The position numbers were made by a program, and so were the translations under genes. From Bacteroidales bacterium (GTDB lineage: Bacteria; Bacteroidota; Bacteroidia; Bacteroidales; WCHB1-69), in assembly GCA_017549765.1 (NCBI GenBank), contig JAFYNM010000004.1, forward strand, positions 65,161-129,160: DNA of 64,000 nucleotides, read 5' to 3'. Shown piece after piece: positions 1-64,000 of this stretch. Positions within the stretch are counted from its first letter, which is position 1, and each line of letters begins with the position of its first letter. The notes beneath the pieces were generated by a model. It was not told the DNA's origin. It saw only the letters and a program-made list of their open reading frames with translations, and made no database searches.

Positions 1-3000
1 TTTGAAGATTCTTTAGTCTATTGTTGGACGATGTTGGATCAGGATGGGGATGGCAATACATGGGTACAGGATATTATTAGTTATGCTCATTCGGGGAGCA
101 AAGCCATTTATTCGGAATCCGTCTATGATAGTTATAATGAACAATATATAGTGCAAGACAACTGGCTGATATCCCAGCCGGTATACATTTCGGACACCGC
201 CTGCCTTTCCTATTATGTCGATGCACTCTCGTGGTCTTTTTTCAATTATTCTGTACTTGTATCCACTACAGGTAATAATCCATCTGATTTTACACTGTTG
301 TTTGCGGATTCCACTTCCTCCGATAATTTACATCATAGAAAGATATCGTTGGCAAATTATGTCGGACAGACTATTTACTTGGCATTCCGGAACAACTCCA
401 TTCAGGATTGTTTTATTGATGATATTACCATTGCAACATTGGAAGACCATCCGATTGTGATAACGACTCCTAACTATATTGATTACGGAAATCTCTCCAT
501 TGGATATGGGGAGGTGAGGAGTTTTCAAGTAGAGACTTTCGGTCCTGTAGGTAATTTGAGTGTTTCCGGAACTTCTATCTGTGATTTTTCTCTGGACGGC
601 ATTAACTTTTCCAATACAGTAAGCCTGCCGAGCACAGGAGGCACCGTCTATGCTCGCTATACTCCTACCACTTCGGGATACTCTACCCAAACAGTGACCG
701 TTGCAGCAGAAAATGCCGAAAATCAAACAGTTAAATTACATGGCAGAGGCCTGCAGTGTTACAATACCATACCCTACACGCACAATTTCAATAATAGCAG
801 AAACGACTGTTGGTCTTATATCAATGCCAATCAAGATTATCGCATTTTTTATATTTCAGGAGGATCGGCCTACATAAGTATCAATTCTGGTAATGATATG
901 GACGATTGGTTGATTTCACCCATGTTTGAATTGAATGGTAACCAGTTTGGATTCTTTGAATATTGGAAACTAAGACATTCGCAAGAGACTACTTTTCAGG
1001 TGTATGCCATCAGCGCGTTAGATACTGTTCCCATCAGTCAGGTTGTTACAGTGGATGATAAGGATCATCATCTCTTCTATTTCGATTTGTCCTCCTTGCA
1101 GGGATTCTATCATCTGGGAATTCGTGTCATGTCCGACACGACCACTAATCAGGAGTATTTCTCCATCACCAACTTCAATATCCAAAACATAACTCCGCAG
1201 TTGGTTGTCAGTCCAGACACGCTCGATTTGGGGATGGCGTTTTTAGAGAGTAGTTCCCAAGAACGTCTTGTAGAGTTGGTGAAGGTGGGCATTCACACAC
1301 CTGTCAGCGTCTCAGTCCAAGCGCCTTTTGAAGTCTCTCTTGATGGGGTGAACTACAGTACCACCCTGTCCATTTCTGCCAGCACAGGAAACGTAATCTA
1401 TGATACAATCTTGGTGCGGATGATGCCCACTTCGGTTGGAAATTTTGCTGGATGGCTGACGATTTCTGTTGCAGGGCTCACGGACAGTGTCTATTTGACG
1501 GGCACCGTTCCAGATTGCCACAATGCCATTCCTTACACCTACAGTTTTACCAATAGTGATTGGAACGAATGTTGGACCATCGTCAATGCCAATGGAGACG
1601 GTGCGGCATTTCACATGAATGTGAATAGTGGATATTGTTACTATAGTTACAGTTACTCCAATACGGCTGATGATTGGCTCATATCCCCATATTTCCATTT
1701 TAACGGCCACCAATACGGGTCCATGGAATACAGGACAGCCAGCACCACTCGGCCAGAGCGGTTTGAAGTCTATGCGCTGGGCGCGGATACCATCCTGCTC
1801 ACTTCATTAATGGAAGTGAACAACACCTATTACCAAACGCTGTTATGGGATAATCTTTCTACCTTAAATGGAAACTATCGGATAGGCATTCATTGTGTTA
1901 CCCCGAGTAATGCAACATATTTTTATGTTCGCAACTTCAACATCTTCAATTTTCCGAATTTGATGTTGGATAATGATTCTATAAATTTCCCGATCACCAA
2001 TATGGGAAGCAGCAGTGCAGCCCAACAGGTGGTGTTGCAGCAAGCAGGGGTTACCGCTCCCATCACCGTCACGGCACCCACCCATTTCGAGGTCTCTGCC
2101 GACGGTGTGAATTTTGGAACCCAATGTACTATTCCTGCAGATACGGCTTTCGCGGCCGTGGACACTTTCTATGTCAGGTTCTCGCCGCTTCAAAAAGACT
2201 CTATTACAGGACAATTGATTGTCTCAGTTGCCGATGTGGCAGACACCATGTGGCTCACGGGTTTTGCCCGCGACTGCAACGACACCGTACAACTACCCTT
2301 CAGGGAGAGCTTTGAGGGGCCTTTTACCTATTGTTGGACTATTTTGGATCAGGATGGGGACGGTGTGACTTGGGAGCAGAGAAATAGCAGCTATTATGCA
2401 CATTCGGGCGGTTATAGCGTATATTCAGCATCTCATTATGATAGTTATCTTGGCGACCATATACCCCAAGACAATTGGCTGATATCCCAGCCCGTGTATA
2501 TTTCTGACACGGCCTTCCTTTCATACTATGCAAAAAGTAGCTCTTGGTCCTCTTTAACCCATTCGGTATATGTGTCCACAACAGGAACTAACCTGTCAGA
2601 TTTCACGGAATTAACGACAGACACTACTCGTGATGGCTATTATATCAGTCAAAGAATCTTTTCGTTGGCCGATTATGTCGGACAGACCATTCACATAGCA
2701 TTCCGCATCTTGGCGGAGTCCGATTGCTATTTGGATGACGTGACCATCGCGACTAAGGAGAGCCAACCGCTTTTGTTAGTGACGCCGAGCTATATCGATT
2801 ATAAACACATTTCTTCAGGGTATGGAGAGGTTAGATCTTTTACAGTAGAGCCTATGGGCAACGTGGGTAATATTGTGATATCAGGAAATACTATCTGCGA
2901 TTTTTCGACGGATGGCATCACTTTTTCCAACCCCTTGACCATCCCGAGCACAGGAGGTACCGTATATGCTCGTATCACACCCGCCTCTCAAGGATATATA

Positions 3001-6000
3001 AACGAAACAGTAAATATTTCATCCGAACACGCAGATTTACAAGTTGTTACGTTGCACGCCCAGGCTTTTGACTGTTACAACACAATTCCTTATTCATATA
3101 GTTTCAACAATTACAATCGGAATAACTGCTGGACAGTGGAGAATTACAACAACGATAGTAATATATTCCAGTTTTTAACAAACCAGGAATGTGCGTATTT
3201 GCGTGTCTATTCCAGTTATGACATGGACGAAGGGTTGATTTCTCCTCTTTTCCAGTTTGATGGTAACCAATATGGTTTCTTTGACTATTGGGGCCAAAAT
3301 AGCAATCTTCGCTTTGGTAATATCCAAGTTTTTGCCATGGGAGCGACGGACACCATTCCCATCAGTCCTGTAGTGAAAGTGCCCAAGGCTGATCACCAGC
3401 GGCTGATATTCAACACATCCTCCTTACAAGGAACTTATCATATTGGAATACGTGTTACTGCAGATCCGATTTCCAATATCGAGTATCTGTATATCAGCAA
3501 CTTTAACATTCAGAACATATCCCCGGTGTTCAATGTCTCACCTGACACATTGGACTTCGGAACAGAATTTTTGGAAGAAACGCATGCGAACCAACTTGTT
3601 TTGGTAACGACAGTGGATATTTCGAATCCCATCACCATCACCGCACCCGCGCCGTTTGAGGTTTCCGTGGATGGCGGAGTGACGTATAGTACCTCTTTGA
3701 CTATTCCGGCCAACAATACAGCCTTCGTCTATGATTCCGTTTTGGTGAGAATGTCTCCTACCATTCCCGGTGATTTTGCAGGTTGGATGATTCTCTCCAC
3801 AGCAGGTTTCGTTGACAGTGTCTATCTGACAGGAAATGTTCCCGACTGTCATAATACCATCCCGTACTCCTATAGTTTTTCCGATAGCCAGTGGAATGAG
3901 TGCTGGAGTATCGTCAATGCCAATAGAGATGGTTGGGCATTTTATATGAGTACTTCAAACGAATATGCGTATTTTTACGTGCCATCCGGTCGTACCGTGA
4001 ACGAATGGCTGATATCTCCTTACTTCCAATTGACAGGAAGCCATTACGGATTCTTTGATTATATGGGAGCTTTCAATCATAGTATAGACAGTTTCCAAGT
4101 TTTTGCCATAGGAGAAACGGATACGATACCGCTTGGCTCCGCTGTGCCTGAGAACAACAATGAATACCATAGGTTCTATTTTGACCTCTCTTCTTTGCAG
4201 GGCACCTATCGTGTGGGTGTTCATATAGAAGAAGACACCACTTCGGTATATCAATACCTATACATCAAAAACTTTAACATACTGCCCCTTGTCCCGGAAA
4301 TCACCGCCAACCCTGACACGTTGAATCTGGGAACTGAAATTTTGGAAGATTATCATCAAAGCTTACCTGTGGAAGTGATGACGTTGGGCAACACGAATCC
4401 CGTTACCATTACCGTACCTGCTCCGTTTGAAGTGTCTGCGGATGGCGGTGTTACGTATGGAACTTCCATGACTATTCCGGCTAACAGTGCATTTGTTGTG
4501 TATGATACCGTTCTGGTCAGAATGGCACCCACCACTTCCGGAGATTTTACAGGCTGGATGACCCTTTCCTTCCCCGGTGCCACGGATAGTGTCTATCTTT
4601 CCGGAAGAGTTCCCGACTGTCACAACACCATACCTTACAGCTATAGCTTTACCGATAGCCAATGGAATGAGTGTTGGACTATCATCAATGCCAATAATGA
4701 CTCGAAAAAATTTAACCTGAATATATCATATGGGTATGCTTATTACCTGTATAACACTTCTTTACCGGCAGATGATTGGCTTATCTCTCCTTACTTCCTC
4801 TTTGATGGTATGCAATATGGTTCTATTGATTGTAGAAAGAGCAGCAGCGGTTATTCCGAGCGTTTTGAAGTCTATGCTTTGGGAGCCGATACTATTTTGA
4901 TCATGCCCGTCATGGAGGTGAATAGCTCCTCATACGAAACAGTAATGTTGGACTTCACCCAGTTGAATGGTACTTATCGGATTGGATTCCACTGTGTTTC
5001 TCCCGCCAATCAGTATTATCTATATCTCAAGAATTTCAACGTGCTGCCGTTGGTACCTGACATTTCCACTAATCCGGCCACATTGGATTTTGGCAAACAG
5101 ACCATCAACACAACGACTGCCGCACAAGAGGTCACGGTTGATCTGGAGGGCATCTTCAATGCCATTCCGATTACAGTTCCTGCCCCATTCGAGGTCTCTC
5201 TGGACGGCAACACCTTCTCAGGAAGTGTGACGCTACCGGCCAAAAGCACTGCTTTTGCAGTAGATACCTTCTATGTGCGCTTCAATCCGACCGTCCCCGG
5301 AGTCTTCAATCCGATGCTGATCGTCTCCGCAGGAACCGTTGCTGATACCATCCTTCTGTATGGCGAGGCCTATAATTGTGCTGTGGCACAGTCGCTGCCC
5401 ATCGTGGAAGGCTTTGAAACGACCCTTTCTCCATGCTGGACAACACTGGATGCTGATGGTGATGGGCAAAACTGGATGTCCACAGCTTCCTTTACCTCCA
5501 CCAGCTACGCAGGTCACGATAGTCCTTTGGCGTATGTCTCCAGATCTTGGAATAGCACAGCCCTGAATCCCGACGACTGGTTGGTGTCACCGCAGATAGC
5601 CCCAACGGATAACACGGTGCTGTCTTTCTTCGTGAAAGGCAGTTACGCGACGGAACATTTCGCCGTATATGTCTCCACCGACAACACTCTGTCCTCTTTC
5701 TTGGCGACTACACCAATCATCACTGGCATCTCTACGAATGAATGGAAACAGTATGCCGCCCGTCTGAGTGATTACGTGGGAGATTCTGTCTATGTGGCAT
5801 TCCGCCATTATGATAGTTACGATCTGTATCATTTGTTGCTGGACGATGTCGTCATCACCGATTCTTTGGAGCATCCCATCTTGATGGTGAATCCTGACGA
5901 GTTGACTTTCGGGACGGTGGGAACAGGCGAGGTTGCCACCGACAGCATTGTTGTGGACGGTTATGGTTTCACATCCACCATGGTTGCCGGAGTCGCCGAT

Positions 6001-8724
6001 CCATTCACTATCTCTTTGGACGGTAGCTCCTTCACCAATATTCTGGCCATACCGCCTTATGGTGGCACCTTGTATGTCCGTTATGCTCCTACCACGGAAG
6101 GAACCCACAACGGCACCATCACCATCATGCCGGCTGGCATGGACAATGTGACAATCCCTCTGCATGGGACGGGCTTGGATTGCCAGAATACGGTTCCTTA
6201 CTCCTATCAGTTCAATGATAACCGGACACTTTGCTGGACGGTGGAAAATGCCAATCAGGATAACAGAACATTCCAATTCAACACCGCCGACAGTTGTGTG
6301 TACTACTATTACAGTACCCAGAATGCGGCCGACGACTGGTTGATTTCGCCTCAGTTTACCTTCAATGGCAATATGTACGGATATTTTGATTATAGAACTT
6401 CAAGTAGTTTGTATCCGGAAAGATATGAAGTCTTTGCTTTGGGTACAGACACTATCCGGTTGACCCAACCTATGGAGGTGACCAATATCAGCATAGAGAG
6501 ACAGTTGCTCGACTTTACCTCCCTGATTGGACCGTATAGAATAGGTATCCACTGTATCTCCGATGCAGACATGTACAATTTCTACATCAAAAACTTTAAC
6601 ATTCAGAATATCACCCCGACATTTATGACGAATGTGGATTCTCTTGACTTCGGCATGCAGGCGTTGGGCACTCAGTCGGATCCGCAACAAGTGATTTTGA
6701 CTTCTATTGGCGTTTATACGCCGATTACGGTCACAGCCCCTGCACAATATGAGGTTTCCTTGGATGGCGTGAACTATTCCAGTTCCTTGATACTGCCATA
6801 TCATATTACCGCTATTGTCAATGATACGCTTTTCGTGCGTTTAGCGCCGACAGCTGTGGGACTCTTCAACAGTCCGTTGACCATCTCGTCGAACAATCTG
6901 CAGAAGACCATCATGTTGACAGGTATGTCCAGAGACTGCGACGCGGCGGCCACCGTTCCCTTCATGGAAGACTTTGAAGGATATAACAACTACTGCTGGA
7001 CGATAGTGGATGGAGATAACGATGGTTATGAATGGTGGAAGGATAACAATAGCACGAACGCTCATTCCGGGACAGGACACATGGTGTCCGAATCCTATCA
7101 CTCCAGCACCCCATTATGCCCTGACAACTGGCTTATTTCCCAGCCAATACAACTGCCTGAGATTCCTGCCAGACTCAGCTTCTGGGTTTCATCTTCTTCA
7201 AGCTATTATGCTGATGAGCATTATTCGGTATATGTTTCCACTTCAGGCAATAGCATTCAAGATTTTACGAATGCTGTATTCACTTCTGTATCTGTCTATG
7301 GGTATCAACAGCAAAGTGTCTCCCTTCGCGATTATGCAGGTCAGACGGTCTATATTGCTTTCCGTCATCATAATACGTGTAACGAGCTCAAGTTGCTTTT
7401 GGATGATATTTCCATACAGCTCGATACGGTACCGCAGTTGCCGTTGGTTGCCACAGACTCTGTGATGGCCATCACGCAGCTCTCTGCCGCCGGGGTGGGT
7501 CATCTTGTCTTTGATGGCAACGATGCGATCACTGACCGTGGATTCTGCTGGAGTACGTCGCCCAATCCTACGCTGAGCGACAGCCATGTGTCTTCGCCCA
7601 CGCCTTCCGCTTCTTTCATGGGTATGCTTACTGGTTTGTCGGAGCACACCACCTACCATCTGCGTGCTTATGCTACCAACAGCTTTGGTACGGTATATGG
7701 AGAAGATGTCGTCTTCACCACCTTGTGCGGGCCTGCCACTTATACCAGCTTCAACCAAACGGCTTGTGAGAGTTACACGTGGAATGGCACTACCTATGAG
7801 ACCTCCGGTGACTATGTCCAGACGCTGGAGAATGTTATTGGTTGTGACTCCATCGTGACCATGCACCTGACCATCTATCATGGCGATTCCACCGAGTTCA
7901 CGCAGGAGGCGTGCGAGTCCTTCACTTGGGCCAATACCAACTACTCAACCTCCGGTGATTATACCAAGACCTTTGCCAATGTTCACGGATGCGACTCCGT
8001 GGTGACTATGCATCTAACGATTTATCATGGTGATGTGACCGCCTTCTCGGATACGGCTTGCGAGGCTTACACTTGGGACAATACCGTTTATACCACCTCG
8101 GGCGATTATACCAAGACCTTTGCCAATGTTCACGGATGCGACTCTGTGGTCACGCTCCACCTGACCATCCATTATGGCGACTCCACTGAGTTTGAGCAGA
8201 CCACTTGCGACTCTTATGTGTGGGAAGACTCCACCTATACGGTTTCAGGAGATTACACCCGCCTCTATGAGAATGTAAACGGTTGCGACTCCGTGGTGAC
8301 CATGCACCTGACGGTATATCCTTCCGTAACCAGCGAGTTTGTGGAATCTTGTCCCGACTCCTGCTACATTTGGAACGGAGAGTCCTTTTGTGCTTCTGGA
8401 GATTACACCCAGACCTTGCAAACCATTCATGGTTGTGACAGTGTGGTGACCCTGCATCTGACCATCACGGTGGGCGTGGAGAACCCCGTCATCGACCAGA
8501 ATCTGCAGGTGTATCCGAACCCGACCAACGGATTGCTTTCTATCAGAGGCACCGCCTTCACCCAAGTGCTGCTTTTTGATGCTTACGGCAAGAGAATCGG
8601 TGTTTGGAATGTGGAGGGAGATGTGACTCAAATCGACCTGTCCTCCTATGCACCAGGTGTTTATTTCGTGAAAGTGATGGATAAACAACAGATCGTAGGG
8701 GTCAAGAAGGTCATCAAGCAATAG
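1..8724 (+). CDS. Giant T9SS-exported repeat protein (choice-of-anchor J type), 5' end outside the window
   Basis: The reading frame is open from base 1, and its first residues (FEDS...YCWTMLDQDGDG) match the start of a repeat seen again later, so the true start lies upstream and the first ATG (31) is internal. Two alternating module types are visible. Four are choice-of-anchor J-like units (FE...YCWT..D.DGDG ... DNWLISQP ... DDV.I): one at the left edge and others near 2290, 5395 and 6955. Six are related units (C.NTIPYSYSF...WNECW ... DDWLISP). Each is followed by a beta-sandwich segment with the motif FEVS.DG..Y. A fibronectin III-like domain (about 7440-7725) and five Cys-containing repeats of about 45-49 residues (CDSVVTMHLTI) follow. 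The last about 80 residues (VYPNPTNG ... GVYFVKV) are a T9SS type A sorting domain, so the protein is probably exported and anchored at or released from the outer membrane. The role is likely adhesin-like or glycan-binding, but no catalytic domain is visible. Confidence 0.85.
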   Translation, partial: FEDSLVYCWTMLDQDGDGNTWVQDIISYAHSGSKAIYSESVYDSYNEQYIVQDNWLISQPVYISDTACLSYYVDALSWSFFNYSVLVSTTGNNPSDFTLLFADSTSSDNLHHRKISLANYVGQTIYLAFRNNSIQDCFIDDITIATLEDHPIVITTPNYIDYGNLSIGYGEVRSFQVETFGPVGNLSVSGTSICDFSLDGINFSNTVSLPSTGGTVYARYTPTTSGYSTQTVTVAAENAENQTVKLHGRGLQCYNTIPYTHNFNNSRNDCWSYINANQDYRIFYISGGSAYISINSGNDMDDWLISPMFELNGNQFGFFEYWKLRHSQETTFQVYAISALDTVPISQVVTVDDKDHHLFYFDLSSLQGFYHLGIRVMSDTTTNQEYFSITNFNIQNITPQLVVSPDTLDLGMAFLESSSQERLVELVKVGIHTPVSVSVQAPFEVSLDGVNYSTTLSISASTGNVIYDTILVRMMPTSVGNFAGWLTISVAGLTDSVYLTGTVPDCHNAIPYTYSFTNSDWNECWTIVNANGDGAAFHMNVNSGYCYYSYSYSNTADDWLISPYFHFNGHQYGSMEYRTASTTRPERFEVYALGADTILLTSLMEVNNTYYQTLLWDNLSTLNGNYRIGIHCVTPSNATYFYVRNFNIFNFPNLMLDNDSINFPITNMGSSSAAQQVVLQQAGVTAPITVTAPTHFEVSADGVNFGTQCTIPADTAFAAVDTFYVRFSPLQKDSITGQLIVSVADVADTMWLTGFARDCNDTVQLPFRESFEGPFTYCWTILDQDGDGVTWEQRNSSYYAHSGGYSVYSASHYDSYLGDHIPQDNWLISQPVYISDTAFLSYYAKSSSWSSLTHSVYVSTTGTNLSDFTELTTDTTRDGYYISQRIFSLADYVGQTIHIAFRILAESDCYLDDVTIATKESQPLLLVTPSYIDYKHISSGYGEVRSFTVEPMGNVGNIVISGNTICDFSTDGITFSNPLTIPSTGGTVYARITPASQGYINETVNISSEHADLQVVTLHAQAFDCYNTIPYSYSFNNYNRNNCWTVENYNNDSNIFQFLTNQECAYLRVYSSYDMDEGLISPLFQFDGNQYGFFDYWGQNSNLRFGNIQVFAMGATDTIPISPVVKVPKADHQRLIFNTSSLQGTYHIGIRVTADPISNIEYLYISNFNIQNISPVFNVSPDTLDFGTEFLEETHANQLVLVTTVDISNPITITAPAPFEVSVDGGVTYSTSLTIPANNTAFVYDSVLVRMSPTIPGDFAGWMILSTAGFVDSVYLTGNVPDCHNTIPYSYSFSDSQWNECWSIVNANRDGWAFYMSTSNEYAYFYVPSGRTVNEWLISPYFQLTGSHYGFFDYMGAFNHSIDSFQVFAIGETDTIPLGSAVPENNNEYHRFYFDLSSLQGTYRVGVHIEEDTTSVYQYLYIKNFNILPLVPEITANPDTLNLGTEILEDYHQSLPVEVMTLGNTNPVTITVPAPFEVSADGGVTYGTSMTIPANSAFVVYDTVLVRMAPTTSGDFTGWMTLSFPGATDSVYLSGRVPDCHNTIPYSYSFTDSQWNECWTIINANNDSKKFNLNISYGYAYYLYNTSLPADDWLISPYFLFDGMQYGSIDCRKSSSGYSERFEVYALGADTILIMPVMEVNSSSYETVMLDFTQLNGTYRIGFHCVSPANQYYLYLKNFNVLPLVPDISTNPATLDFGKQTINTTTAAQEVTVDLEGIFNAIPITVPAPFEVSLDGNTFSGSVTLPAKSTAFAVDTFYVRFNPTVPGVFNPMLIVSAGTVADTILLYGEAYNCAVAQSLPIVEGFETTLSPCWTTLDADGDGQNWMSTASFTSTSYAGHDSPLAYVSRSWNSTALNPDDWLVSPQIAPTDNTVLSFFVKGSYATEHFAVYVSTDNTLSSFLATTPIITGISTNEWKQYAARLSDYVGDSVYVAFRHYDSYDLYHLLLDDVVITDSLEHPILMVNPDELTFGTVGTGEVATDSIVVDGYGFTSTMVAGVADPFTISLDGSSFTNILAIPPYGGTLYVRYAPTTEGTHNGTITIMPAGMDNVTIPLHGTGLDCQNTVPYSYQFNDNRTLCWTVENANQDNRTFQFNTADSCVYYYYSTQNAADDWLISPQFTFNGNMYGYFDYRTSSSLYPERYEVFALGTDTIRLTQPMEVTNISIERQLLDFTSLIGPYRIGIHCISDADMYNFYIKNFNIQNITPTFMTNVDSLDFGMQALGTQSDPQQVILTSIGVYTPITVTAPAQYEVSLDGVNYSSSLILPYHITAIVNDTLFVRLAPTAVGLFNSPLTISSNNLQKTIMLTGMSRDCDAAATVPFMEDFEGYNNYCWTIVDGDNDGYEWWKDNNSTNAHSGTGHMVSESYHSSTPLCPDNWLISQPIQLPEIPARLSFWVSSSSSYYADEHYSVYVSTSGNSIQDFTNAVFTSVSVYGYQQQSVSLRDYAGQTVYIAFRHHNTCNELKLLLDDISIQLDTVPQLPLVATDSVMAITQLSAAGVGHLVFDGNDAITDRGFCWSTSPNPTLSDSHVSSPTPSASFMGMLTGLSEHTTYHLRAYATNSFGTVYGEDVVFTTLCGPATYTSFNQTACESYTWNGTTYETSGDYVQTLENVIGCDSIVTMHLTIYHGDSTEFTQEACESFTWANTNYSTSGDYTKTFANVHGCDSVVTMHLTIYHGDVTAFSDTACEAYTWDNTVYTTSGDYTKTFANVHGCDSVVTLHLTIHYGDSTEFEQTTCDSYVWEDSTYTVSGDYTRLYENVNGCDSVVTMHLTVYPSVTSEFVESCPDSCYIWNGESFCASGDYTQTLQTIHGCDSVVTLHLTITVGVENPVIDQNLQVYPNPTNGLLSIRGTAFTQVLLFDAYGKRIGVWNVEGDVTQIDLSSYAPGVYFVKVMDKQQIVGVKKVIKQ
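7738..8472 (+). repeat. Five tandem CDSVVT-type Cys repeats inside the giant protein
   Basis: Five consecutive units carry the pattern ..C.S.TW....Y..SGDY...... GCDSVVTMHLTI. Each has two conserved Cys residues, which could form a disulfide in the mature surface protein. Units two and three are nearly identical at the DNA level: about 40 bases match exactly at 7957-7997 and 8104-8144, 147 bp apart. That points to a recent duplication or gene conversion. The last unit has a variant first half with an extra Cys. Confidence 0.75.
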
Positions 8725-8743
8725 CATAGGCTATACAATATCG

Positions 8744-8781
8744 ATCCCCGTGTTGACAAACCTCAGCACGGGGATTTTTTT
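8744..8781 (+). terminator. Rho-independent terminator of the giant gene
   Basis: A perfect 9-bp stem (ATCCCCGTG at 8744-8752, CACGGGGAT at 8767-8775) with a 14-nt loop is followed directly by a run of T (8775-8781), 20 bp after the stop codon. Confidence 0.85.
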
Positions 8782-8835
8782 GCTTGTTATAGAAGGATAA
8801 TATAGGTAGATTTATGTTATCCGAGGAGGTAATGA

Positions 8836-9066
8836 CTATAGTGGGCTTTTACCTGTAATGATGAACCAGATTATGATAAAAAGACCTAGAAGAATGGGGA
8901 TGAGGGTATAATAAATCCAATGGATGATGTAGCCTGTCTTCTCTCCAAACCGTTCCTGCATTTTTTGTAGTTTCCCGAATTTCTCGGGATGGCTCTTGCG
9001 GTAAAACAAGGAAAAGAGGCCGAAGCCTATGGCGAAGATGCCAAAAAGAAGAGAAAAGATATTCAT
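8836..9066 (-). CDS. Small two-helix membrane protein
   Basis: A 76-residue protein with two hydrophobic segments: about residues 3-20 (IFSLLFGIFAIGFGLFSLF) and 47-68 (IHWIYYTLIPILLGLFIIIW). They are joined by a basic, charged stretch (RKSHPEKFGKLQKMQERFGEKTG). This suggests a hairpin in the inner membrane with a cytoplasmic loop. I do not recognise the family. It lies downstream of serA on the same strand, but a strong terminator separates them. Confidence 0.55.
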   Translation of the reverse strand: MNIFSLLFGIFAIGFGLFSLFYRKSHPEKFGKLQKMQERFGEKTGYIIHWIYYTLIPILLGLFIIIWFIITGKSPL

Positions 9067-9083
9067 TTTTAAGGTGTTTTAAA

Positions 9084-9123
9084 TAAAAAAATGGGGGAGG
9101 GCAATGTTTTGCCCCCCCCCCAT
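9084..9123 (-). terminator. Rho-independent terminator of the serC-serA operon
   Basis: On the minus strand a GC-rich stem (arms at 9109-9123 and 9091-9104, with one bulge) is followed by seven T (the A run at 9084-9090). It lies 23 bp after the serA stop. The right arm contains a run of ten C at 9112-9121. Confidence 0.75.
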
Positions 9124-9145
9124 GTGATTTGTTGAAAAACAACGA

Positions 9146-10063
9146 TTATTTGTTGACTTGGAATTTCTTGTCGCCGTTGACGAAGAAGTTCACGATCTGG
9201 GTGGCAGCGGCGAGACCGGCGTTGATGTTGGCCTCGGCGGTTTCGGCACCCTGTTTTTTCGGGGTGGCGAAGAAGCGTTTCTCAAACTTGCCGAACTCTT
9301 CCATGGCGTCGGGAGCAATGTCGGTGCAGTATTTGAGATCCTCACGCTCTGCCATCAAAGCGATGAGTTCTTCCTCGTTGATGACCTCCTTGCGGGCGGT
9401 GTTGATCACGCAGCCGCCTTTGGGCATGAGGCCGACGAGAGCCTTGTTGATAGACTTCTTGGTCTGGTCGTTGGCGGGGATGTGCAGGGAGATGTAGTTA
9501 CAGTTTTTGTAGAGCTCTTCCAGCGTGTCGGGCACGATGACGCCTTCTGCTTCCATCTTCTCTTTCGGGATGAACGGGTCGAAGGCCCAGACTTCCATGC
9601 CGAGGGCGCGGGCTTTCTCAGCCACGAGACGGCCGACATTACCATAAGCCTGGATACCGATCTTCTTGCCTTTCAGCTCGGAACCGGTGCCTGGTTTGAA
9701 GGTGTTGCGGGCCATGTAGATCATCATGCCGAGGGCCAGCTCAGCCACGGCGTTGGAGTTCTGGCCGGGGGTGTTCATCGCCACGATGTTGTTGGCGGTG
9801 CAAGCGGCCAGGTCGAGGTTGTCGAAGCCGGCACCGGCGCGTACCACAACCTTGAGGTTCTTGGCGGCGTCGATGACCTGGGCCGTCACCTTGTCGGAAC
9901 GCACGATCATGGCGTCCACATCAGCCACGGCAGCGTACAACTCCTCAGGAGTTTCATATTTTTCCAGCAGAACCAATTCGTATCCTGCCTTTTCCACGAT
10001 AGCGCGAATGCCATCCACTGCGGCCTTCGCGAAAGGTTTTTGGGTTGCAACGAGAACTTTCAT
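9146..10063 (-). CDS. serA: D-3-phosphoglycerate dehydrogenase, short form
   Basis: Oxidises 3-phosphoglycerate to 3-phosphohydroxypyruvate with NAD, the first step of serine synthesis, in the cytoplasm. At 305 residues it is the short type without the C-terminal ACT domain. The nucleotide-binding motif is at about 137-145 (IQAYGNVGR), and the substrate/catalytic Arg is in NTARKE (about residue 224). Where most family members have a catalytic His (P-H-x-G-A), this protein has Lys (TPKKQGAE, residues 269-270). That is the variant I associate with Bacteroides and Entamoeba enzymes. Its place downstream of serC confirms the pathway. The start (10063) gives the normal N-terminus (MKVLVATQKPF). 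Confidence 0.93.
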   Translation of the reverse strand: MKVLVATQKPFAKAAVDGIRAIVEKAGYELVLLEKYETPEELYAAVADVDAMIVRSDKVTAQVIDAAKNLKVVVRAGAGFDNLDLAACTANNIVAMNTPGQNSNAVAELALGMMIYMARNTFKPGTGSELKGKKIGIQAYGNVGRLVAEKARALGMEVWAFDPFIPKEKMEAEGVIVPDTLEELYKNCNYISLHIPANDQTKKSINKALVGLMPKGGCVINTARKEVINEEELIALMAEREDLKYCTDIAPDAMEEFGKFEKRFFATPKKQGAETAEANINAGLAAATQIVNFFVNGDKKFQVNK

Positions 10064-10120
10064 TGTTTATTTGTTTAATTGTTTAATTGTTAAGGGGTTG
10101 AGATTGTGAGTTGTTTTGTT

Positions 10121-10139
10121 GTTGGATTGTTGATTATTG
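10121..10139. repeat. Left inverted repeat flanking the four-helix-bundle gene
   Basis: GTTGGATTGTTGATTATTG on the plus strand matches, with a few differences, the reverse complement of 10509-10528. The pair brackets the four-helix-bundle reading frame; this copy overlaps its stop codon. Confidence 0.5.
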
Positions 10140-10505
10140 TATACGCTTATATTGACTTGCTTTGAGAGCATTTATCTTGTTTGTGATTTCACCAATTTGT
10201 CCTTTGATGTCTTGAAGATGTTCTTCACTTATATATTCGAAATCAAAAGCCAAAAGAAACGAACAATAGACTTCAACGGCTGAACCGAAAGCTATTTCAG
10301 AAAAATGGGCCTGCTCCTTCAAAGAAGAACAAGACGTCATTTCAGCAAGGTTCAAAACGATGGAAGTAGCTGCTCTGCGAATTTGATCTGTCAAATTGTA
10401 TTTTTCTTTCTGAGGAAACGTGTCGATAATGGGATAAATGTTTTTCAAAAAGGTTCTCGCCAATTGCCAAACTTCCAACCGCTCGAACGAAAAAGAATAT
10501 GCCAT
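10134..10505 (-). CDS. Four-helix-bundle protein (23S rRNA intervening-sequence protein family)
   Basis: About 123 residues with the family hallmarks FERLEVWQLAR near the N-terminus, LTDQIRRAATSIVLNLAEM in the middle and a helical C-terminus. The family is known from open reading frames inside 23S rRNA intervening sequences and as free genes. Its molecular function is not established; homologues form pentameric four-helix bundles. Here it lies between serC and serA on the same strand, inside what is otherwise a two-gene serine operon. Inverted TTG/CAA-rich repeats bracket it. I chose MAYSFSF (10505) as the start; in-frame ATGs at 10508 and 10514 are alternatives. Confidence 0.75.
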   Translation of the reverse strand: MAYSFSFERLEVWQLARTFLKNIYPIIDTFPQKEKYNLTDQIRRAATSIVLNLAEMTSCSSLKEQAHFSEIAFGSAVEVYCSFLLAFDFEYISEEHLQDIKGQIGEITNKINALKASQYKRIQ

Positions 10506-10508
10506 CAT

Positions 10509-10528
10509 CAACAAATCAACAATTCAAC
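10509..10528. repeat. Right inverted repeat flanking the four-helix-bundle gene
   Basis: CAACAAATCAACAATTCAAC is the imperfect inverted partner of 10121-10139 and lies just upstream of the chosen start codon of the bracketed gene. Confidence 0.5.
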
Positions 10529-10538
10529 GGTTCAACAA

Positions 10539-11657
10539 CTATTTGTTCGCTTTCTCAAACTCTTGCATGCAGGCGACGAGGGCTTCGACGTCTTCCACGG
10601 TACAAGCGTTGTAGAGGGAGGCGCGGAAACCGCCGACGGAACGGTGACCCTTGATGCCGACCATGCCGCGCTCTTTGGCGAAGGCCATGAAAGCATCCTG
10701 TTTGTCTTCGTAACCCGGAGCCATCACCCAGCAGTGGTTCATGATGGAACGGTCGGCCTTGTCGGCCACGGTGCCCACGAACATGCTGTTGCGGTCGATC
10801 TCATCGTACAGCAGGTTGGATTTCTTCATGTTGATCTTGTTCATCTCAGCAACACCGCCGATGGTGTTCTTCAGCCAAGTGAGGGTTTCGTGCATCACGA
10901 AGATAGGCAGCACGGGAGGAGTGTTGAACATGGAGATGTTCTTGGCTTCCTCAGCAGCGTGCGTGCGATAGTCGATCATCGTGGGCAGAGGGTTCATGTA
11001 AGGACGGTCGCCAATCTGGCCAAGGATGTCCTTGCGTACGATGACGAAGGTCACGCCGGCAGGGCCAACGTTCTTCTGGGCACCACCATAGATGAGGCCA
11101 TATTTGGTCACGTCCACCGGACGGCTCATGATATCGGAGCTCATGTCGGCGACGAGCATCACGTTGTTGCACTCCTCAGCGGTGAAGTCCTTGCGGATCT
11201 CTGTACCGTAGATGGTGTTGTTGGTGGTGATGTGGAAATAGTCGGCGTCGGCGGGAACGGTCCAGCCTTTCGGGATGTAGTTGTAGGTCTTGTCCTCAGA
11301 GGAGGCCACGATCTCAGTTGTGCCGAAGTTCTTGGCTTCTTTGGCGGCTTTCTTGGCCCAAACACCGGTTTGGAGATAAGCGGCCTTGGTCTTCATCAGG
11401 TTGGCAGGCACCATGAAGAACTGGGTGCTGGCGCCACCACCGAGGAAGAGAACCTCGTAGTTGTCGGGGATGTTGAGCAGGTCGCGCCACAGTTGACGGG
11501 TCTCTGCCATAAGACGTTCCCAACCCGGGGTACGGTGGGAAATCTCCATTAAGCCGATACCCGTGTTGTCGAAATTGCGAATAGCGTTGATGGTGGATTC
11601 AACGGCTTCTTTCGGAAGGACGCAAGGTCCTGCATTAAAATTATGTACTTCTTTCAT
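10539..11657 (-). CDS. serC: Phosphoserine aminotransferase
   Basis: PLP-dependent transfer of an amino group from glutamate to 3-phosphohydroxypyruvate (serine synthesis); it can also act in pyridoxal phosphate synthesis. The protein is 372 residues, a normal length. It starts with the family signature HNFNAGPCVLP and keeps GGGAS-QF (73-80, phosphate/PLP site). The PLP-binding lysine is K195 in YGGAQKNVGPAG, and a C-terminal KGHRSVGGFRAS carries the substrate-binding Arg. It is the first gene of the unit serC, four-helix-bundle gene, serA. A textbook Bacteroidetes promoter lies about 55 bp upstream. Confidence 0.96.
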   Translation of the reverse strand: MKEVHNFNAGPCVLPKEAVESTINAIRNFDNTGIGLMEISHRTPGWERLMAETRQLWRDLLNIPDNYEVLFLGGGASTQFFMVPANLMKTKAAYLQTGVWAKKAAKEAKNFGTTEIVASSEDKTYNYIPKGWTVPADADYFHITTNNTIYGTEIRKDFTAEECNNVMLVADMSSDIMSRPVDVTKYGLIYGGAQKNVGPAGVTFVIVRKDILGQIGDRPYMNPLPTMIDYRTHAAEEAKNISMFNTPPVLPIFVMHETLTWLKNTIGGVAEMNKINMKKSNLLYDEIDRNSMFVGTVADKADRSIMNHCWVMAPGYEDKQDAFMAFAKERGMVGIKGHRSVGGFRASLYNACTVEDVEALVACMQEFEKANK

Positions 11658-11712
11658 AATTAATTGATTATGTATGTGTTATAAAATTATATGATAGTCT
11701 TCGAAATTCGTG

Positions 11713-11745
11713 GCAAAGATACTTAATTCTTTTGAGATAAACAAA
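11713..11745 (-). promoter_or_regulatory. Promoter of the serC operon
   Basis: Read on the minus strand: TTTG (11745-11742), a 20-nt spacer, then TATCTTTGC (11721-11713). This is an exact match to the Bacteroidetes -33/-7 pattern and gives a leader of about 50 nt. Confidence 0.8.
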
Positions 11746-11749
11746 ATAG

Positions 11750-11796
11750 AAAAACCGATAAAAGACTCCGTTTTTGAACGAAATGACTTTTATCGG
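11750..11796 (-). terminator. Terminator after purN
   Basis: A perfect 10-bp inverted repeat (CCGATAAAAG / CTTTTATCGG at 11787-11796 and 11755-11764), with a 22-nt loop, is followed on the minus strand by TTTT and more T-rich sequence. It separates purN from the serC promoter. Confidence 0.65.
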
Positions 11797-11827
11797 CTTG
11801 GGAGTGTAAAAAGCAATTTTTTTCTTG

Positions 11828-12394
11828 TCAGGAATTAAGGACGCGATGAATCACCTCGGGATAGTGTTGGTGTTCCAATTGATGGATGTGTGTCTCAATC
11901 TCGTCGAGGGATTCGGTGCCGTCGGCATGGAAGGAGAACTGGTCGATGATGGGGCCTGTATCCACACCCTCGTCCACAAAATGGATGGTGATGCCGAAGA
12001 CCTTCACGCCATAGCGGTAGGCGTCTTCGATGCCGTGTGCGCCCGCGAAAGAGGGCAGCAGGGCAGGGTGCAGGTTGATGATGCGATTGGGAAAATGTGA
12101 AAGCAGCACCTTGCCGATGAACCGCATGTATCCGGCCAGCACGATGTAGTCCACATCCTTCTTTTGCAACTCCTGCAGGATGGCTGTCTCGTATGCCTCC
12201 TTGTTTTCGTAATCTTTGGAGGAAAAGACGAACGCGTCAATACCGTGGGTACTGGCGCGTTCGACAGCCTTGCAGTTGGGTTTGTCGGAGACCAGCAACG
12301 CAATATGGGCTTGCAACTTGCCGGTTTCCACCGCATCGATGATGGCCTGGAAGTTGGATCCGAAGCCGGATGCGAAGACTGCAATGTTCTTCAT
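11828..12394 (-). CDS. purN: Phosphoribosylglycinamide formyltransferase (GAR transformylase)
   Basis: Transfers a formyl group from 10-formyltetrahydrofolate to GAR, the third step of purine synthesis. It has 188 residues, the normal size. The phosphate-binding loop is FASGFGSNF (7-15). The catalytic triad is N107, H109 (INLHPALLPSF) and D145 (VDTGPII), all present. It begins 12 bp after the stop of the upstream lipoprotein gene, so the two are probably co-transcribed. Confidence 0.95.
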   Translation of the reverse strand: MKNIAVFASGFGSNFQAIIDAVETGKLQAHIALLVSDKPNCKAVERASTHGIDAFVFSSKDYENKEAYETAILQELQKKDVDYIVLAGYMRFIGKVLLSHFPNRIINLHPALLPSFAGAHGIEDAYRYGVKVFGITIHFVDEGVDTGPIIDQFSFHADGTESLDEIETHIHQLEHQHYPEVIHRVLNS

Positions 12395-12406
12395 ACAGCT
12401 AAACGA

Positions 12407-12931
12407 TTAGTGTCTGGGTTCACCGTGATGGCCTTTTGGGCATGGACCACCTTGAGGACCTTGAGGACCTTTGTCGCCTTTGCAGCAAGGTTTGGGGCCT
12501 TCGCCCTTGTCACAGCCTTCGGGACCTTCGCCTTTGCAGCATTTGCCGCAGCAAGGCATGAGGTCGAAAGCAGCTTTCTTCTCATCCAGAGAGAGTTTGT
12601 CCCAGTTGGCCATAGCCTTCTCAAACTCGGCTTTTTTAGCTTCCATTTCAGCTTTCTTGGCTTCCATCTCTTCCTGCATAGCTTTCTGCTTGTCGTATTG
12701 AGCTTTGCGCTCGTTCAACAGTTCAGCTTTGCGGGTCTCGTCCAGGTTCTCCCAGTTTTTCCAGTCTTCCATAGCTTTCTTTTGCTCTTCAGACATTTCG
12801 CATTTAGGACCCTTGGGGGCGTCGCATTGCTCTTGATTCGGTTCAGCCGGTTGCTCGGCCTCTTTTGCTTTGTTGTTGCAGGATGCGAAAATCAAACTGC
12901 AAACAACCATGAGTGTGAAGATTTTTTTCAT
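12407..12931 (-). CDS. Cys/Gly/Pro-rich lipoprotein with coiled-coil middle
   Basis: A 174-residue protein. The signal peptide ends in a lipobox (MKKIFTLMVVCSLIFASC), predicting a lipidated Cys18. Residues about 45-120 are highly charged and helical (repeats of KKAEMEAKKAEFEKA), probably a coiled coil. The tail has nine Cys, several paired (PCCGKCC, PCC), with GEGP and GPQGPQGG segments and a final GHHGEPRH. The tail looks like a metal- or redox-binding segment, but no family comes to mind and the function is unknown. The next gene (purN) follows after 12 bp. Confidence 0.7.
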   Translation of the reverse strand: MKKIFTLMVVCSLIFASCNNKAKEAEQPAEPNQEQCDAPKGPKCEMSEEQKKAMEDWKNWENLDETRKAELLNERKAQYDKQKAMQEEMEAKKAEMEAKKAEFEKAMANWDKLSLDEKKAAFDLMPCCGKCCKGEGPEGCDKGEGPKPCCKGDKGPQGPQGGPCPKGHHGEPRH

Positions 12932-13011
12932 TGTAATGTGTTTTTAAAAAAGTGAATGAATAACGGAAAAATGTGTTCTATATTGTGATGACTTAAAAAA
13001 ATGCGGTGTTG

Positions 13012-15234
13012 TCAGATGTGCACCTCCAGCACCTGGTCGCCGACCATGATGTAGAAGGTGCCGGGGCGGAATTCGAAGTTTTGGTCTTTGTCGTTGAAAG
13101 ACTGGAAGAAGCGCTCGTCAATGGTGAACGTGACGCGTTGGGAGGCGCCGGGGTCCAGGGTGATGCGCTCAAAGCCCACCAACGTCTTGACGGGCCCGTC
13201 GGGGTCCTGTGGATTCCGCAGATAGATCTGCACCACCTCCTCGCCAGCGCGTGTTCCAGTGTTTTTGACCATACAGGAAAAACGGCGGTTGTCCACGTCA
13301 AAGTCGCAGTCGGAGTATTCGAAGGTGGTATAGCTGAGTCCGTGACCGAAGGGGTAGAGCGGTTTTTCCGTCATGAAGCGGTAGGTGCGCCCGTGCATGT
13401 CGTAGCTGTCGAAGGGCGGGAGCTCGTTGTGGACGCTGTAGAAGGTCACGGGCAGATGGCCGGAGGGGTTGTATTTGCCGAAGAGCACATCGGCCACGGC
13501 GGTGCCGCCCTCCTGTCCGGGATACCAAGCGCAGAGGATGCCGTCCAAGTTCTCGTCTTCCCAGTCCAAGGCGATGGCGCTGCCGGTGTTGAGCACCAAG
13601 ACGACGGGTTTGCCGGTCTTTTTCAGCTTGCGCAACATCCCGTTCTGGATGCGGGGCAGCTCTATCGAGGTGCGGTCGCCGCCATGGAAACCATCTGCTT
13701 CCACGTCCAGCTGTTCGCCCTCCAGCGCAGGGGACAGGCCACCGACGAAGATGATGAGGTCGCACTTGGCAATTTGCTTGTCGAAGTTGGCGGGCAGCTT
13801 GTAACGCCCATCCACATGGTGACAGGTCGTGTCGAAGTAGATGGTCGGGCCGTGCGGTATCTGCTTCACGCATTTTTTGATGCCTTCCAGGATGGTGGTC
13901 GTGTGGTAGGGGGTGCCGTTGTAGTTGCCCCACATCATCTCTGCGTTGGCTGCGTTGGGGCCCACCACGGCAATGCGTTTATATTTTGCCGGGTCGAGCG
14001 GCAGAATGTTGTTTTTGTTCTGCAGCAGCACCATGCTTTCGAGAGCCATGCGATAAGATAAATAATCATAGTCGAGGGGTTCCACCTCCACATCTTTGCC
14101 ACCTTTCCAGCGGCACATCTCCTCCTCGGAGAAGAGTCCCAGGCGCATGCGGGTCATCAGGATCTTGCGGACGTGCTCGTCGATGATGCCCTTATCGAGG
14201 TAGCCGCGTTCCACCGCCTCCTTCAGGGCGGGCAGGCCGCTGCCGCATTCCAGGTCGATGACGGAGCCGAAGGCGGCCGTGGCGGCATCAGCGGCCGTGG
14301 GGTAGGTCTCGTGGCGCGGGATCACGGTGTCGCGCTCCCACGCGTCGTTCAGCGCCCAGCAGTCGGTGACGAACAAGCCCTCGTAACCCCACTGCTCTTT
14401 GAGGATCTTGACCAGAAGATGCTGGTTGGTACAGCAGGGCTCGCCGTCGAGACGGTTGTAGCCGCACATCACCTGCTGCACGTTGGCCTCTTTGACGAGT
14501 GTCTCAAAGGCAGGCAGATAGGTGGTCCACAGGTCGCGGGGCGTCACCGACACGTCGAAGGAGTGGCGGATGGACTCGGGACCGCTGTGGACGGCGAAGT
14601 GCTTGGCGCAGGCCAACGTGGTGAAATAGATAGAGTCTGTGCCCTGCAAGCCTTCCACGCAGGCCTTGCCCATCTGGGCGGTCAGGTAGGGATCCTCGCC
14701 GTAGGTCTCCATGCCCCGCCCCCAGCGGGGGTCACGGAAGATGTTGATGTTGGGGGTGAAGAAAGAGATGCCTTTGTAGTCGCCATATTCTTGGTTGCGC
14801 TGGGCCTCCTCGAACTTCCAGCGTCCCTCTACGGCAATCCAGGAGAACAACTTCTTCACGGCAGGCACATCGAAGGTGGCGGCAAGACCGATGGGTTGGG
14901 GATAGACGGTGGCATAACCGTTGCGGGCCACGCCGTGCAGCGCCTCGTTCCACCAGCTGTAGGCCGGGATGCCGAGTCGCTCGATGGCTGGGTTCTGATG
15001 CTCCATCATGGCCAGCTTCTCCGTAAGGGTCAGCTGGCGCAGGAGAATCTCCACCCGCTGCTCCATAGGCAGGGAGAGGTCGCGGAAGGAGGTGTCGGGA
15101 AATCTTGACTCCACAATGGTTCTCTCACCGTCGCTCCTCGGACATCCTATGATCGTGGTGGAAGAGTCGGGAGTCTGCGCCGACAGGGAGAAAAGGGTGA
15201 GCATGCACCAGCAGAGCGTGATCCAATGTTTCAT
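13012..15234 (-). CDS. Secreted glycoside hydrolase family 3 enzyme (beta-glucosidase/beta-xylosidase type)
   Basis: 740 residues with a signal peptide (cleavage after LFSLSAQ, about residue 20). The GH3 N-terminal barrel runs to about 380 and contains KHFAVH (211-216) and the nucleophile Asp291 in FVTDCWALNDAW. The sandwich domain follows (VVGPNA ... GGLSPALEGE ... GKPVVLVLNTGSA), then a C-terminal fibronectin III-like domain (YPFGHGLSYTTFEYSD ... AGEEVVQIYL). The stretch FTPNINIFRDPRWGRGMETYGEDP is typical of the xylosidase/glucosidase branch. It should release terminal beta-linked glucose or xylose from plant oligosaccharides in the periplasm. No SusC/SusD genes are adjacent. Exact specificity cannot be read from the sequence. 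Confidence 0.9.
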   Translation of the reverse strand: MKHWITLCWCMLTLFSLSAQTPDSSTTIIGCPRSDGERTIVESRFPDTSFRDLSLPMEQRVEILLRQLTLTEKLAMMEHQNPAIERLGIPAYSWWNEALHGVARNGYATVYPQPIGLAATFDVPAVKKLFSWIAVEGRWKFEEAQRNQEYGDYKGISFFTPNINIFRDPRWGRGMETYGEDPYLTAQMGKACVEGLQGTDSIYFTTLACAKHFAVHSGPESIRHSFDVSVTPRDLWTTYLPAFETLVKEANVQQVMCGYNRLDGEPCCTNQHLLVKILKEQWGYEGLFVTDCWALNDAWERDTVIPRHETYPTAADAATAAFGSVIDLECGSGLPALKEAVERGYLDKGIIDEHVRKILMTRMRLGLFSEEEMCRWKGGKDVEVEPLDYDYLSYRMALESMVLLQNKNNILPLDPAKYKRIAVVGPNAANAEMMWGNYNGTPYHTTTILEGIKKCVKQIPHGPTIYFDTTCHHVDGRYKLPANFDKQIAKCDLIIFVGGLSPALEGEQLDVEADGFHGGDRTSIELPRIQNGMLRKLKKTGKPVVLVLNTGSAIALDWEDENLDGILCAWYPGQEGGTAVADVLFGKYNPSGHLPVTFYSVHNELPPFDSYDMHGRTYRFMTEKPLYPFGHGLSYTTFEYSDCDFDVDNRRFSCMVKNTGTRAGEEVVQIYLRNPQDPDGPVKTLVGFERITLDPGASQRVTFTIDERFFQSFNDKDQNFEFRPGTFYIMVGDQVLEVHI

Positions 15235-15254
15235 AACGCAACGTTTTTAAGCGT

Positions 15255-15263
15255 GCAAAGATA
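15255..15263 (-). promoter_or_regulatory. Likely -7 element of the GH3 gene
   Basis: TATCTTTGC on the minus strand, 21 bp upstream of the GH3 start. No good TTTG is visible at the expected -33 distance. Confidence 0.45.
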
Positions 15264-15360
15264 AAAGAATTCTGGAAATCTCCGCGGGTGACACAGATAT
15301 ATATTCCTCTGTTTTTGAATAAGGAACCGAAAATCGGTGTATGATGGGAAAGATGGTCTA

Positions 15361-17748
15361 TTATCTCGCTTTGATAATTTTCTGTGTATGGACACGGTCA
15401 TTGGCAAATCGCAGACGGATAAAATAGATACCTTCAGGAAGATGGGTAATATCCACCGAGTTTGAGTGTTCGGCACTAACACATTGGCCTTGTACATTCA
15501 TCACACTCCATTCCAACAGTTCCATTTCTTCATTATCTTGATTACAAGTCACCAAAACTTTCCCAGTGGTGGGATTGGGGAAGACACTTACACTAACAGT
15601 TGAGTATTCGTTGATACCAACACTTGTAACGTTCAGGATCTTCATCACATTAGGAGCGGCTTCGTATTGGTCGTTGCCTGGTTGCGAGGCGGTGATGATG
15701 GCCAATCCCGGTTGCAGCAGCGTCAATATGCTGCCGTTGATGGTGGCCACATTTTCATCGCTGCAAGTAAATGTGACAGGCAGTCCGGAGGTGGCAGCTG
15801 CCGCCAAAACCACAGGACTGTCCTCCAGGGTAAAGGTGAGTTCTTGATTCCACAGAATGCTTTGGGCAAGCAGGTCGGAGCCATCGTCTATCACGGTGAG
15901 GATCTTGGCCACATCAGCGGCAGCATTCCAGGTAGAATTGCCCGGTTGCGAGGCGGTGATGATGGCATAACCCGGGCTGTGAAGTGTGAGCACGTTGCCG
16001 TTTACCATGGCGATGTTTTCGTTGCTGCTCGTATAGGTGACGGGAAGTCCCGAGGTTGCAGTGGCGTTGAGGGATAAGGTGCCGTCGGAGAGGTTGACGG
16101 TCAAATCCTGATTCCAAGAGATGGTCTGGTTAAAAGTGGAATTCGAATATTCGTACGCCCCGATGTCGGCGATGTTGTTGCCGATGCGTGGGTTGCCATC
16201 CATATCGGTGGAGGGCATGTAGGTGATGAACAACGTGTTGGGATCGCCCGCGTCGATCAGCGGCGAGTTGGGCAGCACATGCCAGTCAGCATTGAGGTTA
16301 GAATAGTCTGTGGAAATGGTGGTGGCCCCGACCAAAGACGACGGACTTACAAACATCGGTTGCGTCAAAGAATCCAACACGATGTTGGTGCTGTCGGCGG
16401 CGAAGTCGCTGGTGGAAGAAGCATTGCAGGCGCAATAAGTATAAGGGAGTGTATAACTGTTGGACCAAAATAAATTAGCGTTTTCACTGCCTCGTTTGTT
16501 GTTCACTGCCACCACATTCTTGACGGTGGCCGCCTTGGTGGTACGGATACCGCCGGTTCCACTGGTGTTTGTGGTCTGAGCTAAATTGTTGTTTACCACG
16601 CAGTTGGTCATATACAATCGTCCTACGGGGTAGCCAGCGTAGGAGCTTGAAGTCGATCCGTTGGCGTATGTCACCACTCCGCCAGTCACGTCAATACCTT
16701 CAGTGGAGATGGCGCTGTTGTTGGCAATCACGCTGCCGATGATGTGGGTGCTGTGGGTATAGACGCTGATGCCACCGGCAATGTAGGGCCGATAGTCTTC
16801 ACTGCTCGCTGTAGTGGCCGTGGTGTAAACGATATTGTCGATAATGCGTGAATTGATGATCCTCCATTCATTCCTCGTTTGGTTGTAGGAAAAGTTGCTG
16901 TTTTGCGTGAGGATGCCGCCGGCCTTGGCATTCAGTCCGCTTGCAGTGTTCTTGGTGATGTCGCAGTTGTTGACAATGACGGTGCTGTACGGCACAATAT
17001 AGGCTGTGTTGAACCTCATCCCGCCATAAACGGAGCCCGTATTCTCTGTAATCACGCAATTTGTGAATTCGTAGGTGGCACCGTAGGTTTGTCCACCGCT
17101 GTACATACTTACGCCGCCATTGGAGGTGTTACCCTTGATCATGCAGCCTGAGATTTGAAACGTGGCATTGTAGTAAGAGTTGTTATAAGACATACACAGA
17201 TATATCCCGCAGGCGTTGTCGGTCATGGTACAATTGGAGATGGTGTAGGTGTTGTTCGCTTCGCTGTAAACACCATATTGATTGCCGCCTGTCACATAAA
17301 AGCCATCAAAATCCACAGGCCTGCAGTTATACGAGTTGTTGTAATACATGTAGCCATTAATGGAGACGGCATAATTGCTGTTATGCTGAGCATCGATAAT
17401 GGAGCAGGAGCTGTCGGCAGCGATGCCGTAGGTAAGCGGCTGTCGTTCAAAAAGATGGCTTTCCGTACCCGCGAATCCGCCGTACACGTGCGTGCTGCTT
17501 TTGATGGTGCAAGCCGGATAGGTGCCCACCGCCACAAACACCGAGTCGTTATTGGGTTGGGTAATGAGGGCCATCGCCCCGTTGATGGTGGCCTTGGCCG
17601 TTGCCCACGAGAGTCCATTATTGGAATCGTTACCTTGAGGGGAAACAAAATACGTGGTTTGGGCCGTTGTCTCCCGACAATAAAAAATCAGGATAGCTAC
17701 AAGAAAAAGAATGCTGAAACTCCTTGATAATCTATTGAATGTTAACAT
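15361..17748 (-). CDS. Parallel beta-helix surface protein with T9SS sorting domain (choice-of-anchor Q type)
   Basis: About 795 residues from the chosen start at 17748 (MLTFNRLSRSFSILFLVAILIF... TTAQ, a good signal peptide). An in-frame ATG at 17772 is possible. Starts further up would lie upstream of the predicted -7 element (17795-17803). The first half reads as choice-of-anchor Q/right-handed beta-helix: NGLSWATAKATINGAM, many short ITNSRIIDN-like rungs, and the closing LIDAGDPN ... DMDGNPRIGNNIADIGAYEYS. Two near-identical about 80-residue domains follow (WNQ.LT....D....L.A.ATSGLPVT.T.S.EN.A..NG..LTL..PG.AIITASQPGN). The C-terminus (VFPNPTTGKVLV ... GIYFIRLRF) is a T9SS type A sorting domain. 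It is probably a polysaccharide-binding or -cleaving surface protein; no catalytic residues were identified. Confidence 0.82.
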   Translation of the reverse strand: MLTFNRLSRSFSILFLVAILIFYCRETTAQTTYFVSPQGNDSNNGLSWATAKATINGAMALITQPNNDSVFVAVGTYPACTIKSSTHVYGGFAGTESHLFERQPLTYGIAADSSCSIIDAQHNSNYAVSINGYMYYNNSYNCRPVDFDGFYVTGGNQYGVYSEANNTYTISNCTMTDNACGIYLCMSYNNSYYNATFQISGCMIKGNTSNGGVSMYSGGQTYGATYEFTNCVITENTGSVYGGMRFNTAYIVPYSTVIVNNCDITKNTASGLNAKAGGILTQNSNFSYNQTRNEWRIINSRIIDNIVYTTATTASSEDYRPYIAGGISVYTHSTHIIGSVIANNSAISTEGIDVTGGVVTYANGSTSSSYAGYPVGRLYMTNCVVNNNLAQTTNTSGTGGIRTTKAATVKNVVAVNNKRGSENANLFWSNSYTLPYTYCACNASSTSDFAADSTNIVLDSLTQPMFVSPSSLVGATTISTDYSNLNADWHVLPNSPLIDAGDPNTLFITYMPSTDMDGNPRIGNNIADIGAYEYSNSTFNQTISWNQDLTVNLSDGTLSLNATATSGLPVTYTSSNENIAMVNGNVLTLHSPGYAIITASQPGNSTWNAAADVAKILTVIDDGSDLLAQSILWNQELTFTLEDSPVVLAAAATSGLPVTFTCSDENVATINGSILTLLQPGLAIITASQPGNDQYEAAPNVMKILNVTSVGINEYSTVSVSVFPNPTTGKVLVTCNQDNEEMELLEWSVMNVQGQCVSAEHSNSVDITHLPEGIYFIRLRFANDRVHTQKIIKAR

Positions 17749-17794
17749 GTTGTTTACGAAGTTTAAATCCATGATTTCATTTGAAAAAAGGAGT

Positions 17795-17803
17795 GCAAAA
17801 ATA
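17795..17803 (-). promoter_or_regulatory. Likely -7 element of the beta-helix gene
   Basis: TATTTTTGC on the minus strand, about 45 bp upstream of the chosen start. It argues against a start at 17871. The -33 element is not clear. Confidence 0.45.
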
Positions 17804-17832
17804 TAAAATCTCCACGAATTAATGCTTCGGTT

Positions 17833-17865
17833 TTTGCGAGATACTAAGAGAATGTGTATCTTTGC
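17833..17865 (+). promoter_or_regulatory. Intact promoter of the EFR1 remnant
   Basis: TTTG (17833-17836), a 20-nt spacer and TATCTTTGC (17857-17865): a full match to the Bacteroidetes promoter, 17 bp before the remnant's original ATG at 17883. Confidence 0.75.
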
Positions 17866-17882
17866 TCCCAAAATATAGCACT

Positions 17883-18151
17883 ATGATCTTCTACTTCTCC
17901 AGATGCCCAACACCTACATCAATATGGCGGGTTTTGGCATCGACAAGCCCGAGATGGCCAAGCGCAAGATTGAGAAGGCAAAGGAGCACCTGCCGGAAAT
18001 CATCCAGAATATCACCCTGGAAGACGGTCGCCCGAAATGGCATGGCAATTGCACCAACTGCGACGCCTGCTTCCACCACTGCCCGAAAAAAGCCATCCAG
18101 TACGGCAAGGCGAGCAAAGGGAAGGGGCAGTATTATTTCGGGAAGCTGTAA
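17883..18151 (+). pseudogene. Decayed EFR1-family flavodoxin/ferredoxin
   Basis: EFR1 proteins start with a flavodoxin-like MIFYFSGTGNS and end with two 4Fe-4S motifs. Here MIFYFS is present (17883-17900), then the sequence jumps out of frame to MPNTYINMAGFGIDKPE (from 17903), a block that normally lies about 100 residues further on. A second, in-frame gap joins KAKEHLPEIIQ directly to NITLEDGRPKWHG, removing the middle region and the first 4Fe-4S motif. Only the last cluster motif (CTNCDACFHHCP) and the usual ending (YGKASKGKGQYYFGKL) remain. The 82-residue frame 17903-18151 could still be translated, but it lacks the flavin domain. The two-deletion reading comes from my memory of the family's layout. 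Confidence 0.75.
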
Positions 18152-18186
18152 TCTCCGCGTATTGAGCGAATCCGTGGAGAAATTTT
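18152..18186. repeat. Hairpin / Bacteroidetes-type intergenic repeat after the EFR1 remnant
   Basis: TCTCCGCG (18152-18159) pairs with CGTGGAGA (18173-18180) through eight pairs, one of them G-T, across a 13-nt loop. AATTTTCC follows. It lies between the convergent EFR1 remnant and toxin gene and may act as a weak terminator. The motif AATCTCC(G/A)CG also occurs near 15277 and 17806. Confidence 0.45.
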
Positions 18187-18187
18187 C

Positions 18188-18496
18188 CTAATCCACGATC
18201 ATTTTGCCAATCAACACACGATCCAACATTACCGTATCATCTTCAATATGAAAAATATATACAAACTTATGGTTGTGTGACACCATACGCCGAGCTTTCG
18301 GATGAACGGATAGGATTGTGCGAGAACGGCTTGACGTATAACAGTCAGCATAAATTGATAAAGACCTTATCTCTTGGCCAATAACATCCAAATAACGATA
18401 TGCCCCCTCTGGAGATAGCTTGTCAAACAGGAAGTCTGCGATGGAATCAATATCTTTTTCAGCGGTTTTCTTTACTTTAACATTGTATGTTTTCAT
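18188..18496 (-). CDS. ParE/RelE-superfamily toxin
   Basis: About 102 residues starting at MKTYNVKVKKTAEKDIDSIADF. It has the family layout of two N-terminal helices (DIDSIADFLFDKLSPEGAYRYLDVIGQEI) followed by a beta-sheet (RMVSHNHKFVYIFHIEDDTVMLDRVLIG). ParE proteins poison gyrase and RelE proteins cut mRNA on the ribosome; which applies here cannot be told. The start overlaps the end of the upstream antitoxin gene by 20 bp, the usual arrangement for a co-translated pair. Confidence 0.75.
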   Translation of the reverse strand: MKTYNVKVKKTAEKDIDSIADFLFDKLSPEGAYRYLDVIGQEIRSLSIYADCYTSSRSRTILSVHPKARRMVSHNHKFVYIFHIEDDTVMLDRVLIGKMIVD

Positions 18497-18689
18497 AGCG
18501 TCGGTCAAGCGCTTTTCTGATTTTACCAATGAACTCATCCACTGTCATGGTTTCGGTGTCAGCAGAAATTACGTCGTCAGAAGTCTTTACCGCAATAGAA
18601 CCGCCCAAACCTCTTGAGTTATATGCAACAGAAGGCTCCTTAGCAACTTGTATTTTTTGTTCTATTTTTTTATAGTTTTTAGTTTTCAT
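18477..18689 (-). CDS. Cognate antitoxin of the ParE-type toxin
   Basis: 70 residues, lysine-rich at the N-terminus, with an acidic segment and a C-terminal helix (MTVDEFIGKIRKALDRRYENI) of the kind that wraps the toxin. It precedes the toxin and overlaps it by 20 bp. No clear DNA-binding fold is visible, so its family is not identified; the assignment rests on size and context. Confidence 0.65.
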   Translation of the reverse strand: MKTKNYKKIEQKIQVAKEPSVAYNSRGLGGSIAVKTSDDVISADTETMTVDEFIGKIRKALDRRYENIQC

Positions 18690-18708
18690 ATTACAAATTT
18701 TTCAATTC

Positions 18709-18739
18709 GCAAAAATACATTTTTTTCAGTTATACCAAA
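18709..18739 (-). promoter_or_regulatory. Promoter of the ParE-type TA pair
   Basis: On the minus strand: TTTG (18739-18736), 18-nt spacer, TATTTTTGC (18717-18709), 20 bp before the antitoxin start. Confidence 0.6.
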
Positions 18740-18758
18740 GCCAGTTCTAAAAAATTTC

Positions 18759-18767
18759 TACTTTTGC
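18759..18767 (+). promoter_or_regulatory. Likely -7 element facing the YjbR-like gene
   Basis: TACTTTTGC fits TAnnTTTGC, back to back with the TA promoter. No TTTG is found at the -33 distance. Confidence 0.4.
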
Positions 18768-18786
18768 GCTACGAAAAAGCACCATT

Positions 18787-18861
18787 ATGAAATATGAGCA
18801 AGGCTGGATGGACGCATTGCGATGGCACATTGAAATGACAAGCACTGACGAGGAGGAATAA
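18787..18861 (+). CDS. Possible 24-residue small protein
   Basis: An ATG just downstream of a -7 element opens a 24-residue frame: MKYEQGWMDALRWHIEM followed by TSTDEEE and a stop. It could be a small expressed peptide or a leader before the YjbR-like gene, 42 bp downstream. There is no homology I recognise, and chance is a real possibility. Confidence 0.2.
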   Translation: MKYEQGWMDALRWHIEMTSTDEEE

Positions 18862-18903
18862 TGACTGCGCGATTTAAAAATAATCACAAAAAAAAGAATC
18901 ATC

Positions 18904-19263
18904 ATGAACCTCGAAGAATACCGTGAGTTTTGCCTGTCCCTCGGCGAGGTGGAGGAGAAGTTCCCCTTCGCGAAGATGCCCGGCGGCGACGCCTTGTTGG
19001 TGTTCTACGTCTGCGGCCACACCTTCTGCTACTGCGACCTCCACGAGTTCACCGTGGTGGTGAAGTGCCAGACCGAGCGCATCGCCGAACTGCTCGGCAC
19101 CGCTGCCGGTGTGGAGTTGCCCGACAACCACTTCAACCCCAAGTACTGGGTCGGCATCAACCTGCAAACCATTGACACCGAGCTGCTTCAGGAACTGACA
19201 CGGAATTCGTTTGAGATTGTGAAGGGGAAGTATGGGAGGAAGAAAAAAACGAAACAAAAATAA
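18904..19263 (+). CDS. MmcQ/YjbR-family protein
   Basis: 119 residues with the family pattern: an N-terminal EYREFCLSLGEVEEKFPF, a central VFYVCGHTFCYCDLHEFTVVVKC, then LPDNHFNPKYWVGINLQ and a basic C-terminus (KYGRKKKTKQK). YjbR-like proteins have a CyaY-like fold and are often called DNA-binding, but the role is not firmly known. The gene is visibly more GC-rich than the toxin-antitoxin genes around it. Confidence 0.85.
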   Translation: MNLEEYREFCLSLGEVEEKFPFAKMPGGDALLVFYVCGHTFCYCDLHEFTVVVKCQTERIAELLGTAAGVELPDNHFNPKYWVGINLQTIDTELLQELTRNSFEIVKGKYGRKKKTKQK

Positions 19264-19275
19264 AAAATTCACCTT

Positions 19276-19308
19276 TTTGCGAATACATTGGATTTTTATT
19301 ATTTTTGC
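19276..19308 (+). promoter_or_regulatory. Promoter of the higBA pair
   Basis: TTTG (19276-19279), 20-nt spacer and TATTTTTGC (19300-19308), 20 bp before the higB start: a full match to the Bacteroidetes consensus. Confidence 0.75.
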
Positions 19309-19328
19309 GGCCTGAACATTACTAAACG

Positions 19329-19646
19329 ATGAAAGTTTTCTTTGCAAAGGACTATCTTCAAAACCTATACGAAACCGGAAACAGCGGTGACAAAAAACAT
19401 CGTTTTCAACCTGGTGTTATCAAGAAATACGCCAAAATAGTTGATTTGATGTTTACATCGCCCAATGTTTTGTCTCTTGCGCGATATAGCTCGTTGCACT
19501 ATGAAAAATTATTAGGAGACAAAGTAGGGCTTTCATCAGTACGAGTCAATGATAAATATCGAATAGAGTTTGAAGAGAGTACCGAAGGAACTGAAACAAT
19601 CGCTAACATTGTAAATATCATGGAATTGAGCAATCATTATCAATAA
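19329..19646 (+). CDS. higB: HigB-type toxin (RelE superfamily)
   Basis: 105 residues with the plasmid-maintenance killer layout: KKHRFQPGVIKKYAKIVDLMFTS, LARYSSLHYEKLLGDKVGLSSVRVNDKYRIEFE, and a final strand/helix. HigB toxins cleave mRNA in the ribosome. As is typical of higBA, the toxin comes first and the HTH antitoxin follows after 5 bp. Confidence 0.85.
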   Translation: MKVFFAKDYLQNLYETGNSGDKKHRFQPGVIKKYAKIVDLMFTSPNVLSLARYSSLHYEKLLGDKVGLSSVRVNDKYRIEFEESTEGTETIANIVNIMELSNHYQ

Positions 19647-19651
19647 TCATT

Positions 19652-19975
19652 ATGAAACAGAAAGAAGTCGGCAAATTAGAGCCTTATATCCCTACACATC
19701 CCGGCGAGGTGATCAAAGACGAAATAGAATATCGCGGCATCACTCAACGAATGCTGGCGACTGAAATAGGTGTTTCTTACACACAACTGAATGAAGTTTT
19801 GAATGGCAAGCGTCCGCTCAACACAGAAATGGCCATCCTGATTGCCACTGCTCTTGATTTGGACGCAGAACCACTGCTTGCGCTACAGACACGCTACGAT
19901 ATGATTACCACCAAGCGCAACAGCTCTTTCATCCGCCGCCTCACCGCTGTCCGCAAAATCGCCTCGGTGTTGTAA
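19652..19975 (+). CDS. higA: HigA-type antitoxin (XRE-family HTH)
   Basis: 107 residues. It opens with the HigA signature IPTHPGEVIKDEIEYRGITQ, followed by a helix-turn-helix (RMLATEIGVSYTQLNEVLNGKRPLNTEMAILIATAL). It should neutralise HigB and repress the shared promoter. It is the second gene of the pair. Confidence 0.9.
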   Translation: MKQKEVGKLEPYIPTHPGEVIKDEIEYRGITQRMLATEIGVSYTQLNEVLNGKRPLNTEMAILIATALDLDAEPLLALQTRYDMITTKRNSSFIRRLTAVRKIASVL

Positions 19976-19996
19976 CTTTATCAAGCAGCTTTTCAC

Positions 19997-20485
19997 ATGA
20001 ATAAACGACTTTTTGCGATTGTCATTTTGCTTGCTGCCACCTTCCATGCAACAAGCCAAAATATTTACCACTTCCCGGATTGCACTGCGGAATACTGCAT
20101 ACAGGCGCTCTTTGTCTACCCTAATTTAGACTTTGACCCTGACACTCTCTCTCCAGACGATGATAGGTTCGTGTTTTATGACGATTTTGCTTTTTATGTC
20201 AACACGGCGGAGGAATATCTTTACGAACATGGCATCGAAACCCAAACCGCCCCTGAGAAGACATCCAGTTTTATAGCAAATGGCGTGGAATACACCTGGC
20301 CATCAACTCTCAAAGACACATATAAAATGGGTTTTGTCTTTTGCGTCACTGATTCCGCTACACACAACACCACATTGTTCAAGGTGAATGCCATTGATAT
20401 CGGTCTCGATTGGATTATTGACGAAAATGGTCGTTGGAAAGAAGACAATGATGGGACTATCATCTTTCTCGAAAGGAAAGAATAA
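19997..20485 (+). CDS. Secreted protein of unknown function
   Basis: 162 residues. The signal peptide ends at about MNKRLFAIVILLAATFHATSQ. The mature part is acidic and aromatic (FVYPNLDFDPDTLSPDDDRFVFYDDFAFYVNTAEEYLY), with four Cys overall. No family is recognised. It lies 21 bp after higA on the same strand. Confidence 0.6.
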   Translation: MNKRLFAIVILLAATFHATSQNIYHFPDCTAEYCIQALFVYPNLDFDPDTLSPDDDRFVFYDDFAFYVNTAEEYLYEHGIETQTAPEKTSSFIANGVEYTWPSTLKDTYKMGFVFCVTDSATHNTTLFKVNAIDIGLDWIIDENGRWKEDNDGTIIFLERKE

Positions 20486-20522
20486 TTTTTTTAGTCGCTA
20501 AAACCAAGCACGAAATCATCTC

Positions 20523-20554
20523 TTGCCGCTATCGGCAAAAAATCGTATCTTTGC
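20523..20554 (+). promoter_or_regulatory. Promoter of the fic gene
   Basis: TTG (20523-20525), 20-nt spacer, TATCTTTGC (20546-20554), 30 bp before the Fic start codon. The -33 side lies inside an inverted repeat. Confidence 0.7.
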
Positions 20555-20583
20555 TGCGGTTTTCATTAGATTCTTGCCGATAG
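20529..20583 (+). promoter_or_regulatory. Inverted operator-like sites around the fic promoter
   Basis: CTATCGGCAA (20529-20538) is the exact reverse complement of TTGCCGATAG (20574-20583), which ends one base before the Fic ATG. A third half-site, TTGCCG (20523-20528), faces the first. The three sites bracket the -7 element. Since Fic carries its own N-terminal HTH domain, autoregulation is a reasonable inference. Confidence 0.5.
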
Positions 20584-20584
20584 T

Positions 20585-21466
20585 ATGGAATACATCTCAG
20601 TCATCCAATTTGCCGAAAAGTATGGCATTAGCGTGCGGACCGCACGTCATTATTGCGCTACGGGCAAAATTGATGGTGCGTTTCTGACGGGTAAAACCTG
20701 GAATATTCCCGCCGATGCCGTTCTGCCGCGCAAAGGCAAACAGCACATTTCGCCGCTGCTTCAACGTCTGCGCGACGAGAAGGAGACGAAACTGAAAGGT
20801 GGGATTTACCATCGCACCCAAATCGATCTGACCTACAACTCCAACCATATCGAAGGTTCTCGACTGACCAAGGAGCAAACCCGCTATATTTTCGAGACCA
20901 ACACTCTTGGCATTACCACCGAGAACACCCGCATCGACGACATCATAGAGACCGTCAATCACTTCCGCTGCATTGACTATATCATCGACCATGCCACCGA
21001 CAAAATCACGGAAAGCCATCTGAAACAGCTGCACCTGATGCTGAAAGCCAACACCTCCGACAGTCAAAAATCGTGGTTTGCCGTTGGCGATTACAAGCGG
21101 TTGCCCAACGAGGTGGGCGGCGAGGAAACGGTGCAGCCCGAAGAGGTTCATAAGCATATAAAGGCCTTGCTGTCAGAATATAATGCCATCAAAGAGGTGC
21201 AATTTGACGACATTTTGGATTTCCACGTGCAGTTTGAGCACATCCATCCTTTTCAAGACGGCAACGGTCGTGTAGGGCGACTGCTGATGTTCTGGCAATG
21301 CCTGCAAAGCGGCCATGTGCCGTTCATCATCACCGAGGAGCGGCACCTTTTCTATTACCGAGGTCTTCAAAACTGGGGGCACCTAAACGATTACCTGCGT
21401 GACACCTGCCTGACGGCGCAAGATCAATATAAGTCATTGCTGAAGTATTTCAAAATCAAGTATTAA
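20585..21466 (+). CDS. Fic-family AMP-transferase with N-terminal HTH domain
   Basis: 293 residues. Residues 1-48 resemble a MerR/excisionase HTH (VIQFAEKYGISVRTARHYCATGKIDGAF ... TWNIPADA). An inhibitory helix motif S-x-x-x-E-G is at 86-91 (SNHIEG). The catalytic Fic motif HPFQDGNGRVGR (221-232) is complete, with the His base, the acidic Mg ligand and the phosphate-binding loop. Fic enzymes usually move AMP from ATP onto a Ser/Thr/Tyr of a target protein; a built-in inhibitory helix suggests an autoinhibited enzyme. The target is unknown. An S41 protease gene follows after 1 bp, so the two are probably co-transcribed. Confidence 0.92.
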   Translation: MEYISVIQFAEKYGISVRTARHYCATGKIDGAFLTGKTWNIPADAVLPRKGKQHISPLLQRLRDEKETKLKGGIYHRTQIDLTYNSNHIEGSRLTKEQTRYIFETNTLGITTENTRIDDIIETVNHFRCIDYIIDHATDKITESHLKQLHLMLKANTSDSQKSWFAVGDYKRLPNEVGGEETVQPEEVHKHIKALLSEYNAIKEVQFDDILDFHVQFEHIHPFQDGNGRVGRLLMFWQCLQSGHVPFIITEERHLFYYRGLQNWGHLNDYLRDTCLTAQDQYKSLLKYFKIKY

Positions 21467-21467
21467 T

Positions 21468-23183
21468 ATGAAAAAGCATATCCTATTCACCGTCCTTCTC
21501 CTTCTCTGTGCAACCCTCTCTGTCGCACAAACGCCATCCAACAAGTCTGGCGCAGTCCAAGACACGGCGTATGACCACGGCTCCAATGTGGTTTTTCCCG
21601 AAATGACCCCGCAACTGGTGGACAATCTTGAACTGTTAGGGCGGGTTTGGGGCTTCCTGAAATACCATCATCCGACCATTTCCAAAGGCACGTACAATTG
21701 GGATTACGAGCTTTTCCGAATGTTGCACGGCTACCTGAAAGTGACAGACAACAAACAGCGTGACGCATACCTGGCCAAATGGATTCTTCATTATGGGAAA
21801 ATTCCTGCCAATAAAAATGTCAAGCCCGTTGACACGAATGCTTTCTTAAAGCCAGATTTGGCGTGGATCAACCCGGAGCTTCTGTCTCCAAAGCTCTACA
21901 AGACGCTGATGAACGTCTATCAAAACCGCAATAATGGACTCTATTATGTGAGCTATTCCTCTCTATGGGTAAAAACGGCGAACTTCACCCACGAAAACGA
22001 CTATGCCGAGATGGAGTGCCCTGACGCTGGCTTCCGGCTGTTAGCTCTTTACCGGTATTGGAACATGGTGTATTATTTCTTTCCGGACAAATATCTTATG
22101 GATGCCGACTGGAACACGGTCATGAAGAATCATATTGCCTCGTTCCTCTCCGCCGATGACAAAAAAGCCTATTGGAGAGCTGTCAGGCGCCTGATTGCCC
22201 AAATAGGCGATACCCATGGGGCCGTTTGGTCAATGAAATCCACACAATCGTTGGATTATTACCGACCTCCGTTCAAAGTGAGCTTCTTGAATAATGACAC
22301 CTTGGTGGTTTCCGATTATTGGGATCCGGAAAAAGTCGACAGTGCAGGACCGCATATCGGAGATGTCATCACTCACATTGATGGCCGACCTGTTTCGTAT
22401 TATATTGACAGTCTGTCACCCTATTATGCCGCATCCAACCATCGTGCAAAGCTCCGGCAATTGTTGTGGGATATTTGCAGCGGCGACAAGCCCACCGCCC
22501 GCATCTCTTTCGTTTCGGATGGAATCTCCAAGGAGGCCACCATCACCCGATATAATATTGAAGAGATGAAACCAACATTCCAAACCGACAAAGTCTGCTA
22601 TAAGGATTTGGGAGACAGCATCGGATATGTCTCCATGGACGACATCACCAAATCATGGGTGGAACGCATCGCAGACACCTTACACACCACCAAAGCGCTG
22701 ATCTTGGATTTGAGAGAGTATCCGAATGAAACCATCAACTATCAATTTTACAGTGTTTTATCAGACAAATCAAGACCATTTTTCAAGGTCACTTGTCCAG
22801 ATTTGACCAATCCCGGATCTTTTGTCTGGACAAATCTTAATTATACCGGCAAAGGCAAGCAAGCATATACGGGTAAGATCGTTATTCTCATCAATGAGCG
22901 GTCACAGAGTCACGCGGAGTTCTGCACTATGATGTACCGCACGCTCCCGAACAGCATCGTCATCGGGAACACGACGGCGGGTGCGGATGGCGATGTGGTG
23001 GGCATTCGGCTTCCGGGCGGGGTCTGCTCCTATTTCTCCGGCATCGGCATTTACTATCCGGACGGCACAGAGACGCAGCGGGTCGGCATCATTCCCGACA
23101 TCTACGTCTGGCCCACCGTCAAAGGTGTTCGCGAAGGTCGGGACGAGCTGTTGGAGAAGGCGTTGGAGTGGTTGAAGGAATAG
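21468..23183 (+). CDS. Secreted S41-family peptidase
   Basis: 571 residues with a signal peptide (MKKHILFTVLLLLCATLSVAQ). A PDZ-like segment is at about 270-345 (GDVITHIDGRPVSYYIDSL). The tail-specific protease core follows: IGYVSMDDI, ALILDLREYP, and the nucleophile region INERSQSHAEFCTMMYR with Ser in the expected place, then NTTAGADGDV and IGIYYPDG...VGIIPDI. The N-terminal about 250 residues include an aromatic-rich stretch (FRLLALYRYWNMVYYFFPDKY) common in S41 proteins of this phylum. It probably acts in the periplasm. It begins 1 bp after fic. Confidence 0.85.
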   Translation: MKKHILFTVLLLLCATLSVAQTPSNKSGAVQDTAYDHGSNVVFPEMTPQLVDNLELLGRVWGFLKYHHPTISKGTYNWDYELFRMLHGYLKVTDNKQRDAYLAKWILHYGKIPANKNVKPVDTNAFLKPDLAWINPELLSPKLYKTLMNVYQNRNNGLYYVSYSSLWVKTANFTHENDYAEMECPDAGFRLLALYRYWNMVYYFFPDKYLMDADWNTVMKNHIASFLSADDKKAYWRAVRRLIAQIGDTHGAVWSMKSTQSLDYYRPPFKVSFLNNDTLVVSDYWDPEKVDSAGPHIGDVITHIDGRPVSYYIDSLSPYYAASNHRAKLRQLLWDICSGDKPTARISFVSDGISKEATITRYNIEEMKPTFQTDKVCYKDLGDSIGYVSMDDITKSWVERIADTLHTTKALILDLREYPNETINYQFYSVLSDKSRPFFKVTCPDLTNPGSFVWTNLNYTGKGKQAYTGKIVILINERSQSHAEFCTMMYRTLPNSIVIGNTTAGADGDVVGIRLPGGVCSYFSGIGIYYPDGTETQRVGIIPDIYVWPTVKGVREGRDELLEKALEWLKE

Positions 23184-23213
23184 GGAAAGAACGCCGCTCT
23201 TTTATCTTGTAGC

Positions 23214-24377
23214 TTAGTCGTTGAAGAACTGCCGCACGCGGTTGAAGACGCTGCGGTCGCTCTTGCCGGGCTTGGGCACGAAGTTGTCGTGGGTGCTCAG
23301 CTTCTCCAGGATCTCCTTCTCCTCCTTGGTCAGCGACTTAGGCGTCCACACGTTGATATTGACGATGAGGTCGCCCGTATTGCCGCGGTTGATCTCGGGG
23401 AGTCCTTTGCCTTGCAGACGCAGCACCTGGCCGCTCTGGGTGCCTGCGGGAATCTTGATACGGGCCTTGCCGGTCAGCGTGGGGATCTCCACCTGTGCGC
23501 CGAGGGCCGCCTGCGGAATGCTGATGTGATAGTTGAGATACAGGTTGTTGCCGTCACGCTCGAAGATGTCGTGGTCGGCCACCTCGATGGCGACGAGCAG
23601 GTCGCCGTTGATGCCACCGTTGGGTGCGGCGTTGCCCTTGCCCCGCAAGGTCAGCTGCATGCCGTTATCGACACCCGCGGGGATGGAGACTTGCACCACC
23701 TCCTCGCCCTTCACGATGCCATTGCCGTGACAGTGCGGGCATTTGTCTTTGATGACTTCGCCGGAGCCGTGGCAAGTAGGGCATTCCGACACCTGCTGGA
23801 TGACGCCGAACATGGAGCGTTGCTGCTGCATCACCTGGCCGCGACCGTGGCAAGTGGGACAGGTCTCCTTGCTGTGCTCGTCCTTGGCGCCGGTGCCGTT
23901 GCAATGGGTACAGGGCACGTATTTGTTGATTTTCAGTTTCTTCTCGGTCACGTTGGCCACCTCCTCCAAGGTCATCTTGACCTTGATGCGGATGTTGGTG
24001 CCACGGCGCACGCGCTGGGCTGTGCCGCCGCCCCCGCCGCCGAAGAAGTCGCCGATGTTGAAGCCCCCGCCGAAGCCGCCTCCGAAGATGTCGGCGAAGT
24101 GGCTGAAGATGTCGTTGATGTTGGCACCGGAGAAGTCGGTGGCTGCGCCGCCCATGCCGGCATGGCCGAATTGGTCGTAACGAGCCTTCTTGTCGGGGTT
24201 GCTCAGCACATCATACGCCTCTGCCGCCTCCTTGAACTTCTCCTCGGCCTCTTTGTCGCCGGGGTTGCGGTCGGGATGGTACTGCATGGCCTTCTTGCGG
24301 TAGGCCTTCTTGATCTCGTCTGCCGAGGCCTCTTTGGTGACGCCCAGCACCTCGTAATAGTCTCTTTTCTCTGCCAT
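23214..24377 (-). CDS. dnaJ: Chaperone protein DnaJ
   Basis: 387 residues, normal type I layout: J domain with HPD at 34-36, a Gly/Phe-rich linker (about 75-118), four CxxCxGxG zinc-binding repeats ([32 protein letters not shown]) and the C-terminal substrate-binding domain. It delivers unfolded protein to DnaK and stimulates its ATPase. It lies 15 bp after grpE on the same strand; dnaK is not in the window. Confidence 0.97.
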
Positions 24378-24392
24378 AATGTCTCCTTTCCG

Positions 24393-25031
24393 TTATTGAC
24401 CCACCACCACTTTGGCGTAGCGGATCACCTTGTCAGACAGTTTGTAGCCCTTCTCCGTCACGTCAATCACCTTGCCCTTGTCCTCCTCCTTCTCGACCGG
24501 GAAGTGGGTCACCGCCTCGTGCAGGTCGGTGTCGAACTCTTGGCCAATAGCCTCTATTTCTTTCACATTGTGACGGGTCAACATCTGTTGCATCTTGTTG
24601 TATATCAGATTGAAGCCTTCCTTGATGGCGGCCACATCCTCCACCTTCTCGTTGGCGGCGATGGCGCGCTCGAAATCGTCCATGATGGGCAGCAGACTCA
24701 CGATCACCTTCTCAGAGGCAGTGGAAATCAAGTCCAGTTTCTCCTTGTTGACACGTTTCTTGTAGTTGTCAAATTCGGAGTAGAGACGCAGGAAGCGGTC
24801 GTTGAGCTCCGCCTTCTCGGCTTGCAGTTTCTCCACTTGAGATTCCAGTTCCTCTATTTTCTGTTTTTCTTTATTATTTTTTTTGGAGAAGAAAGACTTG
24901 CCTTCCTTCTTTTTTTCCTCATTTTCGGGTTCTGTGACAGTCGTATTGTCAGTTTGTTCTTCCTTTTCAGACATTTCCGTTTCCGGCATTTCATTGTCCA
25001 ATGCAGGATCTTTTACTTCTTCCTCATTCAT
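24393..25031 (-). CDS. grpE: Nucleotide exchange factor GrpE
   Basis: 212 residues: an acidic, low-complexity N-terminus (MNEEEVKDPALDNEMPE ...), a long coiled coil (KIEELESQVEKLQAEKAELNDRFLRLYSEFDNYKKR) and the C-terminal beta domain with LLPIMDDFERAI, and FDTDLHEAVT further on. It releases ADP from DnaK. First gene of the grpE-dnaJ unit. No clear CIRCE-type inverted repeat was seen upstream. Confidence 0.96.
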   Translation of the reverse strand: MNEEEVKDPALDNEMPETEMSEKEEQTDNTTVTEPENEEKKKEGKSFFSKKNNKEKQKIEELESQVEKLQAEKAELNDRFLRLYSEFDNYKKRVNKEKLDLISTASEKVIVSLLPIMDDFERAIAANEKVEDVAAIKEGFNLIYNKMQQMLTRHNVKEIEAIGQEFDTDLHEAVTHFPVEKEEDKGKVIDVTEKGYKLSDKVIRYAKVVVGQ

Positions 25032-25174
25032 AATATAATGGATTTCAATTACTTACTAAAAATAACATATTGACACATCAGAATTTTCGGATGTGCGCTT
25101 GTTTTTCCTTGCAAAAATTTTGCCAAAAAAGGATAATAGTAGAGGTTAGTGAAGAGGAGTCGTTTTGTTTGCTG

Positions 25175-26653
25175 CTATATCTCAAACATCTTTCCCTTAT
25201 TAAAACCATTGAACAAATGTTCGGAGTGTGAAACATAGCCCAATTGGTTGGAAAGAATCTGGGTTTGGCCAATTTGAGCGTCAATATTGCGGTGAGAATG
25301 TCCATAAATCCAATAATCGATGTCTGTATCAATTATGTAGTTACCTAGTTCCACAGTGAACGCTCCATTGATGATACTCCCTTTGAATTCTTCTGCGGTG
25401 CAAAGCGTTGTTGGTACGTGGTGTGTGAGAACTATTTTCGTAATGGCCTTGCTATTCGCGACCGCTGCCTTGATGAAATTCATACAACGCTCATGTTCGT
25501 GGTTGAAGTCGTCTGCCGTGAGTATGTGTCCGTTGTGTTTAATTCGATAGAAATCACTCACATTTCGTTCAGTATAATAGGCTTTATCCGGCTCTATATG
25601 GGACCAAAGGGTAGAAACAATAATGTCGGTATTTTCCAAATGAATTACGCTGTTATAGTATCCGTGTACATTGGCGCGAATGGTTTTGCAATAGCCGTCA
25701 GGGATGGTGGTGAGGTCATAATGCCCGTAAAAATCATGATTGCCAAAACATACGATCACTTGCTTGTATCGTTCCGAAGCCCAATCCCAAAAAGCATATT
25801 GTGAGTAAGTATCTTTACTGGAATTTGGGGGATCAAGGTAGGCGGTATCTCCTGCAATGAGCAATATATCCCCTGTAACCTCAAGAGGATGCTTTTCTAG
25901 AAAAATCCTGTTTTCTGGAAACTCCAAGTGCAAGTCGCTGACAAATTGAATACGCAATGTAGTAGGCTTCCATGCTGCCACGGTCTTTATTGTTTCCAAT
26001 ATCAAATCCGTCCGGTCCATTTCTTCCGAGGAGATCATACATTCTATTTCTTCCGAAAAATTGGGACGATCCATCATTTTGGCAAATTGTTCGGAAACAA
26101 ATACTTGTACGTTTTTATCTTCTTGTTTGAATTCTTCGAAAAATTCTGGACAATAATTCAACACATAGACAATGTCTTCAAGGTCCTTAGCTCCGCGCCA
26201 ATCTTCACCTCCGCGTGATAGAAGTGCTTCAATCTTTGTTGCGATATAATAGGTCACAGGCAATCGGTAGATGACCCTTCCTGAAGGCAAAGTATAAGGT
26301 TTGCGTTTGTTGAAACCGGGGTGATACCAGCTGTTGCCAAAAGAAAGACTTTTTTCCTCCATAGACATCACATCAACTTTTTCTCCGTTGAACACCCACC
26401 GGCACAGAGGCGCGTCAGGTGTCGGGTCGTTATTGAAGTGCTTGGCCCTCAGCAATTTTTCAAAGGCAATATGTTCGGCATAGTTTTTTGAATTAACCAC
26501 GCAGTCCACATCTAAAGTGGTACGTGGTTCAACAGCTATAGGATCGGTGGCATACAATCCAGCCATTGCACCACCCACATATACAAGTCTTTCATTGAGT
26601 TCTTGCATGCCCTCGGCAATTTCTTGCAGGCGTTCCTCATTTGTTTTCGGCAT
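25175..26653 (-). CDS. AbiEii-like nucleotidyltransferase fused to a calcineurin-like phosphoesterase
   Basis: 492 residues in two parts. Residues 1-about 225 are a polymerase-beta-fold nucleotidyltransferase of the AbiEii/AbiGii-like type. They show GG (27-28), the metal-binding DVD (48-50), a later Asp in VDVM (94), the family block APLCRW...SFGNSWY, and KIEALLSRGG...KDLEDIVYVL (140-164). Residues about 232-492 are a complete metallophosphoesterase: D-x-H (240-242), GD (268-269), GNHD (304-307), THH (410-412) and GHSH (451-454). The single-domain nucleotidyltransferase next to an HTH gene is a recurrent, toxin-antitoxin-like pair; the phosphoesterase fusion is what stands out. Both active sites look intact. 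The start overlaps the upstream regulator gene by 17 bp. Substrates are unknown. Confidence 0.8.
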   Translation of the reverse strand: MPKTNEERLQEIAEGMQELNERLVYVGGAMAGLYATDPIAVEPRTTLDVDCVVNSKNYAEHIAFEKLLRAKHFNNDPTPDAPLCRWVFNGEKVDVMSMEEKSLSFGNSWYHPGFNKRKPYTLPSGRVIYRLPVTYYIATKIEALLSRGGEDWRGAKDLEDIVYVLNYCPEFFEEFKQEDKNVQVFVSEQFAKMMDRPNFSEEIECMISSEEMDRTDLILETIKTVAAWKPTTLRIQFVSDLHLEFPENRIFLEKHPLEVTGDILLIAGDTAYLDPPNSSKDTYSQYAFWDWASERYKQVIVCFGNHDFYGHYDLTTIPDGYCKTIRANVHGYYNSVIHLENTDIIVSTLWSHIEPDKAYYTERNVSDFYRIKHNGHILTADDFNHEHERCMNFIKAAVANSKAITKIVLTHHVPTTLCTAEEFKGSIINGAFTVELGNYIIDTDIDYWIYGHSHRNIDAQIGQTQILSNQLGYVSHSEHLFNGFNKGKMFEI

Positions 26654-27152
26654 ATTGGTTCATTCTTTTGGTTAGTTCTTCAATGGCTATATTTTTTTCA
26701 CGAACACCTCCCATTCGCAGGGTATCCACTATAACAAGCAATTGGTATAGTTCATTGTCGTTCAGGACAGCCTCTGGCACGGATGTATATAGGGGGGTAA
26801 TTTGATGTCCCCGTGCAGTTCCTTGCACGTATCGCCACACATAACACTCTCCATTGTCGGTGATTTGTTCTTTTATGGGTGAAGCGCTTGTGTATGTGGG
26901 GATTCCTCGAATAACGCGACCTATTTCGGCAGGGAACACATACATGATACCGTGACATAAAAACTCATGCAATGCTAATGTATTGACTCGCTTTTTGTTG
27001 CGATCTAATAATTTCGCATTTCTGCACCGCTCCAAACTTTCACTCACACTGGATGCACTCATGCCCAACGACTCGGCCAATCCCCTGCAGGAAAGATTTT
27101 GTCCTTTGAAAGTTGTTTTTTTTAATAATATAACAATATCTTGTGGCTTCAT
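26637..27152 (-). CDS. Winged-helix regulator paired with the nucleotidyltransferase
   Basis: 171 residues. The N-terminal about 60 form an HTH/winged-helix (LSCRGLAESLGMSASSVSESLERCRNAKLLDRNKKRVN). The C-terminal part has YVFPAEIGRVIRGIPT and ends in LLVIVDTLRMGGVREKNIAIEEL. I recognise this architecture as the usual upstream partner of AbiEii-like nucleotidyltransferases. It probably acts as antitoxin and/or repressor. Its last 17 bp overlap the next gene, implying translational coupling. A palindrome lies between its promoter and start. Confidence 0.8.
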   Translation of the reverse strand: MKPQDIVILLKKTTFKGQNLSCRGLAESLGMSASSVSESLERCRNAKLLDRNKKRVNTLALHEFLCHGIMYVFPAEIGRVIRGIPTYTSASPIKEQITDNGECYVWRYVQGTARGHQITPLYTSVPEAVLNDNELYQLLVIVDTLRMGGVREKNIAIEELTKRMNQYAENK

Positions 27153-27184
27153 TTATCGTAAAATTAATTAGTTACATTAAAACG

Positions 27185-27200
27185 TTCGCAATTCGCGAAT
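27185..27200 (-). promoter_or_regulatory. Palindromic operator-like site upstream of the regulator gene
   Basis: The perfect 10-bp palindrome ATTCGCGAAT (27191-27200) overlaps a wider inverted pair TTCGC/GCGAA (27185-27189, 27195-27199). It sits a few bases downstream of the expected transcription start, where a bound repressor would block transcription. Confidence 0.5.
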
Positions 27201-27216
27201 TTCAAACATACAGCCT

Positions 27217-27247
27217 GCAAAAATAAAAAAAAAATGATATGATGAAA
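27217..27247 (-). promoter_or_regulatory. Promoter of the regulator-nucleotidyltransferase pair
   Basis: TATTTTTGC on the minus strand (27225-27217), with a weak TTTC-type -33 element about 18 nt upstream. Confidence 0.5.
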
Positions 27248-27300
27248 CACTGTGACAATTTGCATGTTTTGACACTATTTGACACTGAACTCCCCTCCCC

Positions 27301-27321
27301 TTAACTTCTTAGTTTCTTAAC
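27301..27321 (+). repeat. 21-bp repeat, upstream copy
   Basis: TTAACTTCTTAGTTTCTTAA plus C, identical over 21 bp to 35372-35392. The two copies flank the giant gene in direct orientation. Confidence 0.6.
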
Positions 27322-27413
27322 CCTTATGCTTCTTTCAATAGTACCAACAAATCAACAAATAAACAATTAAACAAAGCAACACCCCTCTTGCCTCCGTTTT
27401 CCCCCAAAATGTT

Positions 27414-27422
27414 TATATTTGC
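27414..27422 (+). promoter_or_regulatory. -7 element of the second giant gene
   Basis: TATATTTGC, 51 bp before the start codon. A TTG lies 23 nt upstream, slightly further than usual. Confidence 0.5.
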
Positions 27423-27473
27423 CGTCTCTATTTTCCATCAGTGATATCTGAAATATATTCACAATAAAACAAT

Positions 27474-30400
27474 ATGATTATGAAAAATCTGTACTCTTTC
27501 ACGCTGCTGTTGTTGATAGCTTGTCTTGGCACTTCCCTGACGGCACAGCAGAACCCGCCGACCAACGTGACGGCCACCGCCCTTTCGTATGACGCCGTCC
27601 AGCTCACCTGGGGCATTCCCTCCGGGACTACCCAGCCGCTCCGCCTCAACCTATGGGACCAGTCGCAGATGGTCATCTACCCCGGCGGCGGCTATGACGG
27701 CAACGATGTGAGCTGCTCCTACGGAGGCCAGACAATCCTGGGCCGGAATATCAACGAAAATTCCCACTTCAAGGTGGGTGATGACTTCACGCTGCCGGTG
27801 GCGGCGCACATCTCCACCATCGACTTCTTCGCCTACCAGACGGGCTCCACCACCACCTCGTCCATCACGGCGGCCTTCGTCTCCATCTACGACACAGAGC
27901 CGGTGGACAGCACCTCCACGCCCGTGTGGACCTCCGGAACGACCAGCTGCATGACCTCTTCCAGCTGGACTGGCATCTACCGTACCAGCGCCACCGCCCT
28001 GAGCGATACCACCCGTCCCATCATGCGGGTGACGACCACCATAGACACCCTCCTGCCGGCGGGTACCTACTGGGTGACGGTCTCCATGACGGGCTCAATC
28101 AGCAGTGGTCCCTGGTGTCCTCCCGTCTGCATCATGGGCCAGGTGAGCACCGGCAACGGCATCCAGCTTACCTCGACAGGGTGGCAGGCCTGGTCTGACG
28201 ACACCTCCTTAGAGCAGCTGGGCGTGCCCTTCGTCGTGAAGGGCTACTTCGCCAACGAAAACCTGCTGGGCTTCAACGTCTATCGTGACAATGTCCAGGT
28301 GAACACCTCCCTCATCGATGGCTTCACTTACACGGACGAGGGGCTGACGATGGAGACGCCCTACTGCTACTCGGTGGAGGCGGTCTATTCCACCGGAGGC
28401 AACGCAAGCTCCCAGCTGGTGTGTGTCACCACGCTGCCCGATCCTTGCACTATCTTCTCGATGCCCTATGAGGAGAACTTCGACACCTACGGCACGGGTG
28501 ACGACATCTTCCCGACCTGCTGGACCAGATTCTACAACGGCAACTCCACCGTTTATCCCTACATCACCAACACCAACTACTCCGCCCCAGGCAGTTTGTA
28601 TTTCTACTCCTCCACTGCCTACTACGATATCGCCAGCACCCCGAAGATAGACTCCAACATCGCCATCAATACATTGAGGGCATCCATGATGCTGCGTACC
28701 ACCAACAACCATTATTATATCGTCATCGGTACCATCACCGATCCCACAGACGGCACCACCTTCCATCCTTATGACACGCTAAGACCTTTCGTCACCTCCA
28801 CCTGGGTGCCTTTCCATGTGGACTTTAACAACTACACGGGCAACGACCACTATATCGCATTGCGTTGCGGCGACGCTAACGCCCTCTCGAACATGAATGT
28901 CGATAACTTCAACCTCAACTACATACCCACCTGCGAACAACCCACCGACATCACGTATATCCCAGACGAAGAGCAGGTCACTGTCTCCTGGACCCCGGGG
29001 GCTACCGAGACGCTCTGGAATGTGTCGTACATGTTCGCCGACGAGACCGACTGGACCACTGTTTATGGGCTGACCTCTCCCTCCTACACTATCAGTGGGC
29101 TGACACCCCATACGGACTACCAACTCCTCATCAAGGTGCAGGCCGACTGCGGTGGCGGTGACGTGAGCTACTGGACCACCGAGACGTTGAACTTCTCCAC
29201 GTTCTGCGTCTCCGTCAATGTGCCGTACGAGGAGACCTTCGACAGTTATGGCACGGGTACCACCACCTTTGTCCCCTGCTGGAACAGAGGCGGCTTCTCC
29301 AACAGTTCTACAACATATCCCTACATCAACACCACCAACTACTCAGCACCGGGTTCCCTCTACTTCTACGGCACCTCCGCCACACAGACTTGGGCCACGA
29401 CGCCCAAGATCAACGGCGCCCTCAACACCATGGAGGTCAGCTTCAAACTGCGGAAGTCTTCCGCCAACTACAAATTGATGGTGGGCGTGATGACCAACCC
29501 GCTCGACAACAGCACCTTTGTGCCCATCGATACGCTGTCGCCGTCTGCCACCTCCACCTGGGAGAGTTTCTCTGTGCCGTTGACCTCCTACACCGGCAAC
29601 GGACAATATGTGGCCTTCATGACGCCCGCGGGCAGCGCCAACTATATGTATCTCGACAACCTGTTGGTGGATATTGCCCAGACCTGTCTGGCCCCTGCCA
29701 CCATCAGCGCAGCGAACACCACCCCCTTCACTGCCGAGATTGTGTGGTCGGCGGAGGGCAACGTAAGCTCCTACAATCTGCAGTACATGCTGTCTGGCGA
29801 CACCGCCTGGACGACAGTCGAGAATATCAGTGACACAACCTATCTGCTGACAAACCTTGTGGACGGCGCTCTTTATCAGGTGCGGTTGAACAGCAACTGC
29901 GGCGACGGCACTCAAAGTCACTGGAGCGAACCCGTCACCATCCAGACTCAGTGCCTGCCTATCACTACCTTGCCTTACTTTGAAGGCTTTGACACATACG
30001 GGACAGGCACGGGCACATTCCCGACCTGTTTCACGAAATACTACAGTGGAACCGTCACCACCTATCCCTACGTACACTCTACCCATGCCAGCGGTGTCGG
30101 CTCCCTCTACCTTTACAGCACTTCCACCTATTTTGACAGAGCGTCTCTCCCGGCACTGGACTCCAGCTTCAACGTTCAGAACTTGCAGGTCTCTTTCAAG
30201 GCATACAAGACTTCTGCCAATTACAAGATTGTCGTGGGTATCATGAGCGACCTTGACGATCCCACCACCTTCGTGGCTATCGATACCGTAGCCCCCACCG
30301 CCAACTCCACCTGGCAGTCCTTTGAGGTGCCCTTCAACACCTACGCCGGCACTGGCCGCTACATCACCTTCCACACTGGCTTCTCCGCTACCAACGCCAT

Positions 30401-33400
30401 GTACATCGATGAGGTGGAAGTGGATTACATCCCCTCTTGTCAGAAACCCTACGACCTTGTCCTCTCCAACCCGCAGCCCACCAGTCTGACGGCCAGTTGG
30501 AAAAACTACAACGCTAACAGTAGTGCCATGGTACAATACAAAGAATTCGATGACGGAACCTGGAGTGAGATGATTGTCTCCGACACCTTTGCAATCATCA
30601 ACAACCTGATTCCGAACATGACCTATCAGATACGGGTGAGTGCTCTTTGTGCAGATGGTTCCCAGAGTGCCTGGACCGACATCCAAACGGCCAACACGGG
30701 CTGTGCACCCATCTCCACATTCCCTTATCACAACAACTTTGACTGCTACGGCACGGGCTCCGGAACCTTCCCGGCTTGCTGGACCAAGAGCTACAGCGGC
30801 ACAGTGAGCGCCTATCCCTACATCTACACCACCTACTATACAGCACCGGGTGCCTTGTACATGTATGCTTCCAGCACTTATTATGTGATAGCCGCTTTGC
30901 CAGAAATTGACAACAGTATCAACCTGAATCAGCTGCAGGTCTCCTTCATGGCCCGCAAGGGTGCGGCGGCCTACCAACTGGTGGTGGGCACCATGAGCGA
31001 TCCCACCGACTACACCTCTTTTGTTCCGTTGGACACGGTCGCCCCTAATGCTGTCAATAGCTGGGAATCCTTCGATGTGCCGCTTTCTGCATACACAGGC
31101 ACTAACCACTATATCGCTTTCCGCAGCGGGTCTGGCACTGCCCTCAACACCATCTACATTGACAATGTAGTAGTAGATTACATCCCCACCTGTTTCAGAC
31201 CTTCGGATGTGAGCGTTGCCGACTATGCGCAAAACGAGGCTACCGTCTTCTGGACCCCCGGCGCTTCCGAGACCTCCTGGAATCTCTCTTACAAACCGGC
31301 GGATGACACGGTATGGACGACCATTCCGAGTCTTGTGGACACCTTCTACGCACTCACTGGCTTGACCAGCAACACCATCTATGAGGTGCGGGTACAGGCA
31401 GACTGCGGTGGCACAGAATACAGTGACTGGACCAATGTGATCACCTTCCACACGATGTGCGACCCTGTTGTCACCTTGCCCTACACGGAAGATTTTGAGA
31501 GCTATCCCACTGGTGCAGCCAGCTATCCGGCCTGTTGGAGCAGGATCACCAACGCCACCTCAGATTATCCTTATGTCACCTCCACGGCCCACAACTCCAC
31601 ACGCTCCCTCTATTTCTACACCACCACAGGTACCTACTGCTACGCCGTATTGCCTGAGCTGGATGCCTCCATCGACATCAGTAACCTGGTGTTGTCAAGC
31701 TACATCCGGAAGAGCTCTGCCGCCCATTATCTGGAGGTGGGTGTGATGACCAATCCTTTCGACCGGAGCACCTTCCAGCTGATAGAGCGGATCACCCCAG
31801 ATACTACCACTGTCTTTGAGCCCTCGGAGGTGTACTTCATTGGCTACACCGGGCCTGGTCGTTTTATCGCCATCCGCAGTGAAGAGGGTGTGGCAGCCAC
31901 CATGTACATGGATGACATCGTGTTGTCGGTGGCTCCTGACTGCTTTGCACCGCAGCACCTGACGGCTTCCAACATCTTAGCCACTTCCGCCACTGTCAGC
32001 TGGGATGCCCCTGCCAGCACCTCCTCTTGGGACATGTGCTACGGAGTGACGGGCTTCAATGTTGCCACGGCCACGCCCATCACGTTGGGTGACGACCATT
32101 ACACGCTCACCAACCTGATGCCGAACACCACCTACGATGTGTATGTGCGCTCTATGTGCCCGGACGGTCCCACGGAATGGACCAAGACCTCCTTCACCAC
32201 CTCTTGTACACCTGTCACGGAGTTCCCGTTCACGGAAGACTTCGATGATTACGGTACTGGTTCCTCCGCATTCCCATCCTGTTGGACCAAGATCTCCAAC
32301 ACCAGCACGGCGCCCTACATCACCTCCACAACCGCTTCCACGGGCCTGACTCTGCCGGGTGCGCTCTATTTCTATTCCGCATCTGCCACTTATTATCAGT
32401 ATGCGGTGATGCCGGAGATGGATGTCAACATGTCGGACATGCAGATCTCTTTGGCTTTCAAGGCCGCCATGGGCAACGTACACCATATCGATGTGGGTGT
32501 GATGACGGATGCCCACGACACCGCCACCTTTGAGCTCATCGAGACCATAGAGCCGCATACCGCCGTGTGGAACGGATTCACCGTGCCCTTCACCTCCTAC
32601 ACGGGAACGGGCCGCTTCATCGCCTTCCGCACCTTGGGTCTCACCACTTGCTATATAGACCATCTGGTGGTAGATTACGCCCCCGGTTGTGTCATGCCCC
32701 ACAATCTGGTTGTGGACTCCCTGACCACCACTACAGCAAGCGTCTCCTGGACACCCGGCCATGGCGAAAGCGAGTGGATCCTCTCCTACGGTCCTGTTGG
32801 CTACTTCCCCAATGTGACGGGCACGCAGGTCACCGTCACTCAGCCCAACTACACACTTGCCGGTCTGGATCCCGCCACCACCTACGACTTCTATGTCAAA
32901 GCGGTATGTTCACCCACAGAGACCAGCGACTGGTCAAACAACTGCACTTTCCAGACCAACTGTCTCTACATCGACTCCCTGCCCTATACGGAGAACTTTG
33001 ACGACTACGGCACCGGCACCCTTGCCTTCCCGACCTGCTGGGACCGTTACACGTCTTATCTCTCTTCCACCCGTTATCCGTACATCAACACCACGCATTA
33101 CAGCGGTGTCGGTGCCCTCTACTTCTATTCCACCTCCACCACCCACACCATCGCCACCATGCCCGAGTTCGATCCGTCCATCGACATCAGCACGCTGCGT
33201 GTCAACGTCAAGTTGAACAAGAGCTCGGCGGCCTACAACCTGAAGGTGGGTGTGATAGAGGATCCCACTGACATCAGCACCTTCGTGGCCATCGACACCC
33301 TCTCACCGTCCACCACCTCCGTCTGGGAGAGCTTCTCCGTAGATCTGGACAGCTACACTGGCAACGGACGTTATATCGCTTTTGTCTCCAACGGCGCCGC

Positions 33401-35357
33401 CAACTACATGTACATGGACGATGTGATGATCCAGTTCATTCCCACCTGCGAGCAGCCCACCAACGTGCATTTGACTGCTCTTGACGTGACCACTGCCACT
33501 GTCGCTTGGGATGTGGCCGACACGTTGGGCACCTCTTGGGAGGTCAACTACGGGCCTGCGGGCTTCACGCCGGGTACGGGCACCACGGTGACCAGCACCA
33601 CACCTTCCGCCACCATCACTGGCCTGACAGCCAACACCACTTACGATGTATATGTAAAGCAGATCTGCGGTCCGGGAGAAGAGAGCATCTATGCGGAGAT
33701 GTTCTCCTTCAGCACTTTGTGTAATCCTATCGATGTGTTGCCTTTCACCGAGAATTTCGATAGCTACACTGGCTCCACCTCCACTACGATATCCGTCAAC
33801 AACCTGCCTGACTGCTGGGGCTACTTCAACAACGGAACCATCACCTCGTATGCTGGATATCCTGCCTTATATAGCAACTCCACCTATGCGGCTTCCGGCA
33901 CCAACTCCGTCCGGTTCTATGCCTACACGACCACCAGCTATGGTGACCAGATGCTGATCTTGCCTGCATTGAACACCACTGCTTATCCGCTGAATAACGT
34001 TCAGCTGGAGTTTGAGGCGCGGGGTTACTCCACCTCCAACAACTACAACGGCCTGCTCTATGTGGGTGTGCTGAACAATGTGACCGACTTCAACTCCTTC
34101 GTTCCGGTGGATACGGTTCATGTCGTGGGCACCACCTTCGAGACCTACACGGTGAACTTCGACCATTACACCGGGACAGGCGTCCACATCGCCATCTGGG
34201 CTCCGAAATTCTCCAACGCCGACTACAACGTGGCTTATCTTGACAATATCTCCCTCGACTTGATTCCTTGCGAGATGCCGACCAACATCCAGGTCAGCGG
34301 CATTACCTCCACCTCCGCCCAAGTGTCTTGGACACCTGGCGGTAGCGAGACCAGCTGGACGGTGGCTTACCGAGAGACCACGGGCAGCTCCTGGATTACG
34401 CTGCCGGCCACCACGCCATCCGTCACGCTCTCTAACCTGATGCCCGAGACCAACTACTCTGTACGGGTGCAGGCAGACTGCGGCAATGGCCAGAGCGAGT
34501 GGACCACCATCGACACCTTTGCCACCACAGCAGCTCCCAACTGTCCCACCCCGGCCAACTTGCAAGTGGCGGTGGATGGCACGACAGCCACCTTCTCTTG
34601 GACGCAAGAACCCAACACGGCCAACGAGTGGGAGTTCTACTATCGTCCTGTCTGGGGCACTTTTCAGTCTTTCACGGTGACGAACAACAGCTACACCATC
34701 AACAATTTATCATCAGATGCTACTTATGAGGCTTTCGTAGTAGCACACTGCACCAACGGTGTCATCAGCGACCCGTCTAATGTGGTTGCCTTCACTGTTG
34801 CTTCTGAACCCACCTGTCCATCTCCAACCAACCTGACGGCTACGTTGGATCCTTCTAATCACACCACAGTCATTCTGACTTGGCAACAGGAGACGGGTAC
34901 CGCCAACGAGTGGCAGGTCAACTACCGCCAGACTACGGAGAGCGACTGGAGTTCCGTAACGGCCAATGCTACCACCTACACACTCTCAGCGCTAGTGCCC
35001 AATGTGGATTACGAAATCAACGTGGTGGCCCATTGCATCAATGGGCTCACAAGTGATCCGTCCAACATTGTGACCATCCATACCGATAATGTAGGCATTC
35101 AGAGTTATCTGGAGAAAGCCGTCAACTTGTATCCGAACCCCGCCACCGAGATGGTGAGTGTGGAGGTCAGCGATGCCGGCATCCAGATTACGGGCGTGGA
35201 GGTGTACAACGTCTATGGTCAGGTCGTAGAGACGTTCCATGGAACGTCTCTACAGAATCGTGCCACCATCAACGTCAGCAGCCTCGCCGGCGGCATGTAC
35301 TATGTGCGCGTCACGACCGACGGCGGTGTGGTGACGAAGAACTTCGTAAAGAGATAA
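27474..35357 (+). CDS. Giant T9SS-exported protein with eight repeats and fibronectin III domains
   Basis: 2627 residues. The signal peptide ends near LIACLGTSLTAQ (a start at 27480 is equally possible). The first fibronectin III domain (PPTNVTATALSYDAVQLTW) is interrupted by about 200 residues before it resumes (FNVYRDNVQVNT). Eight modules of about 250 residues follow, starting near 28446, 29206, 29950, 30702, 31458, 32205, 32959 and 33720. Each opens with C....LPY.E.FD.YGTG...FP.CW and ends with YMD-V.....P.C followed by a fibronectin III domain. Two further fibronectin domains and a T9SS type A sorting domain (LYPNPATEMVSV ... GGMYYVRV) close the protein. It is likely a surface or secreted adhesion/glycan-binding protein. 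A 28-bp palindrome is inserted in frame in the sorting domain. Confidence 0.88.
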   Translation: MIMKNLYSFTLLLLIACLGTSLTAQQNPPTNVTATALSYDAVQLTWGIPSGTTQPLRLNLWDQSQMVIYPGGGYDGNDVSCSYGGQTILGRNINENSHFKVGDDFTLPVAAHISTIDFFAYQTGSTTTSSITAAFVSIYDTEPVDSTSTPVWTSGTTSCMTSSSWTGIYRTSATALSDTTRPIMRVTTTIDTLLPAGTYWVTVSMTGSISSGPWCPPVCIMGQVSTGNGIQLTSTGWQAWSDDTSLEQLGVPFVVKGYFANENLLGFNVYRDNVQVNTSLIDGFTYTDEGLTMETPYCYSVEAVYSTGGNASSQLVCVTTLPDPCTIFSMPYEENFDTYGTGDDIFPTCWTRFYNGNSTVYPYITNTNYSAPGSLYFYSSTAYYDIASTPKIDSNIAINTLRASMMLRTTNNHYYIVIGTITDPTDGTTFHPYDTLRPFVTSTWVPFHVDFNNYTGNDHYIALRCGDANALSNMNVDNFNLNYIPTCEQPTDITYIPDEEQVTVSWTPGATETLWNVSYMFADETDWTTVYGLTSPSYTISGLTPHTDYQLLIKVQADCGGGDVSYWTTETLNFSTFCVSVNVPYEETFDSYGTGTTTFVPCWNRGGFSNSSTTYPYINTTNYSAPGSLYFYGTSATQTWATTPKINGALNTMEVSFKLRKSSANYKLMVGVMTNPLDNSTFVPIDTLSPSATSTWESFSVPLTSYTGNGQYVAFMTPAGSANYMYLDNLLVDIAQTCLAPATISAANTTPFTAEIVWSAEGNVSSYNLQYMLSGDTAWTTVENISDTTYLLTNLVDGALYQVRLNSNCGDGTQSHWSEPVTIQTQCLPITTLPYFEGFDTYGTGTGTFPTCFTKYYSGTVTTYPYVHSTHASGVGSLYLYSTSTYFDRASLPALDSSFNVQNLQVSFKAYKTSANYKIVVGIMSDLDDPTTFVAIDTVAPTANSTWQSFEVPFNTYAGTGRYITFHTGFSATNAMYIDEVEVDYIPSCQKPYDLVLSNPQPTSLTASWKNYNANSSAMVQYKEFDDGTWSEMIVSDTFAIINNLIPNMTYQIRVSALCADGSQSAWTDIQTANTGCAPISTFPYHNNFDCYGTGSGTFPACWTKSYSGTVSAYPYIYTTYYTAPGALYMYASSTYYVIAALPEIDNSINLNQLQVSFMARKGAAAYQLVVGTMSDPTDYTSFVPLDTVAPNAVNSWESFDVPLSAYTGTNHYIAFRSGSGTALNTIYIDNVVVDYIPTCFRPSDVSVADYAQNEATVFWTPGASETSWNLSYKPADDTVWTTIPSLVDTFYALTGLTSNTIYEVRVQADCGGTEYSDWTNVITFHTMCDPVVTLPYTEDFESYPTGAASYPACWSRITNATSDYPYVTSTAHNSTRSLYFYTTTGTYCYAVLPELDASIDISNLVLSSYIRKSSAAHYLEVGVMTNPFDRSTFQLIERITPDTTTVFEPSEVYFIGYTGPGRFIAIRSEEGVAATMYMDDIVLSVAPDCFAPQHLTASNILATSATVSWDAPASTSSWDMCYGVTGFNVATATPITLGDDHYTLTNLMPNTTYDVYVRSMCPDGPTEWTKTSFTTSCTPVTEFPFTEDFDDYGTGSSAFPSCWTKISNTSTAPYITSTTASTGLTLPGALYFYSASATYYQYAVMPEMDVNMSDMQISLAFKAAMGNVHHIDVGVMTDAHDTATFELIETIEPHTAVWNGFTVPFTSYTGTGRFIAFRTLGLTTCYIDHLVVDYAPGCVMPHNLVVDSLTTTTASVSWTPGHGESEWILSYGPVGYFPNVTGTQVTVTQPNYTLAGLDPATTYDFYVKAVCSPTETSDWSNNCTFQTNCLYIDSLPYTENFDDYGTGTLAFPTCWDRYTSYLSSTRYPYINTTHYSGVGALYFYSTSTTHTIATMPEFDPSIDISTLRVNVKLNKSSAAYNLKVGVIEDPTDISTFVAIDTLSPSTTSVWESFSVDLDSYTGNGRYIAFVSNGAANYMYMDDVMIQFIPTCEQPTNVHLTALDVTTATVAWDVADTLGTSWEVNYGPAGFTPGTGTTVTSTTPSATITGLTANTTYDVYVKQICGPGEESIYAEMFSFSTLCNPIDVLPFTENFDSYTGSTSTTISVNNLPDCWGYFNNGTITSYAGYPALYSNSTYAASGTNSVRFYAYTTTSYGDQMLILPALNTTAYPLNNVQLEFEARGYSTSNNYNGLLYVGVLNNVTDFNSFVPVDTVHVVGTTFETYTVNFDHYTGTGVHIAIWAPKFSNADYNVAYLDNISLDLIPCEMPTNIQVSGITSTSAQVSWTPGGSETSWTVAYRETTGSSWITLPATTPSVTLSNLMPETNYSVRVQADCGNGQSEWTTIDTFATTAAPNCPTPANLQVAVDGTTATFSWTQEPNTANEWEFYYRPVWGTFQSFTVTNNSYTINNLSSDATYEAFVVAHCTNGVISDPSNVVAFTVASEPTCPSPTNLTATLDPSNHTTVILTWQQETGTANEWQVNYRQTTESDWSSVTANATTYTLSALVPNVDYEINVVAHCINGLTSDPSNIVTIHTDNVGIQSYLEKAVNLYPNPATEMVSVEVSDAGIQITGVEVYNVYGQVVETFHGTSLQNRATINVSSLAGGMYYVRVTTDGGVVTKNFVKR
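35226..35253. repeat. Perfect 28-bp palindrome inside the T9SS sorting domain
   Basis: The arms GTAGAGACGTT (35226-35236) and AACGTCTCTAC (35243-35253) flank the self-complementary CCATGG. The element keeps the frame and encodes roughly VETFHGTSLQ, lengthening a loop between GQV and NRATINVSSL. It resembles GTAGAGACG-type palindromes that I recall as dispersed repeats in other bacterial genomes, including cyanobacteria. Confidence 0.85.
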
Positions 35358-35371
35358 GACGGAGGCATCCA

Positions 35372-35392
35372 TTAACTTCTTAGTTTCTTAAC
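35372..35392 (+). repeat. 21-bp repeat, downstream copy
   Basis: Second exact copy of the repeat at 27301-27321, 14 bp after the stop codon of the giant gene. Confidence 0.6.
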
Positions 35393-35438
35393 TTCTTAAC
35401 TCATTGCCGGCACATTTCGCATTCAATAACAAATCAAC

Positions 35439-35469
35439 GCTCTTAGCGTTCTTTGCGCCTTTGCGGTTA
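35439..35469. repeat. GCGTTCTTTGCGCCTTTGCGG-type intergenic repeat
   Basis: GCTCTTAGCGTTCTTTGCGC, continuing CTTTGCGGTTA, is three imperfect tandem units of about 10 bp. I recognise this as a sequence common between genes of Bacteroidetes; its origin is unknown to me. It lies just after the pepP stop (convergent side). Confidence 0.4.
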
Positions 35470-35478
35470 CATCATTAG

Positions 35479-36876
35479 CTATTTCCCGATGATGGCCGCC
35501 AGCTCGTCCACGCCTTTCGGCAAGTGCGGGCCTAACACGCGGTGGCCGGTTTCGGTGATCAGCAGGTCATCCTCGATACGGATGCCGCCGAATTCGCGGT
35601 ATTTCTCCACCACATCGTAGTTGATGAAGTCGGCGAACTTGTTCTCCTTCTTCCAGATGTCGATGAGGTGCGGGATGAAGTAGATGCCCGGCTCGATGGA
35701 GACCACGAAGCCCGGCTTCAGCTCGCGGGCCATGCGCAATGATGCCCATCCGAAGATATTGCTCGGACGCACCGTCTCGTCATAGCCGACGTGGATCTGT
35801 CCCAAACCTTCCATATCGTGCACATCCAAGCCGATTTGGTGGCCCAGACCATGCACCATGAAGAGGGCGTGCGCGCCCAACTCCACAGCCTCTTTCACAT
35901 CGCCCTTCATCAGACCCAAGTCTTTGAGTCCTTGTGCGATCACCTCGCAGGAGAGGCGGTGCAGTTCCTTGTTGTACATGCCCGGGTGCGCCGCATCGAT
36001 GGCGTCCATATTGGCTTTCAGGACAATCTCATAGATCTCCTGCTGTTTCTGGGTGAACTTGCCGCCCACGGGCAGGGTACGCGTGTAGTCGGAACAGTAG
36101 TTCATCAGACCTTCGGCGCCGGCGTCCATCAGGAGCATGTTGCCCTTTTGCAGGATGCCATTGTGCAGATGGTTGTGCAGCGTCTCCCCATGTTGCGACA
36201 GGATGACCGGGAAGGAGATGCCGTTGCCGTAGGAGAGCGCGATACCCTCTGCCAGACCGGCCAGCTCACGCTCCGACTCGCCCGGCATACAGCGGCGCAT
36301 CACCGCCGTGTGCATCTTCACGCCGATCTCGCAAGCCTTGTCCATCTCGTCAATCTCGCACTGCTCCTTGGCGGAACGCAAGGCTACGATGCCCTTGATG
36401 AGTTCCAGAGAGGCGGCGCCACGGATCTCGTTGACGTTGATGCCTGTCAGGTTGGAGAGCCAGATCTGGTTGTCGCCACGGTACATGGGGGTGAAATGCA
36501 CCTTGCGGCCCTTCTGCTGGGCTTCGTGGATGTAGTCGGCCAACTTGCCGAGCGGCATAGTGTCTGTCACGCCGACCTTCTCGGCCAAGGAGGCGATGGT
36601 GGGCTGGTCACCCATCCAGATGATATCATCGATGGTGAAGTCGTTGCCGAAGATGATGGACTTGTGTGCATCAAAGTCGATGACGGCCGCGATGTCGGCG
36701 ATGGAGAGACCGAAGAAATAGAGGAAATCGCTGTCCTGACGGAAGTTGTAGGTGTTGTCGGGATAGTTCATCGGTGCCTCGTGGTTGCCGAGGAACACCG
36801 CGATGCCGCTGCCCACCGACTGGGTGAGCTTCTCGCGACGGTTCTGATAAACAGTTTTTTCGAATAAAGGATTCAT
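35479..36876 (-). CDS. Aminopeptidase P family (Xaa-Pro aminopeptidase)
   Basis: 465 residues, M24 family: removes N-terminal residues that precede proline. The N-terminal creatinase-like domain (YRGDNQIWLSNLTGI) is followed by the pita-bread catalytic domain. The five metal ligands are visible: Asp in LLMDAGAEG and SDYTRTLPV, His in MVHGLGHQIGLDVHD, Glu in SIEPGIY and Glu in IRIEDDLLIT. There is no signal peptide, so it is cytoplasmic. Confidence 0.93.
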   Translation of the reverse strand: MNPLFEKTVYQNRREKLTQSVGSGIAVFLGNHEAPMNYPDNTYNFRQDSDFLYFFGLSIADIAAVIDFDAHKSIIFGNDFTIDDIIWMGDQPTIASLAEKVGVTDTMPLGKLADYIHEAQQKGRKVHFTPMYRGDNQIWLSNLTGINVNEIRGAASLELIKGIVALRSAKEQCEIDEMDKACEIGVKMHTAVMRRCMPGESERELAGLAEGIALSYGNGISFPVILSQHGETLHNHLHNGILQKGNMLLMDAGAEGLMNYCSDYTRTLPVGGKFTQKQQEIYEIVLKANMDAIDAAHPGMYNKELHRLSCEVIAQGLKDLGLMKGDVKEAVELGAHALFMVHGLGHQIGLDVHDMEGLGQIHVGYDETVRPSNIFGWASLRMARELKPGFVVSIEPGIYFIPHLIDIWKKENKFADFINYDVVEKYREFGGIRIEDDLLITETGHRVLGPHLPKGVDELAAIIGK

Positions 36877-36882
36877 TGTTAT

Positions 36883-36927
36883 GTTGATTTGTTGATTTGT
36901 TGAATTGTTGATTTGTTGAATCGTTGA
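36883..36927. repeat. TTGTTGATT/TTGTTGAAT tandem array
   Basis: About five 9-10 bp units (GTTGATTT, GTTGATTT, GTTGAATT, GTTGATTT, GTTGAATC) fill the gap between the pepP start and the C10 protease stop. The same unit appears, in either orientation, at about 10070-10138, 10509-10541 and 27348-27378. Confidence 0.55.
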
Positions 36928-36933
36928 TGGTGG

Positions 36934-38712
36934 TTATGGTATCACGACTTTGGTGGTGGTGGAGCCCACGCGTACGAGATAGACGCCGGCGGTTTGCACT
37001 GGAATGAAGGTCTCGGCGTGCGGGTTGGCATTCTGATAGAGGACACTGCCCAGCACATTGTACACAATGATAGGCTTCTGTTCCATGTCCTTCACCGTGA
37101 TTTGCCGGTGTTGCGTGGTGATGATGGGATGATGCTCATCCAGAGAAGAGATGCCCACGCCGGAGATGGAAAAATGGCAATGGTTAACATGCCCATTTTC
37201 AAAAACGGGGTATTCAGGAAGTGTGTCTCCGTACATCAAAGCCGCTATGTATTCCTTATGCTGTTCCATATTGGGAAGGAAGGTTCCGACACCTTGTCCC
37301 ACATAAAAAGCCATAGACTCTATGCTGACATTTTCTCGCAGCGACCATCCATAAAAGACCTCGTTGGTATCCCATATTCCGATACCTATCTGTCCGGAGA
37401 AAGTGGAGTCGCCTTTGTTTCGAATGCTAAAGTTAAAGCCCATCACCTCGTTATCCCAGATGATAGGAGAGGGTATGGAGAGGTCGCTGTTCATCTCCAG
37501 ATGGCTGTAATCGGGTTCGATGCCGAAGATGGCCTCCTGGCGGTCGGAGAAGACATAGGATGCCGGGTTGAGGGCGGAGGAGAGGAAATAGCCGTCGCAA
37601 GAGCCGCCCCAGCCCCAGTTGAGATGGAAATAACCGTTGTTGTCGTAGCCATCGAGTACGAAGCAGTGGCCGCCATTGGTCTCGCCGGTATTGGGGTCAA
37701 CGCCGAAGCCGCCGTAGAGCACGGGGCGTCCATGGGAGATGTCCTCGCGTAGCATGTTGTCCCATACGGTGTCGGCGATGCCCTCGCGCGCGATCCCACG
37801 CAGGGAGGCCTTATAGCCGAAGAACTGCGGCAGTGCGTTCTCGGGACAGTAAGTGTGATCCACATACATCGGATCGGTGAACTCCAACAGGGCCACGGGC
37901 GCATCGCTGCCGCTGTCGCCGTAGAGGTTGTAGCTCATCTGGATGCTGATGCCCACGTGCGACATCAGCTGGGCCACCGCGTTGACCTGTGTCGAGGTGC
38001 TATTCCAATTCAACGCATCGGGCATATTGTCCCAGTCGTAGTAGGTGTTTTCAAAGTCGGCGCTTAGCGTGCCGTAGGTCCAGTAGGGTTGCACGCCCTC
38101 CCAACTGTAGGAGTAGCTGCCGTAGCCGTGACGTGGGTGGTTCCAGTATTTCATCACCTGGGCCATGCCCGTGGCGGTGCAGCCGGTAGTAGGGTGACCA
38201 TAGGGAAGATTATTGTCCGTGGGGCACAGCTCATTATACCAGGGGCGTTGCGACCAGGTGGTGGTGAGCATCGGGGCCACGGTGTCGGCATATTTGCTAT
38301 CGGCGGGCATACCAGCCAGGAGAGCCGTCCATGCTTGGACTGCTTCTGGCGAAGAGACCTGCTCCGTGCGCGCCCACGCGATCTGGCAGTCGTAGAAGCC
38401 CAGCCAATAGTGCAGGGCAGGAGGCATGTCGGCCGTGTTGAGCGACCCTTGAAGAGAATAGCCGAGAACCGGCTTGGCGCAGTCGTCATCGGCAACGATG
38501 ACAAAGCCGCCGCCGGAGCAGTTGAACAGATGGAGATGTGCGTAGGGCATCTGGTTGGTCACCTCTACAAGTTGCGCCGAGGCACGTACCTGCTGGCTCC
38601 AGAAGTGTTGCGCCGCAGCACGGGCCTTGGCAGAGTCCACGGGTGAGGCCACTGCCATAATGGCCAGACACCAAGCCAAGACACAGAGTGATATTTTATT
38701 ATAAGCGGACAT
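36934..38712 (-). CDS. Secreted C10-family cysteine protease (streptopain-like)
   Basis: About 593 residues from the chosen start (MSAYNKISLCVLAWCLAIMAVAS, a signal peptide); a longer frame reaches 38865 but would start upstream of the promoter at 38758-38788. The N-terminal inhibitory Spi-like propeptide region (SAKARAAAQHFWSQQVRAS ... GFVIVADDDCAKPVLGYS) precedes the C10 catalytic domain with Cys in GHPTTGCTATGMAQVMKYW and His in GGHCFVLDGYDNNGYFHLNWGWGG. Relatives include streptopain and PrtT. The C-terminal part ends in a sorting-domain-like segment (VYNVLGSVLYQN ... GVYLVRVGSTTTKVVIP), so T9SS export is likely. Confidence 0.9.
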   Translation of the reverse strand: MSAYNKISLCVLAWCLAIMAVASPVDSAKARAAAQHFWSQQVRASAQLVEVTNQMPYAHLHLFNCSGGGFVIVADDDCAKPVLGYSLQGSLNTADMPPALHYWLGFYDCQIAWARTEQVSSPEAVQAWTALLAGMPADSKYADTVAPMLTTTWSQRPWYNELCPTDNNLPYGHPTTGCTATGMAQVMKYWNHPRHGYGSYSYSWEGVQPYWTYGTLSADFENTYYDWDNMPDALNWNSTSTQVNAVAQLMSHVGISIQMSYNLYGDSGSDAPVALLEFTDPMYVDHTYCPENALPQFFGYKASLRGIAREGIADTVWDNMLREDISHGRPVLYGGFGVDPNTGETNGGHCFVLDGYDNNGYFHLNWGWGGSCDGYFLSSALNPASYVFSDRQEAIFGIEPDYSHLEMNSDLSIPSPIIWDNEVMGFNFSIRNKGDSTFSGQIGIGIWDTNEVFYGWSLRENVSIESMAFYVGQGVGTFLPNMEQHKEYIAALMYGDTLPEYPVFENGHVNHCHFSISGVGISSLDEHHPIITTQHRQITVKDMEQKPIIVYNVLGSVLYQNANPHAETFIPVQTAGVYLVRVGSTTTKVVIP

Positions 38713-38757
38713 ATTTTCTTTTTTTAAGAACAATCTATAAAAAAATGAAAAGCGGCA

Positions 38758-38788
38758 GCAAAAATAATCATTTGTCGGATATGACAAA
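38758..38788 (-). promoter_or_regulatory. Promoter of the C10 protease
   Basis: Minus strand: TTTG (38788-38785), 18-nt spacer, TATTTTTGC (38766-38758), about 46 bp before the chosen start. This supports that start. Confidence 0.6.
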
Positions 38789-38889
38789 CCGATATTCCAT
38801 AATTTCTGCCATAAAAGAATTCTCAACAGAAAGTCATTGCGACAAAAAACAGTGCTTTTTTCCACAAGAGTCTTATATGGCCCTGTCTT

Positions 38890-39792
38890 TTAGTTTTGTT
38901 TTGGTGTCATATCGTAAATCACCATCTCGTTGAAAACGCCTTCCTTGGTGTAAACTTCAAACAAATAAGCCTTGCAGGTGACGGGCGTGTTTTCTGGCAA
39001 ACCACAGGAGTTTTCCACTCGTTCCACAGTGGTAATATAAAACTCTTCTCCTCCTTGCAACAAAAAGACAGCGGTGGGTTCTGGCGGCATTTCTGTTTCA
39101 TAATCTCGTATGACATAGTAATAAGCTATCTCCTTGCGCACTGCTTCATTCTTGATGAACTCCAAGTCCTGTTTTTGAAAATTGAAATCTCCTTTGCAAC
39201 AAGAGAGGTAAAGGGCATTAAAGGAGTGAGAGGAGACGGAAATGGAGTCAATGTTGTGGTAACTCCGAAATTTGTTGAGAAATAACGCAGAGTGTCCGTC
39301 TGAAAATTGGAGAGTCGGGCAGTTGATGATCTTCATCCCTTTCTCAAAGAGAAAATCGTCATAAAATAAAAGAATCTGCCTTATTCCTTTCTCAGACGAG
39401 ACATTCATCACCATATAGTGCATTCTGCCGTCAGGGATATGGTAAAAATCCAAGGTAGAAAAACCCACTTGGGGCGGATAGGAAGTTTCATATGTGGGCA
39501 TATCCAAGGAGAGGTCGGGGAAGAAAAAGGTGGTGTCGATACTGCTCAGATGTATCTTTGGGTGAAATTGAAGATGGGCGCCGCCGTTCCCCACGAAAAG
39601 CAACTCGTCGGCAATGCCATCACCATCAAAATCCCAATTTCTGGAGTAATCGTGCGTTTGACTCGCTTCGTGGTAAGAATAGTGTATATCTGTGTTTTTG
39701 TACAACTTGGAAAATGAATTCGTTGGCTGTGCGTTACAGCCCAATAGTCCAATACAGGTCAAGAGAAGGATTACAATAGTATGTCTCATCAA
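38890..39792 (-). CDS. Lipoprotein of unknown function with a DxDGDG motif
   Basis: 300 residues. The signal sequence ends in a lipobox (LLTCIGLLGC), predicting a membrane-anchored lipoprotein. Residues about 52-75 hold a calcium-loop-like NWDFDGDGIADELLFVGNGG, as in FG-GAP/VCBS-type proteins. The rest is beta-rich and unassigned. The downstream gene on this strand is the C10 protease, but that gene has its own promoter. Confidence 0.65.
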   Translation of the reverse strand: MMRHTIVILLLTCIGLLGCNAQPTNSFSKLYKNTDIHYSYHEASQTHDYSRNWDFDGDGIADELLFVGNGGAHLQFHPKIHLSSIDTTFFFPDLSLDMPTYETSYPPQVGFSTLDFYHIPDGRMHYMVMNVSSEKGIRQILLFYDDFLFEKGMKIINCPTLQFSDGHSALFLNKFRSYHNIDSISVSSHSFNALYLSCCKGDFNFQKQDLEFIKNEAVRKEIAYYYVIRDYETEMPPEPTAVFLLQGGEEFYITTVERVENSCGLPENTPVTCKAYLFEVYTKEGVFNEMVIYDMTPKQN

Positions 39793-40041
39793 GTAGTTTT
39801 TTATGGTGCGAAATTAATGAATTATCCTATGTGTTGAGCATCTTTTTGGTCGCCAAGTCATTTTTTATGTAATCATCATTGTATTAGAAATTTATGTATC
39901 TTAGCTGGGTGATAGTCTGTTAGATGTTTTGTATGGATGTTGTGAAAGAGTACTGCCTTTACGTCAAAGTTTTGAGGGTTAAGGTGCGGGTTTCCTTTTT
40001 TTTTGTATTTTTGGCACCTATTTTTGTAAAATACGAAAAAT

Positions 40042-41628
40042 ATGAAAAATATGAAACGCCTGTTATTGTTATTAGCTGTTATTCAAGTGTTTGCGCTTCT
40101 TTCCTCCGATGTTTTCGCCCAGAAGCTGAAACCTGCCGATGTGCCCGATGACGTGGTGCAAGCCTTGGATATGCAATATTCATACGCTAAAGTGATGAGC
40201 TGGGTCAAAGATGGTAACCAATATATCGCCACCATCAAGGACGAGGGCTCCACGGGCAAGGTCTATATCTCATCTGATGGCGAGTGGTTGCGCACCACCT
40301 TCGCCGTGCCGCAGAACGAGCTGCCCTCTGCCATCACGGCATACGTGAAGGAGAACTATCCCGAGTTCGCCATCTCTGAGTCTTGTCTGGAAGAGAAAGA
40401 CAACGAGAAAACGCACTACTACCTGGAGGTGAAGCCCGACGGCGTCGGCTTCAAGCCCTCCAAGCTGACCTTCAGCACCACGGGAACGAACGAGCTGCTC
40501 AGCCGTGTGGATCCGGAGGACTTCAAAGATCCGAAGGCCGTGGCAGAGAAGCCCGCCCCTGCTCCGAAGGACAACAAGCAGACAGCTGCCAACACCAAGC
40601 CCGCTCCCAAGCCGGCCGCTGAGAAACCCGCCCCTGCTCCGAAGCCTGCAGCCCAGAAACCGGCTCCAGAGCCCAAGCCCGCTCCGGAACCCAAAGAGCC
40701 CAAGCCGGCCAAACCCGCCAAGGAGAAACCCGAACCCGTGGTGAAAGATGAGTACGGCAACATCGCCATCAAGGCTTCCGAAGTGCCCGCCGTGGTCACC
40801 AAAGCCTTTGCCAAGAAGGTGATGCACCCCGAAGAGCTCAACTGGTTCCTCATCGACAGCACCTATGTGGCCAAGTGTATGAACACCGGCAAGAAGACCG
40901 CCGTCTATCTCTCCAAAGACGGTATCTGGGAGAAAACTCTGACCGTGCTGCCCGAAGAGGCGGTGACCGGCCCGATGCTCAAGCATCTCAACGACTACTA
41001 CAAAGGCTTCAAATTCAAATCCGCCGTCAAGGAGACCCGCGCCGACAAGGACGACAAGACCATGGTGGAGTTCTATGAGAAAGCCAACTACAAAGCCAAG
41101 CTGGTCACGACCGTCATCTTTGACAAGACCGGCAAACTCATCCGCACCATCGATCCCGACTACGAGCTGGGCGGTGGCGGCAAGGCCTCTTCTGCCGATG
41201 ACGCACTCGACAAATACTACGAGAAGATGAACATGAGCGTGAAAGAGGACGACAGCCAGAAGGTGCCCGAGGGCGTGGTCGCTGCCTTCAAGCTCAAATA
41301 TCCCCGTGTCACCAATGTGGAGTGGCAGGAGGATGACAACCTCAACTATCAGGCTATCTATTACACCGCCAGAGGCAAAGAGATCTGCGTCTTCAACCCT
41401 TACGGCGAGATTGTGGAGACCTGGCTGATGGGAAAACCCGATGCGCTGTCAACCACCATCCAAGACTATCTGAAGAAAGAGCATAAAAACTGCAAGGTGG
41501 TAGAATACTACACCGTCAAGAAGATTGCCGACAAACAGAGTTTCTACAAGGTCATCATCCAAAACAAGAAGACCGGCGAGGAGGACGAGCTCTGGTTCGC
41601 CCTCAACGGCAAGCCAGTCGATATGTAG
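40042..41628 (+). CDS. Secreted PepSY-like domain protein with a Pro/Ala/Lys-rich linker
   Basis: 528 residues with a signal peptide (LLLLLAVIQVFALLSSDVFAQ). There are three segments of PepSY-like type, each pairing P..V...F...YP...VEW with KV.IS.DGE or similar: about residues 27-160, 240-365 and 395-528. The first two are joined by a linker rich in PAPKPAAEKPAP (about 168-232), a flexible periplasmic spacer. PepSY-like domains are thought to bind or inhibit peptidases; the role here is unknown. prmA follows after 30 bp. Confidence 0.75.
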   Translation: MKNMKRLLLLLAVIQVFALLSSDVFAQKLKPADVPDDVVQALDMQYSYAKVMSWVKDGNQYIATIKDEGSTGKVYISSDGEWLRTTFAVPQNELPSAITAYVKENYPEFAISESCLEEKDNEKTHYYLEVKPDGVGFKPSKLTFSTTGTNELLSRVDPEDFKDPKAVAEKPAPAPKDNKQTAANTKPAPKPAAEKPAPAPKPAAQKPAPEPKPAPEPKEPKPAKPAKEKPEPVVKDEYGNIAIKASEVPAVVTKAFAKKVMHPEELNWFLIDSTYVAKCMNTGKKTAVYLSKDGIWEKTLTVLPEEAVTGPMLKHLNDYYKGFKFKSAVKETRADKDDKTMVEFYEKANYKAKLVTTVIFDKTGKLIRTIDPDYELGGGGKASSADDALDKYYEKMNMSVKEDDSQKVPEGVVAAFKLKYPRVTNVEWQEDDNLNYQAIYYTARGKEICVFNPYGEIVETWLMGKPDALSTTIQDYLKKEHKNCKVVEYYTVKKIADKQSFYKVIIQNKKTGEEDELWFALNGKPVDM

Positions 41629-41658
41629 GATGCCCGCCCAAACCAAACCACTAACCCT

Positions 41659-42504
41659 ATGAAATACCTGGAAATACAATTGAACATCACGCCCGCCGAC
41701 CCCTGGAAGGAGATCTTCACCTCCATGATGGGCGACATCGGTTGCGACAGCTTTATGGATGGCGAAAAGGAGGAAACCCTCTTGTGTTATATCCCTGCCC
41801 ACGACTATGACGAGGCCTCTGTGAAAGAGGTGGTGGAGAACCATGGCTTCCCAGACGTGCACGTCTCCTACAGCGTGCAGGAGATGCCCGACATCAACTG
41901 GAATGCGGAGTGGGAGGCCAACTATCAGCCCGTCTTGATCGCGGACCGTTGCTACATCAGGGCTCCGTTCCATCCGGCGCGCACCGATGTGGACTACGAA
42001 ATCGTGATTGAGCCCAAGATGTCGTTTGGCACGGCGCACCACGCCACCACGGCGCAGATGATCCAGTATGTGCTGGAAACGGAGATGCAGGGCAAGAAGG
42101 TGCTGGACATGGGCGCGGGTACCGGCGTGCTGGCTATCCTTGCCAAGATGCGCGGCGCCACCGAGGTGACCGCCATCGACAATGACGAGTGGGCCTACCG
42201 CAACGGTCTGGAAAATGTTGCCCATAACGATTGTGCGGATATCAAAGTGCTCTTGGGCGATGCCTCCCTGCTCGGCAACGAGACCTACGACATAATCCTC
42301 GCCAACATCAACCGCAACATCCTGCTGCAGGATATCCCGACCTACGTCCGCTGTCTCCAGCCTGGCGGCTTGCTCTTTATGAGCGGCTTCTATGAGGAGC
42401 CCGATTTAGCCATCATCCGCGAGTGCTGCGAAGAGCATCATTTGCGGTATGATTCCCACAAAGTTCAAGACCGCTGGGTGGCTGTTCAATTTTCAAAAAT
42501 CTGA
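41659..42504 (+). CDS. prmA: Ribosomal protein L11 methyltransferase
   Basis: 281 residues. It methylates L11 using SAM. The N-terminal substrate-recognition domain ends near NWNAEWEANYQPV, and EPKMSFGTAHHATT is a strong PrmA signature. The SAM site is VLDMGAGTGVLAI (motif I), then AIDNDEWAYRNGLENV, and ILANINRNILL carries the catalytic Asn-Ile. The next gene starts 2 bp after the stop. Confidence 0.95.
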   Translation: MKYLEIQLNITPADPWKEIFTSMMGDIGCDSFMDGEKEETLLCYIPAHDYDEASVKEVVENHGFPDVHVSYSVQEMPDINWNAEWEANYQPVLIADRCYIRAPFHPARTDVDYEIVIEPKMSFGTAHHATTAQMIQYVLETEMQGKKVLDMGAGTGVLAILAKMRGATEVTAIDNDEWAYRNGLENVAHNDCADIKVLLGDASLLGNETYDIILANINRNILLQDIPTYVRCLQPGGLLFMSGFYEEPDLAIIRECCEEHHLRYDSHKVQDRWVAVQFSKI

Positions 42505-42506
42505 TT

Positions 42507-45500
42507 ATGAAGAAAATCATCTTGATCATCCTGGTGTTGTGCACAGCCTTTGGCGGTTATGCGCAGCGTTTCACCCGTTTTTCCAATGATCCGGCCAAGA
42601 CGGTGGAGGAGATGAAAGAGCTGCTCTCCACGGTGCCGCAAGACCGACAGAAAGACGCCAAAGAGCTCTTGAACTATTTCACGGACATGTGGGAGCAGAA
42701 TATGCTGTACGACTCCCAGATGGCTTTCATCGAGGAGGCGAACCAGATGCTGAAACACAAATTCCGCCCCTTTCCCCATTTCGAGGCGTATATCCATGCC
42801 TATAAGGCTTTTGCCATGAGTGACTTTGCCGACGAGACGGAGACCTGGACAAAGATTCTGGAGTACCATGCCACCCACAGCTTGACCCAATACCAGAAGA
42901 AGATGAAACTCTACGAGGATCTCTTCTTGCGGTATGTGCTCAACACGGAAGACAATGTCTGGTGGCAGACCGATGCCATGCCCTCCAAGATGGGCTTTGA
43001 CGAGGAACCCTATTTTGATTTCGACAATATCACCCTGATTGGTCACTCCAACCAAGACAGTCTGGAGATCTTCGATGTGGCGGGTCGTTTTTTCCCAGCC
43101 CAGCTGAAATTCAAAGGAAAGGGAGGCGTAGTCTATTGGACCCGCGCCGGACTCAACGACAATGTGAAGGCAGAGCTGAAAGACTATGTAGTGGATGTCC
43201 GCTTTTCCCAACTCTCCGCCGACAATGTCACATTCTATTATCCCGACCTCTTTTCCGCCCCCATCAAGGGTCATTTGGAAGAGAAAGCGGTGCTGGCCAC
43301 CTCGGAAGAGAAGGCCACCTACCCCCGCTTCACCAGTTATGACAAGACCATGTCCATCCCGTCCTTGTATCCCAACGTGGACTACATTGGTGGTTTCGAC
43401 CTGCGTGGCGCCTCCATCTATGGTACCTCCTCCGGCGATACGCTGGCCAATGTGACCATCCGCCGCGACGGGAAAGTCATCATCCGGGCAGCCTCGCAGA
43501 GTTTCCTCATCAAGCCTACCAACCTGTTGGCTGAAGATGCCCACGTCAGCATCTACATCGAAGAGGACTCTATCTACCATCCTTGTGCCAACTTCAAATA
43601 CGACAACGACAACCAAGAGCTGCTCATCTCACGACCCAAACAGGGCGTGGGACGCTCCCCCTTCTTCGACTCCTATCACAAACTGGATATCACTATCGAG
43701 TCCATCCATTGGAACACCAACGATGAGCGTATCGAATTCAAGCCCATCGTGGGCAATACCAGCCAGCAGACCGCCATCTTCGAGTCGCAAAACTACTATG
43801 ATGAGAGTGTGATGCACGATATTGAAGGCTACAACAAGGAGAACCCTCTCTACACGCTTTGGCAGCTCTTCAACTCCGCCGGCTACGAGGATGTGACCAT
43901 CGAGGATGTCATCCGCTGGTTCCGGAAGCCCCCTTTGGATATCAAGGCACTGGTCATTGACTTGGCAGCGCGCGGTTTCGTGGAGTATGACGTCATCAAC
44001 AACCGCATCCACTACCGTAGCAAGATCGCCCAGTACCTCAACAACCAGATCAAGAAAAAAGACTACGACTACATCCGTTTGGAATCTAAGACACACTACG
44101 CCTCCTTGGACCTCCTCACCAACGACCTCAAGATCACCGGGTGCGAGTTCTTCGTGCTCAGCGACCCCCAGATTGTGAATGTCTATCCGATGGACGAAGT
44201 GGTCACCGTGAAGAAAAACCGCAACATGGTCTTCTCCGGGCGCGTCATCGGCGGCCTCTTCGACTTTGTCACCCACAACTGCCAGTTCGACTACGACCGT
44301 TTCCTGGTCGATATGGACGTCATCGACACGTTGATTATGTATGTGGAAGACAAAGAGGGTCCTATGGACATGTATGGCGACTACAAGTTGCAACGCGTCA
44401 AGAGCCAGATCGAGGAGCTGTCGGGTGTCTTGTATGTGGATGTGCCCGGCAACAAGTCCGGCATGACCGACTACCCCGACTATCCGATCTTCGAAGCCAG
44501 AAAAGGCGGCAAGGTCTTCTACGACAAACCCGAGATTCTGGGTGGTGTCTATGACCGCAACCGCTTCTTCTATTCCGTCAACGAGTTCCGCATTGTCAAC
44601 CTCGACAACTTCGAGATAGACTCCATGAAGTTCACCGGCAAGTTGGTTTCCGGCGGTATTTTCCCCGACATCCACGAGCCGTTGCAGGTGCAGAAGGACT
44701 TCTCCTTGGGTATTCGGCATCAGACAGGTGGTTTGCCCATGTATGGCACCAAAGGCGGCTATGCCGGCAGTATCAGCCTGACCCACGAAGGTCTGCGCGG
44801 CAAGGGCACCATCGACTATATCACCTCGCACACCATCTCCGACAGTCTGGTCTTCTATCTGGACTCCACCAACGGCTCTGCTAACAATCATGTGGTGGAT
44901 GAGCAACAGAGTGGCGTGGAGTTTCCGCCCGCCGCTGTGGACGACGGTTATCTGCATTGGGAGCCCTATCAGGACCAGATGTTCATCCATACCCTGGAGA
45001 AGCCGATGGCCGTCTTCCGCGAAGCCGAGTTGACAGGCAACTCCAAGATCACCCCGAACGGCATGTTCGGCACGGGAGTCGTTCAGTTCAACCGCGCCGA
45101 CATCACCTCGCGACTCTTCGCCTTCCAGCATCATGAGCTGCTTGCCGACACCTCCGACCTGCAGATTTATGATTTGAAAAAGAATAAAGACAATATCGCC
45201 TTCTCCACCCGCAACTATAAGTCTCACGTGGACTTTAAAACCCGAAAGGGTAATTTCAAAGCCAACGGCAAGGCTTCCGAGATCTACTTTGTGAAGAATG
45301 AGATGAAGGGTGTCGCTTCCGAGTTCGACTGGGATCCCATCGATTCCACCAAGCTGCGTTTCAAATGGGAAGATCCCTATAAAGATGTGGATATCGACAA
45401 CACAGAGATCCGGGAGCTGGTGGATATGCACAGCGAAGGCAACGAGCTCTATGCCTCCGACCCCTCCGTGGGTTACCGTTTCAACGCGTTGAGTGCTGAG

Positions 45501-46991
45501 TTTGACTTCACGGAGAACGTCATCTATGCCCACGGCGTCCGTTACATCAACGTGGGCGATGCGGCCGTCACGCCACAGGGCGGCGATGTCATCATCCGGG
45601 AAAAGGCTGATATGGACCGACTGCCTAAGTCGCGACTCCTCGCGGGACGCGAGAACAAATACCACGAGTTCTACGACTGCGACATCAAGATCCGCACCGC
45701 CACCCGTATGTACGGCAACGGCTACTACGACTATGTGGACGAGAACCAGCGGGTGCAGAAGCTCTATTTCGACACCTTGTATTATGTGACCAAAGAGACC
45801 TTCGGCGAAGCCAAGATCCCTATCGACATGTACTTCCAGTTCAGCGACCAGTTTGCCTTCGATGGCCGCGCCGAGCTGCACAGCACCCAGCCCTTCCTCT
45901 CCTATTTCGGTGGCGTGGAGATTCGCACCGGCTGCGACACCCTCAAGCATGCCCGATTGAAGATCCTCCAACAGGTGGACCCCAACAACATCATGATCGA
46001 GGTACACGACCGTTCCAAAGACATGGATGAGCGCAAGGCGGTGATTGCCATCGCCTCCTCCAACAAGACAGGACGTATCTATACCGCCTTCGGTACTGCT
46101 AAAGACGAATTCAATGACGCGGAATACATCAACGTGTTCGGCTATATCAAATACGACAAAGAGACCCGGGAGTTCATTGCTGCCTCCATGGAGAAGCTGG
46201 AAGATCCCGAAGCACCCGGCAACATCATCACCCTCAACACCGACAACTGCATCGCCACGGGTGTGGGCGAGATCGACATGGGTGCCAAGCTGGGCCGCGT
46301 GGACTTCATCACCAACGGTACTATTGTCAACTACATGATGGCCGACTCCGCCGAGATGCACCTCACCACCTCCATCGACTTCTTCTTCAGTGATGAGTCG
46401 ATGAAGCAGATGAACAAGATGCTGGAAAACTCCACCACTTTGGATTTCGTGGATATCTCTGAAGACGAGGCCTTCGACCAGTCGCTGAAGACCATCTTGG
46501 GAAGGGAAGAGTACCAGCGTTTCACGCACAATCTGGCCTTGGGTACTGTCGGCAGACACCTGCCCGCCGCCCTGCAGGTCAAGTTCTTGTTCTCCGACAT
46601 CTTCTTCGAGTGGGACAAAGACCAGCACACCTTCAAATCGCAGCGCACCCTGCCTTTGATCATCTGCGGTTCCAAGCAGGTCTTCAAGATGGTGCCCGGC
46701 CGTATCGTCATCGAGAAGAAGGGCTCCCGCAACAAGCTCTATCTCTACTTTGAGTTTGACGATCAGTTCTATTACTTCCAGTTTGAGAACAACGCCGTGT
46801 CGGCCTATTCGTCTGACAAAAACTTCAATGAAGGAATCAGCAAGATCAAACCTAAGAACAGATCGTTGGCGCCGGAGAACGGACAGCCCTCTTTCACCTA
46901 CAAGCTGGGTAACAGAGGTTGGAAGAATAAATTTGTGAAGAACTATTTCATGCCGGAAGAAGAAGAGGATACGGAGGATAATGATGACTAG
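42507..46991 (+). CDS. Very large secreted protein of unknown function
   Basis: 1494 residues with a signal peptide (MKKIILIILVLCTAFGGYAQ). The body is beta-rich, with many repeats of short strand-turn patterns and no recognised catalytic motif. The extreme C-terminus is acidic (MPEEEEDTEDNDD), and no T9SS sorting domain is visible. I recall similarly large uncharacterised proteins in Bacteroidetes but cannot name a family. It starts 2 bp after prmA, and its last 11 bp overlap the next gene, so all are probably one transcript. Confidence 0.75.
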   Translation: MKKIILIILVLCTAFGGYAQRFTRFSNDPAKTVEEMKELLSTVPQDRQKDAKELLNYFTDMWEQNMLYDSQMAFIEEANQMLKHKFRPFPHFEAYIHAYKAFAMSDFADETETWTKILEYHATHSLTQYQKKMKLYEDLFLRYVLNTEDNVWWQTDAMPSKMGFDEEPYFDFDNITLIGHSNQDSLEIFDVAGRFFPAQLKFKGKGGVVYWTRAGLNDNVKAELKDYVVDVRFSQLSADNVTFYYPDLFSAPIKGHLEEKAVLATSEEKATYPRFTSYDKTMSIPSLYPNVDYIGGFDLRGASIYGTSSGDTLANVTIRRDGKVIIRAASQSFLIKPTNLLAEDAHVSIYIEEDSIYHPCANFKYDNDNQELLISRPKQGVGRSPFFDSYHKLDITIESIHWNTNDERIEFKPIVGNTSQQTAIFESQNYYDESVMHDIEGYNKENPLYTLWQLFNSAGYEDVTIEDVIRWFRKPPLDIKALVIDLAARGFVEYDVINNRIHYRSKIAQYLNNQIKKKDYDYIRLESKTHYASLDLLTNDLKITGCEFFVLSDPQIVNVYPMDEVVTVKKNRNMVFSGRVIGGLFDFVTHNCQFDYDRFLVDMDVIDTLIMYVEDKEGPMDMYGDYKLQRVKSQIEELSGVLYVDVPGNKSGMTDYPDYPIFEARKGGKVFYDKPEILGGVYDRNRFFYSVNEFRIVNLDNFEIDSMKFTGKLVSGGIFPDIHEPLQVQKDFSLGIRHQTGGLPMYGTKGGYAGSISLTHEGLRGKGTIDYITSHTISDSLVFYLDSTNGSANNHVVDEQQSGVEFPPAAVDDGYLHWEPYQDQMFIHTLEKPMAVFREAELTGNSKITPNGMFGTGVVQFNRADITSRLFAFQHHELLADTSDLQIYDLKKNKDNIAFSTRNYKSHVDFKTRKGNFKANGKASEIYFVKNEMKGVASEFDWDPIDSTKLRFKWEDPYKDVDIDNTEIRELVDMHSEGNELYASDPSVGYRFNALSAEFDFTENVIYAHGVRYINVGDAAVTPQGGDVIIREKADMDRLPKSRLLAGRENKYHEFYDCDIKIRTATRMYGNGYYDYVDENQRVQKLYFDTLYYVTKETFGEAKIPIDMYFQFSDQFAFDGRAELHSTQPFLSYFGGVEIRTGCDTLKHARLKILQQVDPNNIMIEVHDRSKDMDERKAVIAIASSNKTGRIYTAFGTAKDEFNDAEYINVFGYIKYDKETREFIAASMEKLEDPEAPGNIITLNTDNCIATGVGEIDMGAKLGRVDFITNGTIVNYMMADSAEMHLTTSIDFFFSDESMKQMNKMLENSTTLDFVDISEDEAFDQSLKTILGREEYQRFTHNLALGTVGRHLPAALQVKFLFSDIFFEWDKDQHTFKSQRTLPLIICGSKQVFKMVPGRIVIEKKGSRNKLYLYFEFDDQFYYFQFENNAVSAYSSDKNFNEGISKIKPKNRSLAPENGQPSFTYKLGNRGWKNKFVKNYFMPEEEEDTEDNDD

Positions 46992-48042
46992 TCAAGAGCG
47001 AAAGCCGATATGGATAGCGGGGCCGTGCGCTGTGGAGAGCAAAGAGCAAGTGTGGCTCACTGCTCAGCAGCTGTATGAGCAAGTGCAGCGCGAAGGGATG
47101 CACCTGGACTACTTCCGGGCCGGCGTTTGGAAGCCTCGCAGTCACCCCGACAGCTTCGAAGGGCTGGGTGAGCAGGCACTGCCCTGGCTGGCCGAGATAC
47201 AGGCACAGTATGGCGTCCCCGTCTGTGTGGAGGTGCTGACCCCCGAGCATGTTGCCCTCTGCGAGCGGTACGGCATCACCACCCTCTGGGTCGGGGCCCG
47301 CACGGGTGTCAACCCCGTGGAGGTGCAGAAGATCGCAGACGCGGTGAGCCACAAACCTTTCACCGTGCTGGTCAAGAACCCTTTGGTGGCCGATCTGAAG
47401 CTCTGGGCTGGCAATGTCGAGCGCTTCCTGCAGGCCGACATCCAGGGCGTGATGGCCGTCCACCGCGGCTTTACCGACAACAAGGAGAATGTGCTCCGCA
47501 ACGCCCCCTGCTGGGAGATTCCCATCGCCCTCAAGGTCAAATATCCCGAGTTGCCTATTCTGTGCGATCCCTCCCACCTCTGCGGCGATGTCCAATACAT
47601 CCCCCAGACAGCCCAGATAGCGCTCTCCTACGGCTTCGACGGCCTGATGACGGAATGCCATCCCACTCCGGAAAAGGCGCTGAGCGATGCGGGGCAGCAA
47701 CTGACACCCGCCCAGTGGGCTGAGATGGTCAGTGGCTTACAATGCCCCATCAACCTGCCAGACCGCGACCTGCTCCGCCAACGCGCCCTGCTGGAGAATG
47801 TGGACCATCAGCTCAGCCAGCTGCTCTGGCAACGTATGCAGATCGTGGACGATATCGCCCGCATTAAGCAAGAGAAAAACATGCCCGTGGTGCAGCCCCA
47901 CCAGTGGCAGAAGGTGGTGGAGCGCTATCATCAGCCCGAACATGACGAGCTCTACAACCGCTTCCTTGACCAGTTCCTGCCCCTGTTACATCAACACTCC
48001 ATTTTGCGACAACAAGACGAAAACCCCCATACTGAATCATAA
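46981..48042 (+). CDS. Bifunctional DAHP synthase / chorismate mutase
   Basis: 353 residues. The N-terminal about 265 resemble the short 3-deoxy-7-phosphoheptulonate synthase family (WIAGPCAVESKEQ, GVWKPRSHPDSFEGLG, VWVGARTGVNP, PILCDPSHLCGD). The C-terminal about 80 form an AroQ-type chorismate mutase (LLENVDHQLSQLLWQRMQIVDDIARIKQ). Together they catalyse the entry step of the shikimate pathway and the branch step to phenylalanine and tyrosine. Such fusions are known in Bacteroidetes. The start overlaps the previous gene by 11 bp; a second ATG lies 3 bp in. Confidence 0.9.
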   Translation: MMTSQERKPIWIAGPCAVESKEQVWLTAQQLYEQVQREGMHLDYFRAGVWKPRSHPDSFEGLGEQALPWLAEIQAQYGVPVCVEVLTPEHVALCERYGITTLWVGARTGVNPVEVQKIADAVSHKPFTVLVKNPLVADLKLWAGNVERFLQADIQGVMAVHRGFTDNKENVLRNAPCWEIPIALKVKYPELPILCDPSHLCGDVQYIPQTAQIALSYGFDGLMTECHPTPEKALSDAGQQLTPAQWAEMVSGLQCPINLPDRDLLRQRALLENVDHQLSQLLWQRMQIVDDIARIKQEKNMPVVQPHQWQKVVERYHQPEHDELYNRFLDQFLPLLHQHSILRQQDENPHTES

Positions 48043-48047
48043 TCATC

Positions 48048-49640
48048 ATGAACACAGATAGATATAATCGATGGATGCTCTTCTTCTACCTCCTGATCTC
48101 CTTCTTGTTGGGAATCACAGTGGCAGTCCATATCCTCAACAACAAAAAAGCGGTCACGCGCAACTCCCACCTGCAGAAGCTCAACGAGGTGCTGAACTAT
48201 ATCGACAGATACTATGTCGATTCTGTCAACATTGACTCTTTGTATGACGTATCCATCAACACCATCCTGCAGACTTTGGACCCACACTCTTCCTATGCCT
48301 CGGCGGAAGACAACAAGGTGCTGATGGAGTCGTTGGAGGGCTCTTTCGAGGGGGTCGGCATCCAGTTTAACATCATGAACGACACACTGATGGTCGTTTC
48401 CACCATCTCCGGCGGACCGTCTGAAAAGGCGGGCATCCGTGCTGGCGACCGGATGGTCACGGTGGACGGGGAGTCCATTATCGGCATCACCAGCGAGAAA
48501 GCGTATAAGAAGCTGCGCGGCAAGAAGGGCACCAAGGTCAAGGTGGGCATCCTGCGCCCCGGCTTTGACGAGATCTATACCTATGACATCAAGCGTGATG
48601 TGATCCCTATCTACACGGTGGATGCCTCTTTCATGATTGACAAGCAGACGGGCTACATCAAGATCAACGAGTTCGGAAGCACCACAACCGAGGAGTTCCA
48701 GAAAGCCATCCGAAAGTTGAAGGGGCAGGGTATGAAAGCCATGATCCTGGACCTGCGGGGCAATGCTGGTGGCTTCTTGGATGCCGCCATCGGTGTGTGC
48801 GACGAGTTGCTGCCCAACAAGGAGAAGATCGTCTCCATTGAAGGCCTCAACGTGCGCCCGGAGGTGATGTACGCCACCAGGAAGGGCAATTTTGAAGAGG
48901 GCAAGGTGGTGGTGCTCATTGACGACTACAGCGCCTCGGCCTCCGAGATTGTGGCGGGTGCCGTGCAAGACAACGACCGCGGCCTCGTGGTGGGGCGCCG
49001 CTCCTTCGGCAAAGGACTGGTGCAGCGGCAGTTCGAGCTGGACGACAACTCCACCATCCGGCTGACCACCGCACGCTATCACACACCCAGCGGACGTTGC
49101 ATCCAACGTGACTATAAAAACGGAACGGAAGCGTACTATGAGGAGATCATCAACAGATTGGTCAACGGGGAAATGGAGACGGTGGACAGCATCCGTCTCG
49201 ACTCCACCAAGATCTTCAAGACCGTGGGCGGGCGCACCGTCTATGGCGGCGGCGGCATCATGCCCGACCACTTCGTGCCGCTACAGTATTCCGACACCAA
49301 GAGCGGTTTTTATGCTGTCTCCAACACCGCCGCCTTGGTGCAATATTGCTTCCGTTATGCCAACGACCACAAGTCGGCGCTGCTCAAGCAGTATCCCGAT
49401 GTGAACTCCCTCTGCAACAAGATGGTGGTGAGCGATGCGCAGGTGAAAGAGCTGTTGCAGTATTACCAGAAGCTGACCAAGAACGAGCCGCCCGTGCTCA
49501 ACGCGGAGTCTAAAAAAGAGTTAAAAGTGTGGATGAAGGCCCTCATCGGGCGCAACCTTTTCGGCGACGAAGCCTACTACAAAACCATCAACACCACCGA
49601 CCCCGTGGTCCAGAAAGCGCTGGAGGTGCTGGGGAAATAA
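48048..49640 (+). CDS. CtpA-like C-terminal processing protease (S41)
   Basis: 530 residues. A single N-terminal membrane segment (WMLFFYLLISFLLGITVAVHIL) anchors it in the inner membrane. The PDZ domain (GVGIQFN ... GIRAGDRMVTVDGES) is followed by the S41 catalytic core: LDLRGNAGG, the nucleophile Ser in DDYSASASEIVAGA, and the Lys in RRSFGKGLVQ. It trims or degrades proteins at their C-terminus in the periplasm. It starts 5 bp after the previous gene and ends this plus-strand run. Confidence 0.93.
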   Translation: MNTDRYNRWMLFFYLLISFLLGITVAVHILNNKKAVTRNSHLQKLNEVLNYIDRYYVDSVNIDSLYDVSINTILQTLDPHSSYASAEDNKVLMESLEGSFEGVGIQFNIMNDTLMVVSTISGGPSEKAGIRAGDRMVTVDGESIIGITSEKAYKKLRGKKGTKVKVGILRPGFDEIYTYDIKRDVIPIYTVDASFMIDKQTGYIKINEFGSTTTEEFQKAIRKLKGQGMKAMILDLRGNAGGFLDAAIGVCDELLPNKEKIVSIEGLNVRPEVMYATRKGNFEEGKVVVLIDDYSASASEIVAGAVQDNDRGLVVGRRSFGKGLVQRQFELDDNSTIRLTTARYHTPSGRCIQRDYKNGTEAYYEEIINRLVNGEMETVDSIRLDSTKIFKTVGGRTVYGGGGIMPDHFVPLQYSDTKSGFYAVSNTAALVQYCFRYANDHKSALLKQYPDVNSLCNKMVVSDAQVKELLQYYQKLTKNEPPVLNAESKKELKVWMKALIGRNLFGDEAYYKTINTTDPVVQKALEVLGK

Positions 49641-49666
49641 TCAGTAGTTGGGGAAAAAACTATTGT

Positions 49667-50794
49667 CTAAATCATCCCCTTAAACCTCAACCACATGGGG
49701 AAGAACTGATCATATACTGAATATATTCCCTTGTCAACAGTGATGAAATCTTTCTCTAAGAGTCCTTTCAGCGCGGAACTGACACTGCTGGCAGAGCTGA
49801 GTTTGTGCCGTTTGAGGAACTGCCCCCCATTCACCTCCCTTGCTTTTCCCTCCTGCGCGATGGCCAGGAATAGCAGACGTTGCTTTTCCGGCATCTGGTA
49901 AAAGAGCGATTCGTATGTGTCAGAAGACATGCGGATCAAGAAGTCTATGGCCTCGTCAATCATTGGAGGAGTGCAAGTTCCGCCTGTTTCCGTTCTCGAG
50001 AACAGGACGTTCAAAATTCGGTGCATATAGCTGGTGACGGCCTCAAAACGCTCGTAAAGGAGGTCAATCACTGCTCTTTCTACATGTTTGTTGGCCTGTT
50101 CGAACTTTTCCATGCAAAAATCCGCATAGACATCCAAATCCAAAGGTTGGAGATTGATGATGGTAACTGCCTGATAAAAAGGTCGTGAGGGTGATGTAAA
50201 AATACCATTCATCAGGTGTCGTTGAGAACCTGAGAAGATGAAGTGGGCGTTCGTGCAGCGTTGAATATATGTGCGAAGCGTTGCCTCAATGGTGTCATCA
50301 TCGTAACGAGTAATTTGTTGGAACTCATCAATGGCCACCAGACAGGGTTTGTCGGCATCATTGAGGTAGGTGAATAATTCATCGAGGGTGACGGCAGGAT
50401 TGTTGACCGCACCGAGTCCAACACTCCAAACGGGCATCCCGTTCATATCAAACGATATTTCCGGTCGCAACGAGGAAACGATGTTGATAAATCTCTCCCA
50501 AGAACTCTTGCCCTTAGGCCTTAATTCATCCACCACCGCTTTTCCAAGCATATTGACAAACTCCGCAAGATTTTTGGTGGCGTAGATATCCACCACAAAG
50601 CAATAGTAATCCCGACGAAGCTCTTCATCATTCAGAACATGCCAAATCAAGTCGGTTTTTCCAATCCGCCTTGGGGAAATCAGCGCAATATTGTTTTCAT
50701 TCAAGAGAAGGCTTTTCATAGCCTCGGCTTCCTGAACGCGGTCGCAGAAGTACTCCGCGCCTGCGTAACCATTTGTTACAAAAGGATTTCTCAT
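49667..50794 (-). CDS. AAA-type ATPase with a winged-helix tail (archaeal ATPase family)
   Basis: 375 residues, STAND-like/archaeal-type ATPase. The P-loop is ISPRRIGKTDLIW (about 39-51); Walker B is CLVAIDEFQQI; sensor-like IFSGSQRHLM follows. The C-terminal about 90 residues contain a winged-helix (GGQFLKRHKLSSASSVSSALKGLLEKDFITV ... YDQFFPMWLRF). The target is unknown. These proteins are common in Bacteroidetes and are often mobile or paralogous. No nuclease domain is attached. Confidence 0.8.
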   Translation of the reverse strand: MRNPFVTNGYAGAEYFCDRVQEAEAMKSLLLNENNIALISPRRIGKTDLIWHVLNDEELRRDYYCFVVDIYATKNLAEFVNMLGKAVVDELRPKGKSSWERFINIVSSLRPEISFDMNGMPVWSVGLGAVNNPAVTLDELFTYLNDADKPCLVAIDEFQQITRYDDDTIEATLRTYIQRCTNAHFIFSGSQRHLMNGIFTSPSRPFYQAVTIINLQPLDLDVYADFCMEKFEQANKHVERAVIDLLYERFEAVTSYMHRILNVLFSRTETGGTCTPPMIDEAIDFLIRMSSDTYESLFYQMPEKQRLLFLAIAQEGKAREVNGGQFLKRHKLSSASSVSSALKGLLEKDFITVDKGIYSVYDQFFPMWLRFKGMI

Positions 50795-50822
50795 ATCAAA
50801 CTTTTTTATTTCAGAACAAACG

Positions 50823-50880
50823 CAGCGTTACTATGAAATAATTACCATTTAATGGTTATCATAAAATGATAACACGCTGC
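50823..50880 (-). promoter_or_regulatory. Nested inverted repeats in the ATPase gene leader
   Basis: Between promoter and gene, GTTATCAT/ATGATAAC forms an 8-bp hairpin and ACCATT/AATGGT a second one. The outer pair GCAGCGT/ACGCTGC (50822-50828, 50873-50879) brackets both. They may be operator sites or a structured leader that controls the ATPase gene. Confidence 0.45.
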
Positions 50881-50909
50881 AAAAATAAACAATTATTTGA
50901 AATAGCAAA
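50879..50909 (-). promoter_or_regulatory. Promoter of the ATPase gene
   Basis: Minus strand: TTTG (50909-50906), 18-nt spacer, TATTTTTGC (50887-50879). Confidence 0.55.
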
Positions 50910-50941
50910 GTTAAATGCGATTTTTCAGTTGCCGTCCGTCC

Positions 50942-52195
50942 CTACTGTTCTTTTCCGTTCAAGAAATAGCGTTCGATCTTGTTGCTGCCGAAGGCGTAAT
51001 TCATGAAATAGACCGTATCCATTGGTTTGGTGATGAAGAAGTTGGCTCTCTTGCCTTTGGTGATGGAACCTACCACTTCCTGTTCTCCCAATGCATAGGC
51101 CGTGTTGATGGTGGTGGCGTTGATGATCTCCTCAGGCAGCATCTTGTACATGATGGAGCCCATGGCGACTACCAGCTGCATATTACCGGAAGGACAGGAT
51201 CCCGGGTTGAAGTCGGACGCCAAGGCCACCGGCAGTCCTGCGTCCATCATCTTGCGGGCGGGGGCGCAGACCATCCCTAAGAAGAAAGCAGCCCCGGGCA
51301 GGATGGTCGGCATCGTCTCGCTGCCCTTCAGGGCGGCAATCTCCGCATCACCCGTATATTCTAAGTGGTCCACCGACAGGGCATTGTACTTCACGCCCAC
51401 CTGGATACCGCCAGAGTAATCCAATTCGTTGGCATGGATCTTGGGCCGCAAGCCGTACTTGATGCCCTGCATCAGCATCCGCTCGGTCTGCTCCACCGTG
51501 AAGAAGCCTTTGTCGCAAAAGACATCGATGAAGTCGGCCAACTCTTCTGCGGCCACCATCGGGATCATCTCGTTGATGATGAGGTCCACGTATGCATCAG
51601 GATCTTGCTTGTACTCGGCCGGCACAGCATGTGCCCCCAAGAAGTTGACCTTGATTAGCATCGGCGACTTCTCCTTAAGCCGGCGGATGACGCGTAACAT
51701 CTTCAGCTCATCCTCCGTGGAGAGGCCGTAGCCGCTCTTGATCTCCACAGCGCCAGTACCGTAGGAGGCCATCTCCTCCAGCCGTTGCCAAGCCTGGTCG
51801 AAAAGCTCTTCCTCGGAGGACTCGTGCAGGCGCTTGGCGGAATTCAGGATGCCGCCGCCACGCTTGGCAATCTCCTCATAGCTGAGCCCCTTGATCTTGT
51901 CAATGTACTCCACCTCGCGACTGCCGGCATAGACAATGTGCGTGTGGGAGTCGCAAAAGGAGGGGAACACCATGCGCCCCGTGGCATCTATCTCCTGTAA
52001 CGGTTCCTTAATTTTTGCTAAAGAGGAACGGTCGAGGTCTTCCATCCGGCCAAAATCCTTGATGGTGTCGCCCACCGTCAGCAGATAGGCATTCTCTATG
52101 ATAGGAAGGTGTTGCATCTCCTTGCCGGCGCGAAATGTGATCTTGCGCGGCTCGGCTTGTACCAACTGTTTGATATTCGTCACTAAAATTGCCAT
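50942..52195 (-). CDS. hutI: Imidazolonepropionase
   Basis: 417 residues from MAILVTNIKQLVQ (an upstream in-frame start at 52276 would run into the sodB gene and is rejected). It hydrolyses imidazolone-5-propionate to N-formimino-glutamate in histidine breakdown. Metal-site motifs of the amidohydrolase fold are present: FPSFCDSHTHIVYAGSRE, then GAVEIKSGYGLS, LGAHAVPAEY, KIHANELDYSGG, VDHLEYT and ALASDFNPGSCPSGNMQ. No other hut gene is visible in the window. Confidence 0.95.
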   Translation of the reverse strand: MAILVTNIKQLVQAEPRKITFRAGKEMQHLPIIENAYLLTVGDTIKDFGRMEDLDRSSLAKIKEPLQEIDATGRMVFPSFCDSHTHIVYAGSREVEYIDKIKGLSYEEIAKRGGGILNSAKRLHESSEEELFDQAWQRLEEMASYGTGAVEIKSGYGLSTEDELKMLRVIRRLKEKSPMLIKVNFLGAHAVPAEYKQDPDAYVDLIINEMIPMVAAEELADFIDVFCDKGFFTVEQTERMLMQGIKYGLRPKIHANELDYSGGIQVGVKYNALSVDHLEYTGDAEIAALKGSETMPTILPGAAFFLGMVCAPARKMMDAGLPVALASDFNPGSCPSGNMQLVVAMGSIMYKMLPEEIINATTINTAYALGEQEVVGSITKGKRANFFITKPMDTVYFMNYAFGSNKIERYFLNGKEQ

Positions 52196-52227
52196 AATGT
52201 GAAATTGAGATTTTTTAAGATTGATAA

Positions 52228-52815
52228 TTATTTTCCATAACGGGATGCCACCACTTCCCAGTTGACGATGGACCACAGGGCTTTGAGATGGTCGGGACGG
52301 CGGTTCTGATAATCAAGATAGTAAGCGTGCTCCCACACGTCGAAGGTCAGCAGCGGTATCAGTCCCTTCTGTATCGGGTTGGCGGCGTTGGCTTCCTGAG
52401 TGATGATCAAGGTGCCCGCTTCGTCGGCGGAGAGCCACACCCAGCCCGAGCCGAAGAGTCCCACGCCCTTCTTGACGAACTCCTCTTGGAAGGCCTCGAA
52501 GCTGCCGAACTGCGCGTCGATGGCCTCGGCGAGGGCGCCCTCAGGGCGGTTGCCCTCCTTCGGCGCCATGAACTGGCCGAAGTAGAGGTTGTGGTTCAGG
52601 ATCTGTCCCGCATTGTTCAGCATGCCACCCTCAGCGGTGCATACGATTTCCTCCAGACGCTTCCCCTCAAAAGGGGTGCCGGCGATGGCGGCGTTGAGGT
52701 TGTTGACGTACCCTTGCAGGTGTTTGCCGTGGTGAAAACCGATGGTCTCGCGGCTGATGACAGGCTCCAGTGCCTCCGGAGCGTATGGTAAGATCATTAA
52801 ATCAAAAGTTGCCAT
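52228..52815 (-). CDS. sodB: Fe/Mn superoxide dismutase
   Basis: 195 residues. The metal-binding residues are in FHHGKHLQGYVNNLN, LNHNLYFGQF, and DVWEHAYYLDYQNRR. The middle motif GSGWVWLSADEAGTL and the final WEVVASRY are typical of the Fe/Mn family. It removes superoxide in the cytoplasm. The leader contains TATTTTTGC at 52847-52855. Confidence 0.95.
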   Translation of the reverse strand: MATFDLMILPYAPEALEPVISRETIGFHHGKHLQGYVNNLNAAIAGTPFEGKRLEEIVCTAEGGMLNNAGQILNHNLYFGQFMAPKEGNRPEGALAEAIDAQFGSFEAFQEEFVKKGVGLFGSGWVWLSADEAGTLIITQEANAANPIQKGLIPLLTFDVWEHAYYLDYQNRRPDHLKALWSIVNWEVVASRYGK

Positions 52816-52846
52816 TGTTTATGTTTTTTAAGATGAATAATAAAGC

Positions 52847-52855
52847 GCAAAAATA
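52847..52855 (-). promoter_or_regulatory. -7 element of sodB
   Basis: TATTTTTGC on the minus strand, 32 bp before the sodB start. No good -33 element was found. Confidence 0.45.
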
Positions 52856-52923
52856 ATAAAAATCGGCAATCATAGAGTGAATAAGAATAATGCCAAAAAT
52901 GTTTCAACAATGGTAATAATTGC

Positions 52924-52932
52924 TATTTTTGC
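52924..52932 (+). promoter_or_regulatory. -7 element of the polysaccharide gene unit
   Basis: TATTTTTGC at 64 bp before the first ATP-grasp gene. A TTTC lies 18 nt upstream. Confidence 0.45.
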
Positions 52933-52995
52933 AGCTCAGATTCCACTTTTTTCGTGGATTGTTTTTTGACAGTAGTACTTCCAACACATATTGTA

Positions 52996-54069
52996 ATGTT
53001 TGAGAATATCTATAACCGGTATATGCTGTCCCGTATGCGGCAGCGAGACATCGCCAACATCAAGGGCAAGTGTGCCGTTTGTGAGTTGACACCGCTCAGC
53101 CAGGCGCAGAAAGCCGATATCCAACAGTTCTATCAGCGGCTCGTCGGGCAAAAGGTGCCGACCTACTGGCATGAGTATTTCTACTCTCGCAATGGTCAGT
53201 TCTCTGTCTGCTATGTGCCTACAAGTCTGTATCATACCGATGTTGTCTATCGGCTGAACAACTTCCAGTTACGACATGCATACGTGGACAAGGGCATCTA
53301 TGACATCTACTTTCCGGATGTCAACCGTCCGGCCACGATCATCAAGAATATGAACGGCTATTTTTATGACGGGCGGAAGGCTATATCCCGTGCGGAGGCG
53401 CTGGAGCACTGCCAGGATCTGTCCCGTGCGGTCATCAAGCCCACCCAGGAGGGCATGTGGGGCGAGGGTGTGCGTGTCTTCTCCACCAGCCAGGGCAGGG
53501 TGGAGGAGGACTTGACCGTCGAACAGCTCATCGACCAATACGGAAAGAACTTCATCATCCAGCAGGCGGTGGTGCAGCATCCTGAAATGGCCAGACTCAA
53601 CCCGACCTCACTGAACACGCTGCGGGTACTGTCGTATCGTCAGGACGACGAGGTCTTCATCCTCTATGTCGTCGTGCGAATCGGGCGTGCTGGCAAGAGT
53701 GTGGATAACGAGACAGCCGGAGGCATCAATGCCGACGTGGACTTGGGCACCGGCACCATCCGCGACTGTGCCTATGGCACTCCCAGCGAGAAGCGCATCC
53801 TGGCCACCGATGTCGGCACCCAGTTAAAGGGCTTTGCCATACCTGCCTTTGCTCAAGTGCTGGATACTGTCCGCGACCTCCATCTGCGCCTGCCCTATTT
53901 CAACCTTATCGGTTGGGATTTCGGCATTGACGACAAGGGGCTCCCCGTGCTGATAGAGTGGAACCGCGCTCCCGATCTCAGCCAGACAGCCCATGGGCCC
54001 GCCTTCGGGGAGATGACAGAGACCATCTTCGAACGTATCCGTCACCTGAAAAATACGATGCTCCGGTAG
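52996..54069 (+). CDS. Sugar-transfer-associated ATP-grasp protein
   Basis: 357 residues from MFENIYNRYMLSRM; an earlier ATG at 52954 would add an unlikely hydrophobic leader. ATP-grasp landmarks are the lysine region VIKPTQEGMWGEGVRVF, FIIQQAVVQHPEMARL, NTLRVLSYRQDDEV, and LIGWDFGIDDKGLPVLIEWNRAPD, which carries the Mg ligands. The family is found in capsule and glycan clusters and probably ligates an amino acid or similar group to a sugar intermediate. The next two genes confirm that setting. Confidence 0.8.
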   Translation: MFENIYNRYMLSRMRQRDIANIKGKCAVCELTPLSQAQKADIQQFYQRLVGQKVPTYWHEYFYSRNGQFSVCYVPTSLYHTDVVYRLNNFQLRHAYVDKGIYDIYFPDVNRPATIIKNMNGYFYDGRKAISRAEALEHCQDLSRAVIKPTQEGMWGEGVRVFSTSQGRVEEDLTVEQLIDQYGKNFIIQQAVVQHPEMARLNPTSLNTLRVLSYRQDDEVFILYVVVRIGRAGKSVDNETAGGINADVDLGTGTIRDCAYGTPSEKRILATDVGTQLKGFAIPAFAQVLDTVRDLHLRLPYFNLIGWDFGIDDKGLPVLIEWNRAPDLSQTAHGPAFGEMTETIFERIRHLKNTMLR

Positions 54070-54135
54070 CGAGATTCCCGAAAAATAGTACATTTGCCCG
54101 CCATTTTTATTGTCCTGCAGCATCATCGACACATC

Positions 54136-55035
54136 ATGGATTTTAGAAGTAACATATCGCTTTGGCTGCATTATCTGCTGACCGTCCTCTCTCCGAAGTG
54201 GAGTATCCTGCTTCAGTTCAGACTGTGCCATCATCGTCGTCTCGACCTGAAGAATCCGCAGACACTGGACGAGAAGATACAGTGGATGAAACTGTATTAC
54301 TACAAAGACAATGCCTTGGTGAACCAGTGTGCCGACAAGGTGCGGGTGCGCGAGTATGTGCGCGACTGCGGTGCCCCAGAGATTCTCAATGAGGTCCTGG
54401 CGGTCTATCAGCAGGTGGACGATATCGACTGGGCCGCGCTGCCCCGGAAGTTTGTGATGAAGTGGAACTTTGGCAACGGCGGCAATGTGGTCTGTACCGA
54501 CAAAGCGCAGCTGGATGTGGCTGAGACCGAGAAGATGTTGCGTCGTTTTCAGAAAATCAAGTTCCATCTGATCTCCTACGAGCCTCAGTATATCTTTCCC
54601 AAGCAACTGCTCTGCGAGCGTTTCATAGAGCCGGCGGAAGGAATCACCCCCGTTGACTACAAGGTCTATTGCTTCAACGGGGAGGCCAAATATGTGCTAT
54701 GCTGCTACGGCCGTGGACAGCAGGCCCGTCCGAGTTTTTATTTCTTCGACCGTCAGTGGCAGCTGCAACGCCTGAACCGCCAGGGACAACAGGCACCGGA
54801 GAACTTCACCATCCCCAAGCCGGAAGGCGTGGATGCCCTTTTCGAGTATGCCGAGAAACTGTCCAAGCCCTTCCCGTTCGTCCGTGCCGACTTCTACCTG
54901 GAGCACGGCAAGGTGTGGTTCGGAGAGCTGACCTTCACCCCCAGCGGCGGCTTCGACTATGGAAGACTGCCAGAGACAGACCTGCTCTTCGGACAAATGG
55001 TCAAACTGCCGACTATTGAAACCCCTCAAAAATGA
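54136..55035 (+). CDS. TupA-like ATP-grasp protein
   Basis: 299 residues from MDFRSNISLWLHY. TupA-like signature: NPQTLDEKIQWMKLYYYKDN, CADKVRVREYVRDCG, then KFVMKWNFGNGGNVVCTDK and DYKVYCFNGEAKYVL, with RADFYLEHGKVWFGELTFTPSGGF carrying the metal-binding Glu/Asn-type site. TupA-type enzymes link amino acids to cell-wall polymers. The stop overlaps the next start (ATGA), so translation is coupled. Confidence 0.85.
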   Translation: MDFRSNISLWLHYLLTVLSPKWSILLQFRLCHHRRLDLKNPQTLDEKIQWMKLYYYKDNALVNQCADKVRVREYVRDCGAPEILNEVLAVYQQVDDIDWAALPRKFVMKWNFGNGGNVVCTDKAQLDVAETEKMLRRFQKIKFHLISYEPQYIFPKQLLCERFIEPAEGITPVDYKVYCFNGEAKYVLCCYGRGQQARPSFYFFDRQWQLQRLNRQGQQAPENFTIPKPEGVDALFEYAEKLSKPFPFVRADFYLEHGKVWFGELTFTPSGGFDYGRLPETDLLFGQMVKLPTIETPQK

Positions 55036-57332
55036 AAGATAAGATTGCCAAGATATTACTGATCGCCACGCTCTCTCTCATCGTGATCTCTTACCTGCCG
55101 TGGGTATATCTCACTGCGGTATATTACATTATCCGTTATGTGATCATGGCTTTCATGGCGACCACGGTAGTGCTGACCTTTTCCTTGGAGCGCTATGCCT
55201 CGCCCCGATTCATGCGTTATCTACTCCTCACCATCCTGTTTGTGGGTGTCGAGTTTCTTGCTTTTATGTTGGCACATAAGCATTTCCGACTGGAGGATCT
55301 CTTTCAGCTCGTCGTCGTGTTCCTATGTGTCGGGATAGGCACAGGACTGGACTTCAAGCCCAAGACCTGGGCCAATATCTGTTTTTATTATACCATAGGC
55401 TTGGGGTTGATGATCATTGCCAACTGCTTCTATTTTGCGGGCGGGTTGTATGTTCCTGAGTTTTACATGGTTAACGAAGGTAAAAACCAGATGGGCGGAC
55501 TCTTGTCCATCAGTGCGGCCGCTCTTTTCTTCTGGGGCATGAAGATGAAGGAGGAACGTCGTCATTTCATGATTGTCTTTGCGCTTGCTTTTCTGCTTCT
55601 CATCCTGATACGCGCCCGCGCCGACCTGTTCGCGCTGATCATCTGTTCGCTGTTTGTCTTCATCAAAGAATCAGAACTGCATCTGAAAGCTAATGTCAAG
55701 ACCGTCGTGGGCATCCTTTGTCTGCTTCTGATAGGGTACATCCTCTATAATGGATTTGTCAAAGACGAGCTGACCCGCTTTATGTTTGGCGGACATGGCG
55801 GGCAGACCATGGAGCAAGCGACGACGCACCGTTGGGAACGCAATAAGATGGGCCTTGACTTCGTCTCCGAACATGTCATCGAAGGAGAGCAGGAGGAGGA
55901 GTCCGGTATCTCTTTGATACACAACTATCCGTTGCTCAGGATGGTGCGTTACGGCATCTTCTCGTTCCCGCTGTTGGCCTTCTACCTTTTCTTTGTAGGC
56001 CATGTCGCCTATCATCTTTTCAGACAACGCCGCACTTCCATCCGCGATGTGGGCTATGTGGTCTGTATGGTGCCACTGATTGTCAGTCTGGCGGAGCCGA
56101 GTTTTCCGTATGGTCCGGGCTCGGTGCAGATGCTGGCCTTTCTGCTCCTTGGCGCCTCTTTCCGCTGGAACCAGCAGCCCGAGGATGAGGAGGCGCGTGT
56201 CCTGTCTGGGGACGGCGAAGTGCTCCATATTTGCAACGACTTCGCCAACAGTAAGGTGCATGCAGAACTGTATCAGCATTTGGATGAACAGGGTGTCTCG
56301 CAGGTGGTCTATACCCCCTTGCGCGATGCCGCCAAGATGGATGCCAACCGTTTTGAAGGGCAACGCACCCGCTTCGTCTATGACTATGTCTTGAGACCCT
56401 GGCACAGGTTTTTCTTCCATCGTAAAATCGAGAAGATAGCCCAACATATTATCCAGCAGGTGGACCTTTCCCAGGTTTCCTGTGTGCATGCCACCACGCT
56501 CTTCAGCGACGGGGCGGTGGCGCTCTATTTGAAACAGCACTATGGCATTCCCTTTGTTGTGGCGGTGCGCAACACCGACGTGAACGACTTCTTGCGTTAT
56601 GCGCCGCATCTATGGTGGGTGCACCGCGCTGTCCTGAAAGAGGCTTCCCGGGTGGTATGTATCTCCCCGGCCTTGCAACAGGATTTCATGCGCCATTTCA
56701 CGCTCTTGGGTATCCGCCAAGAGGTAGAAGCCAAGATGGAGGTCATCTGCAACGGCATCAACCGCTTCTGGCTGGAGTCGCTGGCTCTGAACCCTGAGCA
56801 GCACGGACACAACCATCAGGTCGTCTATGTGGGCAACTTCAGTGACAACAAGAATGTGAAGCGGCTGGCAGAGGCGGTGCTGTCTCTCAAACCGCAGATT
56901 CCGGATATCCAGCTGCATCTGATCGGGGCGGAAGGCAGTCAGGAAACCCTTGTCCGTCAGATGGCGCAAGAGCATGCCGACACCATCGTTTGCCATGGAC
57001 CCATCTACGACAAACCCGTGTTGCGTCAGCACTATCAGGCGAGCAGCGTCTTTGCCATGCCGTCGTTGACGGAGACCTTCGGACTGGTCTATCTGGAGGC
57101 CATGTCGCAAGGTCTTTCGGTGCTTTATACGCGGGGCGAGGGCATTGACGGGCTCTTCAGCGAGAAGGTGGGGGAGGCTGTCGATGCCCGCTCGACGGAG
57201 GACATTGCCCGGGCATTGCAATGTCTGTTGCTACAGCCACAGAACTACCAGACTCTGCCAGAGAGCCGTTTCCAGGATTTCGACTGGTCCGCCATAGCAC
57301 AACGCTATAAGACCATGTACGAGTCTTTGTAA
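55032..57332 (+). CDS. O-antigen polymerase-like membrane domain fused to a GT4 glycosyltransferase
   Basis: 766 residues. Residues 1-about 385 hold about ten membrane helices and a charged outer loop (GQTMEQATTHRWERNKMGLDF ... ISLIHNYPLLRMVRYGIFSF), as in Wzy/O-antigen ligase proteins. From about 395 on it is a cytoplasmic GT-B glycosyltransferase: HICNDFANSKVHAELY, an acceptor region with VVAVRNTDVNDF, VVYVGNFSDNKNVKRL, and the donor-site SLTETFGLVYLEAMSQGL with the E-x7-E motif. Fusing chain polymerase and sugar transferase in one protein is unusual. Context: surface polysaccharide unit with two ATP-grasp enzymes. Confidence 0.85.
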   Translation: MKDKIAKILLIATLSLIVISYLPWVYLTAVYYIIRYVIMAFMATTVVLTFSLERYASPRFMRYLLLTILFVGVEFLAFMLAHKHFRLEDLFQLVVVFLCVGIGTGLDFKPKTWANICFYYTIGLGLMIIANCFYFAGGLYVPEFYMVNEGKNQMGGLLSISAAALFFWGMKMKEERRHFMIVFALAFLLLILIRARADLFALIICSLFVFIKESELHLKANVKTVVGILCLLLIGYILYNGFVKDELTRFMFGGHGGQTMEQATTHRWERNKMGLDFVSEHVIEGEQEEESGISLIHNYPLLRMVRYGIFSFPLLAFYLFFVGHVAYHLFRQRRTSIRDVGYVVCMVPLIVSLAEPSFPYGPGSVQMLAFLLLGASFRWNQQPEDEEARVLSGDGEVLHICNDFANSKVHAELYQHLDEQGVSQVVYTPLRDAAKMDANRFEGQRTRFVYDYVLRPWHRFFFHRKIEKIAQHIIQQVDLSQVSCVHATTLFSDGAVALYLKQHYGIPFVVAVRNTDVNDFLRYAPHLWWVHRAVLKEASRVVCISPALQQDFMRHFTLLGIRQEVEAKMEVICNGINRFWLESLALNPEQHGHNHQVVYVGNFSDNKNVKRLAEAVLSLKPQIPDIQLHLIGAEGSQETLVRQMAQEHADTIVCHGPIYDKPVLRQHYQASSVFAMPSLTETFGLVYLEAMSQGLSVLYTRGEGIDGLFSEKVGEAVDARSTEDIARALQCLLLQPQNYQTLPESRFQDFDWSAIAQRYKTMYESL

Positions 57333-57334
57333 AA

Positions 57335-58642
57335 CTATCGGTTGGCTTTTTCCAAGGAGTAGTATTCGATTATCGCCTCCAAGGTGCGCAGACACACGGG
57401 GCAGAAATCGTCGTAGGCGATACTGTTCATGGTGCAGTGCTGGGTGGGGCGAAAGACGCCCTTGGAGACATAGCCGCCGCCCTCATAGGCACCCACACGG
57501 TCATAGTCCGGAGAACTCTTGAAGGTGGGCGGGGTGGGGATGGGGGTGCCCTCCTGAACCAAGTCCTTCCATTTGCTGTCGAAGTCCACCAAGGTGGTCA
57601 GGTTCGGTTCGGTGGGTTCCACACCCGCGGGGTAGAAGTCCTGCACGGAGACCTCGGAGGTGTAGTATTCGTCGGCCAGACCGCCGATGAGGTGTCCCAT
57701 CTCATGCACGATCACATAGTCGGGATATTCGCCGTGGTTGTAGACGGTGCAATAGAAGTTGTAGATGCCTCCGCCGCCATATTTCTCGCTGTTGCAGATG
57801 ATGATGATGGCGTCATAGGGTGCGTCGTCAGCCACGTCGTGGAGGTTCCAGACGCCCAGACACATCAGGTAACGGTCCAGGTCGATGGCGTTGTAGGTGC
57901 AGTTGAGCAAGGTCTTCACATAGAAGTTGTTCTGCGGCTGTGTGATGCCCGACTGCTCCGAGAAGCCCTTGATGGCGCGGATGTTGACCTTCTTTGCCAT
58001 GTATTTGTATGGAGAACAGTGCATGATGTAGGAGGCGAACCGCTTCATGTCGTGCTTCAACACCTTGGCGTCGCTCTTCGCATAGCCGTCGGGGATCAGC
58101 AGGATGTCGAGGGCCTGCTTGGGAGAGCCGCCCTTGTGGAGGTTCATCACCGCATAGTCTTTGGTCATGGGCTGCATGGGCGTGGTGGCTGGGTTCATAT
58201 AGAACTCCAGCAACCGGGTCGGCTTCCGGCTCCGGTCAAAAGAGGTGAACACTATCCGTGCCGTCTGCTTGGGCATGGGGATGTTGACACTCTCCTCCAT
58301 CTCGGCGACCTCGGTCTCGCCGCGCTCCGTGGTCCGGTACTCGCAAAAGAGCGCTGAATAGCTCCGGCTGAATATCAGCTTGTTGGAAAGAGAGTCAAAG
58401 ACCTCTATCAGGATGTCCCCATATTGATACGGCTCCACCAGGAAAGCACGGGTGCCGTACCAGCCGTCACCTATCTTGTACTGCTCTATGCGGATGCTCT
58501 CGGAGTGGGCATTGCCGATATGCAGATAGTTGATTCTGACGGTCTTGTCTTCAAAATATTGGTTGAAATGCTGTGCTTTGGCACCCAAGGAGAACAGAAG
58601 GGCCATCAACAGCAGAAGCGTGGTTTTTTTCATCTTTGCCAT
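57335..58642 (-). CDS. Secreted M64-family metalloprotease (IgA protease family)
   Basis: About 435 residues from MAKMKKTTLLLLMALLFSLGAKAQ (signal peptide). An upstream ATG at 58663 overlaps the -7 element and is rejected. An N-terminal beta domain (about 25-150) precedes the peptidase domain with ALDILLIPDGY and the zinc site HEMGHLIGGLADEY. The C-terminal MNSIAYDDFCPVCLRTLEAII has the Cys pair usual for the family. Named after a Clostridium IgA protease; the real substrate here is unknown. Confidence 0.9.
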   Translation of the reverse strand: MAKMKKTTLLLLMALLFSLGAKAQHFNQYFEDKTVRINYLHIGNAHSESIRIEQYKIGDGWYGTRAFLVEPYQYGDILIEVFDSLSNKLIFSRSYSALFCEYRTTERGETEVAEMEESVNIPMPKQTARIVFTSFDRSRKPTRLLEFYMNPATTPMQPMTKDYAVMNLHKGGSPKQALDILLIPDGYAKSDAKVLKHDMKRFASYIMHCSPYKYMAKKVNIRAIKGFSEQSGITQPQNNFYVKTLLNCTYNAIDLDRYLMCLGVWNLHDVADDAPYDAIIIICNSEKYGGGGIYNFYCTVYNHGEYPDYVIVHEMGHLIGGLADEYYTSEVSVQDFYPAGVEPTEPNLTTLVDFDSKWKDLVQEGTPIPTPPTFKSSPDYDRVGAYEGGGYVSKGVFRPTQHCTMNSIAYDDFCPVCLRTLEAIIEYYSLEKANR

Positions 58643-58659
58643 GTTTTTATTATGAATGA

Positions 58660-58668
58660 GCAAAAATA
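58660..58668 (-). promoter_or_regulatory. -7 element of the M64 protease gene
   Basis: TATTTTTGC on the minus strand, 18 bp before the chosen start, in a divergent promoter region shared with the SAM hydrolase-like gene. Confidence 0.45.
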
Positions 58669-58704
58669 CAATAATTATCGGTAGAGACGAAGCCTAAAAA
58701 TGAT

Positions 58705-58713
58705 TATTTTTGC
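58705..58713 (+). promoter_or_regulatory. -7 element of the SAM hydroxide adenosyltransferase-family gene
   Basis: TATTTTTGC, 17 bp before the ATG at 58730. It rules out the earlier ATG at 58700 as a start. Confidence 0.5.
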
Positions 58714-58729
58714 CGCGAAAAATACCTGT

Positions 58730-59503
58730 ATGATGAGACCGACCCTTACCCTTATCAGCGACTGGCGCCTGCGCGACCCATACGTCTCTTTCCTGAAAGC
58801 CGCTCTGCTGGAGAAAGCCCCCGATGCTGTCATCCTTGACGTGAGCCATCATGTCGATATGTACAACCTCGGCCAGACAGCCTTTTTGATGAGACAGAGC
58901 TACTCTAGATTTCCGGAGGGGTCCGTCCATCTGATCCTGACCAACACCACCTTCTCTTCCACCTATCATCCGGTGCTGCTGACCTTCAACGGCCATCATT
59001 TTATCGGCGAAGATAATGGCGTGTTTACCCTGATGTTCCAGCATACCGGCATCCCTTTGCAGGGAAGACAGTTGGTGGACGATTCCAAGACCGCCATTGA
59101 CAAGATGCTGAGGATGGTGGAGGCGCTGTTGGACGGCACCATAGAGCAGGTCACCACCCCGTACGAACAGTTCACGCTCAAGCTGACGGAGCCGGCGTTT
59201 CATAATCCCAACCAGCACACCATAGAAGGCAAGATCATGTATGTGGACGCCTTCTTCAACGCCATCACCAACATTCCTGTACAACTTTTCAAGGAGACGG
59301 TCGGCCATCGTCCTTTCAAGGCTGTTATCAAGGGTTCCAACGACTGGCAGACTGTCATCTATGCCGAGGATTACAAAGACTGCCAGAGCTTTATGCTCAC
59401 CGACAATCCCCTGGGTTGTCTGGAGGTAGCCTATTATCAAGGCAAAGTGGTGGTGCTTGCCGACATCAACGAGGAGAGCACGATAGAGATCACCTATGAA
59501 TAA
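58730..59503 (+). CDS. SAM hydroxide adenosyltransferase (DUF62) family protein
   Basis: About 257 residues from MMRPTLTLISDW. The family splits SAM into adenosine and methionine (or halogenates it in the fluorinase branch). Visible features: LTLISDWRLRDPYVSFLKAAL (start of the N-terminal domain), DVSHHVDMYNLGQTAFLMRQ, VHLILTN, and FIGEDNGVFTLMF. The C-terminal beta domain includes IMYVDAFFNAITNI. Relative to the canonical DPGVGS loop the sequence is TNTTFSS, so activity may differ from characterised members. Confidence 0.85.
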   Translation: MMRPTLTLISDWRLRDPYVSFLKAALLEKAPDAVILDVSHHVDMYNLGQTAFLMRQSYSRFPEGSVHLILTNTTFSSTYHPVLLTFNGHHFIGEDNGVFTLMFQHTGIPLQGRQLVDDSKTAIDKMLRMVEALLDGTIEQVTTPYEQFTLKLTEPAFHNPNQHTIEGKIMYVDAFFNAITNIPVQLFKETVGHRPFKAVIKGSNDWQTVIYAEDYKDCQSFMLTDNPLGCLEVAYYQGKVVVLADINEESTIEITYE

Positions 59504-59629
59504 CCATTTTGGGAGCATTTGTTCCGAAATGATAGGCGTAAAGAAGGGAGGTTAACACTCTTTATATGAGCGCATGGTAGTATAACAATCTGAATACCAA
59601 TACTATAAAAATATTTTTCAAAAACAGGG

Positions 59630-59657
59630 TTGGAATTAAAAAAAAGTGTATTTTTGC
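59630..59657 (+). promoter_or_regulatory. Likely promoter of tRNA-Phe
   Basis: TATTTTTGC (59649-59657) about 18 bp before the tRNA, with TTG at 59630-59632; the spacer of 16 nt is short. Confidence 0.5.
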
Positions 59658-59675
59658 GTCCTCATTAACTGAGAT

Positions 59676-59748
<73 letters not shown>

Positions 59749-59754
59749 CACCGA

Positions 59755-59782
59755 GAGGATGATGATTCATCCTCTTTTTTTT
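59755..59782 (+). terminator. Terminator of tRNA-Phe
   Basis: 8-bp stem GAGGATGA/TCATCCTC with a TGAT loop followed by eight T (59775-59782). Confidence 0.9.
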
Positions 59783-59809
59783 GTGCCGTTTTCCGAAGAT
59801 TTCTATAAT

Positions 59810-59842
59810 AAAAAAACGGCCTCCCCGTGATGGGGAAGCCGT
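59810..59842 (-). terminator. Terminator of the FISUMP-repeat gene
   Basis: On the minus strand a stem of 11 positions (one mismatch) formed by 59832-59842 and 59816-59826 is followed by a run of T (A run at 59810-59816). It lies 28 bp after the gene's stop. Confidence 0.8.
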
Positions 59843-59869
59843 TGATGATCGTATGACTGAAATTGTCTT

Positions 59870-62800
59870 TTAGTAATCAATATCCTGTACGCAGCGGATA
59901 GACATGGCGTTTCCTAACGGATAATATGGTCCCCAATAGGCGGATGTTCCGTTACTACTCACCTTTAGGTAACTCATAAGCTGAGTGTTTGTCATATTGT
60001 TGCCCGAAACGCACATAAGATACATATATGATCCGATGTCGCCAATACCTGAAGTTCCCACACCATATACGCCAGCAGCTTGTACGGCAAAAGCAGTTTT
60101 GTTGCTGGGCGAGGCATTCAACCAATGGTTAAGATTTTGTACATCCAATACGTTGGGTACATGCCATCCTCTGGGGCAAAGACCTTGGACATGGTCACTG
60201 GATGAATTGGCATCCGTCGGGGACAAACCACCCACTAACATGGTATGGTTTAGATTGTAGGGGTCATTTACGCCCCAGCCTGTTGCAGCCACCCAATTGT
60301 ACAAGCGTCCATAGGTGGATATATTCGATCCAAACCATTTTCCGCTGCTAGCCGTAGTGTCGGACTGGCTGGCTGAGCTACCTGCAGGCACACTGGGTCC
60401 ATACCAACTGTCGTACTTGGTGGCCTTCAAATTGCTCTTCATCCAACATCTACTGTAAGGATCGCCGAAATCGTTTACTGTCACCAATACGGTTTCGTAT
60501 GAATAGTTATCTTGATCCCTCAGCGTTTCACCACATTGTAGTTGAGTATTGATGATGACCAAAGAGTCTCCATATACTACGGCATTGCCCACCTTGCAGT
60601 ATGAACGCATATAGTAGGCTGTGTTAGGAGTGAGGCCTGTCAAATTCACAACCTTGTTACTGGAATAAGAACCTGATCCTGCCACAGAGGTAACACCTGT
60701 AAAGCCTATCTGCAATTGAGTCAGGGAGGGAGCCCCGGCTCCTGTTTTAGGCATATACACTACACCAAATTCAGTAATAGTATTGCCGTTTGTGTTGCCG
60801 TGGAAAGTCGCCATGATGGAATTCCTCGTCACTCGTGGGGTGTACGTGAACCAGTTGACTCTTCTGACGTTCACCGTAGGTTTGCCAGAAGGAGGAGTGA
60901 GTGTTTTTACAGAGCCATAAATAGTGTCATAGCTGTTATAGGCACAGACACGATAATAATAGGTGGTTCCAGAAGTGAAATCTACAAAATTATAGATGTT
61001 GTAACCATCTCCGCTTGAAGCGCTATAACCTTCAATAACAGTTCCATTTTGCAATGTCGGATTGGAGGAGGTACTATAGATAAATTTTTTGGTGGCGATA
61101 GGATTGCCAGCATTTCCCAGATTTCCTTCCAACCGATAGTTAATAGTTCCATTAGAATTAAAAGTGAACAAGGTGGCACCCACGGTTGTGATAGAAGAGG
61201 GTGCACTGCCCAGCGTGATAGTTATGGTTGAAGGAGAATACACCCACGTAGCACTGGCTCCATCGATATTTTGATAGATGGCAGCTTGGCATTTGTAGGT
61301 AGCTCCTGCTTCCAATCCAGTTATATTGATGTGATATTGTCCACTCTGCACATTTACATTCGTATTGCTTTTCGTAATATAAGTGGTTGGATACGTACCG
61401 TCCGCATTCCTTTTGCACAACCTAAAGGCCCAGTTGGTGACAGTAGCATCATTGGGAGTGATAGTAGCATAAAGAGTCATGGAAGTAGTGCCTATACCAC
61501 CATAACCGGCAAGGGCAACCGTTGCATATTTCTTGGTGGTAAAGCTCTTCACTTCGCCGTATTGGGTGCCGTTTGCATTGGTGGCGTAGGCGCGATAGTA
61601 GTAGGTAGTACCTACGTTCAGACCGGTAAGTGTTGCAGTAAAGGAACCCGTGGCAGCCGTGGCGGTTACTTTGCTGTTGGCTGTGGTGGGGTTGTTGCTT
61701 GTGCTATAGCAAATACCCACTTCGCTGATATCATCGCCACCGGTGGTATAGACATTGCCACCCACCGTAGCCGTGTTGGCACCATACGAGTTTACATTGC
61801 CCGTGGCTACTGAAGGAGGAGTGTTGCCCTTGATACAACGGACCGAATAGGGCCAGTTGAGAGTATTGACCGCCTGTCCCATTAGGTATCCATCATAATA
61901 AAGTCTTTTTATCCACACACCACCATCCTGTAACGTGGAAGTAAGGAATTCTGTCCTTTCCCCAAAACTATTGAAGTAAACAGGATAGGCATTAAAGCCA
62001 GAGGCGTTATTGGTTGCTTGATTATTGCCTATTGCATACTCAACGGTACTGGTGTTCCAACCTGTGGTTGAGGCCAATGCTTTGGCAATAATACATCCTG
62101 AGGAAGTATTCAGATTGTAATCACTATAGCAGAGATAATCGAACAATGTGTCAAATTCGTCTTTTGAAGGCAAGTGCCAACCAGTAGGACAAATACCCTG
62201 CACAGAGCCGGTGGAAAGGGAAGAGCCATTTGAGGAAGCTGCGTAAGTGTACAAACGACCATAGCTTGGGGTGACGGAAGAAGTACCATAAGGCAGTTCG
62301 AAGGTGATAGAGCCACCGCCCGGATAGGTGGTGCTGCGCAGGTTCTGTGCCATCCAGCACTGGGAACCGAGCTGTACGGTATTGTAACCTATACCATTGG
62401 CATCAAAGACCTTTGGAGTACCCGGGCATTTCATGCCGTGACCATCTGCAGGCGTTGTGAAAGAGATCTCATCACTATACGACCAGCCCATCTCATTCTG
62501 GGCACCTGCACGCACATAATAGGTGGTGTTTGCCTCCAAATAGTCCCATCTAATGCAGTTTAACGCAGAGTTGTCGGCCCAAGTGGTGGGACCGGTTTCG
62601 TTATTGTCTATTGATGGATGCGGAGTCTTCGAACAGAAAAAGCGGCGAGAACCAGATACGATAGTACCTCCTCCCGTGCTGGTCACATTAGCCGTGATGC
62701 GCTTTGCATAGGTGCTGTTGGTGGATTCCGTCACATTGGTGATGACCACGGTAGGCAAGGTCACTGTTGTGTTGGCTGTCGTGGGGTCGTCCTTTAAACA

Positions 62801-64000
62801 GCGAACACCATAGAAAGCACTATGCGAAGCATTGGAAACATTGCTGGGGTTTCCTGTCCCTGTAGCATAAGACATATAAAAGTCACCGCCTGTCGTATTC
62901 CATAATTCCGCCAATGAAGCAGTATTTCTCAGAGCAGAAAAACCTGTCGCATTGTTGGTAGAGGGATTGTTGCCTGGAGCACATTCTACAGAGGAAGAGG
63001 TCCATCCGTTTGTGGAAGCCAATGCTTTTCTGGTTGAGCCGGAGCAGAGATATTCTTCTTTTCCTGCCACATAGTTGATCAACATGGTAAATTCTGCTTG
63101 GCTGGGTACATGCCAACCCACTGGGCAAATACCGCGTACTCCGCTCGGATTGGCTGTAGAGGATGAAGCCCCGCCCATGGCAGCAGGCCAGTTATACAAA
63201 TAACCAGAACCGTAAGAGGTGTTGTAGGTACAGGCTCTGAAGTGAGGATCGGTGGTGCTGGAGGTGCTGGCACTGTCTATCAGAGTGTTGTCGGCATAAC
63301 GGTTCACCTTCATATTCTCCTTCATCCAACATTGGGTGCCAATCATCACAGTATTGTAGGTGTTGCCGTTAATATCAGTCACCGTAGGGGCGTTCTGACA
63401 AGGTTGTCCGTCTGCCGCTGTTTTGAATGATTTCACCTCTCCGTATGCTGTGTCTATGGCATTGATGGCATAGGCACGATAATAATAGGTGGTGTTGGTG
63501 GTAAGTCCCGTAATAGTCGTTCCCGTATTATTATTCAGCATAGTATAAGGATAACTCACAGAAGAAGACAAAGAAGTGCCAATCTGATGAGTGGTACCGT
63601 TGCCGATTTTCACGGAATTGCTGGTGCCATATACAATACCATATGAAGTGATCGGCATACCGCCGTTGTCTTCTATAACGCCAATTCTGCGGATCTTGGC
63701 GGAAATTTGTTCAATATCAAAGACATTCCCTGCGGGATTTGAAGTGGTGACGGTTGGGCCATTCACAGTATTGGATTCTCCATTGGAATTATCGCGGATA
63801 CAGCGGACACTACGGAGATAAGCCGCAGAACTACCTGCATAGCTAAGAGATGAATTTCCATCAGAGATATTCCAATAATAACTATATGAAGTTCCTGTTG
63901 AAGACCAAAAAGATGCTGAAATACGAGAATAAGCGGGAACGGCCGAAAAGCCAGAAAGATTATTCTCATTTTGATTATTGCCAGGACTACAGGTTATATT
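59870..64000 (-). CDS. FISUMP-repeat surface protein, 5' end outside the window
   Basis: The frame stays open to base 64000 (upstream of 63766 it reads ...SVRCIRDNSNGESNTV), so the start is missing; at least 1377 residues are visible. It has three complete FISUMP (Fibrobacter major paralogous domain) modules, each with D..GN.Y.TV..G.QCWM..NL, then GICP.GWH.PS..EF, and SVRCIK or a variant, plus the tail of a fourth at the edge. Between them lie fibronectin III-like units ending TYYYRAYATN..GT.YGEVKSF. The C-terminus ends directly after the last module (SIRCVQDIDY) without a T9SS domain. FISUMP modules are assumed to be extracellular and probably bind ligands; no enzyme is evident. Confidence 0.85.
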   Translation of the reverse strand, partial: NITCSPGNNQNENNLSGFSAVPAYSRISASFWSSTGTSYSYYWNISDGNSSLSYAGSSAAYLRSVRCIRDNSNGESNTVNGPTVTTSNPAGNVFDIEQISAKIRRIGVIEDNGGMPITSYGIVYGTSNSVKIGNGTTHQIGTSLSSSVSYPYTMLNNNTGTTITGLTTNTTYYYRAYAINAIDTAYGEVKSFKTAADGQPCQNAPTVTDINGNTYNTVMIGTQCWMKENMKVNRYADNTLIDSASTSSTTDPHFRACTYNTSYGSGYLYNWPAAMGGASSSTANPSGVRGICPVGWHVPSQAEFTMLINYVAGKEEYLCSGSTRKALASTNGWTSSSVECAPGNNPSTNNATGFSALRNTASLAELWNTTGGDFYMSYATGTGNPSNVSNASHSAFYGVRCLKDDPTTANTTVTLPTVVITNVTESTNSTYAKRITANVTSTGGGTIVSGSRRFFCSKTPHPSIDNNETGPTTWADNSALNCIRWDYLEANTTYYVRAGAQNEMGWSYSDEISFTTPADGHGMKCPGTPKVFDANGIGYNTVQLGSQCWMAQNLRSTTYPGGGSITFELPYGTSSVTPSYGRLYTYAASSNGSSLSTGSVQGICPTGWHLPSKDEFDTLFDYLCYSDYNLNTSSGCIIAKALASTTGWNTSTVEYAIGNNQATNNASGFNAYPVYFNSFGERTEFLTSTLQDGGVWIKRLYYDGYLMGQAVNTLNWPYSVRCIKGNTPPSVATGNVNSYGANTATVGGNVYTTGGDDISEVGICYSTSNNPTTANSKVTATAATGSFTATLTGLNVGTTYYYRAYATNANGTQYGEVKSFTTKKYATVALAGYGGIGTTSMTLYATITPNDATVTNWAFRLCKRNADGTYPTTYITKSNTNVNVQSGQYHINITGLEAGATYKCQAAIYQNIDGASATWVYSPSTITITLGSAPSSITTVGATLFTFNSNGTINYRLEGNLGNAGNPIATKKFIYSTSSNPTLQNGTVIEGYSASSGDGYNIYNFVDFTSGTTYYYRVCAYNSYDTIYGSVKTLTPPSGKPTVNVRRVNWFTYTPRVTRNSIMATFHGNTNGNTITEFGVVYMPKTGAGAPSLTQLQIGFTGVTSVAGSGSYSSNKVVNLTGLTPNTAYYMRSYCKVGNAVVYGDSLVIINTQLQCGETLRDQDNYSYETVLVTVNDFGDPYSRCWMKSNLKATKYDSWYGPSVPAGSSASQSDTTASSGKWFGSNISTYGRLYNWVAATGWGVNDPYNLNHTMLVGGLSPTDANSSSDHVQGLCPRGWHVPNVLDVQNLNHWLNASPSNKTAFAVQAAGVYGVGTSGIGDIGSYMYLMCVSGNNMTNTQLMSYLKVSSNGTSAYWGPYYPLGNAMSIRCVQDIDY

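Follow-up and report, generated by a model that had tools for sequence, protein, structure and literature searches.

A two-gene unit of Bacteroidales with a MenT-type nucleotidyltransferase fused to a metallophosphoesterase, and the recurrent coupling of such enzymes

Gene pair, domains and operator

The window (the whole stretch of DNA that was analysed, 64 000 nucleotides) holds a unit of two genes on the minus strand, in which a winged-HTH gene is followed by a gene that joins a nucleotidyltransferase to a metallophosphoesterase (MPE). Its features were located as follows.

25175..26653, minus strand: fusion gene, 492 aa plus stop (open reading frame and motifs; full-length in 7 genomes)
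25967..26653, minus strand: nucleotidyltransferase domain, residues 1–229 (PDC-M21B, MenT1 fold)
25178..25966, minus strand: MPE domain, residues 230–492 (PF00149, phrog_1649, PptH-like fold)
26637..27152, minus strand: winged-HTH partner gene, 171 aa, PDC-M21A, presumed autorepressor or antitoxin (PADLOC, 2.5e-46)
27184..27201, minus strand: operator, GTTCGC plus the palindrome AATTCGCGAATT (plus-strand letters), from comparison with eight relatives (L072–L077, L033, L081)
27216..27225, minus strand: putative Bacteroidota -7 box, TATTTTTGCA on the minus strand, its position kept in relatives

The two genes overlap at 26637–26653 (17 bp). The unit is flanked at one end by dnaJ and grpE and at the other by a gene for a 2627-aa secreted repeat protein, all recognised by reading the translations without a profile scan. 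The carrier is a gut-type bacterium. In a sister genome with flanks 93% identical (G792), the unit is replaced by a same-strand 225-aa ORF, read from its translation as a GDSL-type hydrolase (no profile scan); in G786 the flanking matches lie ~470 bp apart and the unit is absent; the same-genus loci L241–L248 gave BLAST matches on the dnaJ–grpE side only and are uninformative here. GC content is 42.4% in the unit, lower than in the window as a whole (50.8%) and in grpE–dnaJ (56.3%). The unit is a low-GC accessory insertion that is absent from both relatives compared (G792 and G786).

Residues 1–229 gave no Pfam match up to E = 1, AbiEii (PF08843) included; PADLOC assigned residues 5–227 to PDC-M21B (2.3e-46). 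The nucleotidyltransferase motifs were found at GG27-28, D48-V-D50, D94, K140-x3-L144 and KDLEDI 156–161, and the predicted structure matched MenT1, so that the MenT/AbiEii fold and its GG, DxD, K and D motifs occur together; T46 aligned with MenT1 T39, both lying two residues ahead of the first Asp of DxD. G27, G28, T46, D48, D50, K140, D157, E159 and D160 were kept in 34/34 rows of alignment A5, and an Asp stood at the D94 position in 33 of them; in alignment A6 (11 rows including four viral-contig homologues) the T46 position was Thr in ten rows and Ser in one. Residues 234–455 matched Metallophos (PF00149, calcineurin-like phosphoesterase) with 46.2 bits (cut-off 21.5). The MPE motifs were located at D240-L-H242, GD 268–269, GNHD 304–307, THH 410–412 and GHSH 451–454, and every metal ligand was present, with D240, H242, D269, N305, H306, H411, H452 and H454 unchanged in 25/25 rows of alignment A3. 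The nearest solved fold of this domain was PptH, with 14% identity over the structural alignment.

The HTH protein matched weak general wHTH models only in Pfam and no AbiEi-type antitoxin there. Since neither AbiEii nor AbiEi was matched in Pfam, the unit is called AbiE/MenAT-like by fold and layout and is not filed as a member. The PADLOC models PDC-M21A and PDC-M21B matched the two overlapping neighbour genes and, judged by these matches, the HTH gene and the nucleotidyltransferase form a PDC-M21 (a phage-defence candidate) with an added domain; no paper using that name was found in the literature searched. In the M21 loci that were read, and in 6/6 plasmid loci, the nucleotidyltransferase likewise has an HTH gene of the PDC-M21A family at its side.

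The palindrome AATTCGCGAATT at 27190–27201 is real. The arrangement GTTCGC-n-ATTCGCGAAC-a-GCGAAC was complete at the same place in L073–L076 and L033 and was found in altered form in L072, L077 and L081; the window retains two of the three operator elements, the third (GCGAAC) being that of the relatives. In the relatives the operator stands shortly after a box resembling TAnnTTTG, which we take to be the consensus of the Bacteroidota -7 box, and in the window a second TATGTTTG lies at 27203–27210. In a sigma-70 scan promoter-like sites were no commoner than in shuffled sequence. The conservation of the operator sequence upstream fits autoregulation, and the HTH protein may bind DNA there. The preliminary description of this DNA had reported the 17-bp overlap of an HTH gene with the fusion, the motifs listed above, an AbiEii/MenT-type nucleotidyltransferase, a complete phosphoesterase and a palindrome serving a paired regulator as operator, and had called the HTH–nucleotidyltransferase pair common; these points agree with the open reading frames, the residue positions, the fold match to MenT1, the Pfam match and invariant ligands, the operator kept among the eight relatives and the existing listing of the pair as PDC-M21.

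Distribution of the fusion and coupling to phosphoesterases

Among 393 genomes of the order that were searched, 84 had matches, and two of these carry the whole fusion (the window's own genome and G185, 72% identity). In a named genome collection ten loci were found, six of them with the whole protein (L072–L077, 70–73% identity); all six are MAGs of Bacteroidia or Bacteroidales, and five bear RUG names, which presumably denote the rumen. The tally is thus seven genomes (the window's own and L072–L077, with L074 and G185, whose contigs are equally long, counted once), or five lineages, because L074–L076 are close kin. The HTH gene overlaps the fusion by 17 bp in 6/6 of L072–L077. The fusion is not an assembly error, given that the HTH gene and the full fusion recur in seven genomes of five lineages, and the recurrence of the full-length fusion is more than chance. 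Substitutions in both halves are mainly synonymous; dN/dS in the close trio was 0.05–0.11 for the nucleotidyltransferase and 0.13–0.14 for the MPE, and no ratio is given for most other pairs, in which synonymous sites were saturated. As judged from these substitutions, both halves are under purifying selection. The preliminary description had considered that the domains might be split in most relatives with the junction an isolated event; they are indeed split in most relatives found, the whole fusion occurring in 2/84 matching genomes, but the junction is not isolated, being present in seven genomes, and in some split forms the separate genes adjoin each other in an operon.

Within the order, 29 M21 nucleotidyltransferase loci had readable neighbourhoods, and in 11 of them a phosphoesterase was fused or adjacent. 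Two of the 11 are fused; one (L041) has a separate MPE gene after the nucleotidyltransferase with a 4-bp overlap; and eight (L053, L059, L064, L066, L071, L103, L111 and L118) have a same-strand PPP-type phosphoesterase upstream at gaps of 39–148 bp, truncated in L111. The PPP of L071 was NinI-like in PHROGs (one member scanned), the others being recognised with a purpose-built profile. No phosphoesterase was present in the neighbourhoods of the remaining 18/29. L111, L116 and L120 were included despite split or shortened nucleotidyltransferases; L033 (a remnant with the MPE still attached), G067 (contig end), L119 (no readable ORF) and L131 (found via its MPE; MPE–HTH with a 35-residue remnant) were not counted. 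Outside the order a phosphoesterase accompanied 0/9 M21 loci, and on plasmids (cyanobacteria, rhizobia, Deinococcus and Hymenobacter) 0/6, all six of the latter having HTH and nucleotidyltransferase genes that overlap or nearly do so. A plasmid of Legionella adelaidensis carries HTH, nucleotidyltransferase and MPE as three genes; its MPE has 23% identity, yet belongs to the same PHROG (1.7e-23).

The MPE family also occurs in a second operon, here named CL2–CL4. CL4 is an AbiEii-type nucleotidyltransferase: of two members scanned, one matched PF08843 (22.8 bits, cut-off 22.5). Three members of CL2 were scanned, and none reached the cut-off of any Pfam family. CL4 was found in 22 of the 393 genomes, with one locus each. 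Within 1.5-kb flanks 10/22 loci had a same-strand MPE, 2/22 (L264, L270) another same-strand Metallophos gene and 1/22 (L257) a Metallophos gene on the opposite strand; no phosphoesterase was found in 9/22, L261 and L268 being shortened by contig ends. The background was taken from 21 relatives, whose 58.25 Mb hold 104 Metallophos matches (chance expectation 0.3–0.5%). Against it, the binomial p was 6.9e-19 for 11/29 M21 loci, 1.2e-20 for 10/22 and 8.6e-26 for 12/22 CL4 loci, values that are too small because the loci are phylogenetically non-independent; the excess of coupling above background is large.

Further arrangements were AbiEi_2–nucleotidyltransferase–MPE in L078 and AbiEii (7.2e-44)–MPE in the viral locus L169, each with a 4-bp overlap before the MPE, and an AbiEii gene 1.9 kb from the MPE in L034. 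One MPE family is therefore found with several nucleotidyltransferases (M21B, CL4, AbiEi_2-linked and classical AbiEii), and the partner place is taken by several types of phosphoesterase (the phrog_1649 MPE, the NinI-like PPP and a third Metallophos type). Counted from the MPE side in a sample collected by similarity to the fusion protein (154 domains, 142 without 12 near-duplicates; L034, L078 and L169 labelled by hand), a same-strand nucleotidyltransferase lay within 2.6 kb in 9/11 MPEs of at least 65% identity (one being the L033 remnant), 11/18 of 45–65%, 7/48 of 35–45% and 1/65 below 35%. What is new is that such nucleotidyltransferases repeatedly have a phosphoesterase as partner, either fused to them or encoded next to them. 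As related toxin-like genes often have cutting-enzyme neighbours, the fusion may be a toxin with its own undo function. The literature searched, which was covered mostly at the level of abstracts, gave no mention of the fusion or of the recurrent coupling.

In six loci the nucleotidyltransferase was missing or damaged, with the partner gene and the phosphoesterase kept: 35 residues are left in L033, in frame with the MPE, seven in L081 (where the contig ends within the MPE) and ~35 in L131; CL4 is split into two ORFs in L035 and shortened in L270, and in L039 CL2 is followed directly by the MPE. Several of these loci are draft assemblies, so that single cases may be faults. Damage to a phosphoesterase was noted in passing in one locus, L111, where the truncated PPP lies next to a split nucleotidyltransferase. 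The loss of the nucleotidyltransferase with its partners kept suggests that the nucleotidyltransferase is costly and the MPE is not.

A scan of viral contigs for the MPE gave at least 403 relatives, of which 80 were kept; among these 80, CL4 adjoined nine and AbiEii one (duplicates included). The MPE gene lay within tRNA arrays in 4/7 annotated phages (Mx1 and the related CcrPW, CcrColossus and Gurke) and outside them in 3/7 (RAS14, BF and B23). After removal of ten near-duplicates, tRNA genes were present in 8/70 viral MPE loci versus 0/80 ribonucleotide-reductase control loci, and at least four tRNAs in five versus none (p 0.02); all eight tRNA-bearing loci were distant homologues (28–33% identity or lower). 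Pfam-confirmed RNA ligases, located by motif and hence a lower bound, flanked at least 5/80 loci in the raw count (L172, L174, L185, L221 and L225), adjoining the MPE directly in L172 and L174; in L174 the MPE stands between Thg1 and the RNA ligase.

Proposed mechanism and alternatives

The preferred reading, to which a probability of roughly 0.43 is given, is an AbiE/MenAT-like module with writer toxin and eraser in the same polypeptide. The module would be a horizontally acquired toxin–antitoxin or defence system of the AbiE/MenAT kind, possibly directed against phages. The HTH protein would bind the operator before its own gene, repress the operon and probably neutralise the enzyme. The N-terminal MenT-fold domain would act as a toxin by joining an NMP to its target via a phosphodiester bond, the target most likely being tRNA 3' ends, and the C-terminal PptH-like domain, as a phosphodiesterase, would hydrolyse the NMP link or otherwise heal the modified RNA end; with both in one polypeptide the toxin would be self-limiting and reversible. 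The earlier suggestion that one polypeptide might both add and remove the modification is kept as the best available mechanism. The preliminary interpretation as a whole holds in part: the nucleotidyltransferase type, the regulator with its operator and the complete phosphoesterase stand, whereas the phosphoesterase as a toxic second effector has become less likely, because in some loci the nucleotidyltransferase is lost while the phosphoesterase stays and many MPE genes lie without a nucleotidyltransferase nearby. Each domain is common without the other, so that neither depends on its partner, and a phosphoesterase that is toxic by itself is improbable.

The phosphoesterase might instead reactivate the toxin, stripping a phosphate from T46 that had been placed there by autophosphorylation induced by the HTH partner. 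Consistent with this, T46, the counterpart of MenT1 T39 (PMC11375011), does not vary across the 34 rows, and the single PPP partner scanned was NinI-like; however, conservation of T46 may serve catalysis alone, PptH as the nearest fold is described as cleaving a phosphodiester and as inactive on a monoester test substrate (PMC8557913), and the MPE persists after loss of the nucleotidyltransferase, where an activator would lack its substrate, which makes such a switch unlikely. It is still less probable that the protein protects tRNA and does not poison it, the phosphoesterase healing RNA ends and the nucleotidyltransferase refilling them: some phage homologues do have RNA ligases and Thg1 as neighbours or lie within tRNA arrays, and calcineurin-like domains of a few jumbo phages are predicted to clean RNA ends (PMC7824862), but the HTH–nucleotidyltransferase pair has the anatomy of a toxin–antitoxin system and occurs bare on plasmids, the nucleotidyltransferase has a MenT fold, and the part seen lost is the nucleotidyltransferase, not the MPE.

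Calcineurin-like phosphodiesterases of jumbo phages are also predicted to act on nucleotide signals, in counter-signalling (PMC7824862), and pairs of a nucleotidyltransferase and a nucleotide hydrolase are found among other defence systems (PMC12265719). By analogy, the nucleotidyltransferase would make a small nucleotide that restrains a phosphoesterase effector, or the phosphoesterase would degrade the signal in a Clover-like manner; against a MenT-like fold, and with each enzyme common without the other, this is very unlikely. Two unrelated accessory activities, brought together only by shared mobile elements or defence islands, are just as improbable: some neighbourhoods are prophage-like contigs or type I restriction-modification operons, but a functional link is favoured by genes that share a few bases at stop and start and lie in order on one strand, by an in-frame fusion that five lineages retain and by the varied types of phosphoesterase that occupy one position.

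The writer-and-eraser reading can be extended, tentatively and with some doubt, to the proposal that AbiE/MenT-type nucleotidyltransferase toxins are served by eraser phosphodiesterases of their own, genetically linked to them, that this Bacteroidales clade has made of them one self-resetting polypeptide which modifies and restores tRNA, and that solitary erasers of phages and bacteria are counter-defence or immunity genes. If true, this would suggest a function for the phage copies of phrog_1649, which PHROGs labels 'metallo-phosphoesterase' only.

Comparison with known systems

With regard to HEPN–MNT, Pfam gave winged-HTH models only and no HEPN match in the partner; with regard to Clover, the hydrolase here is Metallophos in Pfam and not an HD-type dNTPase partner. 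Both model proteins of PDC-M21 were matched at 2e-46 in overlapping genes, and the difference lies in the phosphoesterase, which its two models do not cover. DarTG consists of an ADP-ribosyl writer toxin and a macrodomain eraser antitoxin and shares the logic of a writer toxin with a dedicated eraser; it differs in its chemistry and is not a relative. In the present unit writer and eraser form a fusion, and the HTH protein adds a third function.

PptH is described as a phosphodiesterase opposing PptT; the substrate of that pair is carrier-protein phosphopantetheine, and the two are encoded separately, under the consecutive locus numbers Rv2794c and Rv2795c (PMC8557913). For MenT toxins, tRNA damaged by MenT3 is reported to be trimmed by general tRNA enzymes, namely the CCA-adding enzyme PcnA and, in vitro, the ribonuclease RpH (PMC11541572), and silencing by autophosphorylation is described in a report whose main text names no phosphatase (PMC11375011); the recurrent phosphoesterase would be a direct candidate for undoing either the tRNA modification or the toxin autophosphorylation. 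The unit resembles MenAT and AbiE in its fold, the GG-DxD-K-D catalytic layout, the phosphoacceptor Thr, the HTH partner and the inverted repeats before the operon, and differs from them in the phosphoesterase that is here fused on.

Site of the fusion operon and tRNA content of the window

The region at 25140–27396, which lies between grpE and a large surface-protein gene, was compared with the corresponding site in two relatives (L239 and L240) and proved to be variable, one relative carrying a different ORF there and the other nothing. One tRNA gene is present in the window, far from the fusion operon:

59676–59749, tRNA-Phe gene, sole tRNA gene in the window

Neighbours of related operons and a second phosphoesterase

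On a Legionella adelaidensis plasmid (L082), four genes in the same direction come after the HTH-nucleotidyltransferase-metallophosphoesterase (MPE) operon: a GNAT gene, a phosphotransferase gene, an AAA ATPase gene and another phosphotransferase gene. At L063, the HTH-nucleotidyltransferase pair of the PDC-M21 type stands immediately downstream of cas3 and is surrounded by further Cas-like genes, all in the same direction (the scan for Cas genes covered cas3 only). A second small metallophosphoesterase of about 193 aa adjoins or stands near the MPE gene at L046, L083, L161 and L225; the L046 copy was matched to PF00149.

Units with CL2 and CL4 on viral contigs and in restriction-modification operons

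The MPE also occurs with CL4, an AbiEii-type nucleotidyltransferase, and its partner CL2 (about 315–345 aa), for which three scanned members gave no Pfam match above cut-off. Such CL2-CL4-MPE units were found on viral contigs (L158–L160, L163, L164, L166–L168 and L176), and some adjoin genes that look like phage structural genes. The viral units appear to be phage-borne toxin-like or defence-like cargo.

At L061 the MPE-CL2-CL4 module is located inside a type I restriction-modification operon, with hsdM- and hsdS-like genes (assigned by Pfam) on either side, and at L068 it is likewise placed between such genes (assigned by clustering). The MPE alone of the module occupies this position between the two genes at L051 and L069, and at L044 it comes after hsdM. 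The arrangement of the module in type I restriction-modification operons resembles that of PrrC in prr loci.
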